A stretch of 64,000 nucleotides of DNA from Pomacea canaliculata (taxonomy: Eukaryota; Mollusca; Gastropoda; Architaenioglossa; Ampullariidae): NCBI RefSeq assembly GCF_003073045.1, contig NC_037590.1:13974311-14038310 (forward strand). Direction: 5' to 3'. Shown here one piece after another: positions 1-64,000 of the stretch. Position 1 is the first letter of the stretch; each line of letters begins with the position of its first letter. Below the pieces are notes generated by a model. It saw only the letters and a program-made list of their open reading frames with translations. It made no database searches and was not told the origin of the DNA. The translations under genes and the position numbers were made by a program.

Positions 1-680
1 TCATGGGAAGGACAGACAGTACAGCAACAGTGTGAATAAATAATTCATGTTATTATATCACTGTAGTAAGACACTGTTAACACAGCGCCTGTTCCGAATC
101 ACACTTCACCCTCGGCACACTGCAAGCTGCTGGAGTCAGAAAGGCTTTTAGCAACATTAACAAATAGAAGTAATTGACAGTCCAAGACCGGCGAAAATTA
201 ATTATTTATTATTGCAAAGAAACCGCATTCTGGATAAAACTATGCAGGTGCCTTTATCTTTAGGGTTGCTTCTATCGAATTCGAAAAAGAAAAAAACAGG
301 TAAAAATACATTTATGGGCAATGCATCTAAGGAAAGTTTGTTCGACTCTTCAAAGAAAGGGAGTCTAGTGCAAAATTAACAAAGGCGGCCTGGCAGGCAA
401 TCAAAAGTTAATTCAGGCAACTGGTGGAGCAACACATTGCAAACGGTGGGGCCAACAGCATTTCCATAGGTTTGCCCTTGTGTGATTCACGTAATAAGGC
501 CAATATTTATTTCTGGAAGTAAATCGGCTTTGGGAGACGGTTGGTAAGGCTTACAAAAGCTGCTCGGAGATTTAAATTACACGGGCCCTCGACGGTTACA
601 GGTTAGTTTTCGCCTTACCTCACTGCTGCCGCCAGTGCAGTGTGTTTGGTTGTCGGCAAGACAAAGTACGACACACTCAC

Positions 681-823
681 AAAAACACACACACACACAA
701 ACACAAACACACAAACACAAACACACACACACACATACACACACACACCCAAACACACACACAAACACAAACACAAACACAAACACACAAACACAAACAC
801 ACATACACAGACACACACACACC
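681..823. repeat. (CA)n-rich microsatellite
   Basis: About 140 bp made almost entirely of CA dinucleotides broken by occasional AA, giving ACACAA-type hexamers. Reading frames through it give only Thr/His or Cys/Val strings, so they are not genes. Confidence 0.95.
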
Positions 824-1449
824 ATCAAGTTTTGTCTTATTCAGAGCTTATTACCTCCCTCCCTATTGTAACAGACCTGACGGGCAAGGTGATTTTCTGA
901 TGGAGGAAAATTTCATTAATTGAAAAGCAGCTGACATGTTTGCTTTTACCTTCTTAAATAAACTCTTATGGACAAAACGTGCGTTAAAATAAAATTTATA
1001 TTTTCAAGTTCAGATAATGGACAAAGTCCACAAGCGATATTTGAAGTCTGTAATCAAGTAGAGTGTGAATGCTTGGAGTGGCTGGTTCATTGTCTGACCC
1101 TTGTTAGTAGAGGGACGGTGTGAATTCGTATGGGGCCTGAAAATCCACACACACACATCGCCAAAGAACTAGTAGGGGTGATAGCGGAATTCCTTAACCC
1201 TAGTAGTAAAATATTTTGAAAGCTATTCTTTGACTTCAGAGCGAAACTGGTTTTTTGTATCTGTTTATATAAGCGTTCACAATATTTGTGAACATGCTAA
1301 TCCGCCTGTCCATCTGCATAGAGCCCTAGACTATCATAAATACCTTCTCTCATATTTTTTATTTTCAAGTTCAAGACAACGCAAACGATATCAATTAAAC
1401 TGTGCGGCAGAGAATTTGGAAAATCGACAGTTTTGTTTGTGTCTGTCGT

Positions 1450-1588
<139 letters not shown>

Positions 1589-2737
1589 TTCTTCTCTCTA
1601 TAACACCTCGTACTGTTTTGAAAATGTATTTTAATGTTATAAAAGGTTGCCTTACTTCAAGTGTAAAGTCGATGGCGTAAGGGCTATATGTCAGTATGTA
1701 TACAATGTGTAAAACAGCGACTAAAAATAGAGCCACTGAAAACTACAGCTCCTTGAATGCATCAAGGCTCTGTCCATCGGACGAAATTTCAAAATATAAA
1801 TTGCACTCTTTCTTAAATACCACAGTAAGTCTCATTGTGTTGACTAGAAATATTCCAAGACAGTTTTGTAGGAGGAATCAGTCATTAATTAATTCACTCT
1901 TTCATTCATTCCTTTGACCTGTATCCCTTGACCTATGTTGGCAAGCCAGTTGGTGCTGGAGGGACACTGTGGTTGGCAAGGTTCACCATGGTGATCTTGT
2001 AGGAGAGGTCGGAAGCAGATCCCACACAATATTGCAAACAATTGTATCATACGGTATAGTACAGTATTGTGAAGATCGAGGGAGGAAAACAGTGAACAAG
2101 GAATCAAGGTAGCTGTCACAGAATCCACAGGGTAGCAAACATTTCAAAAATGTCCACAACTTTGTGATTGGTTTGGCTTTGGGGTTATCAACAAGTTAAA
2201 TACAAAATAGAGGAGTTTGCCTTTGAGCTTGTCTTGAAATAAACTTACATTGTCCGTAAACAGCTAATCATACAAGTAAGTACACAATGCCCTTTTATTA
2301 AATCTCCAAATATTGTGTAGAAAAAATAGTTTTATCATAGCTGCACGGAGCTGTAAGAAAATAAATAGTTCTGTTTTCTATAAAAACAAAATTGATATTA
2401 GCATATAAGTTAAAGATATTCTCGAGCAAAGCATGACTGTGACATAGCTATCGTCTCAACCATCAGCAAGGTTGGGGCAAAGTGCATGTTGTATCAATGT
2501 CCAAAACATTATGGTCCAAGTCCCTTTGACACATAAAGCGTTGGTTGAAATATGTCATAAGCGTTTCCAAGATGGTCTTTATGAAACTTCGTGAAACTGA
2601 TGATGTTTCAACACATTGCAAAAGTTTTTTTTAAAAGTTTTTTTTTCAACGAGTTGTTTCAAAATTAATTTCATTAAATAATAATAATAATAATAATAAA
2701 AAAATAATAAAAATAAAATAAAAAAGTTTTGTCCTCG

Positions 2738-3655
2738 TCACCTCTTCAGCACGTCTTCTAGGGCTGCGATGTAGCTCTGCGCCATTTGCAATGTTTCGTA
2801 TTTCGATAACTTCCGGTTCCCTCCAAACGACGGAATGACGTCACGCAGCTGGTCGAAGGCGACGTTCATGCTCTGCATCCTCCTCCTCTCCCTGGCGTTG
2901 GCGGAGACTCGCCGCTTAACGAAGACGTCCTTGACCTCCTCCCCTCCGCTGTCCACCACCAGCAGCTGCTTCTTGAAAGTCGTCCTGAAGCACGAGCAGC
3001 AGCTGTAGTCGGGGGCGGAGCTGGGAGGATCTCCCTCGCCAATCTCGCAACGGCCAAGACAAGAGAGAGCGGGGGACCAAGACAGGATGCGCTGCGCCTT
3101 CGGGATCTGCAGTGGAGGACGCGAGCAGACGACGCCGGCGATGTGATGGTCGTGCTTTGCAGAGTCGTCAAGTGCTTTCCTGGCCAGACTTGGGGCCGAG
3201 GCGCACGGAGACAGATTTTCACCTGTTCGGAACTGCTTCTGCGTCCCAACGCCAAAGCAGACTGGGTCTGGAGAAAAGACCAGCCTCGGTCTGACGGTCC
3301 GAAGCTTGAGAGCGGGCTCCCCTGTCGAATCACGAATACCCGGATGCAGTCTGTCCTCGCAGTGTCCGGTGTCCTCGGCAGCGTGCTTTCGTTTGGTGGG
3401 GAACCCCAGTCTGCAAGTTTTCTGGCAGCTGCTGTAGGACTCATGCCACCAGTCTGGACGTCTTTCCTCTTCTGTCAGGCGACTTGCATCGGAACGAAGG
3501 GGGGATAAAACTCGGTGAGAGGAGGTGCAGGTCATAGCGGGGCTGTCAAGGGACGTGTACGTTAGTTGCGCCGAGTGCGTGCAGGCACCACTGTCCACAA
3601 CACGTTCATGCAGCAGCCCCGTGTTTTTGTTGACGGTACTGTCCTTTGCGCTCAT
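2738..3655 (-). CDS. ato: Atonal-family bHLH transcription factor
   Basis: This intronless frame encodes about 305 residues. The last 60 (about 246-305) form a basic helix-loop-helix domain: the basic region contains [10 protein letters not shown], helix 1 contains [12 protein letters not shown], and the loop and helix 2 contain [15 protein letters not shown]. The asparagine and ARERRRM of the basic region and the [11 protein letters not shown] block are hallmarks of the Atonal/Atoh1/Atoh7 group, and the match to Atoh1 is closest by eye. The protein ends directly after the domain, as in atonal orthologues. Family members heterodimerise with E-proteins (Daughterless/E12), bind E-boxes in the nucleus and specify sensory and neural precursors. 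I chose the ATG at 3655 because the frame above it has no ATG before a stop near 3740; an ATG near 3532 is an alternative. The N-terminal 240 residues are low in recognisable domains, which is normal for the family. Confidence 0.93.
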
Positions 3656-4096
3656 TGGTCCTTTTGTCCACCGATTGCAATACCAACTCTTTTTCTCCCT
3701 CCACTCAAAAAATGTCTTTTTTTTCTTCAAAAAATCCTTTTACTTCCGTTTTTGTTAAAAACGCAGAATTTGTTGACCATGAGGGTCCACTTAACACGGC
3801 TTTTAAATTTGAGAATTTTTTCTTCTTCTCAAAAAAGTTCTTGTGGTCTTTGTATTTTCTGGTCTTCTCACTTTTGTTGGAGAAAAGTAGGTGTTATCCA
3901 CAGAGCACGAAACAAATAACCTTATGTACTTCCTCCACGAACATAGTGCCGAAATATAAAATCAGAACTCTTAGTGACTGAAGGGAAGTACAAGACACGG
4001 GGGTTCCTAGTGTCTGGGGGCTCAGCTGTGGAACCACGAGGCGTCCACCACTGCCTGCAGACGGCGCTCCGCTCCTCCGGTCTGCGCGTCAGTCAG

Positions 4097-4104
4097 CTTT
4101 TATG
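4097..4104 (-). promoter_or_regulatory. Possible TATA-like element upstream of the atonal gene
   Basis: The minus strand reads CATAAAAG here, about 440 bp above the chosen start codon. E-box hexamers flank it (CAGCTG at 4023-4028 and CACCTG at 4157-4162). Atonal genes are known to autoregulate through E-boxes. The assignment rests only on motif and position. Confidence 0.25.
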
Positions 4105-5308
4105 CGCGAAGATTGAAAGAGGATCGATGAATATTTTTGCCACTTGGCCTGCTTGACACCTGAAGCTGCTGAAGCAAGTCTGCGGTGCGCCAGCAGCTAA
4201 AAGATGTCGACAGTGGGTGGAATCACTGCCGGTCGGTGATGGGAAGGCGGCACATCCCTGAAAGGAGCGGGTCTGCCAGGCGGGGTCGTTCCAATCACGG
4301 CCCACTTGTCGAGCCCGGACTACTGCTCACCCGGAAATAAAAACTATTCATCCGTCTCTTTTTTTTTTATTTTGAAAAAAACCCTACTCTCACAGTGGTC
4401 ACAGAAACGATAGCACAGGTACCGTAACTCTTGTCTCCTCCCACCTCCACCCGCTAGCCACTCTCCTCCTCCGCCTTCCCCTCTTCCCCACTCCCATCTT
4501 TCAGGATTCTTCGAGTTATACACCTGAATAATGGCCTCCCACTCCACGTCTGATTAAAGCGCCAACAATCGTTGTCGTGCCCGTTATGGGGTCCGTCGGC
4601 AGAGCTGCATTCACAGAGACAGGAGACACCCGGGGTGTGTGTGGCTGGCTCCGTGGGCGTGCTCCCAGGCCTGGCGACTTGTTGACCTTGTCGGATGCCG
4701 CGGAAACCGTAAGAGCAACTGGAGAGGCTTGGAAAATAGCAGCGGGGCCACGCCCACCGCCACGTCAATATTGCAGGTAGGAGGGGAAAGGTGGGGCTGC
4801 GGCTTGACACTGACTGGTTGATGGAAGGTTCGCATGGAAACCAGGAAGGGTGACGAACGATCCCCACCCACCCTAAGCTTCTCCCCACCCCCCGTCCACA
4901 CCAGCCTCCACTCCCATGCTTGCAGCTGGCCGGCAAGTTTCTCTCCGAGGTGAGAGCCGACTGTCAGGTGCAGGTGACACTGGTGCCCGTGAGCCTGGTT
5001 TGTGGTCGGCGCAGGTAACCTTAGGGACAGACACCGCTTCTTGGGGACACGAGTTTGTCAAATGTCTCAGAGCCAAACACTGGAGCCTGTTAGTGTGAGT
5101 AGCAGGTGAGGTTAAGTTCTTGCAGACCCAGACATGTAGTTGTGGTGGTGGTGGTGGCATCAGTTGTGATAATCGAGGTGTAAGTTTTGTCAAAGTTGTG
5201 GTAAGTGAGATGTAAGCTCTGGAGAGCCAGACAACCCTGAATACTCATTGGAGGTAACTCTACTATCCCTAACATGCTGACAGAATCTTCTAATCCATTG
5301 TAATCTTC

Positions 5309-5418
<110 letters not shown>

Positions 5419-8400
5419 CGTCTGACTTATTATCAGTGGACTGCTGCACATTTATCCCTTCACTTTTCACTACAACAGACCATTTCGTTAGTTTGTTGGC
5501 AGCAGCCATGGATCCAGGATCCCTTGCCCAGCCAAGCACCTAGCCAATCAAAGGCCGTTGCATAATTAGCATCCTGTCTAGTAACGTCTAGCAAACAAAG
5601 CTAAGAGAGGTTTTCCCCCTGCGCTGAAAAATTCTTTTGTGTGGAAGTTTTCTTTCCAAATATTTGAGTTCAGGTCGGATGGAGGACAGCAACGATGCTC
5701 TCATTTTCGCCTGCGATTTCGAATGTCAAACATGAGTTTCACTGTCTTGCTCTAACTCCTCTTGTTTTATTGTAGCAGCACTTACCTCCGTGCCCGCCAT
5801 ATGTTTCCTATGGTCATGAGATGCGAGACGATTTTCATGTTTGTCTCCGGGTAGCAATGGCCATCAGGCCGTTTGGGTAGGTGTTGCCGCTGCTTCCAAA
5901 AGCACTGCATGAACCAACAATGTAATGAAATATCTCTTTAGCATTCATTGACTTAAAGTCGCACAAACAGGCCGATGGTCTTAGCGAATAAACACTGAAT
6001 TTCTCACCCTGGCAGCCAGGCTGCTTTACAGACATTCAGTGCAATGAAGTTATGGGAGAAAGAAGGTGGGGAGGCAGGGTACAGGGAGGGGAAACCCAAC
6101 ATAACACAGTCCCCACCCTTCCACCACGTGAAACACATGAATGTTGAAGATAACGGTTCCTGTGCTCATTTTATGTGTTTGTTTGTCCTCGAAGAATAGC
6201 AAAGAGACAAAACATTTTCTTTAAAATGACAATCAAAAATGCTTGGGCGTATTTCTGGACAAAAATGATTTTTGTAGGAGCAGTTGTTTTTGTCTTCGTT
6301 CAATGACATCCAATCTCTCTTTTTGCTCCTCCCACAATTAACCCAACAACTTTCTCAACCCTTTCTTTCTTTGTTTGTTTGCCTGTCCGTCCGTCTCTCT
6401 CTCTCTCTCACACACACAAAGAAAGAGAAAAAAATACGCAACACAGATACAACCCTTACCGAGATTTTGTCTCGAGCACACAACTGCAAAAAAAAAAAAA
6501 AATGAAAGGAAAATGAAACAATCCCTCTGGAATTATACCTTACATTATACGAACAAAATAATGTAGCTCATTGCTCGTATTCTAATTGCTCGAGGGGAAT
6601 ATTCTAGAAACAAATAAACGCACCTGAAATAACATGGAAATAAGTTCTCTGCCAAAGCTCAACCATCTGCTAAATGAAACAAATACTTCATTTTGTGTGT
6701 GGTGCATAATTCAGTGCATGTGCAGAGCTCGAGCTGTCCCTGCTGCTGGGAAACAAATGTTTTCCTAGTTTACTGACCTGTTTTGCAACATTAGATGCAT
6801 TGAAAATGTCCTTATATTAAAAGAAAATAATGAGGCATTGACATTCCGAACTCGAAAAGGGAGGAAAAAAGAAAGGAAACGAACAAGAAAAGCTGAGCAT
6901 GAAGCGAGTGGATGTAAAGTATAGTTTCATTAGCAGCCAGTGTCAAAGTTCATTGTAGTTCCTCCCGATCCCAGAGCCACTCAAGAGTTCCTGGCATGAG
7001 AGGCACTTCAGTCACATTAACCCTGTCTTGGAGCTGCGACCATCGCGAGGCTGTCCGCTGTCTGTCCTGCCAGTCCACGAGCCAAAGGCTTGGGCGCGGT
7101 CGTCTGCCATGGCGGCGGCGCGCGCACAACAAAGTGGCCATACTTGTTCCGGTCAAGAAAGCGCAGCAGACGAAACCCTCGCTAAGTGCTTCATTATTGG
7201 CATCGCCGACGTTTAGCGTCGACCTCTTGTCAATACTCAGTAATGCAGGAGTGCTCTCGCGAGGATGTGAGCACGTGTCTTGGTCATTAACAGAAAATGC
7301 ACGAGCGGCGCACTGGAAACGGCAAACACGGAGTTTTTTTCCCGCGCGTGGTAGAAGGTGAGAAGAGAGTCTGGCCTGGGTACAGCGTGCTTGGAAGGAA
7401 AAATAGAAGCAGAAATGAAGGGAAGAGGATGCGAAGACAAGCTGAAGTATACAGGTGAGATGGTGGACACAATATGAGAATTACCTGAGGTATATGCAAC
7501 ATTAACATAATCTCGAGATAGCATGAAGACAAGCTATCAATATGAAAAGAGACAGATATATGCTTGAACTCTTGGATAATAAAAGGACAAGCTCATAAAA
7601 ATATGAGGACATATTATGAAGTATACACGAGGTCATGGACAACATGAGGACATGCTGGCAGTTAGTTTCTGGAGAGGCTGAAGTATCCTAGCCATTGTCT
7701 TACGGGTCTCATATTGGGAAGAGTATATTTTAAGGAGTCAGCGAGGACAAAGTGAGTCGTTTACAATGGTCAGGGTTAAATGTAAAGCTACAAACGATTC
7801 TTTTTTGTGAAGCCAAACAATTCATTCCATATTTTATTGACAAAGACCTTAAACACGAGCTTGAAAAAAAAAAAGCAGTCTACAAATAAGAGTCTAAAAT
7901 ATATAAACAGTAAAGAGAAAAGGAGTAACAGTTTTACAAGTTTATTTTAAACATTTTAGTTACCTTGAAAATAAGAAACAAAGATTTTAAAAAGTGGGCT
8001 GGGAAGGGAGAACTACAAAATATGTTGTAAAGTCTGCCAAGCACCAGAGAGAAATTATCTGCGATCTACCACGACTGTAGCGGAGCTTAGTTCCCCGGAT
8101 GTGTCCCGCTTAGTCATCTTCCTCCTGCGCCGCGTCGTAGGTGGCGCCTCAAGCCTGCTCTCGTAGTACTGTCTCTGATACTAAAGAGCTTTTTGTCATG
8201 GAACCACGGCATTCAATACCACTGTTACACAGGACCTCGCGTGAGTTCGACACATTCTCTGTCCTCTCGCCGACCTCAGTCCCTATGGTTCGAGGAAAAC
8301 GGAAGAAAACAGACGATCAGGGAAAAAAGTACAATTGTTCGCCCTGATCTCACGCTCAAACACGAGCAGGACCAGTTTCAAGTGTCTCCTGCCAGATGAT

Positions 8401-8745
8401 ACACGTGGACGAGGAGAATTTTGTCTGTAGGTGGCGCTGCTTTTTTTTTCAGCACTACCTTGAGCTAACGGGAGCGGAAATCCGGTTGAAAACATTTTAT
8501 CTTATTTAAGATTTCAGTTAAACCTTTCTAGAATTGTGTCGTGCACCTCATTAGAAATATTTCAAAAACTGTTTTAACTAAATACATTAAATTGCTAAAT
8601 TTGTTTAAAATTAGAAGTGTGTTTGTGCAACTTGCCTCAGACCTGTTTTGCGAGAAGCGTTCGAAACGCAGGTACAGGTCCAGAAAAATTCTGTTTTTCA
8701 CTGTTGATCTTAAAAAAATTGATGACACGATTGTAGGTGAGAGAT

Positions 8746-8788
8746 AGAAAGAAAGAAAGAAAAAAAAGAAAGAAAGAAAGAAAGAAGG
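8746..8788. repeat. (GAAA)n microsatellite
   Basis: A short GAAA tract with one A-rich interruption. Confidence 0.85.
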
Positions 8789-9924
8789 AAAATGTGTGAT
8801 TTGGAATGGAGTGAGATAATAATTATATCTGCTTATGAATATTACAATTCCTTTTAACTTCAGCTAACTTGTGGTCTAGAAGTGACGGCCGACAAAAATA
8901 AATTACAAAAAGAAAATAAATTAGCGAGAAGAGAAATTGTAGTTTATTAACCAATCAACCAAATGGATCGAAACTACATGGTCTCAAAACTGTAAACAGA
9001 GCGTTTAATGAATATTTTAACTGTTTTAGACTGAAGATGTTCACACGCTTGCTACGTATGTCATTTGACTGTGAAGATCATACCCACCTCATCACTGACT
9101 CAATATAAACATTACTAACCATTCTTGACACCTCCACCCTCCTTCTGTCTCAGTGGTTTCAAAGCCCAGCAGCATCACTTGTTCTGGGTATCATCTCTAG
9201 CCTCAGATCCACCCACTAAAAGCCGCTATACTCTCGGAAGTGGTTTTCCTTTTGTGGCGAGGGAGCGGTGAGTGACAGGAAACCTCTTTTCTTTATCCAC
9301 CCCCTCCTTCTTTTCTTTATCTTTTCTTTATCAAACGGCGCCTGTAGGATGTGCAGATTTCTGCAGCCCTTGTGGTACTGTGAGAGCTGGGTGTTGTGAA
9401 GAAACAAAGGTACCATGCTGTTTGCGCACGTGTCCAGAACGCTTGTTGGGCAACGGGATGGCAGCACAAACGACTTCTGGTGCCAACAAACAAGACGCTC
9501 GTAAAAGCTCGGGTTCTGGAACTGAAGAAGAATATGAAGCTGGCACACAAAAAAGGGGCTCATGCACGACCCTGGAGATCGTTTGTTGGACTGTATTCAA
9601 AATTCAAGCGTTAAACGGCAGCCACTTCTAGGTTTAATCTCGTCCATTATTACTATTAAGACTTTTTCAAATCAAGAAAAAAAATGTGTGCCCTGCGTGC
9701 AATGGGCAGCACGGCGCACGTGCGGTGCGGACTGGGCCTTTGTGCACACTCCATGAACCCTGCCACCCGCGGTCATAAGATGCCATTGATCAACTAGGTA
9801 AGCATTTTTTTTCCTGTCAACGCACCAAATATTATGTAAAGGAAGAAAAACTGCAATAAAGTGTAGGAGACTATTTCTTCACATCGGAGGGTCGAAAGGT
9901 TCTGTAGACATTAGAGAGGGGAGA

Positions 9925-10132
9925 CTGAAAGGAGTGGGGGGGAGTCAGTAATGAAGGGAGGGAGAGCCAGAGAGTGAGAGACGCACTAAGAGAGGGAGAG
10001 AAAAAGAGAGAAATGATTGGAGGAGGAAGAAAGAGAGAGAAAGATAGCGGAAAGAGAAGAGGGGGGTGAAGAGGGAGGGAGGGGAAGGTGACAGAGAGAG
10101 GAGGGAGTGTGGAAAGAGTTGGGGGGGGAGCA
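9925..10132. repeat. Polypurine tract, about 200 bp
   Basis: The plus strand is almost wholly A and G for about 200 bp, with G runs of up to eight and only scattered pyrimidines. It is a simple-sequence region. The strong purine/pyrimidine strand bias is the type that can adopt triplex (H-DNA) structure. Confidence 0.7.
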
Positions 10133-10533
10133 TTTTTTTTTGTCTGTGACCAGTGGCATACGTAAGGGGATGGGGAGAGGTGGTGCTGAAACATTAATTC
10201 TCCGATACTGCACAATGGCGAGTTCGAAATTCACATAAATTATGGGAAATTAACTTTTATTGTTCGCCCACTCACACACCCACAGGCGGTTACAGGCAGA
10301 CGTATCACTAGTCTTTATCCCTGTTTCTGTCCCCCCGTCTCTCAGTCATTCTGTCTGTTTCTCTCCTTCTCTCTCTCTCACACACACACACTCTCGCAAA
10401 AACTTGTAGTCGTTTCAGCCTGAGTCTTTTTATTTTGTTTTTCTTGTGCCTGCGCCGGTGTCCACGTGCAGACACCACTCTAGCTTACGCAAAGCCAGCG
10501 CGCGGATGAGTTACGAGACCTGCTTAAGGACTA

Positions 10534-11058
10534 CAGGTAGTCCTCGGGTTACGACGGTCTCGAGTTACGTCGTTTCGTGGTTACGACGCTCTATCCGACT
10601 TCTGAGGTTTAGCGTACGTGCGCCTCATTCCACGTGCGGTGGAAGTCGTAGAGTCCAGTACAGTACTGTACTGTACACTGTACCCGGTTACACGAAGAAA
10701 ACGAGTCTCCTGCACGCCATAACACCCTTCATTATGGCTCCCAAACGAAAGGTAGACTCATGTGATAATAGTGCATCAAAGAAAAGGAAGGCCATCACCA
10801 TCGAGGTGAAACAGCACTTACAGTACAGTATTTCATTATTAAACGTACTGTACTGCACAATATTTTACTGTACTTATTGTTTATTGATAATTATGTAGGG
10901 TACTGTGTTAGGATAGGTGTTTGGATAGCCTAAGTGCTTGCAGTACTGTACTGTTATTATTGTACTGTACTGTATGAATGTATGATCCGACTTACGTCGA
11001 AATTCGGGTTACGACGCCGCGTAAGAACGGATCCCCGTCGTAAGTCGAGGACTACCTG
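10534..11058 (+). mobile_element. pogo/Tigger-like DNA transposon, internally deleted
   Basis: The element is 525 bp with terminal inverted repeats. The left end reads CAGGTAGTCCTCGGGTTACG; the right end, reverse complemented, reads CAGGTAGTCCTCGACTTACG. A TA duplication flanks it (10532-10533 and 11059-11060), as expected for Tc1/mariner/pogo insertions. An ATG at 10735 opens a short frame beginning MAPKRKVDS followed by a lysine/arginine-rich ASKKRKAITIEVK. This matches the start of Tigger/CENP-B-type transposases, just before the DNA-binding helix-turn-helix. The frame then runs into non-coding CAGTAC-rich sequence and stops, so the element is non-autonomous. Most of the DDE transposase is missing. 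Confidence 0.85.
10735..10898 (+). pseudogene. Remnant of Tigger-type transposase N-terminus
   Basis: About 26 residues resemble the start of a Tigger/CENP-B-like transposase (MAPKRKVDS, then KKRKAITIEVK). The following sequence is AT-rich with CAGTAC/GTACTG repeats and a stop at 10896-10898. No helix-turn-helix core or DDE catalytic domain follows, so this is a deletion relic inside the element at 10534-11058. Confidence 0.7.
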
Positions 11059-11534
11059 TATTTATTTCCGCCGCACACTGCCTCTGATCACAGCGTCACG
11101 TGGCCGGTGTTAACAGCAACATGTCACACTTGTCACGAGAGTGCTAACTGGCAGGCAGGTAAGACGTGCTTGTTACCACCCTGAGGGTGCAAGCATCACA
11201 GGAGTGCTGAGCTTGGGACTACCTCGTCACCCCGTTATGCGGGTCTCAAGGGATCGGACAACTTGTAGTCAAGCGCCATGCCGGTGTCAACAGCTTGGTG
11301 CAGGTATTCTGTGGCCGCTACACCTGCAGGAAAGTGTTGGGAAGAATGCTAGGCATGGTACAGTGTGGGCTACCACCCTTTCCGCCACCCCACCCGACTC
11401 AATTAGCAACCCCGTTCTCGGTCTCTAGAGAAGATGCTATCATACCAGCATTAGTAACTTTCCGAGATGGCTAAATAGATCGGACCGTAATTTTCACCGA
11501 TTCCTGATTTAAAAAAAATAACCCAAACCAAGCA

Positions 11535-11672
11535 AAAAAAAAAAAAAAAAAAAAAAGAAAACAAACAAAACAAAACAAAAATAAATAAAACAAAAAACAA
11601 AAACAAAAGAAAAACAAACAAACAAACAAACAAACCAAAACAAAAAAACAAAACAAAAACAAACAAACAAAA
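11535..11672. repeat. A-rich low-complexity tract (AAAC/CAAAA)
   Basis: A run of about 22 A residues is followed by a mixture of CAAA, CAAAA and AACA units for roughly 110 bp. The minus-strand Phe/Val/Leu frames through it are spurious. Confidence 0.9.
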
Positions 11673-14025
11673 CTTTCAGGAACTATGACATCTGCAGGAA
11701 AGAGTACCCGAAGTATTGCTATCTAGCGGTAATCTCATAGCTAAATTTCTGTTTTTATTTTTTCCATGTAATATTTTCCCTGACTCGTCGGACTCAGTCT
11801 TTTAATTTGAAATTATTATTGAGCAGCAAAGCACGGGGCCAGTCGTAAGCCGCCACCCAGCAAAAGCTTAATTTTCCCATCGGTGCCAATAAACAGGACA
11901 TAGCTTTGATTTTCCTGGCGGGTACCTGGGCGCCTTACACGTCGCCCGCAAACCACATGTCCCAAGGTGAGGCTCGTGAAAAGGCCAGGTAATGGTCCCG
12001 CGACAGGTTGTGAGCATGTGCCGACGCGCACGTGCGCGCGTGCGATGTGGTGAGCGTGACGAGAGAAGGGGGTGGACCTGTACCCAGTGCTCGTGTTTGT
12101 TTGTCTTTACGATGCGACCGCGCAAAAGGACAGGTGAATGTAATGGTGCAGAACAGTCGGACATGTTTTTTCATTTCATACCTTTTGTTTTTTGTCCGCT
12201 CTGAAAAAAGGTATGAATTCTCTGCGGACGACGGGAGGAAAAGTGGCGCGTGTGTGTGTGTGCACGCGCGTGCAGAAAATTACCACACTCTTAAAAGTTA
12301 CAACTACAGGTACTATTTTGTCAATTACCAAAAGCAGTAAATAAAAGGTAGAAATTAGACTAAAATAAACCCGACACACAATTTTACATAAATATTTGTT
12401 CCCAATCTTTTTATATATAATATATAAATGCATTTTTCTGACACTAATGAGTGCTATTTTTGTTTTGTAAAGCTCTGTGAGTCATTGGGGAACGACTCTC
12501 TCAGTAATCCTCCTCATCATTATTATAATATTGAGATCATACAGAGATTATATGTATGTCGAGGAATATTCCCGAGAGATAATTTTGGATACATTATGTA
12601 ATTGCCTTAGCATCGTGTGTCATAATGCTCACAAACAAAGGCGACATTTCCTAGTCGACATTCCGTCTATTGACAGGCTGTCACCGCGCAGTGCGCTCGC
12701 GGACCAGACCACCGGAAATTACGAAACGCAGCCGAGCGTCTCCAGTAAAGGAGGTAAACATTGCTCTACTACTGATTGTTGGGTGTGTCTCTTTCCATCT
12801 CACTTGCTCTCTCACCTTTCTTTCCAAGGGTACGCTGAAATTACAAAACTGATAAAAAGAAATAAGTTTTTAGAGATTCTAGTTCTTAGCTTCCCAAAGG
12901 GAGTGTATCTCGCTGCTGGCAATCTAAAGGATTATTGCCTGCTTCTCAGACATTCACACTCATTACCTACCTACAACGTATATTTTGCCTCAGATCATGT
13001 AGATCATTCGCGGCCTAGAAACACACACACTCTCTTTCTGCTTGTAATGTACTGAATTTATTAAAATTTATCAATATGCAGATTAAAACAACAATGCAGG
13101 CAAACTTTAGATAGTCTGGACTCGTTCATTTTTTTTCCTTTTTCGAATTCTATATTTAAAGATTTGTCATTAAAACTTTAAAAAAGTTGTCATATTTATT
13201 GTTTTCAGAGTATTTTAAAAACTTCCCTGCGGAATGACTTTTTGCGACTGGCATGACAGGTTAAGAAAGTTATTTTCTGGCCAGCGCTAGCCAGTTAAAA
13301 TATTGCCTTGTTCTCCGCAAGGCTTTGTTAAAATGAGAATTTTTTATTTTATTTTTATCCATAGCATAAAACAGCATAAAACTGAGTGAATCATAAACAT
13401 GCATGGGTGAAATATTTTCAGAGGTTTATGTGTTCCGAAAATTATGGGTTTCTTTTCAAAACTTTATAATGGCTGCAAGCTGAGCTGCTCCATTTGTCAA
13501 AAGGGTTGGGGAAAAAAAAGTTTGGCGGTAAAAGGCCAGTCAACAAAATGTTTGCCATTGTTGTCTCTGCTAATGGAGCCTCAGAATTTTTTTTTAAAAT
13601 TTCAATATTTAATCAGAGTTGGCGCTGGAGTGACTGTGCATTCTTCTCTTTTCTCTCCTCACCTTATCTTATAATATCGTACCTTTTTTTTTTCTTTTCA
13701 CGACTAATATAAAAGCAGCAGATTACAACGGAGGGTACTTTTTCTCTGTGCAAAACTCGCACGGTTTTTGTTCATAATGTGTAATATTTCTGTGGCCGGA
13801 GAAAGAAAAGAAGCAAGAGGAGGCCGAATGAAACCATAAAAACCAGATTTTTGTTTTCCAGCTTCACCTGTGGTGGTGGTGATGCGCTAGGCACTGCATT
13901 GAGTTACAAAACATGGTTTTCCATTTCGGATTTTGTTGGCCAGTCGTTTTCTGAAGGTGTTATTTTAGTGTCGTCTGCTAGCACACTATGGCGTGTGGGT
14001 GTGTGCGCGGAGTTCTCTCTCTTGC

Positions 14026-14125
14026 TTTCCACAGGCCGGTCAGCTGGCGCCACTGCCGAGCGTGTGCCGCCAGTGCATTGAGGATCGAGTGTCCTGGGTT
14101 CACATCTCGTCTCAAGCACGCTGTT
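14026..14125 (+). repeat. Dispersed repeat copy, possibly tRNA-derived SINE
   Basis: The copy shares GAGCGTGTGCC and a following CAGTGCATTGAGG-TCGAG block with a second copy near 17.52-17.64 kb. A GGGTTCACATC segment resembles a Pol III B box (GGTTCRANNCC). The A box is not convincing, so SINE ancestry is only a suggestion; the repeat relationship between the two loci is visible directly. Confidence 0.35.
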
Positions 14126-14775
14126 CTTTCTCCGCGTATGGCACCTGTTTATAGGGCTGGGTGCTTTGACATGGTGCAGCATTCGTTGCCTCTGTACTTT
14201 CATCATAATTCTTTTCTCCCCCTTCTTGTGTGTGTGGAGCTTGCGTGCTTACAAGTGTGAGCGTGAAGAAAGACAATCTTATATAAGAAAATTTATCTGT
14301 ATATATCGGTAAAGATTCAAATGACCACACACAGATATATATATATGATGAATGTTTTAGAGATGAGAGGTGAGGTCACAAAACTGTCAGTCATACTGCT
14401 AGGTTTTTCTCACCACGTCCTCATCCTCACGTCGTCATCGTCGCTGTCATCACGTTGCCTTCTTAATGTTGTTATACTAACACGACCAGTGGGACGAACA
14501 CGCTAGTTGTGTTTAAGGAACACCTATGTTAACACCTAATATTCACACTTTCGCTATTAATTCCGTATCCCAGGGTTCAGCCTTCGGCACGGGAAGCAAC
14601 CTCCAGGAAATTCTCTCCCTTTTAGAGACTAGAATGTCGTGTTCAACGTTTTTCTCGACAGACCAGCCAGAACGTAGTGCTTCCAGCCTTTTCAAAAATC
14701 CTCACTGCACAGTTGTATCATCATCCATCCATCCATGCTTCCATCCCTCCTCCCTCCTTTCCTTTTCTTCTTCCT

Positions 14776-14810
14776 CCTCCTCCACCTCCATCTCCTCCTC
14801 CTCCTCATCC

Positions 14811-14847
<37 letters not shown>
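14776..14847. repeat. (TCC)n/(TCA)n microsatellite
   Basis: Triplet repeats that move from TCC to TCA units. Frames through it give poly-Ser, poly-His or poly-Asp and are not genes. Confidence 0.9.
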
Positions 14848-15735
14848 GTGAGCTTCGAACATTAAATATTAAGGAGTGTGAGCCCACCCTTCCTTGCATT
14901 CAATCATGCATGCATAAATCCAGTGGACAGACCGCGATGTAGACGTGTCGGCGTGTACCCATTGATGGGGAGGTGGGGAAGAAGGTCAGAGGGTATCTGT
15001 TTATCGCAGAGCCGACTGCGGTGTCACTTCCGCCGTGTGTCGTAATACGCCCAGACAACGTGCACCCGGCACAATGCACGTGGGGTGCACGTGTGCGGTG
15101 AGGGACGAAAATGGGGACCAAACACGCTTTTGTGCGGACAGAATGGTGATTGAAATGGCTTTGACGCAGGATTTCATTTCCATAGGCACACAGCAACTCA
15201 CCCGTCAAAAGCAGGCAGACCTGATGTACGCCGCATGCTGCGGCAAAACCCCGGCGCCACACCTTATCACCTGGGAGGATAATATCATCACGGAGGGCTC
15301 GACAGAGTCCGCACAACGCTGACGGAATATTCCTCTATCCACTTTCTCCCACCCACCTCGGAAATAATCAGCTTCTCTCTCTCTCCCTCTCCATCTCTCA
15401 CACACATCAACATGCGTTACGAAACTCTAATATATTACACTTTATACGAACTTCCAAACCCAATAATAAAAATCATAACACAGATTTTAAAAATTGGTTA
15501 CATGCCTTGTGAGATTTGTCCTCTCAATGTGTATTGCCAGGCGGCCAGTTTTGTTGAGTGAAATGGTGGCTGAACTTGTGCATGACTCTCTGTAATATTT
15601 AACGTTAACGGCTATTGTGTAATCGACGGTCGACTCGACTCTTGGAGGATGTGGTCATACACGAGACAGTGTGATCGTGGCAGGATCGATTCCACTCAAT
15701 TGGATGGTCGATATGGGTGGGGCGATACTTGTCAA

Positions 15736-15835
<100 letters not shown>

Positions 15836-17514
15836 CTCCTGTTTCGCTAGGATCGTCTCCGTTTTTTGTTGAAGTCTTTCGTCACAAAAAAAAAAACAAA
15901 AAAACTATTGCACAAAAATTAACTGACGCGATTTTCAAACATACCCCAGAATTTTTTATTCATCCTGTTCTGTATGTTCGCTCTTGTTACAAACATTAGT
16001 CGTTGTACAACGATCCATGGGAGTGTGATGTGATCAACCGTCGCTAATGTTTCACGCAACTGCGAAAATCGTTGATAAGACACTCGCACCACCCACTCTC
16101 GTGCCCACACAATGCACTGTACCTTCTCTTCTCTTACCTCCTCCTTTGTTCTCACTGAATATTTTGGGAGAGGCGTGTGGCCTGTGAAAGGCCATCGACT
16201 GAGGCGTAATCACACCCGGGATAATGCTTGCCGATGTTGTACAAAAGGCGCTACAGAATTTTCAATCTCCTCCCACACCCGTTTGGCAGAAACGTTTCGT
16301 GGACCTGAAAATAAAACTTAAGCTGCTGGTGCAGACGGATGGTGTGTGGGTTGAGGGTGTCGTCTTTATTCATCAATTTTCGTAAAGCTTGTGAAAGGAC
16401 GCTTTTCTTTTTCTTTTCATGTTGTTGTTGTTATTATTATTATTTAGAAAAAATCGTGGACATTATTACTGGAGGAAATCTCGGATTTTGTGGGGTTCCA
16501 ATCCCACACCCCGCGCCAACTCAACCCAGTGTTAAAAGAAAGAAGCTGAGTTCTCCTCCTCCACCCTCCATTTCACCTCTGCTCATTGTAGAGCAGATCT
16601 GCCGACAACTTAGCCTGAACGAAAAGCTGAGGGGAACAAAGGGGTACGTGGTTTTATGGAAATCAACCGTGGCGAGTGTCAGTGTAGTCAATCATCGCCA
16701 TGACTGCTTTATTCCCCGCGCCTTCCGTCTGCAACCTGTGTAACTATTATTCTGGTCACTTCCCTCTACACCGCCCTCGGTAAATCTCATGTTTAGATTA
16801 GACTGTTTGCGCAGGGAGGAAAAGGGACGGGTGGGTATTCTTCCTTTAATGTTCATTGTTCATTCCTAGCGTTGAACAAATTGTCTGGCCTCTTTTTTTT
16901 TACCTGTATTCTCGTAATACGTCGTTGATCACCTTACAACAAAGTGAGTCTTTCATATAATTTTTTTTTTTTGGGTGGGGGAGAACTTTTACAGGACAGA
17001 AATTGTTGACAAACAGGGTAGCCAGTTGCAAGAGAGGACCAAATACGATGATGAAAGTCGTGTACCTGACCTGCTCCACACCGATCTAGGTCAGCAGGAC
17101 GACCTGGAAGTGTGGCAACGGTTCCAGGCCACTTCACGAAGGAATGAGACATTTTGTCTGACGAAGAAAGAAAAGCTGGGATCAAAATAGTTTTGAATTT
17201 GATATCCGACACTCTAGAAGTCTTTAGACACAGAAGTAGTCATTTTGTTGACAGTCTGGGTGACACATTACCATAATTATGCTGCAATCGTCGCGATATC
17301 TTTTCACCAGACACCTGAACTCCGATGTCGCGAGGGCGCAGTACAAATACTGTTTCAAACTTTGCCATTCGCAGACCACTTTGAGGATTTGACTTCGGTC
17401 GCTAATTACCGATTCACAGCTTTGTCCTTTCTCTTCTCTTCTTCATCAGCAGCCAAAGCATTCAGCTTTAAAGGGCGGCGAATCTCCTTAATCTGTCGTC
17501 GGTCGTAATGGCGC

Positions 17515-17645
17515 ATCCTGCAGACACACGCCAGGGATCGAAGCCCGGCTGGGGCCGGCGCGTGGAGAGGTGTTACCGTCGCGTGGCGGAGCGTGTGCCA
17601 CACGTGCTGGCATGTTGCCAGCATGCACTGAGGTCGAGGTAAACA
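17515..17645 (+). repeat. Second copy of the 14.0-kb dispersed repeat
   Basis: It shares GGAGCGTGTGCC and the CAGCATGCACTGAGGTCGAGG block with the 14026-14125 copy and is longer on the left. GGATCGAAGCCCGG at its left side is B-box-like. Both copies are degenerate. Confidence 0.35.
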
Positions 17646-19906
17646 GCACGTGCAACCAGCACAAGGGCAGGAGACTGTGCGCTGATCGGGTGACGGGTGC
17701 ACGACCCAGAGAGATACCCGGGAAATTGGGAACGAATTTGATAGATTATGCTTAAAAAGACAATGATCGAAAAAGAAAGAAAGAAAGTTGAGATTACTAA
17801 GATTTGCAAGTGGGGACTGTCTAAGCAGAGCGTTAACGGGCACTCCAGGTAAATGGTTGGTAAGCACGCACGCACGAGCACACACATTGCTAACTAAACA
17901 TTTTTAGATGTCTCCGTTCTTTGATCTTCCTCTCTTTTCTGATGCTCCTAACAAGCTTACGCATACATGAGGGATAAATTCAGGTAGATAGAGAACATCA
18001 TAGGCAGCAACAGAGACATGAGAAGGTGCAGTGATGAAGAACAAAAAGTAGCTATGGCAACGAGGATGTAGCGAGAGCTTAGTCGTGGTAGCGCTGGCCG
18101 GCTTCCTCTGATTACTGCGATAACAATGATTGACGTGTTCAGCCGATGTCTTTTCTTTGACTTGGTATCGCCGCCATCAACATGAGGGTGTTTCCTGCAA
18201 CGAGGTGCTGTTCTCATCGTGGCCACGAAACAAACAAGAAAGTGCTAAGCTTGAGGGGAGGCAGATTCTGCGGCAGTGGTCTGGCCGTGTTTATTATTTT
18301 GGATTCATTGGGACTCTTAAAGAAAAAATGAAAGGTGGAGTGAGAGAGAGAAGAAGGAGTGATAACTATATGCATAGACGCAGAGAAGCGCGAGCGGGTA
18401 AATGAAATCCAGGCTCGGGTGAATATGGGAAAGTAAAGAAAAATATTTGCGGAAAACCGAACAGGTGTAGATAGTTGGGGAAGGGGGAGATAGAGAAATA
18501 AAGAAACAAAGAACAAATGAATGAGGGGCCAGTTGACAGATCGAACGAACTAAGTAAAGATGAAATGAATGAAACGAATAAAAGAAAAAAAAAAAGGAAG
18601 AAGAAATAAAAAAGGAATGGGAAAGAAGCTGATGCTTTAAATGGCATTTCACTGTCTCACAGCAACTAAAGTTCTGACTGGGGAAAAAAGATTACACAGT
18701 AAGGAAGGAACTGAAGTCCGAACAAATATTTACAGTTAATATTAAAGTTATGCAATCATATTCACACACACACAAACTCGTCACGTGGAATATAATAATT
18801 ATAACACACCAGGAACAACACGTTTATTTGAAATCTGAATGTTTCTTTCAGCCATCTTCTTTTTGCATAAAATTTACATAGAAAGCTTTATATGTGCTTA
18901 ACTATGATTAGTTCTAAGACCCTACGTGCTACTGAACAACAATGTTTTGCATATAGATGTATGCATATGGTGTTTGATTACCGAGACTACGAAGTTTGTT
19001 GTAGCCGAGACGGGTCAGATGCTATCTTGGTGCATGACGCAGGGCTGAGCAGATAATTTTAAAAATATCCTAATATTTAATACCTTGATTTCTAACGACT
19101 TTAGGCTGTAGGGGTCTGGCCTACGCTGAAAGGACAACTGTAAGCACGTTTCATCAGAATGTTTATCATACATTTTGGAGAGTTGAACGATCTTTGTTGT
19201 CTGATGACGTATTGAGCTTTTACTGGAGTATCGAAAGTTTTGATCAATATTGTACTCAAAAGATCAATCTCTGAATAAAATAATTTATCCCATTCAACTC
19301 TCCACATGTGATTGTTCATTGATATGCTGACTTTGAAAATGGGTTTCGTTAGACTTTATATGAAAGGCTTGTATGTGAAAGACGTTTCTTGTAGACATAA
19401 TATCATCCTTCACATTCAGCTAAAGAAAGGTCAAAGGTGGAAGTCGAAATAGATCTCATACTTTCAATTTTTCCTTTTGGTCTTTTTCGAAGTTTTACCG
19501 ACAAAAATTTCCACAAAACTTCGCAGATCAGGACTACATAGACTTGCTGACTGTTAAAAAAAAATAGTGCAAGGGATTCATGCATGTATACAGTTTTGCT
19601 GGTGAGCAGGATTCACTCCTCTAACCCTTCTCCTAGCTGTTCTGCCACATATGTCGGAAACAGAGCCTGTTCGACAGCAGATTCGTCATTGCACGTAAAC
19701 ATTCGCTCAGGCATAGAAAATAACATGTTTATTAGGTCCAAGAACCGGAACGTCAACTAAATTCTACGAGTGATAAACAGATGTTTATGCACGAAACTCA
19801 TGTGTCTAGGCTTGTATCGATAGTAATGGAAACAGAGATTACGCATCTGGATTGAATACTTAACCCAGAATTGATTGTCTGCGGAAAGACCAAACCGACA
19901 GGACGT

Positions 19907-19991
19907 CATGTGTTTCAAGGGAAGTAACTTTAGTGTTTTGTGTATAGTTGTTTGCCCTCTTGCTGTCTTGTTACTTCCCTTGCTTCACATG
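19907..19991. repeat. Inverted repeat with GGGAAGTAAC arms
   Basis: The 22-nt arms (19907-19928 and 19970-19991) are inverted copies with about three mismatches and a 13-bp perfect core, CAAGGGAAGTAAC. They are separated by 41 nt. No other structure surrounds them. The core resembles the hairpin at 45172-45237. Confidence 0.7.
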
Positions 19992-20390
19992 TTAATGAGA
20001 ATAAGCCCGTGGTGAGCAAATGGCTTGTCCAAGCACTGCGCTATGGGTCCATCGAGGCGCAGAACTGCTTAATCCAATCTCACTCTCTTCCTTTTGCCGT
20101 CACTGTGAATGAGGGACACAGGAGATTTATTTTACAGGACACACCACACCACATTCAAAGAGCACTGCCGCTGTAGTTTCTTTTACACAACAAAGAAACA
20201 AAGATCCTCATATGTTTACATTATTTTCAAAGGTCTCTAGACTTAGCTGGTGATCTTGTTTATTTGTCCTTTCTAAAAGCAGTTATCGAATTAAAAAAAA
20301 AACTGTAATCATGCATCTGAGCGCTGTCAACTGCTCTGTCGTCTCGCGAGATGTCAGACGCCATATCGCCGGAAGTACAAAGAGCAGACA

Positions 20391-21807
20391 TCATTCTGAC
20401 GTCACCATTTGACTCCCCTCCCCCAGTTTCGACAACCTTCTCAAGGTCACAGGCAGATAGCGCGAGGCTACCATGACCTTGACCTCAGACTTGGAGGACA
20501 GCGGTTGGGTCACGTCGTCGGTTGACATCAGATGCTTGTACTTGAGGGCGCGACTCTTGCAGAAGACGTTTTCGATGGGATAATCGCCATCTTTCAGCAT
20601 CGCTGGAGACAGGACTGTGTGCAGGCGCCTGAATCTGTCGTCTCTGTCAGTTTAAAAAAATCGAATAATGAAAGAATAATAAAAAAAGGGATTTTTTGTA
20701 CAAAATATTGTTTTCTTTGTTATTTTATTTTTAGTTTGTTGGTATTCTACTTAGTTATATTGATTGTTAGTCTTTGACCTTTTTATATCCAACGAGTGCA
20801 ATAAAAGTGTTTGAAATGCATGTCGTGCACTTCAGAGCCTGTCCGCTACTTTCGCTTCTCACCTGAACGGCTGACCCTGGCTCAAAAGAGTCTGGCCGCA
20901 ATACTCGTTGTGGATGGTCAGCAGTCTCTGGTCCACTTCCACGACTGAGGGCAGTTTAGTGACGAAGACCCGGTCATGGTGACTGATGATCTCCGTTCTT
21001 TCTCGCTTAATCTGAGAGGAAAATGGAGAAACGCAAAACAAACGGCAAAATGCCATGCGAAAAAGAAAAGGTTACAGGTGTTGCACTTTGTTGATTCAAC
21101 AAAGACGATAGGAAAATAAAAGAAATACCTACAATGGCTGGATATTAAGGGAAACAACAAAAAGGAGATGTACCTTTGCACAAACGTAGTTTGTAGGATG
21201 TATATGTCTACCACACCGCTGTATCCACGTTACTTACCTTCATCATGGGCAGCAGCGGTTTGCGGTCCTGCACTGTGCTCTCTGCTCTGCCCCCGTCGCT
21301 GGCCAGGCGGTAGATGGTCATCATGCTGGGTCGTCGGTCAGCCACCAGCCCCACTCCCCCGCCGATGCCGCTCATCTCCCTCTGACCTCGCTCCGTGAAG
21401 ACCGGCAGGTTCATGCTGGAGATCCTCACCTGGTCTTCGCGTTGCCACTTCCGCCGCTTGCGGTCCTGCTGCGCCGTGAAGGCTCGCTTGGTGATCTCCA
21501 TGGCAACCGACGAACGCAGCTTCCTGCGTTGCAGCTCTGAGAATAGCAAGTGAGGAGAGGGACACATCTAACACATCGAGAGCAAAACAACAACTGCCAA
21601 AAATAAAAAAGACAAACAAAAGTTAATAAAAATATGAACAAATCAAACCAATAAAAGCCACCAGCGAAGAAAACTGTGTTTTGGTCTGTCTTGGTTACCT
21701 GTCAGCTTCATCTCCAGGTGGCGCTCTTGGCTGGAGTTTTCGTACAGAATGGCGTTGGTCAGCCTTGTCCTGGGCAGCGCGTGCACGACACACAGGTGTT
21801 GCCTCAT
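20391..21807 (-). CDS. Uncharacterised protein, 3' four exons (266 residues seen)
   Basis: Four minus-strand exons join without any frame conflict: 21807-21699, 21536-21238, 21011-20863 and 20634-20391, the last ending in TGA. The introns are GT-AG (donors GTAACC, GTAAGT and GTGAGA; acceptors CTCAG, CTCAG and GACAG), with phases 1, 0 and 2. The joined frame from the ATG at 21807 is 801 nt, or 266 residues plus stop. The frame stays open upstream to about 22041, so the true 5' end may lie further up and include coding block 23822-24845. The protein is basic, with a charged stretch (TAQQDRKRRKWQRED) at about residues 57-71. There is no signal peptide, no membrane segment and no family motif that I recognise. 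The clean splicing makes it a real gene; its function is unknown. Confidence 0.72.
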
Positions 21808-22041
21808 CTTAATGTTGCGGGTGCTCTGTGTGTTGACCTTCTCATGGGTCAGGGGGCCATGATCGCCTCCGGGTGCCGGCGCCCCGCTGATGTTATCGCC
21901 TTGCTTCCCCTGTTTTCTGCATCTTGTCTGGCCCTTCCATTGCCATCGGATCAAGGGAGAAGTAACTCCGGTACAAGCTCTTGCGAACTGTCTCACTATC
22001 AGCTTCCGGTCAAAGGATGCCAAACAGACGAAGAGAATCAC

Positions 22042-23821
22042 GGGAAAAAATCCAAACAGCTGTCATTCTTCTCTGGACATAGTTTCTGTTTCATTGACAG
22101 CTCGAAGTTTGAAACCGTTTCGTCGAGCTTCCATTAGGACAACCGCACTGAACACGAGCGGCACACACGGCAGTTCTCTATCTAATTATCATTTGTCATC
22201 GTTCGCGATCTGGCCAACGATTCGTTGTTCCGAGTCAGCACCGCGACGTCAGATCTGATGATCAGCAGACGTCAAGTCAGTATTGTGGCGGTTACAAGGT
22301 GGGGGAGCTCCTGGCCAGGTGGAACGGGGATGTCAGACTTTTGAAAACCAACGGCCTCGAACGACTCCGGGCAGGTCTGGAGTCTTGTCTAGCAATGGGT
22401 GTCTGACATCACGACAGTGCGAAACCTGATCACACTTCATTCAGACTTTGGCACACAGACACAATCCTCGCCTATGACCTCCCGCGAGGGCTCAGCAGGT
22501 CATGATTAAGCCTCCAAGCAACAAAGGAAGCAATTATCTTATTCGTGTGTTGAAGGCCTGAAGCTGGTCTGCTACATTATGAGAGGATTAAGCTTCTTCA
22601 GAAAGTTTGAAAATACGCTTTCCTTGGGGTTGCATAAGCATTGTTGACTTAGCGACTGTGTGTGGCCAATGTTTACATGATCGTCAGGATTTCCAAATAG
22701 GAAAACAAAAATCGACAGTGTATGTCAGGTTAAACATGGAACATCAGCCATTATCAGCGCATATTGTTAACATCTTTGTGAATGCTCTGTACCCGTGACT
22801 GGTTTGTAAAAAAAGTGCAGACACCAATCGTTAAGGAAAACATGTTTTTCTTTCATAAAGGTTGTTCAAACTCTGGATGTTTCATTATCAGAGAGAAAAA
22901 TCAGCTGTACTGATCAATTATTTTGTACTTTTCGCGGCCATACAACCCATGTTTCGTGAATTACAGACATCACAAAAACCGTTTAGAGAACACTCAAAGC
23001 AATTCTTCTGTAAAACTATTTGTCTTTATAATTTTACAAAAACCTGCGGGTGTTCTCCAAGCAACCAGAAACATTGTCTCTCAGAGCTGTGTGTGTGCTT
23101 TCCATTCTCCAACAAAAAAGGCCGATCATCGTTTCTTTCATCAAATCGCTATCTTACTTTATTTTACTTATCGAACTAAATAAAATGCATTAGTTAAGGC
23201 GATGCTGCTGATTGCCTTCGTCACCTCTAGTCTCAGCATGTGAATTGAAAAAAAAACCAAACAAACAAACAAACAAACAAACAAACAAACAAACACCACG
23301 CTCAGTTATATAGAGTGTAAGACTGTAACTCATTTCCAGAGTGCTTTAATGACTGTACACCGTTTGGTTGCAATACAAACAACTGTACAATACAAGTGAT
23401 CGTCCAATACCTTTTTTTTTGACAAAATATTATCGGCTTGGAAATAAAAGATGGATCTTAACAATTTAGTAAATAAATAACAAGGAATACAAAATAACAC
23501 AAAATCTATTACATTTCTCACTCCACTTATATAAGAGATATTCTGGAATTTGTATAAGTAGGAGAAGAGTATGTATTCAGAAGGATCATGTGCTTATTTC
23601 ATGCCTGTCGAAATACGGGACTTGGGTTATTAAAAATTATCACAAGAATAATTCATTGTGACGTATTCTTCAGGTACATTATCTTTTGTCCATACCCAAG
23701 GCGCACACTGCCACAAACAAACAAGGAAACAAACAAACAAATCAAAAGGAATCACGACTACCCACCCTAACCCCCCACCCTGTCTACTCTTACTGTTACA
23801 AACGGAGCTTTGTCTTGGTTG
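22042..23821. other. Presumed intron or intergenic DNA, no gene seen
   Basis: AT-rich sequence with a (CAAA)n tract at 23253-23295. There is no supported exon. If 20391-21807 and 23822-24845 are one gene, this is an intron; a minus-strand GTAAGA donor-like site lies near 23788-23793. Confidence 0.4.
23253..23295. repeat. (CAAA)n microsatellite
   Basis: About ten CAAA/AAAC units. Confidence 0.9.
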
Positions 23822-24845
23822 TCAGGAAAGCTCAGTCCTCTGTCTCCTCAGTTTGCCGGGATGCACAAGGACTCGGCGAGGGTAACAGGCGAACATGTGA
23901 ACTGCGTTCTCTCTGCTCGTTGCCGGCGGCTGGACAAACTCCGGGGTAGCGTAGCTGGAGGACTTCTTGCCGAATCCCCGGGGTTTGGACCTCAGAGCCT
24001 GCCTAGCTCTCAGTAGAGCTTCCTCCGGATCCTCATCTTTGGCCATTGTTTCCTCCATCGCCCCGTCTTCCTGTAGTCTCGGCATGTTGACCACGTGCAG
24101 TCCTGGCGGGTGGTGGCAGGACCTGCTGGATGGCGAGTCGCGGGTGGCGTCATCGCGCGGCGTGGCGGCTGTAGGCGTTAGGCGCAGCATGGCGGCATCA
24201 CCCCTTCCTGCGTCCCCGGATGTGGCGGCATGGTTCGTCGCCGCGCGGCGTCTGGGAGTCGCGGTACTCAGGTAGGGTAGCACGGGTGGCGGGGAGCGCC
24301 GGTACAAGATCATCCAGGCACTGCACCGAGCGGATGCGCTTCTGGGTATCAACGTACGTGTTCAACGTCTCGTTCAACGGGCGTCGCAACCGCTGTCTGC
24401 CGCCGCGCGACAAGCGATGCACGGCGTACGGCTGCGTTTGATGCAGGTGATGCTGATCCTGGAGCTGCGGGCGGCGGCGCTGATGATGCTGCAGATCTGC
24501 ACTGGACAGCACCATGTGCACGTGATGGAGCAAGGGCAAGTGGCCGTTGCCCAGCGCCATCCCGACGTTCAGGAACTGACCAACAGGGGGACGTCGTCTG
24601 CTCACTGTCGTATTGTCCTTCATCCCCCTGCAGGTGTTCACACCTGTCCTGCCAGTTCAGACGGTCGAAGTCACCACCATCAACCCCTACATCAAAACTG
24701 GCATGTCTCAGAAAAAGATGGCGGTCCCTGTGGATGTGGTCGCTGAAGCGGTAGCCCCTGACCGGCGTGCAAGAAGGTGCTGGGATATCTGAGTGGTCAA
24801 ACGGCGCCACCAGTCGGCTTCTCGCCGTGTTTTCTTCTGGCATTC
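23822..24845 (-). CDS. Coding block of an unknown gene, frame broken twice
   Basis: About 1 kb of GC-rich DNA has coding-type third positions on the minus strand, but the best frame changes twice. It starts at the ATG at 24843 just after an acceptor-like CACCCAG (beginning MPEENTARSRLVAPFDHS). It moves to a second frame near 24.60 kb (containing PLNETLNTYVDTQKRI) and to a third near 24.22 kb (containing EDPEEALLRARQALRSKP). The third frame stops at 23822. Each segment is open well beyond the switch, so single-base indels are the simplest explanation; the first switch lies near a CCCCC run. No domain is recognised. It could be the 5' coding exon of the gene ending at 20391, because strand and order agree, or an independent gene. 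Confidence 0.5.
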
Positions 24846-27800
24846 TGGGTGTCAGGCTGAGCAGCGGAATAATTATGGAGGGCCCTGGAATAGAAGAAGG
24901 TCTAGGATGTCGCCAAACAATCTATTACTAGGTGTCGAATGTACCAAAAAAGTTCTGTACAAAGCTCGATGTCATACGGTTACAGAGAACCTCTAATCAG
25001 CTATAGACCCATGATAAGTCTTTCGTCTAAGTACTTAACGGCAGATACGGACACCAGTGTGTATAATAAACAAGCCTTGTCACCACAAATGATTTCTTTG
25101 TTCATCGCAAAAAACCTTCTGTAACCTGATCTGTCCCCGCACGGAGAGACATGTCCATGCTGGAGAGGGGCGACACCGCTCTTACCTGGCGATCAAACCT
25201 TTGTGGGTTGTTGGTGGGGTGGTGTGTGTGTGTGTTTCAATTAACCTGTCATAGCGTGTTATCACATCACATAGTCTGGTAGTCAGATCGTTTGTCCTCA
25301 GGACTCGCACAGATAGCGACAGGGGGCGTCCCTAGGGTCTGCTCAATGCTACATTTGGTCGCCGCACGACGCACCCGCTTTGCCAGCGGTCCGATCTCTC
25401 TGTATGAGTTTAATCCGGGTACTCTTAGGCGATAAAAGGTCGTTGATATAAAAAAAAAAAACTACCTTACTTTGCTCGCTCATGCTTGAAAAGAATTCAA
25501 ACTACGACATTCAACATTCCGAGGATTTAGTGTCCATTTTTCGCTGCTGTTATTTCTGAAATAGTGTTTACTGGATTTACCTGGCTTTGAAAAAAAACAC
25601 ATTACACAGACAGACTTCCGATCGTATGCTTACTAGGATACTGCATACTCACCACGGCTGTTCCTAAAAGACTGTGGAAAAGATCTTTTGAAGACAAAAG
25701 TTGTTTCACGAGGCGAAGAGCGAGGGCAATAAAGTAACACACACACACTGCCAGGTCTGTTGTTATTACTGTGTGGAGGGTACCTGAATAACGAGACGAC
25801 CTGTGGGTAACAGTGCAAGGCTTGTGAAAAGAATCCGTTAAACCAGGTCAAGAGATCAATTGTCGTCTAAACTCGTCAAAGGAACATATGTTTAGTAAAA
25901 ATGTTGGAAGGTCGCTGCCGTGAGTTTACCTGCTACAAACCACTTTAAAAGCCGAGTGGGTGTGTGGCAATCGTATAAAATGTTGTATTTCCATACATCT
26001 TAATGGCTTAGCTTTTTATTTTAAATCTTTTGCAACTGTACATGTACACTCACGTAAGGGCACACACACACACACACGCACGTACACGCACACACATGCG
26101 CGCATGCATACATTCCTTACTAAAAGAGATTCGAAAATCTTCAACATATTGTGTGTGAGAGAGATTTAATAGCCTTCACTTTATTTTGTGTGTGTGTGTG
26201 TGTGAGAGAGAGAGGGAGAGAGAGAGAATCTTCGTTATATTGTGAGAATATTTAAATAATTTTTTTCGTCAGAGTTGTAAGGTGTTAGAGCCCACACTTT
26301 TCTCTTTTGCGAGTATATTGCTCATCTGCTCTCTCTCTCTCTCACTAACTTACCTCCCCAACTCCCAAAGAAATCGGGCACCAATTGAAAAGAGAAGTCG
26401 ACTGGCGAAAATTCATGGGGCCACACAAGTATCGAACCGATGGGTATGCACGCCTTCAATTTTCAGACGGAAGTTCTCTAACCCTCGGGTTGTCTCTTGA
26501 TCGTAAATGGAGAACACATCTGTATTTTTACATCTCCAGGTAACTTCAGCTAAAGCAGGCCTCAGGAACTTTGTCTGTATTTTAGTGTTTGTAATGCACG
26601 GGAGGCTGACATGTGGCTGGGGTACTATAACAGCTTAGCTTACGTGTTCTTATCATTATGTCGAAATCTTTTTTGTATGACGACCCACTGCACACTGCAA
26701 GACAAGGCCCATAACTCTTGAATTCTGTAGTGACTAAGGTTTGTATTCACTCCCCTTAGCACACATTCTGAATGCAATGAACTATGTATTGTATCGCTAG
26801 AGAGAAACTTAGAGAAAATTCCCCTTTTGGTGCCCCATAATGAACGTTGCTAATAAGTAGCAAATAAATCAAGTTTTCTATACTACACTGAGTGAATTTT
26901 ATCCATGTGTGAGCAACATTAGGATGTATTTGAGAAAAACACTGACACTTTTTTTACTGCCGGGAGTGAAGTCCAGAACACGGGCGCCTAAAGTTTAAAA
27001 AGCTTCACTTCCCTTTTGTACAAAGTACTCTCTCCCTACCCATCCCACATGTTGATTAGGCTGAAGAGAAAGAGAGAAGAGGACAGTTCTCTCATCCGAA
27101 GCTGGCTTTGGATAGGTTAAGTCTCGTAACACCTCACCACCCACACCCTATGTCTTAAACGTTCTGGGACAAGGTAATGTTTGTTTTATTCTCTTGGCTC
27201 CAAAAAAGAGACAGAAAAATGCGAAAACCTATATAATAGACTTGAGATTGTTGTGCATTGTCAGAATGTCTTTTCAAGAAAACTGTTTGCTTTTTTCTGC
27301 CGCCGTCAAGTCTGTCTTCTTTTGTTTATGTCCATTTACTCAGTGCAGTCTTTGTCCTATTCGTTAATTAACTAGTGGAGGCGCTGACCAGACAATACTA
27401 ATGAATGAAGGATTAATTTCTGGAATAAACGGAGCTCAACATTATTCATAATATTCTTTTCATAAACTGCGACGGGTAGATATTCTGGTGTTTTAATCTG
27501 TCTCACTCATTGATAACTATTTGTGCTTTTTTTTTCTTGAAAAAAAACCCATGCTACTTTCTGACCTTTTAAAAAGCAGCAAGAGATAACTAACTCGTTC
27601 ATCATGGAAACAACATAAAATAGAATAAACATGATAGACCAAGGAGATAAAAGAAAACAACTCTTGTAGTAGTCAATAATTTGATAACTAAGTATTTGGG
27701 ATAAAACTTTGTATCAAAGTTTCAACACTATGTCCAAACTTTTCTAACATCACCCAAAGAATCTAAAGCATCAACACACAGCTTCTCTACTTTACCTGTA

Positions 27801-29237
27801 ACAGGTCTCTCTACTTTAAAAAAACTACAATGGACCCAAACAGCGAATGGATTTGTGATAATTCTCTAGCGACAGTAGCCATAGCTCTGCACAAATAAAC
27901 AGGACAGGTTAAAAGAATTTAAGATTGAGTGATATAAACAATCACCTTTGTTCCCCTTCATTTGAATCGATCCGCAGAGGACCAGTGCGCACCTTGAAAC
28001 TCTCTCTCTGTCACACACACACACACAACGCACTCACACAAACACACACACACCTGAACATTTAATTATTTGGGAACCCTTGTCTGGCAACTAGTCTTCC
28101 CTGTTACCGAAGAAGGCCACATACTCGACATGAGCAGGTTGTACTCTCCCTCTGCTTTCTAAATGTTGTAAGCGGAGCTCAGGCAAAGTATAAAAACAGA
28201 GCACAGCTATGTACTTATCAATACTCGGGGATGGTTCAGTGGGTCAACAAGCTGTTCATTGTGTACAATCTTGTAGCACATGTTGGTCAAAGGCTTGATT
28301 TACTGACCTGCTGCAAGCTACTTATACCTATCTTTCTTATTTCTCTTTATTTTTAAATGTCAACTTGACATTGGCTGCCTGGAAAATCTGGTGGCATAAA
28401 GTCTCAAGCATGTGTGTTTATGTGAGAGAGAGAGAGAGGCAGAGGCGAAATAAAAAAATTAATTATCTAGCAAACATTTCCAAATTGAATTTAATATGCT
28501 TTATAGAGTTTATTGTGTGAGTGAGAGAGAGAGAGAGAACAGATTGAAGTAGAGAGACTCAGGTGAAACAAAAAAGAAATTTACAGGAAAACATTAAATA
28601 ATTAACAGTCTACTAACGTTTAAATTGCTTTCTAAATAATTATAAATCGATTTTAATTTATGTGTTTTTGATATTCTTTACTTTGCATGGTATGTATTTA
28701 CTGTAAATGTCGTTGGTAGTCTGTGAATGAATTTCTTCCTTCTTGACATAACAGATGTGAGCTGACAATATGTTCGTGTGAATTTAATTTTTTTTTTAAA
28801 TCAAGTTTCAGAAAGCAACATCTACATGAAAGTTACTAAAAGTTAGTAATACACGCCTTCAGATAAAACTACAAACTGAATACATTGAAATAATTACACA
28901 GTGAATCCGCTCCATACCTTTACATTTGTCATAAATGTAGAACATTTCAGGTGATCCAACACACTTAAAGATGTAAACAAAGTTCTTGTGTCTACTTGAA
29001 AAAAATGTTTTTGAACCATGTTCCACAGCGACACAACAATCAGTTTAAAAGCTTTTAGTTTATCTTTCGCAGGATTGTTTTCAGGATCAGATAAGATGAG
29101 ATTTAATGAAAAATAAAAAGGGCTGAATGTAGAAACGAAATTATTTAGTGCTTCTAAAAGTCTGAACAAAATTCGTCGTCGTGTTTCCAATACCATTTAA
29201 TGGCAATCTGGATTTCACATCTCGAGTTTTCTCGACT
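24846..29237. other. AT-rich stretch with CA/GT/GA microsatellites, no gene
   Basis: I see no supported exon. The stretch holds CA tracts at 26056-26101 and 28011-28055, and a GT-then-GA tract at 26188-26226. It may be an intron if the minus-strand blocks on either side form one gene. Confidence 0.4.
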
Positions 29238-30063
29238 CTACGCCACCGTCTCGCGAGAAGCACTTGACAAATCGGGATTTGAGTCCTTCAGCAGCTGCTC
29301 CATCTTTCTAGGACTCAGGACGCCGCCCAGCAACCTCCGCGTTCCGCAGGAAAAGCCAATTCCAGGGCCACTCCTGGCATCCTCGCTTTCATCTCTGACC
29401 ACCTTTTGATGACGAAGACCACTTTTTCTGACCACGTGTTTACCACCTTTTCTGCAAACCCACCGGCTGCGTTCGGACAGCAGCGGTCCACCAGTCGACG
29501 ACTTGGTCTCGTAGCCATTGTCGCTGCTGTGCCGGAGTTTTTCCTCCACTTGCCTCACCAGATCGACTTCGTCAACGACCTGTCCAGGAGTTCTTGACTT
29601 TTGGATTGTGGACAGAATGGGCGAGTCCATGGCCAAATCTTTTCCGACATTGGGGAAAATGGATTGGACCAGTCTCTTACGGACGTCGAGAAGAGCGTCT
29701 GTGGGAAGTCGTGATCTGTCTCCTAGCGGCACGGTGAGCTTTGTTAGGATCGATGCCCTTCAGGCGGTGGCAAGCTTTGAACCTCAGCGTGTAGCTGCTT
29801 CTGGACGCAGGGTTTCTCTCAGTCGGGGTCATCATGTCGCGACAACCGAGGGCGGGAAGTTGGACATGGGTCGAGACCTCGCGAGAGTTGTCGTGACTTT
29901 GACGTGGATGTTGCCAGTCTGTTTCGGCCTTGTTAGCATCGTGGTCGTCGTCTGGATCGCTGGGAGGCCTCGGCCTGTGACAGATGGGTCTCGGGCCAGG
30001 GCGGAAGCTGTCGTGAATAAACGGCAGGCCGCGAGATGACGTACCCGCAAACCAGCACAGCAT
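29238..30063 (-). CDS. Coding block of an unknown protein, one frame change
   Basis: A minus-strand ATG at 30063 opens a frame beginning MLCWFAGTSSRGLPFIHDSF that runs to about 29677 and is rich in Pro, Arg and Asp. A second minus frame takes over near 29730 and runs to a stop at 29238; it includes LVRQVEEKLRHSSDNGYE and VLSPRKMEQLLKDSNPD. Neither segment is low-complexity, and the overlap of the two frames is too short to hold an intron, so one single-base indel is likely. The composition suggests a basic intracellular protein. I recognise no family. It may be the 5' exon of the gene whose later blocks lie at 24.8-20.4 kb; the 4.4-kb gap would then be an intron. The antisense plus-strand frame at 29518-30039 is taken as a shadow. 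Confidence 0.42.
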
Positions 30064-32692
30064 GACGAGACCTTTCAGAAACGATGGAAAATTCTGATGA
30101 ATTTTAATGACGAAAGACGTAGGAAGAAATGCTTCCCTTAGCAGTCACTTTTCCAGACTTTTCTACCGAATCCTTGGCACGCGAAAGCAACACCTGTAGG
30201 AAAACATAATATTTCGAGGAGCACAGACCTGTGACTTACACAAAAAGCTCAGTTTGGCAGTGTCTTGGGTGGGACCTCCAAACAGAAGAGCCGAGTCTTA
30301 AAGTTCTGGGCTGGCTGGCTGGTTGATTGGTTGGTTGGTATTTAAGATGAATTGGTGACTAAGGCTCCATCGAGGCGACATAATCCAATCCTTTGAACAC
30401 GTCCCACTTTCAGAAAAAAAAACTTGTTCGCAATCGAAACCGGAATCACACGACCCATTATCCCTAGTGCTTTCCTGCTGCGCCAGTAAAAGTAGGAGGG
30501 CGCTTTCTTTATGTCCTGACGACATACGAAGATATATGACATACATCAAAGGTTTCACTTTCTTAAAAAGCCTGCAGCACAAGAACAATTACATTCCCCT
30601 AGAGAAGACAGTTCCGGCTGTTACAAGTCAATCTGTAACTCGACTGCACTGTAAGGTCGTAGCTTGACCTCACTTTCAGACAGTCGTTCACTGACTGACA
30701 ACAACATCAGGGACCGCTGGTGTCCAATGACTTTCTACTCAACCTATTTTTTCCCTTCCCAGACCAAAGCCGGGCAAAAACAACTCTCTACCGTCAGAAT
30801 TCCTTTATGTCCGCCAGGAGTCAAGTGACTTCAGAGATCGGAGGACTTACGAGAAGTAAGAACACAGTTCAAACACCGAAGCTCTGTCGAGAGCAAGCAG
30901 CCAACGAAAGCTTGAGGCAACATCCAGCCCACAGAGACACGGGGCAGGACGTCTGTCAGCTAAGCAACGGCAACGATGCGTGACCTTTCACTGGTGCGAA
31001 CTTCGACATTTCCTTCTGGTTTTTCATTCATCATTCGTCATCGATTGGTCCTGTAGCAGTGTTCATACACGGCACTGGGGGTGGGTCACGGCGTGGGGTC
31101 GGTTTTCAAGTCTTTAATCTTGGTGCAGCGGCAGCAACTCTGCACGTCATCAACAGCAATGGGCGCCTCTCTTGTAGCTAGGAAACAGGGGGAGCCAGGC
31201 CTCTGGAGGAATGTCTGGCACGGTGAGGGGGCAGCTTTCTCCCTCACTCTCTCCCTTTTTTACACACACACGCGCGAACTTGTATACAAACACAGAGTTC
31301 GGAAGCAGCAACAGCTTTGATGTATGGCTGGGGAAAGGGAGGTCATGAGGTCAGAATCAACAACTTTGTGTGTTTGTGTGTTTGTGTTGGGGAGGGGTTG
31401 TCGTGGAGGGCTCTCGCAGACGTGCAGTAGGGTTAGGGAGAAAGGGCAGACCTCAAACGCCGAGACGCATACATTCGCTGGAAACAGGAAAAAAAAAACC
31501 ACAACAAATTAGGTGAACGCGCGCGTCGGTGCATGTGTGTTTGTGTGTGGGCACTCTGATACAAGTTCACCTAGACTACAGTACATGCATATATTGTCTT
31601 ATTTTTTATTGTTTGAAAAATGTCTAAAAAAATAAATATCTTATTTTGATCCTTTTGTTACTACTCCTTTTAAAATTTTGTCGATGAGGGAAACTTTTAA
31701 ATTTGGACTACAGTATAGTCATAGTTTCTTCACAATCGTTTTTATGTTTTTCTAATATCTCTCTCTCCACCACCACCACGCGCGACCGCAAACACACACA
31801 CACGATTTCGTCAGTCAGTGTTGATGACGTGAACCTGACAAGTATAGAGCCCGGATGCAGGAGACAACATCGTACAAGACCAGCAGTTGTCGTTGTGAGT
31901 GTCGCCGTGCCAGATTACGACACGGACAAGTGCTGAATGTCGGTGGAGTGCTGCGTCCTCGAGACAAACGACGCCGACTCTCGTCCTTTTGTCACCCTCT
32001 TGCCACCCAGGTACCCGTGACCTGCAGGAGATAACGTTCTACGTCATTGTACGCCGTGTGCACAGACACCCACGTTGCCGCTCGTGCACAGGTGACGTGA
32101 TTCTCGTCGACAACGGGAGAGCGCGCAGCACGTGCACACTGAGTGCGCTTTTCACACTCTCAATAAAACGCTTTGGAAGTTGGTTTCCCCAGTCGCCTTT
32201 ATGGTTGTTAGAAACAGCAGCTCACTGTAATTTTAACGCCTGTTTGACAAGTAGCTGACCCGACACGAGAGAGAGATCATTACTTAGAAGAGATCCTGCT
32301 TCAAATTAATTGGCTGAAGCTGATGCTTACATGTTGGGTTTGCATTGTTTACATGCCTTCAGATAACAACAGCACAGAACACCTGGCTACTTTCGTCACA
32401 CTTGGAGGCTGTGTGCAGACTATGAAGAAATCTCTGAGAGTAATATATACTATAAAAAGAAACAGCTTTTGAACCGACCACCAAATGCGAAATGTATGAC
32501 CCTCACCAGAAATAGAAAAGTCTAATGTTAGAGGGAAGTCACTCCATCAAACTTTGTCAGAGCTGTAAAGAACTAGAAGTGTCTCACGTGATCTGTAACA
32601 CGTGCGCCCTCGTGTATGTACACATAAGGGTAAAGGTCATCCCATGACCTTTTCCAGGTCATTAGGAGATCTCACCTTGGTGCCCATCTCTC
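30064..32692. other. Intergenic, no gene supported
   Basis: Short open frames occur on both strands, but none has splice context or a recognisable motif. A cluster of AGGTCA half-sites lies at 32634-32661 and is listed separately. Confidence 0.4.
32634..32661. promoter_or_regulatory. AGGTCA half-site cluster
   Basis: AGGTCA at 32634-32639 and TGACCT at 32645-32650 form an inverted repeat with a 5-nt spacer. Another AGGTCA follows at 32656-32661. The hexamer is the nuclear-receptor half-site. Three hits in 28 bp stand out, but binding is not shown and no nearby promoter is known. Confidence 0.25.
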
Positions 32693-32724
32693 CCGCGTTG
32701 CTTATATTGTACAACCCTCTTAGA

Positions 32725-33190
32725 CAGGGGTGGGCAAACTCCGGCCCACGGACTTCTTTGGACCGGCCCGTCTCCAAAATGTGAAGTGAACTTGTTTAAA
32801 TTTTTTTTAATCAGCCTAGGTTAATTTGATTGAAATTTATTTTACCAAGAGCAGCAGAGTTAGAAATCGGCAGTCCGTAACATTCTAACACAGACTAAGT
32901 ATAAAGATAACCACATGGCTGACATGTCTGATGGAGTCGTTAGAGTAAATCGGGGACGGCTGACTTCTAACGAAAGGCTGGTCTAAAAGTTTTATTGTGA
33001 ACGAATTCAAACAGTTTCACTTTAGACAATGAATTCCCCATTAATTATACATTTGCTGTCGAGTCCATTATCATTAGGTTTGCTGTGTAGTCACCTGCCG
33101 TGGATGTTTGGTATTTGACCGGCCAGCCGCAAGGTTTACAATTTGACGACCGTCCCGCAAACAGAACGCTTTGCCCACCCCTACCCCCTG
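32725..33190. mobile_element. hAT-family non-autonomous element
   Basis: The left end starts CAGGGGTGGGCAAACTCCGG, the classic terminus of hAT-Charlie-type elements, and the right end carries the inverted counterpart GCTTTGCCCACCCCTA. The element is about 466 bp with no transposase frame. Candidate 8-bp target duplications are CTCTTAGA (32717-32724) and ATCTTAGG (33191-33198), which share TCTTAG, so the right boundary is tentative by a few bases. Confidence 0.7.
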
Positions 33191-33268
33191 ATCTTAGGAG
33201 TCAGGTACCCATTCATACCAGCTGGTTTGAGTGGGGGAAGTGCTCTAACCATTAGGCTATCAGCTCCC
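33191..33268 (-). mobile_element. tRNA-derived SINE head, minus orientation
   Basis: Read on the minus strand from 33268, the sequence begins GGGAGCTGATAGCCTAATGG, and TAGCCTAATGG (33259-33249) is a perfect Pol III A box (TRGYNNARNNG). A weaker B-box-like GGTATGAATGG follows at a tRNA-like distance. The copy is cut off by, or abuts, the hAT element at 32725-33190, which may have inserted into it. The tail may continue below 32724, but I cannot define it. Confidence 0.6.
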
Positions 33269-34352
33269 TACACACAGACCCGAGCATGAACACCTACAAC
33301 ATATCAGCTTGTAAGAGAGGAAGAGATAGGTAGACAGACAGAAGATTGTAAACAAACGATTCACACTAAGAAAAACATGTAACCTTCTCACAACACCGTG
33401 ATAACAACTTTGATTAATGGGAATCTGAATTTTATTCATAAAATCAATTATTAATTCCAAAATTTAGGGAAAAAACTAACAATTTAAAAATTCTAGGGTA
33501 ATTACCAATAAAACTTCTGGGAAGAAATTAAATAGTTATAAATATTACATAAAACTATTTTCATGGCTTAAATATTTTGGAACCAATGACATTAAAATGT
33601 ACATACAAACGTATACTGAATTTAAAAAAAAAAATCAATCAATAATAATAAATTAATTTTCATGAGGGAGACGCGTACTTTCACACGAATGATAATTAAA
33701 GCAAATTCATCGACACCAGACTAATAAATAGTTTTTGTGCTATTCCTCCATAATTTCAATAAAGGGAAGATTAACTCTATAAGAGCCGTCTATTCCTTGT
33801 CTGGTCAGAGAGACCAGCAGAAGAATGAAATTTATCTGCAGGGGTTATTCTTCTGCTGCAGAGCTGAAGTTATCCATCACAGATGACTGGACACTACTGA
33901 CATAGGCGAATAAAAAATTGAAGACAGTGGGTTGCAGGTACATTATCGACAAGAATTTGTGACATTAGCTTCTGGAGTTTTACAAAAAGTATCAACAACG
34001 TTTTCAGTGGCTTGATCCACAATCAAATATTTCATACCATAAAATAAAAATGATTCAGGATAAATATAGTTTTAAAAGAAGGAATGCTTGTTTCTTGTCA
34101 GTTTAGCCCCTTGAGCTACGTGGTGGTCAAGTGAACCCGAGAGACAAGGCAGCCATTACGTCTGTGAAACGTGGTCTGTGCGTGGTCAACGCTGGCTTGG
34201 AGAGTTGCAATGAAATGAAACTGGAATCAGTCTTACATAATTCCATGTTTTGCCGGCTCCCAAGAGTTTTCTGGAATGACTGGAGGCTCAGATAGGCTGT
34301 CAGTCCCGGAGGTTAATTGGCACCGTATCCATCAATCACAGTGACCTCGCGT
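33269..34352. other. AT-rich 3' flank of the 34.4-kb gene, no gene seen
   Basis: There are no supported coding frames. The sequence is AT-rich and forms the 3' flank of the minus-strand gene that ends at 34353. Confidence 0.45.
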
Positions 34353-36818
34353 CTACTGTTGCGGTGATGACCCGGATCTGTTGACGTCACCGAGGGAATT
34401 TCTCTGCGATGGCGACACATTCGTTGCATTCGCAACCCGGTCAACAGGACCCTGAGACGAAAGTTGTCTTAGTACGGTCGCTACAGAGGCTTGCCCGAGG
34501 CTGTTTGTAACTCTTTTGACAGCCCTTTTCTGGGGGCCTGCTTGTAAGTATGTTTCGTATTTCTTCATGTCCATCACCACGTCCCGCAGGGCTTCGAGCT
34601 CTTTCCAGATAGGAGAACCCTCGACATGCAGGGGCATGATGGGAAACCGTGTGCGGAGGATACCGAGGTCCTTGATCTCTGGAAGTAAGATACGTACCCC
34701 TGAGGCCAACACCATTTGAACACGTCCCGCTCGGTCCAGAACGCCCATAGCACCTTTGATGGTGTCCGCAGGGTCGGCCCCGACTTCTTTGCCGGTGAAG
34801 AACTGTACGGGGGTTAGGTAGTATTTGTGACTGTTAGTTCCATTGAAAGCCCTTTCTTGTGTTCGCATTCCCGATCTTCCACCAGCTGTCACCGTCATGC
34901 CAAGCCCCGAACGGGCCGAGCCCTTGTACTCGAGCCCAAAAGGGTTCCACGACTGCAAAGGCGTCAGGAAGATTAATTCTAAGGGGATGGCGTAAGAATA
35001 TCGTTTCGTGACGATGCTGCAGACATTTCCTTTCTTGTCTTTCCTGCAGGACTGTATGGACATCGGTGCCACTCTTTCCTGAGTTGTCTCTGCAACGAAC
35101 AAGTTGCGGTCCGCGAATCCCCTATGGGAATCCGCCTCACCCATGGCCCCTGTTTCCTTGAGCTTGTACCACCTGTGGTAATACGCTACGTTGAGTGGCT
35201 TGTCATTCAACATGTTTACTTTTGGAATCCCGAACACATCATCCTTGATCATCGCTCCGTAGTTATCTTTGCCAGGTATCTGGGACATGATTTCGTCCAG
35301 AAGACTGTGCCTGAAGCTCTTGTCTTCACCATAGCGGTTGAGAGTAAACCGAGCTAATCGCGTTTTTTCGTATTTCTCAAACGTGTATTTGTTGGCAAGC
35401 CTCGAACCCAGATCGTCCACTGGCTTCAAGTCACTCATCTTGATGTCTCCGGAGACGGGATGACAGAGGATGCGGTAGTTCCACTGCGCAAACACCGGGA
35501 CGCCATCTTGGGTGACGTTGATAATGGTTCTCGGGAGGAAAGCGAGGTTCTCGCTGTTGCTTTTGTCGCCTGTGTAGGACATGAAGCGGATCTTTTCTTG
35601 GAGATCGAACCAACTTGAGGCGTCCAAGTGATGTCTTTCGCTGTCGAAAGGCTCGTCTAGGTTCTGGTCGACCGTCCAGGCGCCTTCCAGGTAGCAAAGC
35701 ACCGGCTTGAAGTACCGGCGATAATCGTGGACCGCGTGGTTACCATCTCTCCAGGCTTTGAACCAGTTTCGCATTTCATAAATCTGACACACAGAAAGTA
35801 TTAATAGATTATTAAATTCACAAAATGAAGTATGCTTTACTGACAGTCAAGAAAACTAGGTATTCTTAATATGACCTTTGCATAGTGTGAGATGATTCGA
35901 AACTAACAGACACCAAAAACTGAGGGTCATGAATATCTACTACTGTCTTTCTCCCCCACATATTTTTTTGACAAATTAGCCTTAATATAAACTAGTTTGT
36001 GAATTAGTTAACAACTTTAATATTTGGTTCTTAGTGGTGCATGATTTTGGTTGAATTCTCACCTGGTCGTTTAATTCCAAATGTTGCAGTACATCCGGTG
36101 GAACCTCTGGAAAAGGAATGTCCTCCGTAGCGTGGTATCGCGTGCTGTTGGTGACGGCCATGACCAGCTGGTAGTCGTTATGTCGCGTGCGGAAGTCGAT
36201 GCCGTTGAGGACTGCAGCAAACTCGCCCATTCCACAGGTGCGAATCAAGTCGGAGTGGTCATGCATAGCCGCCACAGACCCCGCAGTGTGTGTGGGTGTG
36301 TAGTAGGGTTTCGATCCGTCTCTGTTCAGACGCACCTGCACACGAAACAGAATGTTTCAGTCGGCTTTTTCAAGATTCGTCTGTTTATCTGAATGCGAGA
36401 CACATTCGAGCTGCTTAAAACAGGGCCGATGAACGATGAATAAATAAATAATATCGAAGAACTGGCCTTTTAAGGCAAAGTGATAATATCATCACATATA
36501 AATGGTAAACACGAATTTGCAGCTATAAATTTGCAGTGTGGTGACGAAAGAGAAATGATACACTAAAGAGATGATGATGACGATGATGATGATGACGATG
36601 ATTTGTCTGTGGGTTACCTGTTTTATGCCTGAATCTACTTCCGTGCGTGTCTTCTCCTCCACGTAGAGCTGCTGCAGCATCAGCTGACGACTGAGTGCTG
36701 AGGTCAAGGTCTCAAGTCTGCTCAAGCGGTCCACCGAGACCACCGGAAGCGGAGTAGCCATTGCCAAGATATGGTGGGAGAACGTGAGGGACAACACGAG
36801 GACGAGCCACGTGCACAT
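34353..36818 (-). CDS. Secreted protein of unknown family, three exons
   Basis: The exons are 36818-36618, 36335-36063 and 35783-34353. Every junction is GT-AG in phase 0 (donors GTAACC and GTGAGA; acceptors TGCAG and GTCAG), giving 67 + 91 + 476 = 634 residues and a TAG stop. The start ATG is followed by a clear signal peptide (MCTWLVLVLSLTFSHHILAMA; cleavage likely after AMA), so the product is probably secreted or enters the secretory pathway. There is no transmembrane helix further on. N-glycosylation sequons are present (for example NVT in exon 3, in TIINVTQDG, and NAT near the C-terminus). The middle is rich in aromatic residues (YEMRNWFKAWRDG; VFAQWNYRILCHP), and the last 60 residues are Ser/Asn/Gln-rich and probably disordered. 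The frame is intact. I do not recognise the family, and no catalytic motif is evident. Confidence 0.85.
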
Positions 36819-39088
36819 TTTTCGTTCTACCTGCTGACAATGTCAATAAGGAAATAAAAAAACATCAACATCAGTACATCTTAAGGAATTTTCTAGCCAC
36901 ACTACTATGTCAACAAATTTGTACGAAAACGAAAGTAAGATTTGAACGTCACGTCACTCGGATTTCATGTAGTCTTATAAACTATTTAACCATAGCCCAT
37001 TGCAATAGGCTAGTAAATGCAGACCACGTGACATTACAGTTTCTTAAAACAAAGCAAAACGAAAAAAAAAAACCCGACAAAAATGCAGTAATCCACACCT
37101 CAAAGAAAAAAAAAAAAGTAAAAACCATAAAACTCTACAAGAATGGAAGAAAACTGAAATGAGGTTACGAATTATATTTTTTAAAATCTGAACTCAAGAG
37201 GTGATGTATAAAATCAATGAGGTAAAACTGAATAAAAATTCCTTTATCCACGCTCACCTTCATTAACATGCTCGTCTATTTCCCACTGGACTAAGGTGTT
37301 AATGTCGTCTGTTTGATGTTGGTCAGATGCTGGATCTTGGTGTCGCCTGTCGAAGGCCTGTCTCCGAAAACATCCTCCCTGACTGCTTTTATACATTTCT
37401 ATCTCCTGCGTCTCCTCCTGCACTGCACGTAAACCACAGATGTTCCGCCACCATCCATGCTCCCCACCTTTCGCACCACTTTGCGCCATTGCCGTCTCCT
37501 GTTACACTCACTGATGACGTCAGGCACCCCACAGCTGGGAGGGTGGGACCACGCGCACTCAGAAACCGCAGTTTGTTTTTAAAAGATCGGGGTCTGGGGG
37601 AGCAAGGGGGTAAGGTGTTAAATCCGGATTTTTTTCTAAGGAGGAAATGTTTATTTCTTATAAATTGTTTTAATGGTAGAAGACCGTCGATGTTATTTTG
37701 GGTGTTTATATGATTATATGTGAACGCGCGCGTGCGCACGTGCATGTGTGTGTGTGTGTGACAGACATAGAGAGATAGAATGTGAATGAAAGAGTTTTGA
37801 GAAGAAGGAAAAAAAAAAGAGAATGATTTGAGTTGGCTTAGCACATACAGACATTCCAAAGTGCAGTAAATGTTTCACCCTATAACACTCAGGGTTTCCC
37901 TCAATTATAGACACTTATGTAAGATTATGTCCTTGTTATTACACTGATTGATGGATATTAGCGTGTTTGACAAGGCTGCACGATTAAGTAAGTGTAGCTG
38001 TTCCATTGTTTAAGAGTGACGCATGCGGTGTTCTTTACTTCAGACAGATGAACAAATGCGTGCGCCACTGTGTTTATGCCGTTGCACTCATTTACTTTCT
38101 ATGTAAACTTGGTGGCGAGAGACACTGCATTCATTCATTTACTTTCCATTTCACGGCACCTTCATGCGGACAAGATTTGGCTAATTTATCTCTCACTTGC
38201 ATTTGTGAACTCCCAACATCGTGATTGTCCTCAAACTGAAAGCACGCACTGACCCCAGAGGCCAGCAGTTGCGGTTTGGGTTCACGTGTATGTACGGTCT
38301 ATCGGTACAGGTCAAGGTCTGGGAGTCATGTTTGGAAGGGAGGTATATCACCTACGAGGGTAAGCATAATTATAGTCCCGGTCCCTAGTCACGACCCCAG
38401 GTGGTAGGACACATCAGCTCACAGTGGCACTGCTTTTTTTTTTCTGTCTTCATCAAAAGCTTTGGACAGATCTAGAATTATGAGGGTAGGTTGTTTTCAA
38501 GAACAGACCTTCGGATTGTATACCTTTCTTTTCTCTACATTATGTAAGCTTTATAAACATCTGTTCATGTTATATATATTTATAAAGATCGACACAAGAC
38601 TTTTCAGTTTGGATGATTATTTAAAAAAAAAACATCCGGACCAATCAGCATGCTTACGTATGTGCTCCCATATTGCTGAGGGATAACCAGCCGTTCACCG
38701 AATCCCTAGCTTATACTTTCTGATGTAAGAGTAGGCAGGGAACAATGGTGTTACAGCACTTGAAGAGATGTAAATCTTGTTATGGCAGTGATAGTATCTA
38801 AGGGAAGGGGTGTCAGACATAAGCAGGACCTTTAAACATAATGCGGAAATCCGTTCCTGGAAAATCCCTTTGGAACATCAACAAAAGCATGCTGCATGTG
38901 TGGCAGTGGTGGAGTTGTCCTCCCAATCCTGAAAAACAGTTTTATCTGAGGAGTGTCTGGGATAGCTTTTTCGGGATAATGTCTGCGAAACAGAATTTTC
39001 CAGAAATTAAGTTTTCTCTTAATAAGTTGATTTGTGCGTTTAGCATCACGTCCGCCATTCTCTTTCATGAAAAAATACTTTGTTTATG
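36819..39088. other. Intergenic, no gene supported
   Basis: The sequence next to 36819 is the promoter side of the secreted-protein gene, where no clear TATA box is visible. The remainder is AT-rich with short CA/GT tracts near 37740-37760 and no credible exon. Confidence 0.45.
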
Positions 39089-39090
39089 TA

Positions 39091-39830
39091 CAGTCAAATC
39101 TCCCTACTATGCCACCTACCGGGACCGAGCAAAAGTGGCATAGTAGAGAGAGTGGCATAGTAGAGAGGGTTTGTAAAAACGGCTTTATTTGCTCAAGTTA
39201 CCCGTCAGTCCAAAGCAGGGGTGGGCAATTAATTTTCCCAAGGGGCCGCATGAGAAATTAGGATGGTTTTAGAGGGCCGGACTAATATAGTTAACTCAGT
39301 TTTACCTAATACTGTATGTATAGTATATATACTGGCGGGCGGGCCGGTCAGAGACAGGAGGCCTTTGCCCAGGTCTGGTCCAAAGCTCTCAAGAATCGTC
39401 GGCTTCGCTAGCTGTCTCCTCTCATTCTCCCCCTCACCTCTTCATCCTCCACCCCTCCCAACCACATCCGCGCACCTGCATCCTGTCGCTAGTCGACCCC
39501 CTCACACATTCCCTCTGTCACGTGGCTGTCACCCGGCCAGCGACCACCCCCCCCCCACATTGCCAGCCTCCACCCTCCCTGTGTGCGTGCTATGTTCCAT
39601 CCACCTAACTGCGATGTCCCACACTACCATAGAGTATAATAATCGAGCACTGTGCGGAATTTCACAACTTGTGTCTTTTTAACAGTCACAAAAAAGTGGC
39701 ATAGTAGGTGAGAGTAGGGGTGGCATAGTAAATTTTTTTTTACATTGAATTTATAGTCGGGACCGAGCAAAAGTGGCATAATACCGAGAGTGGCATAGTA
39801 GAGGGGTGGCATAGTAGGGAGATTTGACTG
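39091..39830. mobile_element. Tigger-like MITE carrying a nested hAT element
   Basis: The termini are perfect inverted repeats of at least 20 bp (CAGTCAAATCTCCCTACTAT at both ends), continuing into GTGGCATAGTAG-type subterminal repeats. A TA duplication flanks the element (39089-39090 and 39831-39832). It has no transposase frame. Of its 740 bp, about 170 come from a later hAT insertion at 39216-39377. A C-rich internal segment (39420-39560) is of unknown origin. TA target and CAGT ends fit the pogo/Tigger group. Confidence 0.8.
39216..39377. mobile_element. hAT MITE with perfect 8-bp target duplication
   Basis: This 162-bp element starts CAGGGGTGGGCAATTAATTT and ends TTTGCCCAGGTCTG. It is bounded by identical 8-bp copies of GTCCAAAG (39208-39215 and 39378-39385), as hAT transposition produces. 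It lies wholly inside the Tigger-like element and so is younger than it. Confidence 0.85.
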
Positions 39831-39832
39831 TA

Positions 39833-41480
39833 TTTTGTTTTCCAGTCTCGCAGTCTATCATCATGTAAAACACACACTAGCAAGACACTTATGCAATCGG
39901 TTATCAGCCCGTTTTTTCTTAGTAATATTCAAAGGAAAATTCGCTTATGCTGACCCTCACACTTAAATAAATAGACTAATGCAGCTCATGAGCTGGGCGA
40001 TAGTAAAATATGCACTATTAATGTCAATGTTTGATTGCTTCATATGTTTGAAAGCACTCAGAAATAAGTAATATTGGTAAAGGAAAACAAATACGTTTTG
40101 TTTATTACATTGTAAGAAATTATACTATTTTTTTACTCCTAAAATATCCATTATAAATGATTTTATTTTTTAAATATAGCCATGGAAAAGCGTCTACAGA
40201 TCCTTTCAAAGGACGGAACAAGGAATAACGAAGGCCGTCAAAGAAATAAAACTTTAGCAACAAATTACAAAAATACTCAGGTGAAATGAAAAAAAAAGCT
40301 ATTAAACATTTCTCATGGATCTAATTCGTACAAATTCACCAATTTCAAAAAATCATACAAAAGTAACTGTAAGAGATAGAAAAAAAATTTAAACTAATAA
40401 TACGAGATCAACCTGTGTGAAAAAAAAATGTTTACATCTGAATCCTGCATGAACAGTAACTTATTAGGTAATCCAAAGCAAATTAGGTATGTGTAATTGA
40501 ATTTTAAAAAACTTTTCACAGGGTTGCACAGGATATATCATGCTAGCACAAGTTACACCTCCAGGAATCACACTTTAATAACCGCATATAAGCTTGAAAT
40601 CAATAAACATTGTTCTTGTCAAAAAGAGCATTTTAAAAACATTTGCGTGGTATTAATTTTAAGAATTATAGGTTCTGATTTCTTGTAGTAAGCTCACATC
40701 AAAGATAGTAACTGTATGGGGCAGAGATTTCAGAACCCGTCGCAAGTCACAAGTCAGATATTAAGAAAATTTTTTTTACATGATATATATATATACACAA
40801 GCATAAAGTACCAAACAAGAAAATATTTTACTAACTCCTAACTGTTCATGAACTGCGGCATAACTAAGTGTGTGTTGAATAAAAGGAAGGAAATCGATTG
40901 CAATTTTCTGAACCTGTAATTAATCCACCAGACCGTCAACACACGAGTTAAAATGTCTTCCAAAATGAGAAAAAAGTTTAACTGAGATTGTTCTGATGGA
41001 TTTAGTTCCTTTTGTACGATATTTACAAGGGGAAGCATTATTCTTATAGAAACTTTCACATCAAGTCTCAGAAAAATATTTCCCTCTTTATTCTTCTTTT
41101 CTCGGTCTTTCAACCTTTTTTTTGAATTGTCCAATTGTTTGCTTGGCTGGCTTGTTGTCTGGGTTTTGTTTGGTTGCTTTTTATTTCTTTCTTAAAGTCT
41201 TCATTATTTTCTTCATTATCTTCATCAATTCTTCTGTTCATTAGCTTACACATTTTAATGTCACGATTGGCGGGCATGAATTTCAACTGAAGCAAACTAG
41301 AAAGTCACGAAGTGCTCATCGTGAGTCACGTAGCTGACTGATTTGTCTGATTAGCTGGCAACTGTTCTCAAGGTCTGTGACACAAGGTTCCACTCCCTCG
41401 CTCGTGCGTCTTAGATGTTGACTGTCTGACGTGATGATCGTCTGCTTCGTGTTTCATGCACTTAGTGTACCCCACCACAT
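39833..41480. other. AT-rich intergenic stretch, no gene seen
   Basis: AT-rich sequence with no supported exon, RNA gene or terminal repeats. It ends where the tandem-duplicated transporter unit begins. Confidence 0.45.
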
Positions 41481-43688
41481 GTGTGCGGCATTCAGGATGC
41501 TTGTTATACGGTCTGCTTCATGTGCGCATGTTTCTCACGGAATTTTAATTCAAAATAGGAAAGTAAATGGGAGCACAGAAACAATGGCTTTACATGTTTG
41601 TCAACAGGCCTGGCCAGGCTTCACGAGTTTGATGCACTATGGCGACTATACAATAAACCATACAAACCCGCGCATCTTTATCCACATTTCTCTATTTAAT
41701 GGCACGCGTAATAAGTATTAATCAACATAGCTAATTTACCGGTGTGTGAGGACCTTTGTCTCTTCTATACCCATGCACGTGCACAAACACACGCAGAGCA
41801 ATGAGAGTAAGACTTTCCAATCACTGTCAAGTAATTTACAAAAAATAATTAAAAGAATAATGAAAAGAAACAACAAAAGACATACAAGATTATTATTTTG
41901 GTACTGTATGTGTGTTGTAAATGCCTTTAACTTAATACAATACGTTTCCTATATTTTTCTATTTTATTTCGAAAGCAAAGCAAATAAATATTTTTGCTGA
42001 GAGAGAAAGAGAGGCTTCAAAGAGTAAACACATTTGACAGTGTTTGCGATATATCTGTGATTGAGTGGGAGCAATTAGTGTTGTTCATTAGCACTAATCT
42101 CACACCATGCTTTCGCTAATTTTGCAGTGGTAGAATGCCATGGAACTTCTTTTTCATTGGCAGCGACATCGGTCTAGTTCCTTGCTGCTGCTGATGATGA
42201 CGATGATGGCGGCGGTGCCAGCCGCCCGGAGTGTCGATTGCGAATCATCAAAGCCTCTGAATTATGGTTTCGTTGCCAGTATTATCGCTAAGATTTCCTG
42301 CTGGGAAAAAAAGATGAATTCCCTGCTGTACAAGACTTCTTTCTGTTTAAGATAATTGAGATGGCGACAGTGGAGGTTGTTGTGGTGCGAAGCACGTTAA
42401 TGATTGTTACAACATAATATGCTCCATACCATATGCTGAAGATATTCTCACGTCAAGACTCAAACACAAAAGCAGGCTTGAAGCAGCCCTACATGATGTC
42501 ACCACCCCCCTCCTCTTCTCCTCCCACCTCTCTGTGGTCTGACGGCGTCTGGAGCCTAGCCCTGGCGGAACTGCTGAAGCATGACGCAATGGGTTGCACG
42601 TTGATGGAGTACAGATGAACTGCTGACCTTTGTCACGTGGCTTGTAACACGAATCTTTCTGTAGCGATGAAGGGAAGGGTAAAGAGGTGATCTTGATAGA
42701 GTGTAGTGTGTCGCTAGACAGAGTGTACGCGTGAGTTAGTGCATTAAAGCATCATCATTAAATTAAGTTTGGCAGTGTTTCATTTTGCTTTAACTTTTTT
42801 CAAGAGCTCTGTTTTTTGTGACATCTTTTTAATATTCAGCGTTGTATTTTAAACAACTTGTCACTTATTGTGATAAAAATACTCAACGAGAAACAAAGAA
42901 AAAAAAAATTTTTTTTAATTTAGAATTTTTTCGAAGTGATGAAACATATCTTGATTTCAAAATATCTAGCCTAAAAAAAAATATATACACTGACACACGC
43001 AAAGGCACATCAATTTACGAATAAATATGTATACAGTCATCCATCCTTAATAAATACTACTTATAGTTTACAAAATTATTTCAACGATGTTTCCATATCT
43101 TGTCACTACACACATTAAGAATACAATAACAAAATTCTACATTGCCACAACTGCGAGTGTTCAGAAAAAAGAAGTATGAACAATAGAGGTTATAGATCAA
43201 TAAAATTGTTTAATATTTTAGTAATTGAGGTCCTGTGAGGTAAACATTAATTACGAGGTATTCATAGAAGTAAAGATCAGCTGTTTACATCGTTTTCTTT
43301 TTGAATGATGAAAACCTTGTTTATGGCGACATCATCTGTTGCGTTGTTTAGAAACAATTATCGTCAAGGACCACTTCACCGGCATTCAGATGCTGAAGAT
43401 TTCCGGAAGGACACTTACGAGGTATAATGGATAAATTATTTTTAATTTTTAAGTGCTGTCACGTGACCTGGAGATCTACTGCACACCTTAACAGGTGTAG
43501 CGGGCACTGATAAAAGCTAATACACGAACATTTATGGTATAGTCCATGCCGTGACTTGGCAGCGGGTTTTTTTTTTTCAAAAAAGAGGCGATATATAATA
43601 ATTAAATATAGCAAGTGCCGGTCATTAGGGCGATTTATCTGTCAAACAAGTCAGGGGATATGTTGATGTAGGTCTGTAAACGAGACCG

Positions 43689-43697
43689 TATATTTAA
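43689..43697 (+). promoter_or_regulatory. TATA-like box of transporter copy 1
   Basis: TATATTTAA about 60 bp before the start codon. The surrounding 100 bp is conserved upstream of copy 2 (TATTTAAA at 51153-51160), so it is likely the core promoter inherited in the duplication. Confidence 0.45.
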
Positions 43698-43757
43698 GAT
43701 CTGACAAAGATAGTAACTCAGACACAAAAGAATAACAACAAAAGCAGTTTATGCGCT

Positions 43758-46700
43758 ATGTCGGTAGAAGAACAGAATACAGAGATGGATGAGAAGAAAA
43801 TCCACCAGAATGGCTTTGACAGCGAGGTTAACGTTAAGCCAATTAGTTGCATAGATCATGAGATGAACGTATTATCGAACGGCAAGAATTGTTCTCAGCA
43901 CGAACCAAAACATGGACATGGACCAAAGCATGGACACCACCATGGACCGAAACATGGACACCACCATGGACCAAAGCATGGGCACCATCATGGAGCGAAA
44001 CATGGACACCACAAGGGTCCAAAAGATGGACACAACAATTCAGACAAGAGGTCGTTTCTACAGCGCAATGCTTTCTTCATCACACTGTTACTTAACGGGA
44101 TGATAGATGGTCTGGGTTACTCAGTGAAGAGTCAGTACAGATATCGCTTCTTTCACTCCAAGTACGCACACGACCTCCGCAAGTACAATGTGACTAAGGA
44201 GTGTGGTGTGGACCTGCTGCCTGAAGTCCAAGCAAGTATAAGTGTTTATATAGCTATGACAATATGCTTCAATGTCTTACTTTGATTTTTAGTGCCTGAA
44301 AAACAAGAAACCTTTCGTCCTTCGAATCGATAAGGCATAAATACCAACACGAACATAGATTAATTTTCATATGGATGAGGTTTGCTTTTCTTTTTTATTT
44401 ATATTCTTGGAAATGTTTGTAATGAGACAAGTAGCGAAAATTTTTTGATTATTGTTAAATGTTTCCTCTTTGTGTCTTTTTTTGTTTGTTTTGTATTACT
44501 TGTCTGCATAGCTGTTTTTTTCCTTTCATTGTTTGTATTCTATATCTCTTGCTTGGGATTATGCTCCTTTGTCCTTCGTGAGCAGCTCTTGTTATAAGAG
44601 CAAACATTACATTTCATCACTCTTATAACACGTAGAAGTCGAAGTCCGTTTGCTTGCAATGATGAAGTTTATTCTTCTACAGTATTAACTATAATAGTTA
44701 CGCAGTTTTTAATTTTTGTGAACAAACAGGATATAAATAATTGGTCCTATGAAGATGTGGACGGTTATTTAAATATTTAATTAATAACGTGTAGCGTCTG
44801 TAGGTGACAATTTAAAATATCTCTCACTTTCCAAATAGCAGTTACTCAGTTAAGTATATGTTTTAAAGTTTTGTTGTTTGGAACATTATTTATGTAGCTA
44901 TAAATATAAATAAAAAATGTAAATGTAAAATAGAATTTGCAATTTAACTGTCACTAAATAAAAGCTGCTGTGTGCAATGAGTTGTAGATTTATGCCGTTT
45001 TCTTTATTTTATTAATACAAAACCGCCGGAAATACAGCCTGAAAAAGAGAGAAGCTGGTGTCGAAGATATCTAAATAGATGAGATGGAAAAGAAGTAAAT
45101 TCTTGCAATAATTGAACAAAGTAGTAACGGCATTTTCTAAGCTGAAAACATTGGCTAGAGATTGTCATAATTATAAACAGGGGAAGCAACCTGCCGCGCT
45201 CACTACAGAGCAACTCAGGTTGCTTCCCCTGTTTATACCCAAATTCATCCTGCTCTGCAAGACTGATTGCTTAAGTTATCAATGAAAGTAAGACAATTTT
45301 CACGAATATTTTGTTGTGTAGGAGATTGAGGATACCATCAGTCGTGAATCAGCTCAATGGAGTTTATACAACGAATACGTCACATTAGTCCCTCACATCC
45401 TGACCGCTCTGCTGATTGGCCTCAAGTCAGACCAGATGGGCCGTCGTTTTGTTTTCCTCTACCCTTTCTTGACAGCTATTGTGGACTACATTCTCCTGGC
45501 TGTAATCATCCGGTGAGTACATCCACGATATACACATCCCTGTATCATTTCAATAAAAATAACCAATCCTTTATGGTAGACAAGCACTTCAGCCTTCGTA
45601 ACAAACTTTAAACAACTGTAGGTAGAGAACCCGTACGCCTTCAAAATGTGCAATATAACGCCAAACAGATTTAGCACTTCTAATTAGGATACACGGCTAG
45701 ACAGTCAATATACATATATAAATATACATATTATAACTTTCTCCAGTTATGCCTATGTTGGTGTTTACATGTCTTGCAGATGTTTTCTTAATTTTTATCT
45801 CTAATGTTTTCCTAGGAATATGTCTTGAATAGTAGGCAGTGCAAGTTATTACATCAAAGTATGTTGATTTTAAAATATTTACTTAACATTTTTTTCTGGT
45901 GTTAAAATTCTTTTCAGATTGAATCTGCACTTCGGTTACACGCTCATAGGCGACTTTGTCAGGAGTGTATCCGGAGGAACAATAGGCATGCACTTGGCTG
46001 CCTACGCCGATCATCTCAGACACACATGGAAAGAAGAAGGAACCGGCAGATGACAACAAAATTCCGGGGAGGCAGCAAACTGCCAGAGAAAGCAAAAGAA
46101 CAAACTGATGACACCGAAGACGACTTCGACATGTCCAGAGAAAATCAGCGGACCTTCAAAATTGTACTCCTAAACGTTGCCCACAGTCTGTCGTCAAGCA
46201 TCATCTCATTTGTCACCGGCTATGTCATCCAGTACGCTGGCTTCTTTTACACTCTCATTATTTCTCTTGGCCTTAAATGTCTTCTTTTTGTTTTCGCATA
46301 TATCTTTATCACGGAGACAGGTCAGCAGAGGAAGAGTTCAGGATTTATCACTCCACTCAAGATCATCTTAAGGAGAACGAGAAATCCCAGAAATCGTCGC
46401 ACTCTTTTCCTCGTTAACTTTGCCGTCGTCTTCACGGTCGTGTCCTTCGTCGTTGAGGGCGAGGTTATGAGGACCTACCAGATGAGTCCGCCGTTTTGCA
46501 TGGACTCCGTGCAGTTGGGCTACTTGAGCAGCGAGTCTCGTCTGAAGGGCATCTTGACCATTCCTGTCTTGTGGATGTGGCGACGATTGGGTTTGATGGA
46601 GTCGACCATCGCTGCTGTTGGCCTCTACGCCGACATCGCTTCGACTCTGATGGTGGCAACTATACGGAAGATCTGGGTCTTTTTTGTAGGTGCGTGCCTT

Positions 46701-48536
46701 TATGTATATATGTGTGTGTGTGTGCTCTAGCGCGCGTCGGTAATTGCACTCGATGTTACACTGCATGCATGACTGAAGAGTTGAACAGACACCGTTTCGT
46801 GAGAACGCTATTTAATTGGTCCATTACGTTCACTAAATCTAATGCCGAGGTACAAAAGAAGGAATATAAGTATGATATACACATCAAATGTCACTAAAAT
46901 CTTTCCAAAATTTAGAGGAAACGACCACTAATTTTACACCAATATCCAACAATCACATAAAGTTTCCCTCCACGCTCTCAAAAGCGAGGAAACGACAAAA
47001 AATATTGAAAGTGTTCAAGAACGCGTATATCAGAACTGTTCATGGACATATTGTTTGTTAAGGGTTACAGCCAATGAGGAGGCTAGGACCACATACTAGT
47101 AAGGCGTATCTCTATACAAACTAATGTTATGGGTTTAGGGTTTAAAGGGATTCTCAAGGTTTGTTATAAGGCTGTGGTGACGGTCAAAACGTTGTAAAAA
47201 TTATGTTTAATTACGATTGCAGTGCACGAGAGCCATGCAGAAGAAATAAATGATTCACTTCTCACTTAATTACCACTCATTAGCACTATTTCGGTTGCCG
47301 ATGTTTATAAAAATCGAAAAAATCCAGTGAAATCGACCCTTGTATCCTTCCGCCGAGTAACCACGATAGCTTCTGGCACAGTTATCATTCTGGAGGCGCG
47401 GAAGTGGGCTTTCGAAGTCTTCGTGACAAGATGGTGGAGATAACAATAGCTGGAAGAGGGGCTAGTCTCGGCATCTGCAAACTCCGAGTTCTTTAATATT
47501 TCTTTTTATTTGATTTTCTGTCATGGGTAGTTTTTTAGTTCGTGTCGTCTTTGTTTAATTTCAGCTCCCATTGTAGCCATTCCTGGATCGCTGTCATCAT
47601 CCATGACAAAAGCCATCTCGTCTAGGCTGGTTGGCCGTCAAGCCCTGGGTAAGTTGTTTTTTCAGCAAATCCAGTTTTTTTTAATATAAAGTGGTTCTTT
47701 TGAACCCAGCGACCCTGTAAACCTTGTATTCATCTTGTTTTATCAAACATTTCAAGCACTTTCTCTTTACACACCATCTCTTTATCCACAGTTGCATGTG
47801 GCTGCAGAGAAGAAATTTAAGGATATATGTATATGTCAACAGTTTTACACATCTTAAAACAGATAAAAGAGCTGTACTTTTGTAACAGTTTTCTTTAAAG
47901 TAAAAGTAATTTTTGTTGACCTGTGCTGTCTCTAGCATCTTCGTTTGCCGTGATGTTGGCCATTGACACTGTGTTTGCGTTTGCCGGAGGACAGGCGGGT
48001 AACTACCTTTACCAAAGTTTCTTAAGAACACTGCCGACTGCTCCCTTCTACCTGGCCTCTGCCGCCCTGGCAGTGTCTGCGGTCTTGTATACGTGAGTAC
48101 AGCTTTTAGTCTTAAATACCGTCTTCGTCGCCATTATTGTCTTGTGTAAAAAAGTCGTGTATAGCTCCCTCTGAAGCATGGATGTTTTAAGTGGTCGGGT
48201 AACACGTTTCCCCCATTTCCTTTAGAATATTTGTATGTTTGTGCGGATTTATTATATTTCTACGTCCATTTAAATTATTTCGACTAGAGGTGAGCTGTAC
48301 AAGTGTTGTTATCTCCCTTTAAGAAGCTACCATCGATAAACATTTTTTGTTTATGTACATAATGACAAGTGCCTCATCATCATCATCATCATCATCGTCA
48401 TCATCATTTCGTCGTCGTCGTAAAAGTTTTTGTTAAAAAAAATCTTTTCTTTCTTTTTTTTTTGTCCAGACTTGAAACCATTTTACAGCGCGTGTACGCC
48501 AAGATAGACTCAAGCAAAGCTGAGCTACATGCATAA
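43758..48536 (+). CDS. SLC46-like MFS transporter, copy 1, His-rich N-terminus
   Basis: The six exons are 43758-44231, 45322-45512, 45918-46689, 47565-47648, 47936-48092 and 48470-48536 (TAA), about 580 residues. Intron 1 is GC-AG (donor GCAAGT); the others are GT-AG. SLC46 (proton-coupled folate transporter family) is recognised from the MFS loop GLKSDQMGRR after transmembrane segment 2, the block PPFCMDSVQLGYLSSESRLKG in the second half, and exon 4 PGSLSSSMTKAISSRLVGRQ. Roughly twelve membrane segments are visible; the first is at about residues 104-125. Residues 49-93 are a His-rich extension. Exon 3 changes frame: an extra C in TACGCCGATC relative to copies 2 and 3, then base losses near the GGGGAGG run. 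The start could also be the ATG at 43785 (MDEKK), which matches copy 2. The family moves organic anions and nutrients with protons at plasma or lysosomal membranes; the substrate here is unknown. Confidence 0.85.
43902..44036 (+). repeat. In-frame 24-bp repeat encoding GPKHGHHH units
   Basis: Four 8-residue units, GPKHGHHH three times and a variant GAKHGHHK, lie between a leading EPKHGH and a trailing GPKDGH. Copy 2 has only one such full unit (51364-51424), so copy 1 gained, or copy 2 lost, three units (72 bp). About 40% of residues are His, arranged in HGH/HHH groups. Confidence 0.9.
45172..45237. repeat. Perfect 22-bp inverted repeat in intron 1 of copy 1
   Basis: The arms 45172-45193 and 45216-45237 are exact reverse complements (core AGGGGAAGCAACCTG), with a 22-nt loop. 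The corresponding intron of copy 2 has diverged here and lacks it. It lies in a transcribed intron, so the RNA would form a strong hairpin. Confidence 0.9.
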
Positions 48537-51255
48537 CCACACGGTTTCATTCCACAAAGAAAAACATAATAATTGTTTCTTATTTAAACGAGAAGATATA
48601 CTGCCATGTTTATCCTGCTTATTTAGGTGCTAGACAAGCATTTATACAATATATAAATATGCTATACAAGGCATGAATGTACACTCTTATATATGTACAT
48701 AATATATTCATATTATTTATTAATGTACTAAATAAGACAAAACATTAACTTGAGCAATGGAATAAGTTGATATTTTCATCTGTGATTTCTCAATCGTGCC
48801 AAATATGTAAAATGAGCTAATTGTGATATACTCCTAGTTACCATCACATTTAAATTTTAAAAAAAAATTGCTTAGAGTATTTTTATATTTATTTTTATAA
48901 ACAGGTATACTGTCATAGTATGTATAATACACGAAAGATTAAGAATTCAGAGAAAAATATCCACGTCTGTAGGTGTGCTTGCGTCTTTCAGATGCCATGA
49001 GCAGGAGGCTGTGTGAGCGTACAAACATGAGTTGTCACGTGGTATCATTTGTGAGATTGTGTTATGTGTAATATGTGGTTCACATAACGGATAAAAAAAT
49101 GCACGAGTGAGTGCTTTAATTTTTGTGTGTCATGTTGGTGTACGCGTTATTAGTCCTCCTTCATGTACATAATTTTCTCATGAAATTTTAATTCAAAATA
49201 GGAAAGTAAAAAGCAGCAAAGAAAGATGGCTACACATGTTTGTCAAATTATGTACAAATTTCTCTATATTATGCGCGCTTATTGAATAAAATGTTTATAA
49301 ACCAATTTGCCTGATGTGTGAGGACATTTGTCTCTGTGTGCGCGCGCACAAATATACGCATATATGTATATAGACAAACACACACTTTGTAGAGTGATGA
49401 GAGAAAAGAGAGCTTTTCCACATAAGGTAAACTAGAAAAAAGGTAAAACTCAAACAAAATAATTGAAACAAAAGAACAATGAAAAGAAATAATAAAAAAT
49501 ATAAAAGAATTTATTTTAATACTTTGTAGGTGTTGCATATGCCTAATAAAGTATTACACTACGTTTTCCTATACTTTCATTTTTTCACGTCTTAAGCGAG
49601 GCAAATGAACATTTTTATTGAGAGAGAAAGACAGGCTGCAAAGAGGGAACACATTTGTGTTTGGGATATGTGTATGATTGAGTGAGACCAATTAGTGTCG
49701 TTCATTAGCCCTAATCTGATGCCGTTGTAGAATGCCACGTGTGGCGTCGCCAAATACAATTGGCTCCATTGAACTTCTCTTTCATTGGCAGCGACATCGG
49801 TCTAGTTCCTTGCTGAGGAAAAAGAGAATGAGAATAAGCATACGGCTCTCTTGCTTACTCTGAATAATGTTGACGACGACGACGACAGTGGAGGTTTTTG
49901 TGGTGCGAAGCCCGGTTAATGATTGTTACAACATAACATGCTCCATACCATATGCTGAAGATATTCTGACGTCAAGACTCAAACACAAAAGCAGGCTTGA
50001 AGCAGCCTGCATGATGTCACCCGAAGTACCACTCCCCCTCCTCTTCTCCTCCCACCTCTCTGGTCTGACGGCGCCTGGACCTAGCCCTGGCGGAACTGCT
50101 GAAGCATGACGCAATGGGTGGCACGTTGATGGAGTAGAGATGAACTGCTGACCTTTGTCACGTGGTTTGGAACACGGAACTTTCTGCAGCGACAGGGGGG
50201 AAGGAGTGAAGTGGTAAAGAGGTGAGCGTATGAGAGTGTAGTGTGTTAATTTTCTGTAATACTTGACAGTGTGTGCGCGTGAGTGAGTATATAAAAGTCC
50301 TCCTCATCAATATTTGGCAGCGTGCCAAATTATTTTACAATTTTAGGAGTTGTGTTTTTGTGACATCTTTTTAATATTCAGCGTTGTATTTTTACATAAC
50401 TCGACATCTCTTGTTATCAAATATTCATAAAGTAAACGAGAAAAAAGATATTCAACTAATTTTAAAATAAAAAAAATTTTTTAAAAGCCGGAAAGAATAT
50501 TCTGTTGTCAATATATCTAGTCTGAAAGGAAAAATAATTACACACTGACATCTAATATTGCCGAAATCCATCTATTCATCCCTCCATCCATCATGAACGT
50601 GACTTATAAACAATCAAATACGAGTCTGCATAAAAAGAAGCATACATACATAACCCTAAGATAAACAAGACTTTAATATTTTATTAGCTTTTTATTTGTT
50701 TACGTGCCGTGAGGTAAACATTATTTACGATGTATAGAGAAAAGTCGAAATCAACCTTTTTCATCGTCCTCTTTTTTTTCATCGATGAAGAACCTATTTT
50801 TTGCGATAACGTCTTTAGCGTGTTGTTCAAAAACAATTGTCAAGGACCACTTCACCGGCATCCACAGTTGCTCAAGATTCCCGGAAGCACACTTAGCGAG
50901 GTATCATGGATAAATTATTTAATTCTTCAGTGCTGTCACGTGCTTAAGGTCTACTGCACATCTTACAAAGATGTGGCGCGAACTGATAAAAATAATACAC
51001 GAACGATTGGTCTATGCCGTGATTTGGCAGATTTCTTTTTAAAAAAGAGGCAGTATATAATAATAAAATATAGTAGGTGTCAGTCATTGGGCTGATTTGC
51101 CCATTCAACAAGTCAGTGGATATCTTGATGTACGGCTGTGAAGGAGACCGTGTATTTAAAGATCAGAAGAAAACAATACGACATTGCGTCAGCAAAAAAC
51201 AAAAAGCAGTTAACGCACAGGGTCATTAGAGGAACAGCAACAAGTGAATATAAAA

Positions 51256-54200
51256 ATGGATGACAAGCAAATCTACCAGAATGCCTTTGACAGCGAGGTT
51301 ACCATTAAGCCAATTAATCGCGAAGATCATGAGATGAACGGGTTATCAAACGGAAGGAATTACGAACCAAAACATGGACATGGGCCGAAACATGGACACC
51401 ACAAGGGTCCAAACGATGGACACAGCAATTCAGACAAGAGGTCGTTTCTACAGCGCAATGCTTTCTTCATCACACTGTTACTTAACGGAATGATAGATGG
51501 TCTTGGCCATTCAGTGAAGAGTCAGTACAGATATCGCTTCTTTCACTCCAAGTACGCACACGACCTCCGCAAGTACAATGTGACCAAGGAGTGTGGTGTG
51601 GACCTGCTGCCTGAAGTCCAAGCAAGTATAAGTGTTTATATAGCTATGACAATAATATGCTTCAATCTCTTGCTTTGATTTTTAGTGCCCTGAAAAACAA
51701 GAAACCTTTCGTCCTTCGATTTGATAAGGCATAAATACCAACACGAACATAAATTAATTTTTATTTATGAGGTTCGCTTTTCTTTTATATTTATATCACT
51801 TGTCTGAAAACTGAACTTGTCTAACTGAGAGAATGCTCTTTGCGAGCTATGAGAGATACAGTGATACAGGTGATAACGAAGCGCTCCTAAGAAGATGTGG
51901 AGTTAAATAGCTAATTAATAATGTATATCATCTGGAGGTGACCGTTTAAAATATCTCTAACTTCGAAAATAGCAGTCTTTAATTTATGTATACGTGATCA
52001 AGTTTTATTGCTGTTTGGAACATTATTTATTCACATAGATGTAAATAAATTTTGCCTTATAACTGTCATTGAACAAAAGCTGATGAGTGCAATGAGTTGT
52101 AGATAATAAGACGAATGTACACTTACCTTGTATACGCACGACGTATTGCACACACACACACAACACTCGACTTGTAGGTGAATCGAATCGAAGAGGCTCA
52201 AGTTCAGAGCAATGTCACTGAGAGTCATAAAGAAGATGGCGGACGAAGACCGTTGTTTTTTCCCAGTTACTCTGGCCATTAGAGAAAAACGTGCTTTTCT
52301 TTTACATGACGTCTTTTTCTGCTTCAAGTGACGTGGAACAAATGACGCACACAAGATGTCAGACACAAGACACCAGTCGTACACGAGACAATACGAGACC
52401 TGCCACAACTCATGACATAGATTTATGCCGGCAAAAGAGAGGAGCTGATGTTGGGGGTATCCAAATAGAAGACATGGAAGAGTTGTAAATTCTTGTAACA
52501 CTTGAACAAGGTATGAACGGTTTTAGCATCAGAGAAACACCTTGTTCCTAGCACTTGTTGGATCTAAAGCTCTGGACACTCTTCAGGCACGTCCATGCTG
52601 CAGGTATCGTAAGTAAAGCCTTGAAATAGTAGAAGACTGAGCACACCATAATTCGTGAGATATGCAGTTGAGCGTTTTTTCTTCAGGTGACTTGTTGACG
52701 ACTAAATACCGTGAAAGATGAAGGATCCCACAGCCAAAAAGGCAGCGAACGTAGAAGGACACGGTATTTCCAGAGCAGAATTCAGAAATCCTAACATGCA
52801 GTTCTTATCTCCCCTGATGACTTAGTATCCATTTCTGTAGAGCAGGATGAGTTGAGGGTGGGATGGGATTTATTTCCATAGGAACAAGTGGGTCTTGAAT
52901 CCCTGAGCTATTCCGTAATTAAGCGCGTTAATCCCTGGGCAAGATTATTATTATGACTATCTTTAGGCGACGTGTCTATTATTAATCAACATTTTTAACA
53001 TACACCGCAATAGTCACGAATATTCTGTTGTGTAGGAGATTGAGGATACCATCAGTCGTGAATCGGCTCAATGGAGTTTGTACAACGAATACGTCACGTT
53101 AGTCCCTCACATCCTGACCGCTCTGCTGATTGGCCTCAAGTCAGACCAGATGGGCCGTCGTTTTGTTTTCCTCTACCCTTTCTTTACAGCTTTGTGGACT
53201 ACATTCTCATGGCTGTAATCATCCGGTAAGTATCCATAGACAGATATACACGTCCCTGTTTTGTGTCTCTGTATTATTTAAACAAAAATAATCGATCCCT
53301 TATGATAGACAAGCACTCAGCCTTCGTAACAAACTTCAACATCTGCAAGTAGAGAACCCCTCAAAAATGTGCAATATAACGCCAGAACAGACTTAGCACA
53401 TCTAACCAAGATACACAAGATAATCAAAAAAGTATCATTATATATGTAAGTATATATCAATAGACTCATGTTAACATGTCCTGCAAATGTTTTCTTGCTA
53501 GGTATCTTTAATGTTTTCCTGAGGGTAATATATGTTTACCTTGAATAATAGACAGTGGAAGTTATTAAACCAAAGTACTTTCCATTAAAATATTTTTTCT
53601 GGTGTCAAAATTATTTTCAGATTGAATCTTCACTTCGGTTACACGCTCATAGGCGACTTTATCAGGAGTGTATCCGGAGGAACAATAGGCATGCACTTGG
53701 CTGCCTACGCGATCATCTCAGACACACATGGAAAGAAGAAGGAACCGGCAGATGACAACAAAGTATCCGGGAGGGCAGCAAACTGCCAGAGAAAGCAAAA
53801 GAACAAGCTGATGACACCGAGGACGACTTCGACATGTCCAGAGAAAATCAGCGGACCTTCAAAATTGTCTCCTAAACGTGGCCCACAGTCTGTCGTCCAG
53901 CATCATCTCATTTGTCACCGGCTATGTCATCCAGTACGCTGGTTTCTTTTACACTCTCATTATTTCTCTTGGTCTTAAATGTCTTCTTTTTGTTTTCGCA
54001 TATGTCTTTATCACGGAGACAGGTCAGCAGAGGAAGAGTTCAGGATTTATCACTCCACTCAAGATCATCTTAAGGAGAACGAGAAATCCCAGAAATCGTC
54101 GCTCTCTTTTCCTCGTCAACTTTGCCGTCGTGTTCACCGTCTTGTCCTTTGTCACTGAGGGCGAGGTGATGAAGACCTACCAGATGAGTCCGCCGTTTTG

Positions 54201-55840
54201 CATGGACTCCGTGCAGCTGGGCTACTTGCACAGCGAGTCTCGTCTGAAGGGCATCTTGACCATTCCTGTCTTGTGGATGTGGCGACGACTGGGTTTGATG
54301 GAGTCGACCATCGCTGCTGTTGGCCTCTACGCTGACATCGCTTCGACTCTGATGTTGGCAACTATTCGGAAGATCTGGGTCTTTTTTGTAGGTGCGTGCC
54401 TGTGTGTGTGTGTATGTCCGCGCGCATATACCCGTAAAGGGTGATTAAAATTTTCCCAGCATTTACGTAATATGACCACTAATCTTCCACGGGTATTCAA
54501 ACAATTACAAAAAGTTATCTAAAGCGAGGAAAATAAAAAACGAAACAAAACAAAAAACATTGAAGGTAGAAGCGAAGACTGTACATGGAGACTACTCTTG
54601 TGAAGGTTACAGCCGATGGGAAAGCTAGGACCACATGTTAATAAAGCATATCTGTGTACATACGTTACGTTAGGAATTTAGTCTCTTTCAGTACAATGTT
54701 TGTAGGCGAGTGTCCCAAAAAAGGAAAGAGGGATGTATGCATTTATGTAAATCGTTGGGTTTTTTTCCTTCTCTATTGTTGTTAGCTAAGCTCTTCAGTT
54801 TGTCGTATTTCTTTAATTTCAGCTCCCATTGTAGCCATTCCTGGATCGCTGTCATCATCCATGACAAAAGCCATCTCGTCACGGCTGGTTGGCCGTCAAG
54901 CCTGGGCAAGTTGTATTTCTTAAGAAAATGCAGTTTTTAAATATAAAGTGTTGATTCTTTCACCATCAGCAACCCTTTAAACCTTGCGTTCATCGTGTTT
55001 TATTAAAATTGTTGAAAGCATTTCTAGCACTTTAAAGACCACGTTAGAACGATCACATCATTTCTTTATTTGCATGTCTGCAGAAAAGAAATTAGTTTAT
55101 ATATATATATATATGTCTGTACAGTTTTTCATAGCTTAAAACAAAATTTAGAGATGATTTTTGTAACAATGTTTCTTAAAAGTAAAAAAGTAATTTTTGT
55201 TGACCTGTACTGTCTCTAGCATCTTCGTTTGCCGTGATGTTGGCCATTGACACTGTGTTTGCATTTGCCGGAGGACAGGCGGGTAACTACCTTTACCAAA
55301 ATTTCTTGAAAACACTGCCGACTGCTCCCTTCTACCTGGCCGCTGCCACCCTAGCAGTGTCTGCAGCCATGTACTCGTAAGTACAGTCTTTGTCTTATAG
55401 TCTTTACTGTCGTCATTGCTTACAACAGTCGTGTATAGCTTCTATTGAAACTTATGGTTTTTGGAAGTAGGGGCATTTTCCCTGATATACTTTAGAATAT
55501 TTGTATATTTGTGCGTATTTATTATATTTCTGCTTTTATTTAAGTAACTCTCACTAGGTGTACAAATATTAGTTATCTCCCTTTAACAATTTAAAGTCAA
55601 TAAACAATTTTACGTACACGAGTGCCTTTGGATATGAGAACTATTTGTGCAGCCAAGCCCTTAATAATCAGGTACTGCTCGAAAATCTGTTAGTGTGCAA
55701 TTCTGAAAGCCTTTTTGTTAATAAATTTCATTGACAGATTTTTTTAAAAAATCATTCGTTTTTTTTTGTCCAGACTTGAAACCATTTTACAGCACGCATA
55801 CGCCAAGACAGACTCACGCAAAGCTGAGCTACATGCATAA
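51256..55840 (+). CDS. SLC46-like MFS transporter, copy 2
   Basis: The exons are 51256-51621, 53036-53225, 53621-54391, 54823-54905, 55220-55376 and 55774-55840 (TAA), the same architecture as copy 1. The start is the ATG of MDDKQIYQN, matching MDEKKIHQN in copy 1. The His-rich extension is short (one full GPKHGHHK unit). Introns 1 and 4 have GC donors (GCAAGT); intron 4 is GTAAGT in copy 1. Frame changes relative to copies 1 and 3 are: one T lost in exon 2 (GCTTTGTGG for GCTTTTGTGG), one G lost in exon 3 near GGGAGGG, one A lost in exon 3 (ATTGTCTCC for ATTGTACTCC), and one C lost in exon 4 (GCCTGG for GCCCTGG). Most lie in homopolymers. It is either a recent pseudogene or an intact gene with consensus errors. 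The amino-acid sequence is otherwise well preserved, which favours the second. Confidence 0.8.
52108..52420. other. Copy-2-specific insertion in intron 1
   Basis: In unit A, CAATGAGTTGTAGATTTATGCC is continuous in sense (near 44976-44996). In unit B the same sequence is split by about 310 bp that includes a CA tract. No terminal repeats or Pol III boxes are clear. The origin is unknown. Confidence 0.5.
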
Positions 55841-56460
55841 CCACAAGGTTCCACTGCCTAAAGAAAAACATAATAATTGTTTCTTATTTAAACGGGGAGA
55901 GAGATATACTGCCATAGTTATCCTGCTTATTAAGGTGCTAGACAAGCATTTATGTTAAGCGAGCATTTATCACAATATATGTATATGCTAAACAAGGCTT
56001 GAATATATATACATGTTTCCTCTATATTAATGTACTAGAAAATAAAAAAATTATTGTGAGCAATGTAAATGTCCATTTTGTGCACTTGCGATTTCTTAAT
56101 CGTGCCAAATATGTGAAATGAGCTAATCTTATAAGTTCTTTGCATTTAAAATACGTCATTGCATTTAAAATTTCAACAAAACAAATTCTTGAGAGTATTT
56201 TTCATGCTATTTTTAAACAGGTATTTTGTTATCGTTTTTAAAATACAGGAAAGACTAAGAATTCAGAAAAATGTTTCCGCTTTTGCGGGTGTGCTTTGTC
56301 CTGCCAACGTATAAAGGAGGTTTGTGATTATGCAATCATAAGTTGTGAACGTGGAACAATTTGGAGATTATGTTACGCATATTTGGGCTTCAAATAAAGA
56401 ATAAAATATTCAATGAATGCTTTGATTTGTTCGTGTGTGTGATTCTGGTGTCTACGATAC

Positions 56461-57802
56461 AAACAGCACTCCTTTTCGCAGCATTTTGCGTGTGAACGCT
56501 TGTGTGTCTCCCTTGAGAATATAATCTGTTTGTTCGTCTAAAAGACAACCTCAACAAAAAAATGTGGGTGTGGGTGGTTAGGGTATAACTAGTGGACTTA
56601 CTCCTCTTAGAAACAACAAGAATCCACATCCTTTGGAAGTGTTTTTTCTGGTTAACTTTCTGCATGTCTACCTCATTTTCTTTAACGTCCCTGTCAACTA
56701 TAAACTCTGACCTGACCTCTTCAAGGTTTATTTTATCTACATGAACGCATCAAGTAGACGCAAGATAATTGTTGACCTTCCAACCCCTTAACAACGGATG
56801 AGGAGTGATGTCTGTGTGTGCGAAACGCCTTAAGGTGCACGTCAGTCATCGCTATCGACATCAGCAAGAGCATCAACACTGCGTGTGACTCAGCGAAAAG
56901 ATTTATCATCTTTCTAGGTACCAACAGACTTTTACTGAGTCCTCGGTTAGTGGAACTGGGGACAAAGCACGAAAATAAGTCTATCATTCATTTCAAGAAT
57001 GGATACAAATTGAAATCTTTACTTCTTCAGTATAAAAATGTCACTTTTCGTTTCCTTGACGTTTTCTTTTTTAACACTTTGGCCAGAAACTATTACATAC
57101 ACATAAAAATTACATACACATATACACATAATCTACAAAGAGTCTTTCTTCCTAGACAGAAGTGACGACGACAACGATGATGATGATGTCTTACAGCCGA
57201 TAATCGGAAGGACTGCCAGTCAATACCTTAACCTAACTCACCTCCGTGATTCAGACGCACATGAACCGCGAATAATTTGACACATTTATTTATTTATTTT
57301 TTTTTTGTGTTATAAATTGTACAAGTGGTAAAACATTAGTCGGAATGTGTCTTTAAGCTCTTCATACAACTATTAACATTAATTATTTTTTGCCAATGAT
57401 CAGTTCTCGCAAATGGGGTTTTTCCCCTGTGTTTTTACATAAAACGTGTGTTTTTTTATTTCTTAAGCCTTGTGTGTGAGGAAAGATAATAAAGGGTCAT
57501 GGAGGCATATGATCCTGTACAGTTACAGCAGATGATCATGCACTGATAGCTTCATATCTTCAAGGGTTGTACATCTTTCCACTTGCATCTATGAATCTCA
57601 AGGACAGGCACGTGAAAATATGTGACAGCTGCATCGAGGCTAGGTTTGAATTTGCAAACGTTTGCTATTGCTATTCTGTAGTCGAGAACACTGTCCATAA
57701 AATGTCTTGACAAACCAACAACGCGTATTTGTGAATGTAAATAGAAAATGTTCAATCAGTTAAGCCTTTTTACCCAAAGATACTACTACTACTACTACTA
57801 CT

Positions 57803-57842
<40 letters not shown>

Positions 57843-58677
57843 GCAGCAACAGCAACAACAACACGTAACTTAAGTAGGGCGCTGCCACAACATTCGGGTT
57901 ATTATTTTTTGAAGCATTAATCAATTGTATAAACAACACAAAGCCACAATTTTACATCTTATGCCACAGTGAGAGCTACAGGTAATATGGAACAGCAGCT
58001 CGGTTGAACTCCAAAACTTTTAGTGCATTAACTTTTTTCTTTACTTCCCACCATGTCTACAATGCATTTTTGGTTTACCTGTTCAGTGTTAATTTTTGCA
58101 TGTTCTTCCCATCAATAATATTTTAATATTTAATATTTTATATGTTTATTATTAGTTAAAGATAGCTTGTAGTTAACGTCTCTCTCTCGGCGTTTTCTGT
58201 GTTCATATTTTGTTCTCTGTCCAGAAGGTAGTTGCTGTTCAAGACCACTTCAATGGTACAGAAAATTGTTCGTACAGATAGTGTGATTCAGAGCACACAT
58301 TTTAGTATAGTTTAGTCCTTTTGCACTGCATCACCTGTGACCATGAGAGATAGCATTTGAGTTGGGTGGGGTTGTTCAGAGTGACATCGCACACGACGAT
58401 TTTCTTTTTAAAATATGTGTTATATAATAATGCCATTCAGCATGCTGTAGTCATTATACTAGTGCTCCAGCAAGAAGGTTCCTAAATATTGTGAAATAAG
58501 ACTTTCAGACGGGTGGAACATTATTATACATAAGAACTTTACATGACGGGCTACTTGTGATCAAAGACAAAAATAATTTCTTTTATCAGTTGTAACCATA
58601 GAAGCGGTTTCGAATTGACCACGGTGAACTATTCAATCCTTGTCAACACAAAGTGCCACACCCAGAAATTTCTAATA
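56461..58677. other. Spacer between transporter copies 2 and 3
   Basis: No gene is supported. It contains an ACT-then-AAC microsatellite at 57778-57862 and AT-rich DNA. The last few hundred bases are the promoter side of copy 3, with no clear TATA box. Confidence 0.45.
57778..57862. repeat. (ACT)n(AAC)n microsatellite
   Basis: About eight ACT triplets are followed by about 20 AAC/CAG-type triplets. Confidence 0.93.
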
Positions 58678-61600
58678 ATGGAAAAGGCTGGGAATAACGT
58701 TGATACCTTTACAACAAAGAAACAATTCAGTTACGGAAATTATGCGAATCACTGGACACCAAGTCTTTCAAAGAATACAACTCGCCCTAGCCCGGACTAT
58801 GTACGGCATGATCAGTCAAAGAATGAACACCAAGCGTGAGCTAAAGAATGGACATGATCATGGTCATCACAACAGATCATTCCTGCAGAAAAACGCATTC
58901 TTCATCACAATGCTGCTGAACAGCATGATAGATAATCTGGGCAATACTGCAAGGACACAGTACCGCTACGAGTTCTTTGAGTCCCAGTTCGCCCACGAGC
59001 TTCAAGAGTTCAACGTGTCCACGGAGTGTTCGGAAAGCCGTCATCCCGAAGTCAACGCAAGTAGAAGTGTTTATGTGATCATGGCCAATCTTTAACACCA
59101 TTTATTCAGCCCACAGTTTGTACTAGAAACCTTAGTAGTGAGTATAGACATTATAGAAACATTTGGACGACTTCGTCTACAAAATCGAAGCACGACTTCA
59201 GTTTTAGTATGATGTTCCTTCCGCATGTAAACGTACTTGTCTTTTTTTTTAGTCTGAAATCTGAAGATTTTGTTGGGTCTGGGAGTGGTGACAGTAATAG
59301 GTTTGGTAGAAAACTTAGGATCGTCATGGAAAAGCTGTCCCTAGTGTACATTTTTGTCTATCTTTTAAATTTCTGACTTCCAAGCGTTTGCGTTAATGGT
59401 AATGTTCATGTTTAGTGAGGTTTGACCGATCCTTGAATTTTCTGCCTTCTCACTTTACTCTATGATGGTTTAGTCGGCATCATCATGGGATAATCCTTAC
59501 AAATTTTTGTATTGTGCTTACCTAATGTTTTAAAAAAAAAATGCAACGTATGTATTCGGTGTCATTTGATAAGCCATTGCAAAGGCCACACGGAAATACG
59601 GAATATTTCTGATCAGATGCAAAGGTAAAAGAGACCAGTACCTCATCCTGTTACGATGAGTCCTTTGTTCCTTAACCAAAGTTAATCTTTGGGAAACATA
59701 TTCGTAGTCATACAGACGTTCTTAATGAGAGCATAATCATGAACATCTTTAGGTTACATGACTATGGACATCAACATCTTCTGCAGGAGATTGAGAATAC
59801 CATCAGTCGTGAGACGGCTCAGTGGGCCTTATACAGCGATTACGTCACCATTGTACCTCAAATCTTGACAGCTTTGGTAATGGGCCTCAAATCGGACCAG
59901 ATTGGTCGTCGCTTTGTCTTCCTCTACCCTATCTTCACATCTTTTGTGGACTTCAGTATCTTAGCTGTAACCATCGAGTGAGTACACTTCGTGAGATTTA
60001 CTTCCCCACAATCAGCAAATTGAAAGTGTTTGTGTTTATTATTGAAAAAATCTTCAGGTTCAGATTTAGAAGATGCAACTATTAGGTTAGTCGCTTTATA
60101 CCCGCTGAATAATACATGTGGGTTGTCAAACAAGATTTCGCGGATAAGGCATTTCAGTCATTATTTGCGGGTAGCAGATTTACCCATATGGGAATGCTAA
60201 GCAAACTGGAGAAAATATGTTTCATAAATATGAACAAAATCAGTAGCTACCAACGGTAGGGGACAAAGTTCATTGACCAACCAATCAGTATTTAAAGCTG
60301 TTCTTACATCATTTTGAAATATAACAATCTTTCTTTTAGAGCATGCAGCACATTTTGTTTGCCACTGAAATCTTTTTCAGGCTGAAACTGCACTTTGGCT
60401 TGACACTCGTAGGTGACTTCATGAAAGCTTGTCGGGAGGAGCATCAGCCATGCATTTTGCTGCTTATGCTATCATCTCCGACACACACGGAAAGAAAAGA
60501 GAAGAGGATGGGACAGCAAAAAGCCTGACGAGACCAGCAAAATACTTGATAAGCATGGAAAAGAAGATGATGATTAGCGACAACGACCTGGACGTGACTC
60601 GCGAGAAACAACGAACCTTCAAAATAGTTCTCCTTCATATTGGAAATGAATTGGCTTCCGGTTTAGTCTTGTTTGTTACTGGCTACGTCATCGAGAGTGC
60701 TGGCTTCTTCTACACCGCGTGCATCACCCTCGGGCTAAAGTTTCTTCTTTTCATTTTCGCTTTCGTCTTCATTACTGAAACAGGTGAGCAGAAGAAGAGT
60801 CCAGGCTTCATCGCGCCTCTCAGAACACTCTTGGAGACCACGAAGAATCCTAGAAATTTCTGCACCCTTCTCCTCGTCAATATGGCGATCGTGTTCCTGG
60901 TCGTGTCGCGGATTGCCGAAAAGGACGTCATGACGATCTACCAGATGAGTCCACCGTTTTGTATGGACTCCGTGCATCTGGGCTACCTGTCCAGCGAGAC
61001 TCGTCTCAAAGGCATCTTCGCCATTCCTGTCCTGTGGCTGCAGCGACGACTGCACTTCATGGAGTCCACCATCGCTGCTGTGGGGATGTACTCTGACGCC
61101 GCTTCAAACTTTGTGCTAGCAATTATTCGTCAAAGCTGGGTCTTTTTTGTAGGTATGTGCTCTAAACTTGGGATGTTTAGCTTGAATGTGTGTTTATTTT
61201 GTGTGTGTGTGTGTGCGTGCAATGTGCGAATGTCTGTGCTTGTGTAGTATCTTAGCAGCAGTTCCTGTTAGTTTTCATGTTTCATTTATCTCTTTTACGT
61301 TTCAAATTAGCGTTTATAATGCTTTCTGGACATCGTAAGATCCTTGGTCCTTGTGTTTCCTTTCATATATTCTTATGGACATTTAAATCACCAGGTTTAT
61401 TTTTTTCAGTCCCTATTGTAGCTATTCCTGGTGCGCTGTCATCATCAATGACAAAGGCCATAACGACACGGCTGGTGGGACGTCAAGCACTCGGTAAAGT
61501 TCGATCAAAAAACAAAACTAAAATAAGAAAACAAAAAGCAATTTGCAGTTGTAAATGAATTTTTTAAGAACTCTCATTGTATTATTGTTTTTCTATTTTT

Positions 61601-62323
61601 ATTTATTTTTTTTGTTCTATCAAGAACATCACATTTTTTCTCATGTTATCGAAACATTAATAAATATATGTAGAACTCTTGTCTGCAGATAAAATCAAAC
61701 TTAAGTAATGCAGATCACATTTGGGAAGTATGTTTATTTCGCACTTGCAGGTTGATGGAAAAATACAATTTAAAAATCATATCGGGTTCATTATTTCATA
61801 TTTCAAAGATTTACCAAAATTTGACAAAGGCGTCTTTAACTACATTTTTGGAATTTTATTATTACTGATAACATCTAACTGTTTTCACAAACTAAACTTT
61901 TTTTTTTTGTTTTTGACTTTTGTTTTGTGTGTGTGTGTGGGGGGGACCGTGAGTAGCGTCCACGTTTGCCTTGATACTGGTTGTTGAAGAACTGTTTTCA
62001 TTTGGAGGAGCACAGGCTGGAAACTACCTTTACCAACATTTTGTAGACACTCTGCCAACAGCACCCTTCTACCTAGCATCATCTACGTTTGTAGTATCAG
62101 CAGTCTTGTACACGTAAGTGCATACCTTGTTACAAATCTTATTGAAATCATCGTCTTCATGAAAGCTACCATTCTTTTTGAACAGATTTTAACATTTACA
62201 ATAGACTTACTGGTGTCGCATTCTTTGTGCAGAGCCGAAACCATGTTGCAGCGCAGGTATGTGACGACAGACGCTCAAAGGGAAGTAAATGTGGTTCCAG
62301 CCCTAAAACAAAATAATACCTGA
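58678..62323 (+). CDS. SLC46-like MFS transporter, copy 3 (older paralogue)
   Basis: The exons are about 58678-59056, 59787-59977, 60381-61152, 61410-61493, 61957-62113 and 62233-62323 (TGA). Lengths of exons 2, 3, 4 and 5 (191, 772, 84 and 157) equal those of copy 1, and intron 1 is again GC-AG. It keeps GLKSDQIGRRF, PPFCMDSVHLGYLSSETRLKG and PGALSSSMTKAITTRLVGRQ. Exon 6 is longer, giving a different C-terminal tail. The N-terminus is uncertain: ATG 58678 (MEKAGNNVD) leads to a stop just before the conserved part, while ATG 58742 is in frame with NGHDHGHHNRSFLQKN; one indel probably separates them. Exon 3 has lost one base in AAAGCTTGTCGGG (TTT expected). The His patch is short (HDHGHHN). 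The substrate is unknown. Confidence 0.82.
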
Positions 62324-64000
62324 TGTTGAGCTTTATATTGTATAGTCATCGCTAACCACGACAACATGTACATGTGCTAAGCTAGGCGATGCATACTAAG
62401 GAAGGATGTCCATCTTGCAACTGTATTTTTTTTCAGTTGGTTGATATACTTGAATTGGTTCTTTCGCAATCGTATTCGCTATCGCACAGCTTTGCAGTTG
62501 TAAGCAGAATATTCATGTATAAAGATGTAAAACAGAAGTAACTACTTTGTGTACGTGTGTACATGTGTCTCTCTATGGATATGTGTTCCCTACCAGGAAC
62601 TGAGGGGCAAGCATGTGTGTGGGAGAGACAGAGAGAGAGAAACTTTCTAAACTGTGATACACCTCATTTATATACCAGAGTTTCTATATTAATGATTGAA
62701 GAAAACACTTGTTTAAACTGTGATACACCTCTTTTATATACCAGAGTTTCTGCATTAAAGTTAATGATTAAAGAAAATATTTGTTCGTGTGTTGTTTTTT
62801 AGAGTGTTCATGGTGCAGCGTACTTTCTCTTACTGGTCAAGCTGTTAAATGGTTAGCTAGGGACTGGCTAGGGACTGGCAGGGAAAAGAAAGGGATCGAC
62901 GGAGACGAGCGAAAATTATTCTTGTATAAAGTTTGCACCAAGATAATTGCCATTTCTAACACCTCAATCCTAAGTCCCAAGCTCCCAAATGACGTTTTTA
63001 AAAGAACTGCTTTTTTATCATTGTCCTCATGACTTGAGTTTTCTTTTATTTTAAATGTAAAATATGGAAAAAATGTTTAATAGCCTCATGTTTTAACTAT
63101 ATCTATTGTCATGCATCGACTACCATTTGTAAAATACACATCAGCTTAACGTTTTAAATGAAAAGAAAACCACAAGGTGCTGTACTCTTTGTCTTTAAAA
63201 ACCAAAGACTCAAGCAGTTCATTTGAAAAGGGAACTGAATTTGGTCTTCAGCACAGCAACCTGTTGACTTTAAAAAGGCTCCTGCTTTGCGATACGGAGA
63301 GGACAATCCAGATGCTCAAGAACAAGTTCATGAAGAAACTGAACAAACCCTACGAAACACTTGTTATTTGTTGTTGATCGTTAGTCAAATAATTCAATGT
63401 TTAATTTTATATGACAGCTTTTAGAAGCTTTGTTATCTTTAAATAATGTTTTTGGTTGGTTTGAGTGTTTGGACGAGCGCTTAGCATTTCTGTCAATCGT
63501 CACGGCTTATCGCTGGCGTCACCTGACCCGACCTCCTTTTGAAGTGGTGTCAACCTGTTGCTCCTGACCCGACCCTCTCCAGCACATGTGGTCTTTCTTG
63601 TATCTAGATTAAACGCTGTGACTCGTAGTTCACTTGTAAAATAAATTTCTTGACCTTATCAAAGGTATCAATGTTGATGATATTGATGAATGGTGTTGGT
63701 GCTGACAGAGATGAAGAAGCAACTAAAGAAAAAATGGACAAAGGAGTGTATGGATCATTTTCTTTTTTTCTCTCTCTCATACACACGCATTTGCAACTTA
63801 CTCATATTTGGTGACACATAAATACATGTTTACACAAATCACACTGCTTAAATTAATTTTTATCAAAATTTCATCTCCCACACAGTTGTCAGTGCAGTTT
63901 AAGTTACTTATTAAAAATCGCACATCTTTTGAATTTTGCAAATGGGATTAAGACATATATGCATGTGTGTTAAACATAAAATACGTCTGTCCACAATTAA
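62324..64000. other. 3' flank of copy 3 and AT-rich DNA, no gene seen
   Basis: A short duplicated phrase (ACTGTGATACACCTC, near 62652 and 62716, each followed by TTATATACCAGAGTTTCT) makes a 64-bp tandem duplication at about 62640-62770. An ATTAAA near 62754 might be a polyadenylation signal. Otherwise nothing is supported. Confidence 0.5.

Follow-up and report, generated by a model that had tools for sequence, protein, structure and literature searches.

Results

The window, by which we mean the whole analysed stretch of 64,000 nucleotides from Pomacea canaliculata, contains at 43758-62323 three paralogous genes that lie head to tail in one orientation and have a common six-exon layout. Copy 1 spans 43758-48536, copy 2 spans 51256-55840 and copy 3 spans approximately 58808-62323. 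A preliminary description had placed three head-to-tail SLC46-like paralogues in this region; their orientation, layout and coordinates are all confirmed here. The features are as follows.

43758..44231, plus strand: copy 1 exon 1, with the N-terminal tail, TM1 and the first outer loop, which contains N-V-T and Cys; a GC donor (gcaagt) is next
43905..44048, plus strand: copy 1 His-rich array, PKHGHG, three PKHGHHHG, AKHGHHKG, PKDGHNNS and DK
45322..45512, plus strand: copy 1 exon 2, with the SDQMGRR motif
45918..46689, plus strand: copy 1 exon 3, with two frame-change places
47565..47648, plus strand: copy 1 exon 4; donor gtaagt from 47649
47936..48092, plus strand: copy 1 exon 5
48470..48536, plus strand: copy 1 exon 6, including the stop
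51256..51621, plus strand: copy 2 exon 1; a GC donor is next
51367..51432, plus strand: copy 2 short His-rich stretch, PKHGHG PKHGHHKG PNDGHSNS
53036..53225, plus strand: copy 2 exon 2, with one frame-change place
53621..54391, plus strand: copy 2 exon 3, with two frame-change places
54823..54905, plus strand: copy 2 exon 4, one base shorter than in copies 1 and 3; a GC donor is next
55220..55376, plus strand: copy 2 exon 5
55774..55840, plus strand: copy 2 exon 6, including the stop
58808..59056, plus strand: copy 3 exon 1; the putative start is one of several in-frame ATGs; a GC donor is next
58838..58873, plus strand: copy 3 His patch, ELKNGHDHGHHN
59787..59977, plus strand: copy 3 exon 2
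60381..61152, plus strand: copy 3 exon 3, with one frame-change place
61410..61493, plus strand: copy 3 exon 4
61957..62113, plus strand: copy 3 exon 5
62233..62323, plus strand: copy 3 exon 6, including the stop

With the ends of exon 4 and of copy 2 exon 6 moved by one base, all junctions are GT-AG or GC-AG. The donor of intron 1 is GC (gcaagt) in all three copies (44232, 51622 and 59057) in the reading that keeps the frame, and intron 4 of copy 2 has a GC donor as well. An ATG-started open frame in good context lies at 58678-58839, out of step with the His patch of copy 3; its ATG at 58678 could be the true start of copy 3, placed behind one further frame change.

Several other features of the window were recorded. 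Within the duplicated flank, two similar open frames on the minus strand (42407-42751 and 49926-50303) precede copy 1 and copy 2, respectively. Also on the minus strand are an unbroken stop-to-stop frame of 497 codons at 34353-35846, with no Pfam match, and a frame with a helix-loop-helix domain at 2738-3739 (PF00010, E 4.9e-20). Perfect or nearly perfect microsatellites occur at 1451-1588 (CAGA, 34.5 copies), 5309-5416 (TAT, 36 copies) and 15736-15834 (TAT, 33.3 copies).

Family identity

PDB was searched with copy 1, copy 3 and a profile of all three proteins, copy 2 being represented within the profile only. Up to E 1, the only match in each case is the chicken proton-coupled folate transporter, PCFT (7bc6), with E-values of 1.7e-11, 9.6e-11 and 5.3e-13, respectively; for copies 1 and 3 the alignment begins around TM2 and takes in the greater part of the carrier. 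The SLC46-like assignment made earlier is thus supported. In Pfam, MFS_1 (PF07690) is matched by copy 3 at 40.9 bits, above the cut-off of 33.4, and by copy 1 at 26.7 bits, below it; up to E 0.01 this is the sole Pfam match of the two proteins, and ZIP or ZnT carrier domains are absent from them. Copy 3 also has 11 weak NCBIfam matches, 10 of them of Tet-type MFS; they are far below the cut-off and reflect likeness at the superfamily level only.

Shorter motifs agree with the assignment. The Asp-x-x-Gly-Arg-Arg loop between TM2 and TM3 reads SDQMGRR or SDQIGRR, aligned to SDSVGRR of PCFT, and copy 2 also has SDQMGRR. All three copies have a sequon (NVT/NVS) followed by Cys between TM1 and TM2, in a loop assigned as loop 1 by its position because the PDB alignment begins downstream of it. 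A Cys is also found in all of them at the position of outer loop 4, where PPFC is aligned to SPLC of PCFT. A simple hydropathy scan gives only 8 strong segments in each protein, against the twelve transmembrane helices of the family. Identity to copy 3 is 62% for both copy 1 and copy 2. Taken together, the data support three tandem carriers of the SLC46 family within the major facilitator superfamily.

When the three proteins were compared with the whole window by tblastn (E up to 1), only these three genes were matched, apart from a weak match at 56606-56782 (E 0.064 and 0.075) that might have indicated a further SLC46 copy and was taken as chance. Pattern matches to the alignment numbered 122 in GTDB genomes and 101 in viral contigs, with none confirmed in either; these collections are not meant for animals and are uninformative on rarity.

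Along with the likeness to PCFT (SLC46A1), i.e., the match found for copies 1 and 3, the GRR loop motif, the loop 1 sequon and the Cys of loops 1 and 4, there are differences at functional positions. With the human numbers tentatively mapped onto chicken PCFT, Glu185 corresponds to Asn, Asn and His in copies 1, 2 and 3, His281 to Phe, Phe and Arg, and Asp156 to Gly in all three; the copy 2 residues were taken from its alignment with copy 1. His281 of PCFT functions in proton sensing. A part in proton coupling has been proposed for Glu185, and a structural importance for Asp156 (PMC4794783, in part). Since the counterparts of all three residues differ, proton-coupled folate transport is not to be assumed for these carriers.

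His-rich N-terminal tail

Each copy has a His-rich stretch a short distance upstream of TM1, in frame with it and, like it, within exon 1. The tail therefore needs no splice, and the refutation proposed earlier, by RNA-seq on the splicing of exon 1 to exon 2, is weak. GPKHGHHH units had been described in both copies 1 and 2; this is correct for copy 1, while copy 2 reads PKHGHG-PKHGHHKG-PNDGHSNS and lacks HGHHHG. The short patch reported for copy 3 as HDHGHHN is indeed present before TM1, with the actual reading ELKNGHDHGHHN.

Histidine accounts for 21 of 97 tail residues in copy 1, 7 of 61 in copy 2 and 4 of 22 in copy 3. The excess over the rest of the protein has binomial P values of 1.9e-4 for copy 2, 6.3e-4 for copy 3 and 1.3e-17 for copy 1, the last being overstated because residues within a repeat are not independent. 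As a control, all six frames of the window were scanned, and 18 groups with at least 6 His per 20 residues were found among the matches listed; only two of these are the tails of copies 1 and 2 (43881 and 51364). The densest listed group after the copy 1 tail (11/20) has 10/20 His at 48366 and belongs to a simple repeat within one of the introns of copy 1. We conclude that His-dense frames come from simple repeats, and that the location in a coding exon is what distinguishes the tails.

Tandem Repeats Finder reports a 24-bp period with 4.9 copies at 43917-44033. HGHHHG units occur in copy 1 only, which has three 24-bp units more than copy 2; this is most simply explained by slippage of the 24-bp unit, with a gain in copy 1 or a loss in copy 2. 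Units 1-3, which encode the same peptide, differ at four sites, and all four differences are synonymous (P 0.001-0.005); this test is unfair, as the units were selected for their identical peptide, and every other compared pair of full-length units contains replacement changes. In the array units common to copies 1 and 2, replacement changes spare every His. Each of the 7 His in the copy 2 tail is matched by His in copy 1, and three His columns before TM1 are common to all copies, though dS between copies 1 and 3 is about 1.

AlphaFold was applied to exon 1 of copy 1 alone and returned residues 1-96 without structure and a helix at 97-118 (mean pLDDT 49.7, i.e., low confidence), which suggests a disordered and flexible tail. 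In PCFT the N- and C-termini are cytosolic and the glycosylation sites are in outer loop 1 (PMC3799626, in part), and a disulfide joins two outer-loop cysteines (PMC4794783, in part). Since the sequon and Cys of loop 1 and the Cys of loop 4 match PCFT, the tail is predicted by homology to lie on the cytosolic side.

Selection

Outside the tail and with frame-change places excluded (438 codons), the comparison of copy 1 with copy 2 yields 32 synonymous and 19 replacement changes (dS 0.111, dN 0.019, dN/dS 0.17). Against copy 3, dN/dS is 0.20 and 0.23 at dS of about 1. The carrier body is thus held by purifying selection (dN/dS 0.17-0.23). Within exon 1, TM1 and loop 1 (62 codons) have a pN/pS of 0.007/0.122, the tail units common to copies 1 and 2 (23 codons) one of 0.054/0.073, and the pre-tail stretch (42 codons, the first unit being counted twice) one of 0.115/0.183. 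In these small samples the tail and pre-tail look less constrained than TM1.

In the comparison of 42365-49141 with 49883-56451, i.e., copy 1 with copy 2, the compared introns and flanks (intron 1 in part) have JC distances of 0.20-0.54, against a synonymous divergence of 0.11. Gene conversion favouring exons may be the reason for the excess.

Frame changes

In the assembly, the reading frame of every copy is interrupted. There are seven frame-change places, which were absent from the preliminary description. Copy 1 accounts for two of them and copy 3 for one, all in exon 3; of the four in copy 2, one is in exon 2, two are in exon 3 and one, deduced from the exon length, is in exon 4. Exon 3 has 772, 771 and 772 bases in copies 1, 2 and 3, while the phases require 770 or 773; exon 2 of copy 2 is one base short relative to copies 1 and 3. 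Some of the places are within single-base runs and some are outside such runs. One place in exon 3 coincides in copies 1 and 2, with different letters; it could be inherited or could reflect two separate losses.

Discussion

We tentatively propose that the locus encodes three SLC46 carriers whose cytosolic His tail is a putative metal-binding antenna or sensor, and assign this reading a probability of roughly 0.4. The N-terminus would form a flexible tail in the cytosol, with a His patch that immediately precedes TM1 and is lengthened in copy 1. Facing the cytosol, the tail would be a sensor or antenna of low affinity for Cu, Zn or Ni, and the carrier would move a metal or a metal-linked solute. 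A role of this kind has been suggested for the His-rich cytosolic loops of zinc carriers. The ZIP and ZnT/CDF proteins are likewise membrane carriers with His-rich flexible segments; however, they belong to another carrier family, and copies 1 and 3 match MFS_1 alone in Pfam. Within the SLC46 family, SLC46A3 is lysosomal, its raising or removal alters copper levels, and its authors propose it as a possible copper carrier into lysosomes (PMC7804329, in part). This likeness is by description, and the word "histidine" is absent from the main text of that paper. A His-rich tail is also not described for PCFT in the available parts of PMC3799626 and PMC4794783, and a literature search pairing SLC46, PCFT or MFS with histidine-rich gave no title on a His-rich SLC46 tail. 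A cytosolic metal-binding tail would fit the copper proposal for SLC46A3, and for this reason we rank the antenna narrowly ahead of drift.

Drift nevertheless has to be taken seriously, tentative as it is: the tail may be a tolerated low-complexity segment, in which a 24-bp minisatellite grew by slippage in copy 1, with no selected role beyond solubility. The 24-bp period and the three units separating copies 1 and 2 are what slippage would leave, the relaxed pN/pS in the tail and pre-tail agrees with it, and so does the absence of tail structure in the fold of the lone sequence. The relaxed constraint also counts against an antenna, as do the wide differences in tail length between the copies and the two His upstream of the array in copy 1 that have no counterpart in copy 2. 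Drift does not readily account for the diverged copy 3 keeping three His columns before TM1, or for the fact that no replacement change affects a His in the array units present in both copy 1 and copy 2.

The frame changes also weigh against the antenna reading, since the genes may be dead. If the changes are real, the three genes are in decay and represent recent pseudogenes, and the tail is without present function. Seven places over three copies, one of them coinciding in copies 1 and 2 and possibly inherited, would agree with decay; the window also contains two other stop-to-stop frames, of 497 and 333 codons, that are unbroken, which indicates that the error rate is not uniformly high. 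However, each change involves only one or two bases, every junction has kept GT-AG or GC-AG, and purifying selection is combined with exon stretches that read in the family frame without any stop codon, so that leftover assembly errors are likelier than old pseudogenes. We regard decay as unlikely.

The earlier idea of a pH sensor has become weaker. His side chains titrate near neutral pH and the related PCFT is proton-coupled, so a cytosolic pH sensor or buffer of a proton-driven carrier is conceivable; but a tail that homology places in the cytosol is an unlikely sensor of outside acid, and the cytosolic pH itself is nearly constant. Moreover, where PCFT has Glu185 and His281, Asn and Phe are found in both copy 1 and copy 2, and His and Arg in copy 3. 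This explanation seems to us very improbable.

Returning to the metal antenna, it is tempting to extend it to a branch of invertebrate SLC46 carriers, in which a cytosolic His patch developed into a metal-responsive antenna gating or feeding a carrier that handles copper or zinc, with the copies tuned by repeat number; we offer this as a speculation that is probably wrong. Should drift be the explanation, the locus would be an ordinary case of coding repeat expansion. Were the tail to bind metal and change transport, the three copies would constitute a natural series of tail lengths, and the role in metal handling proposed for the SLC46 family on the basis of SLC46A3 (PMC7804329, in part) would be strengthened.
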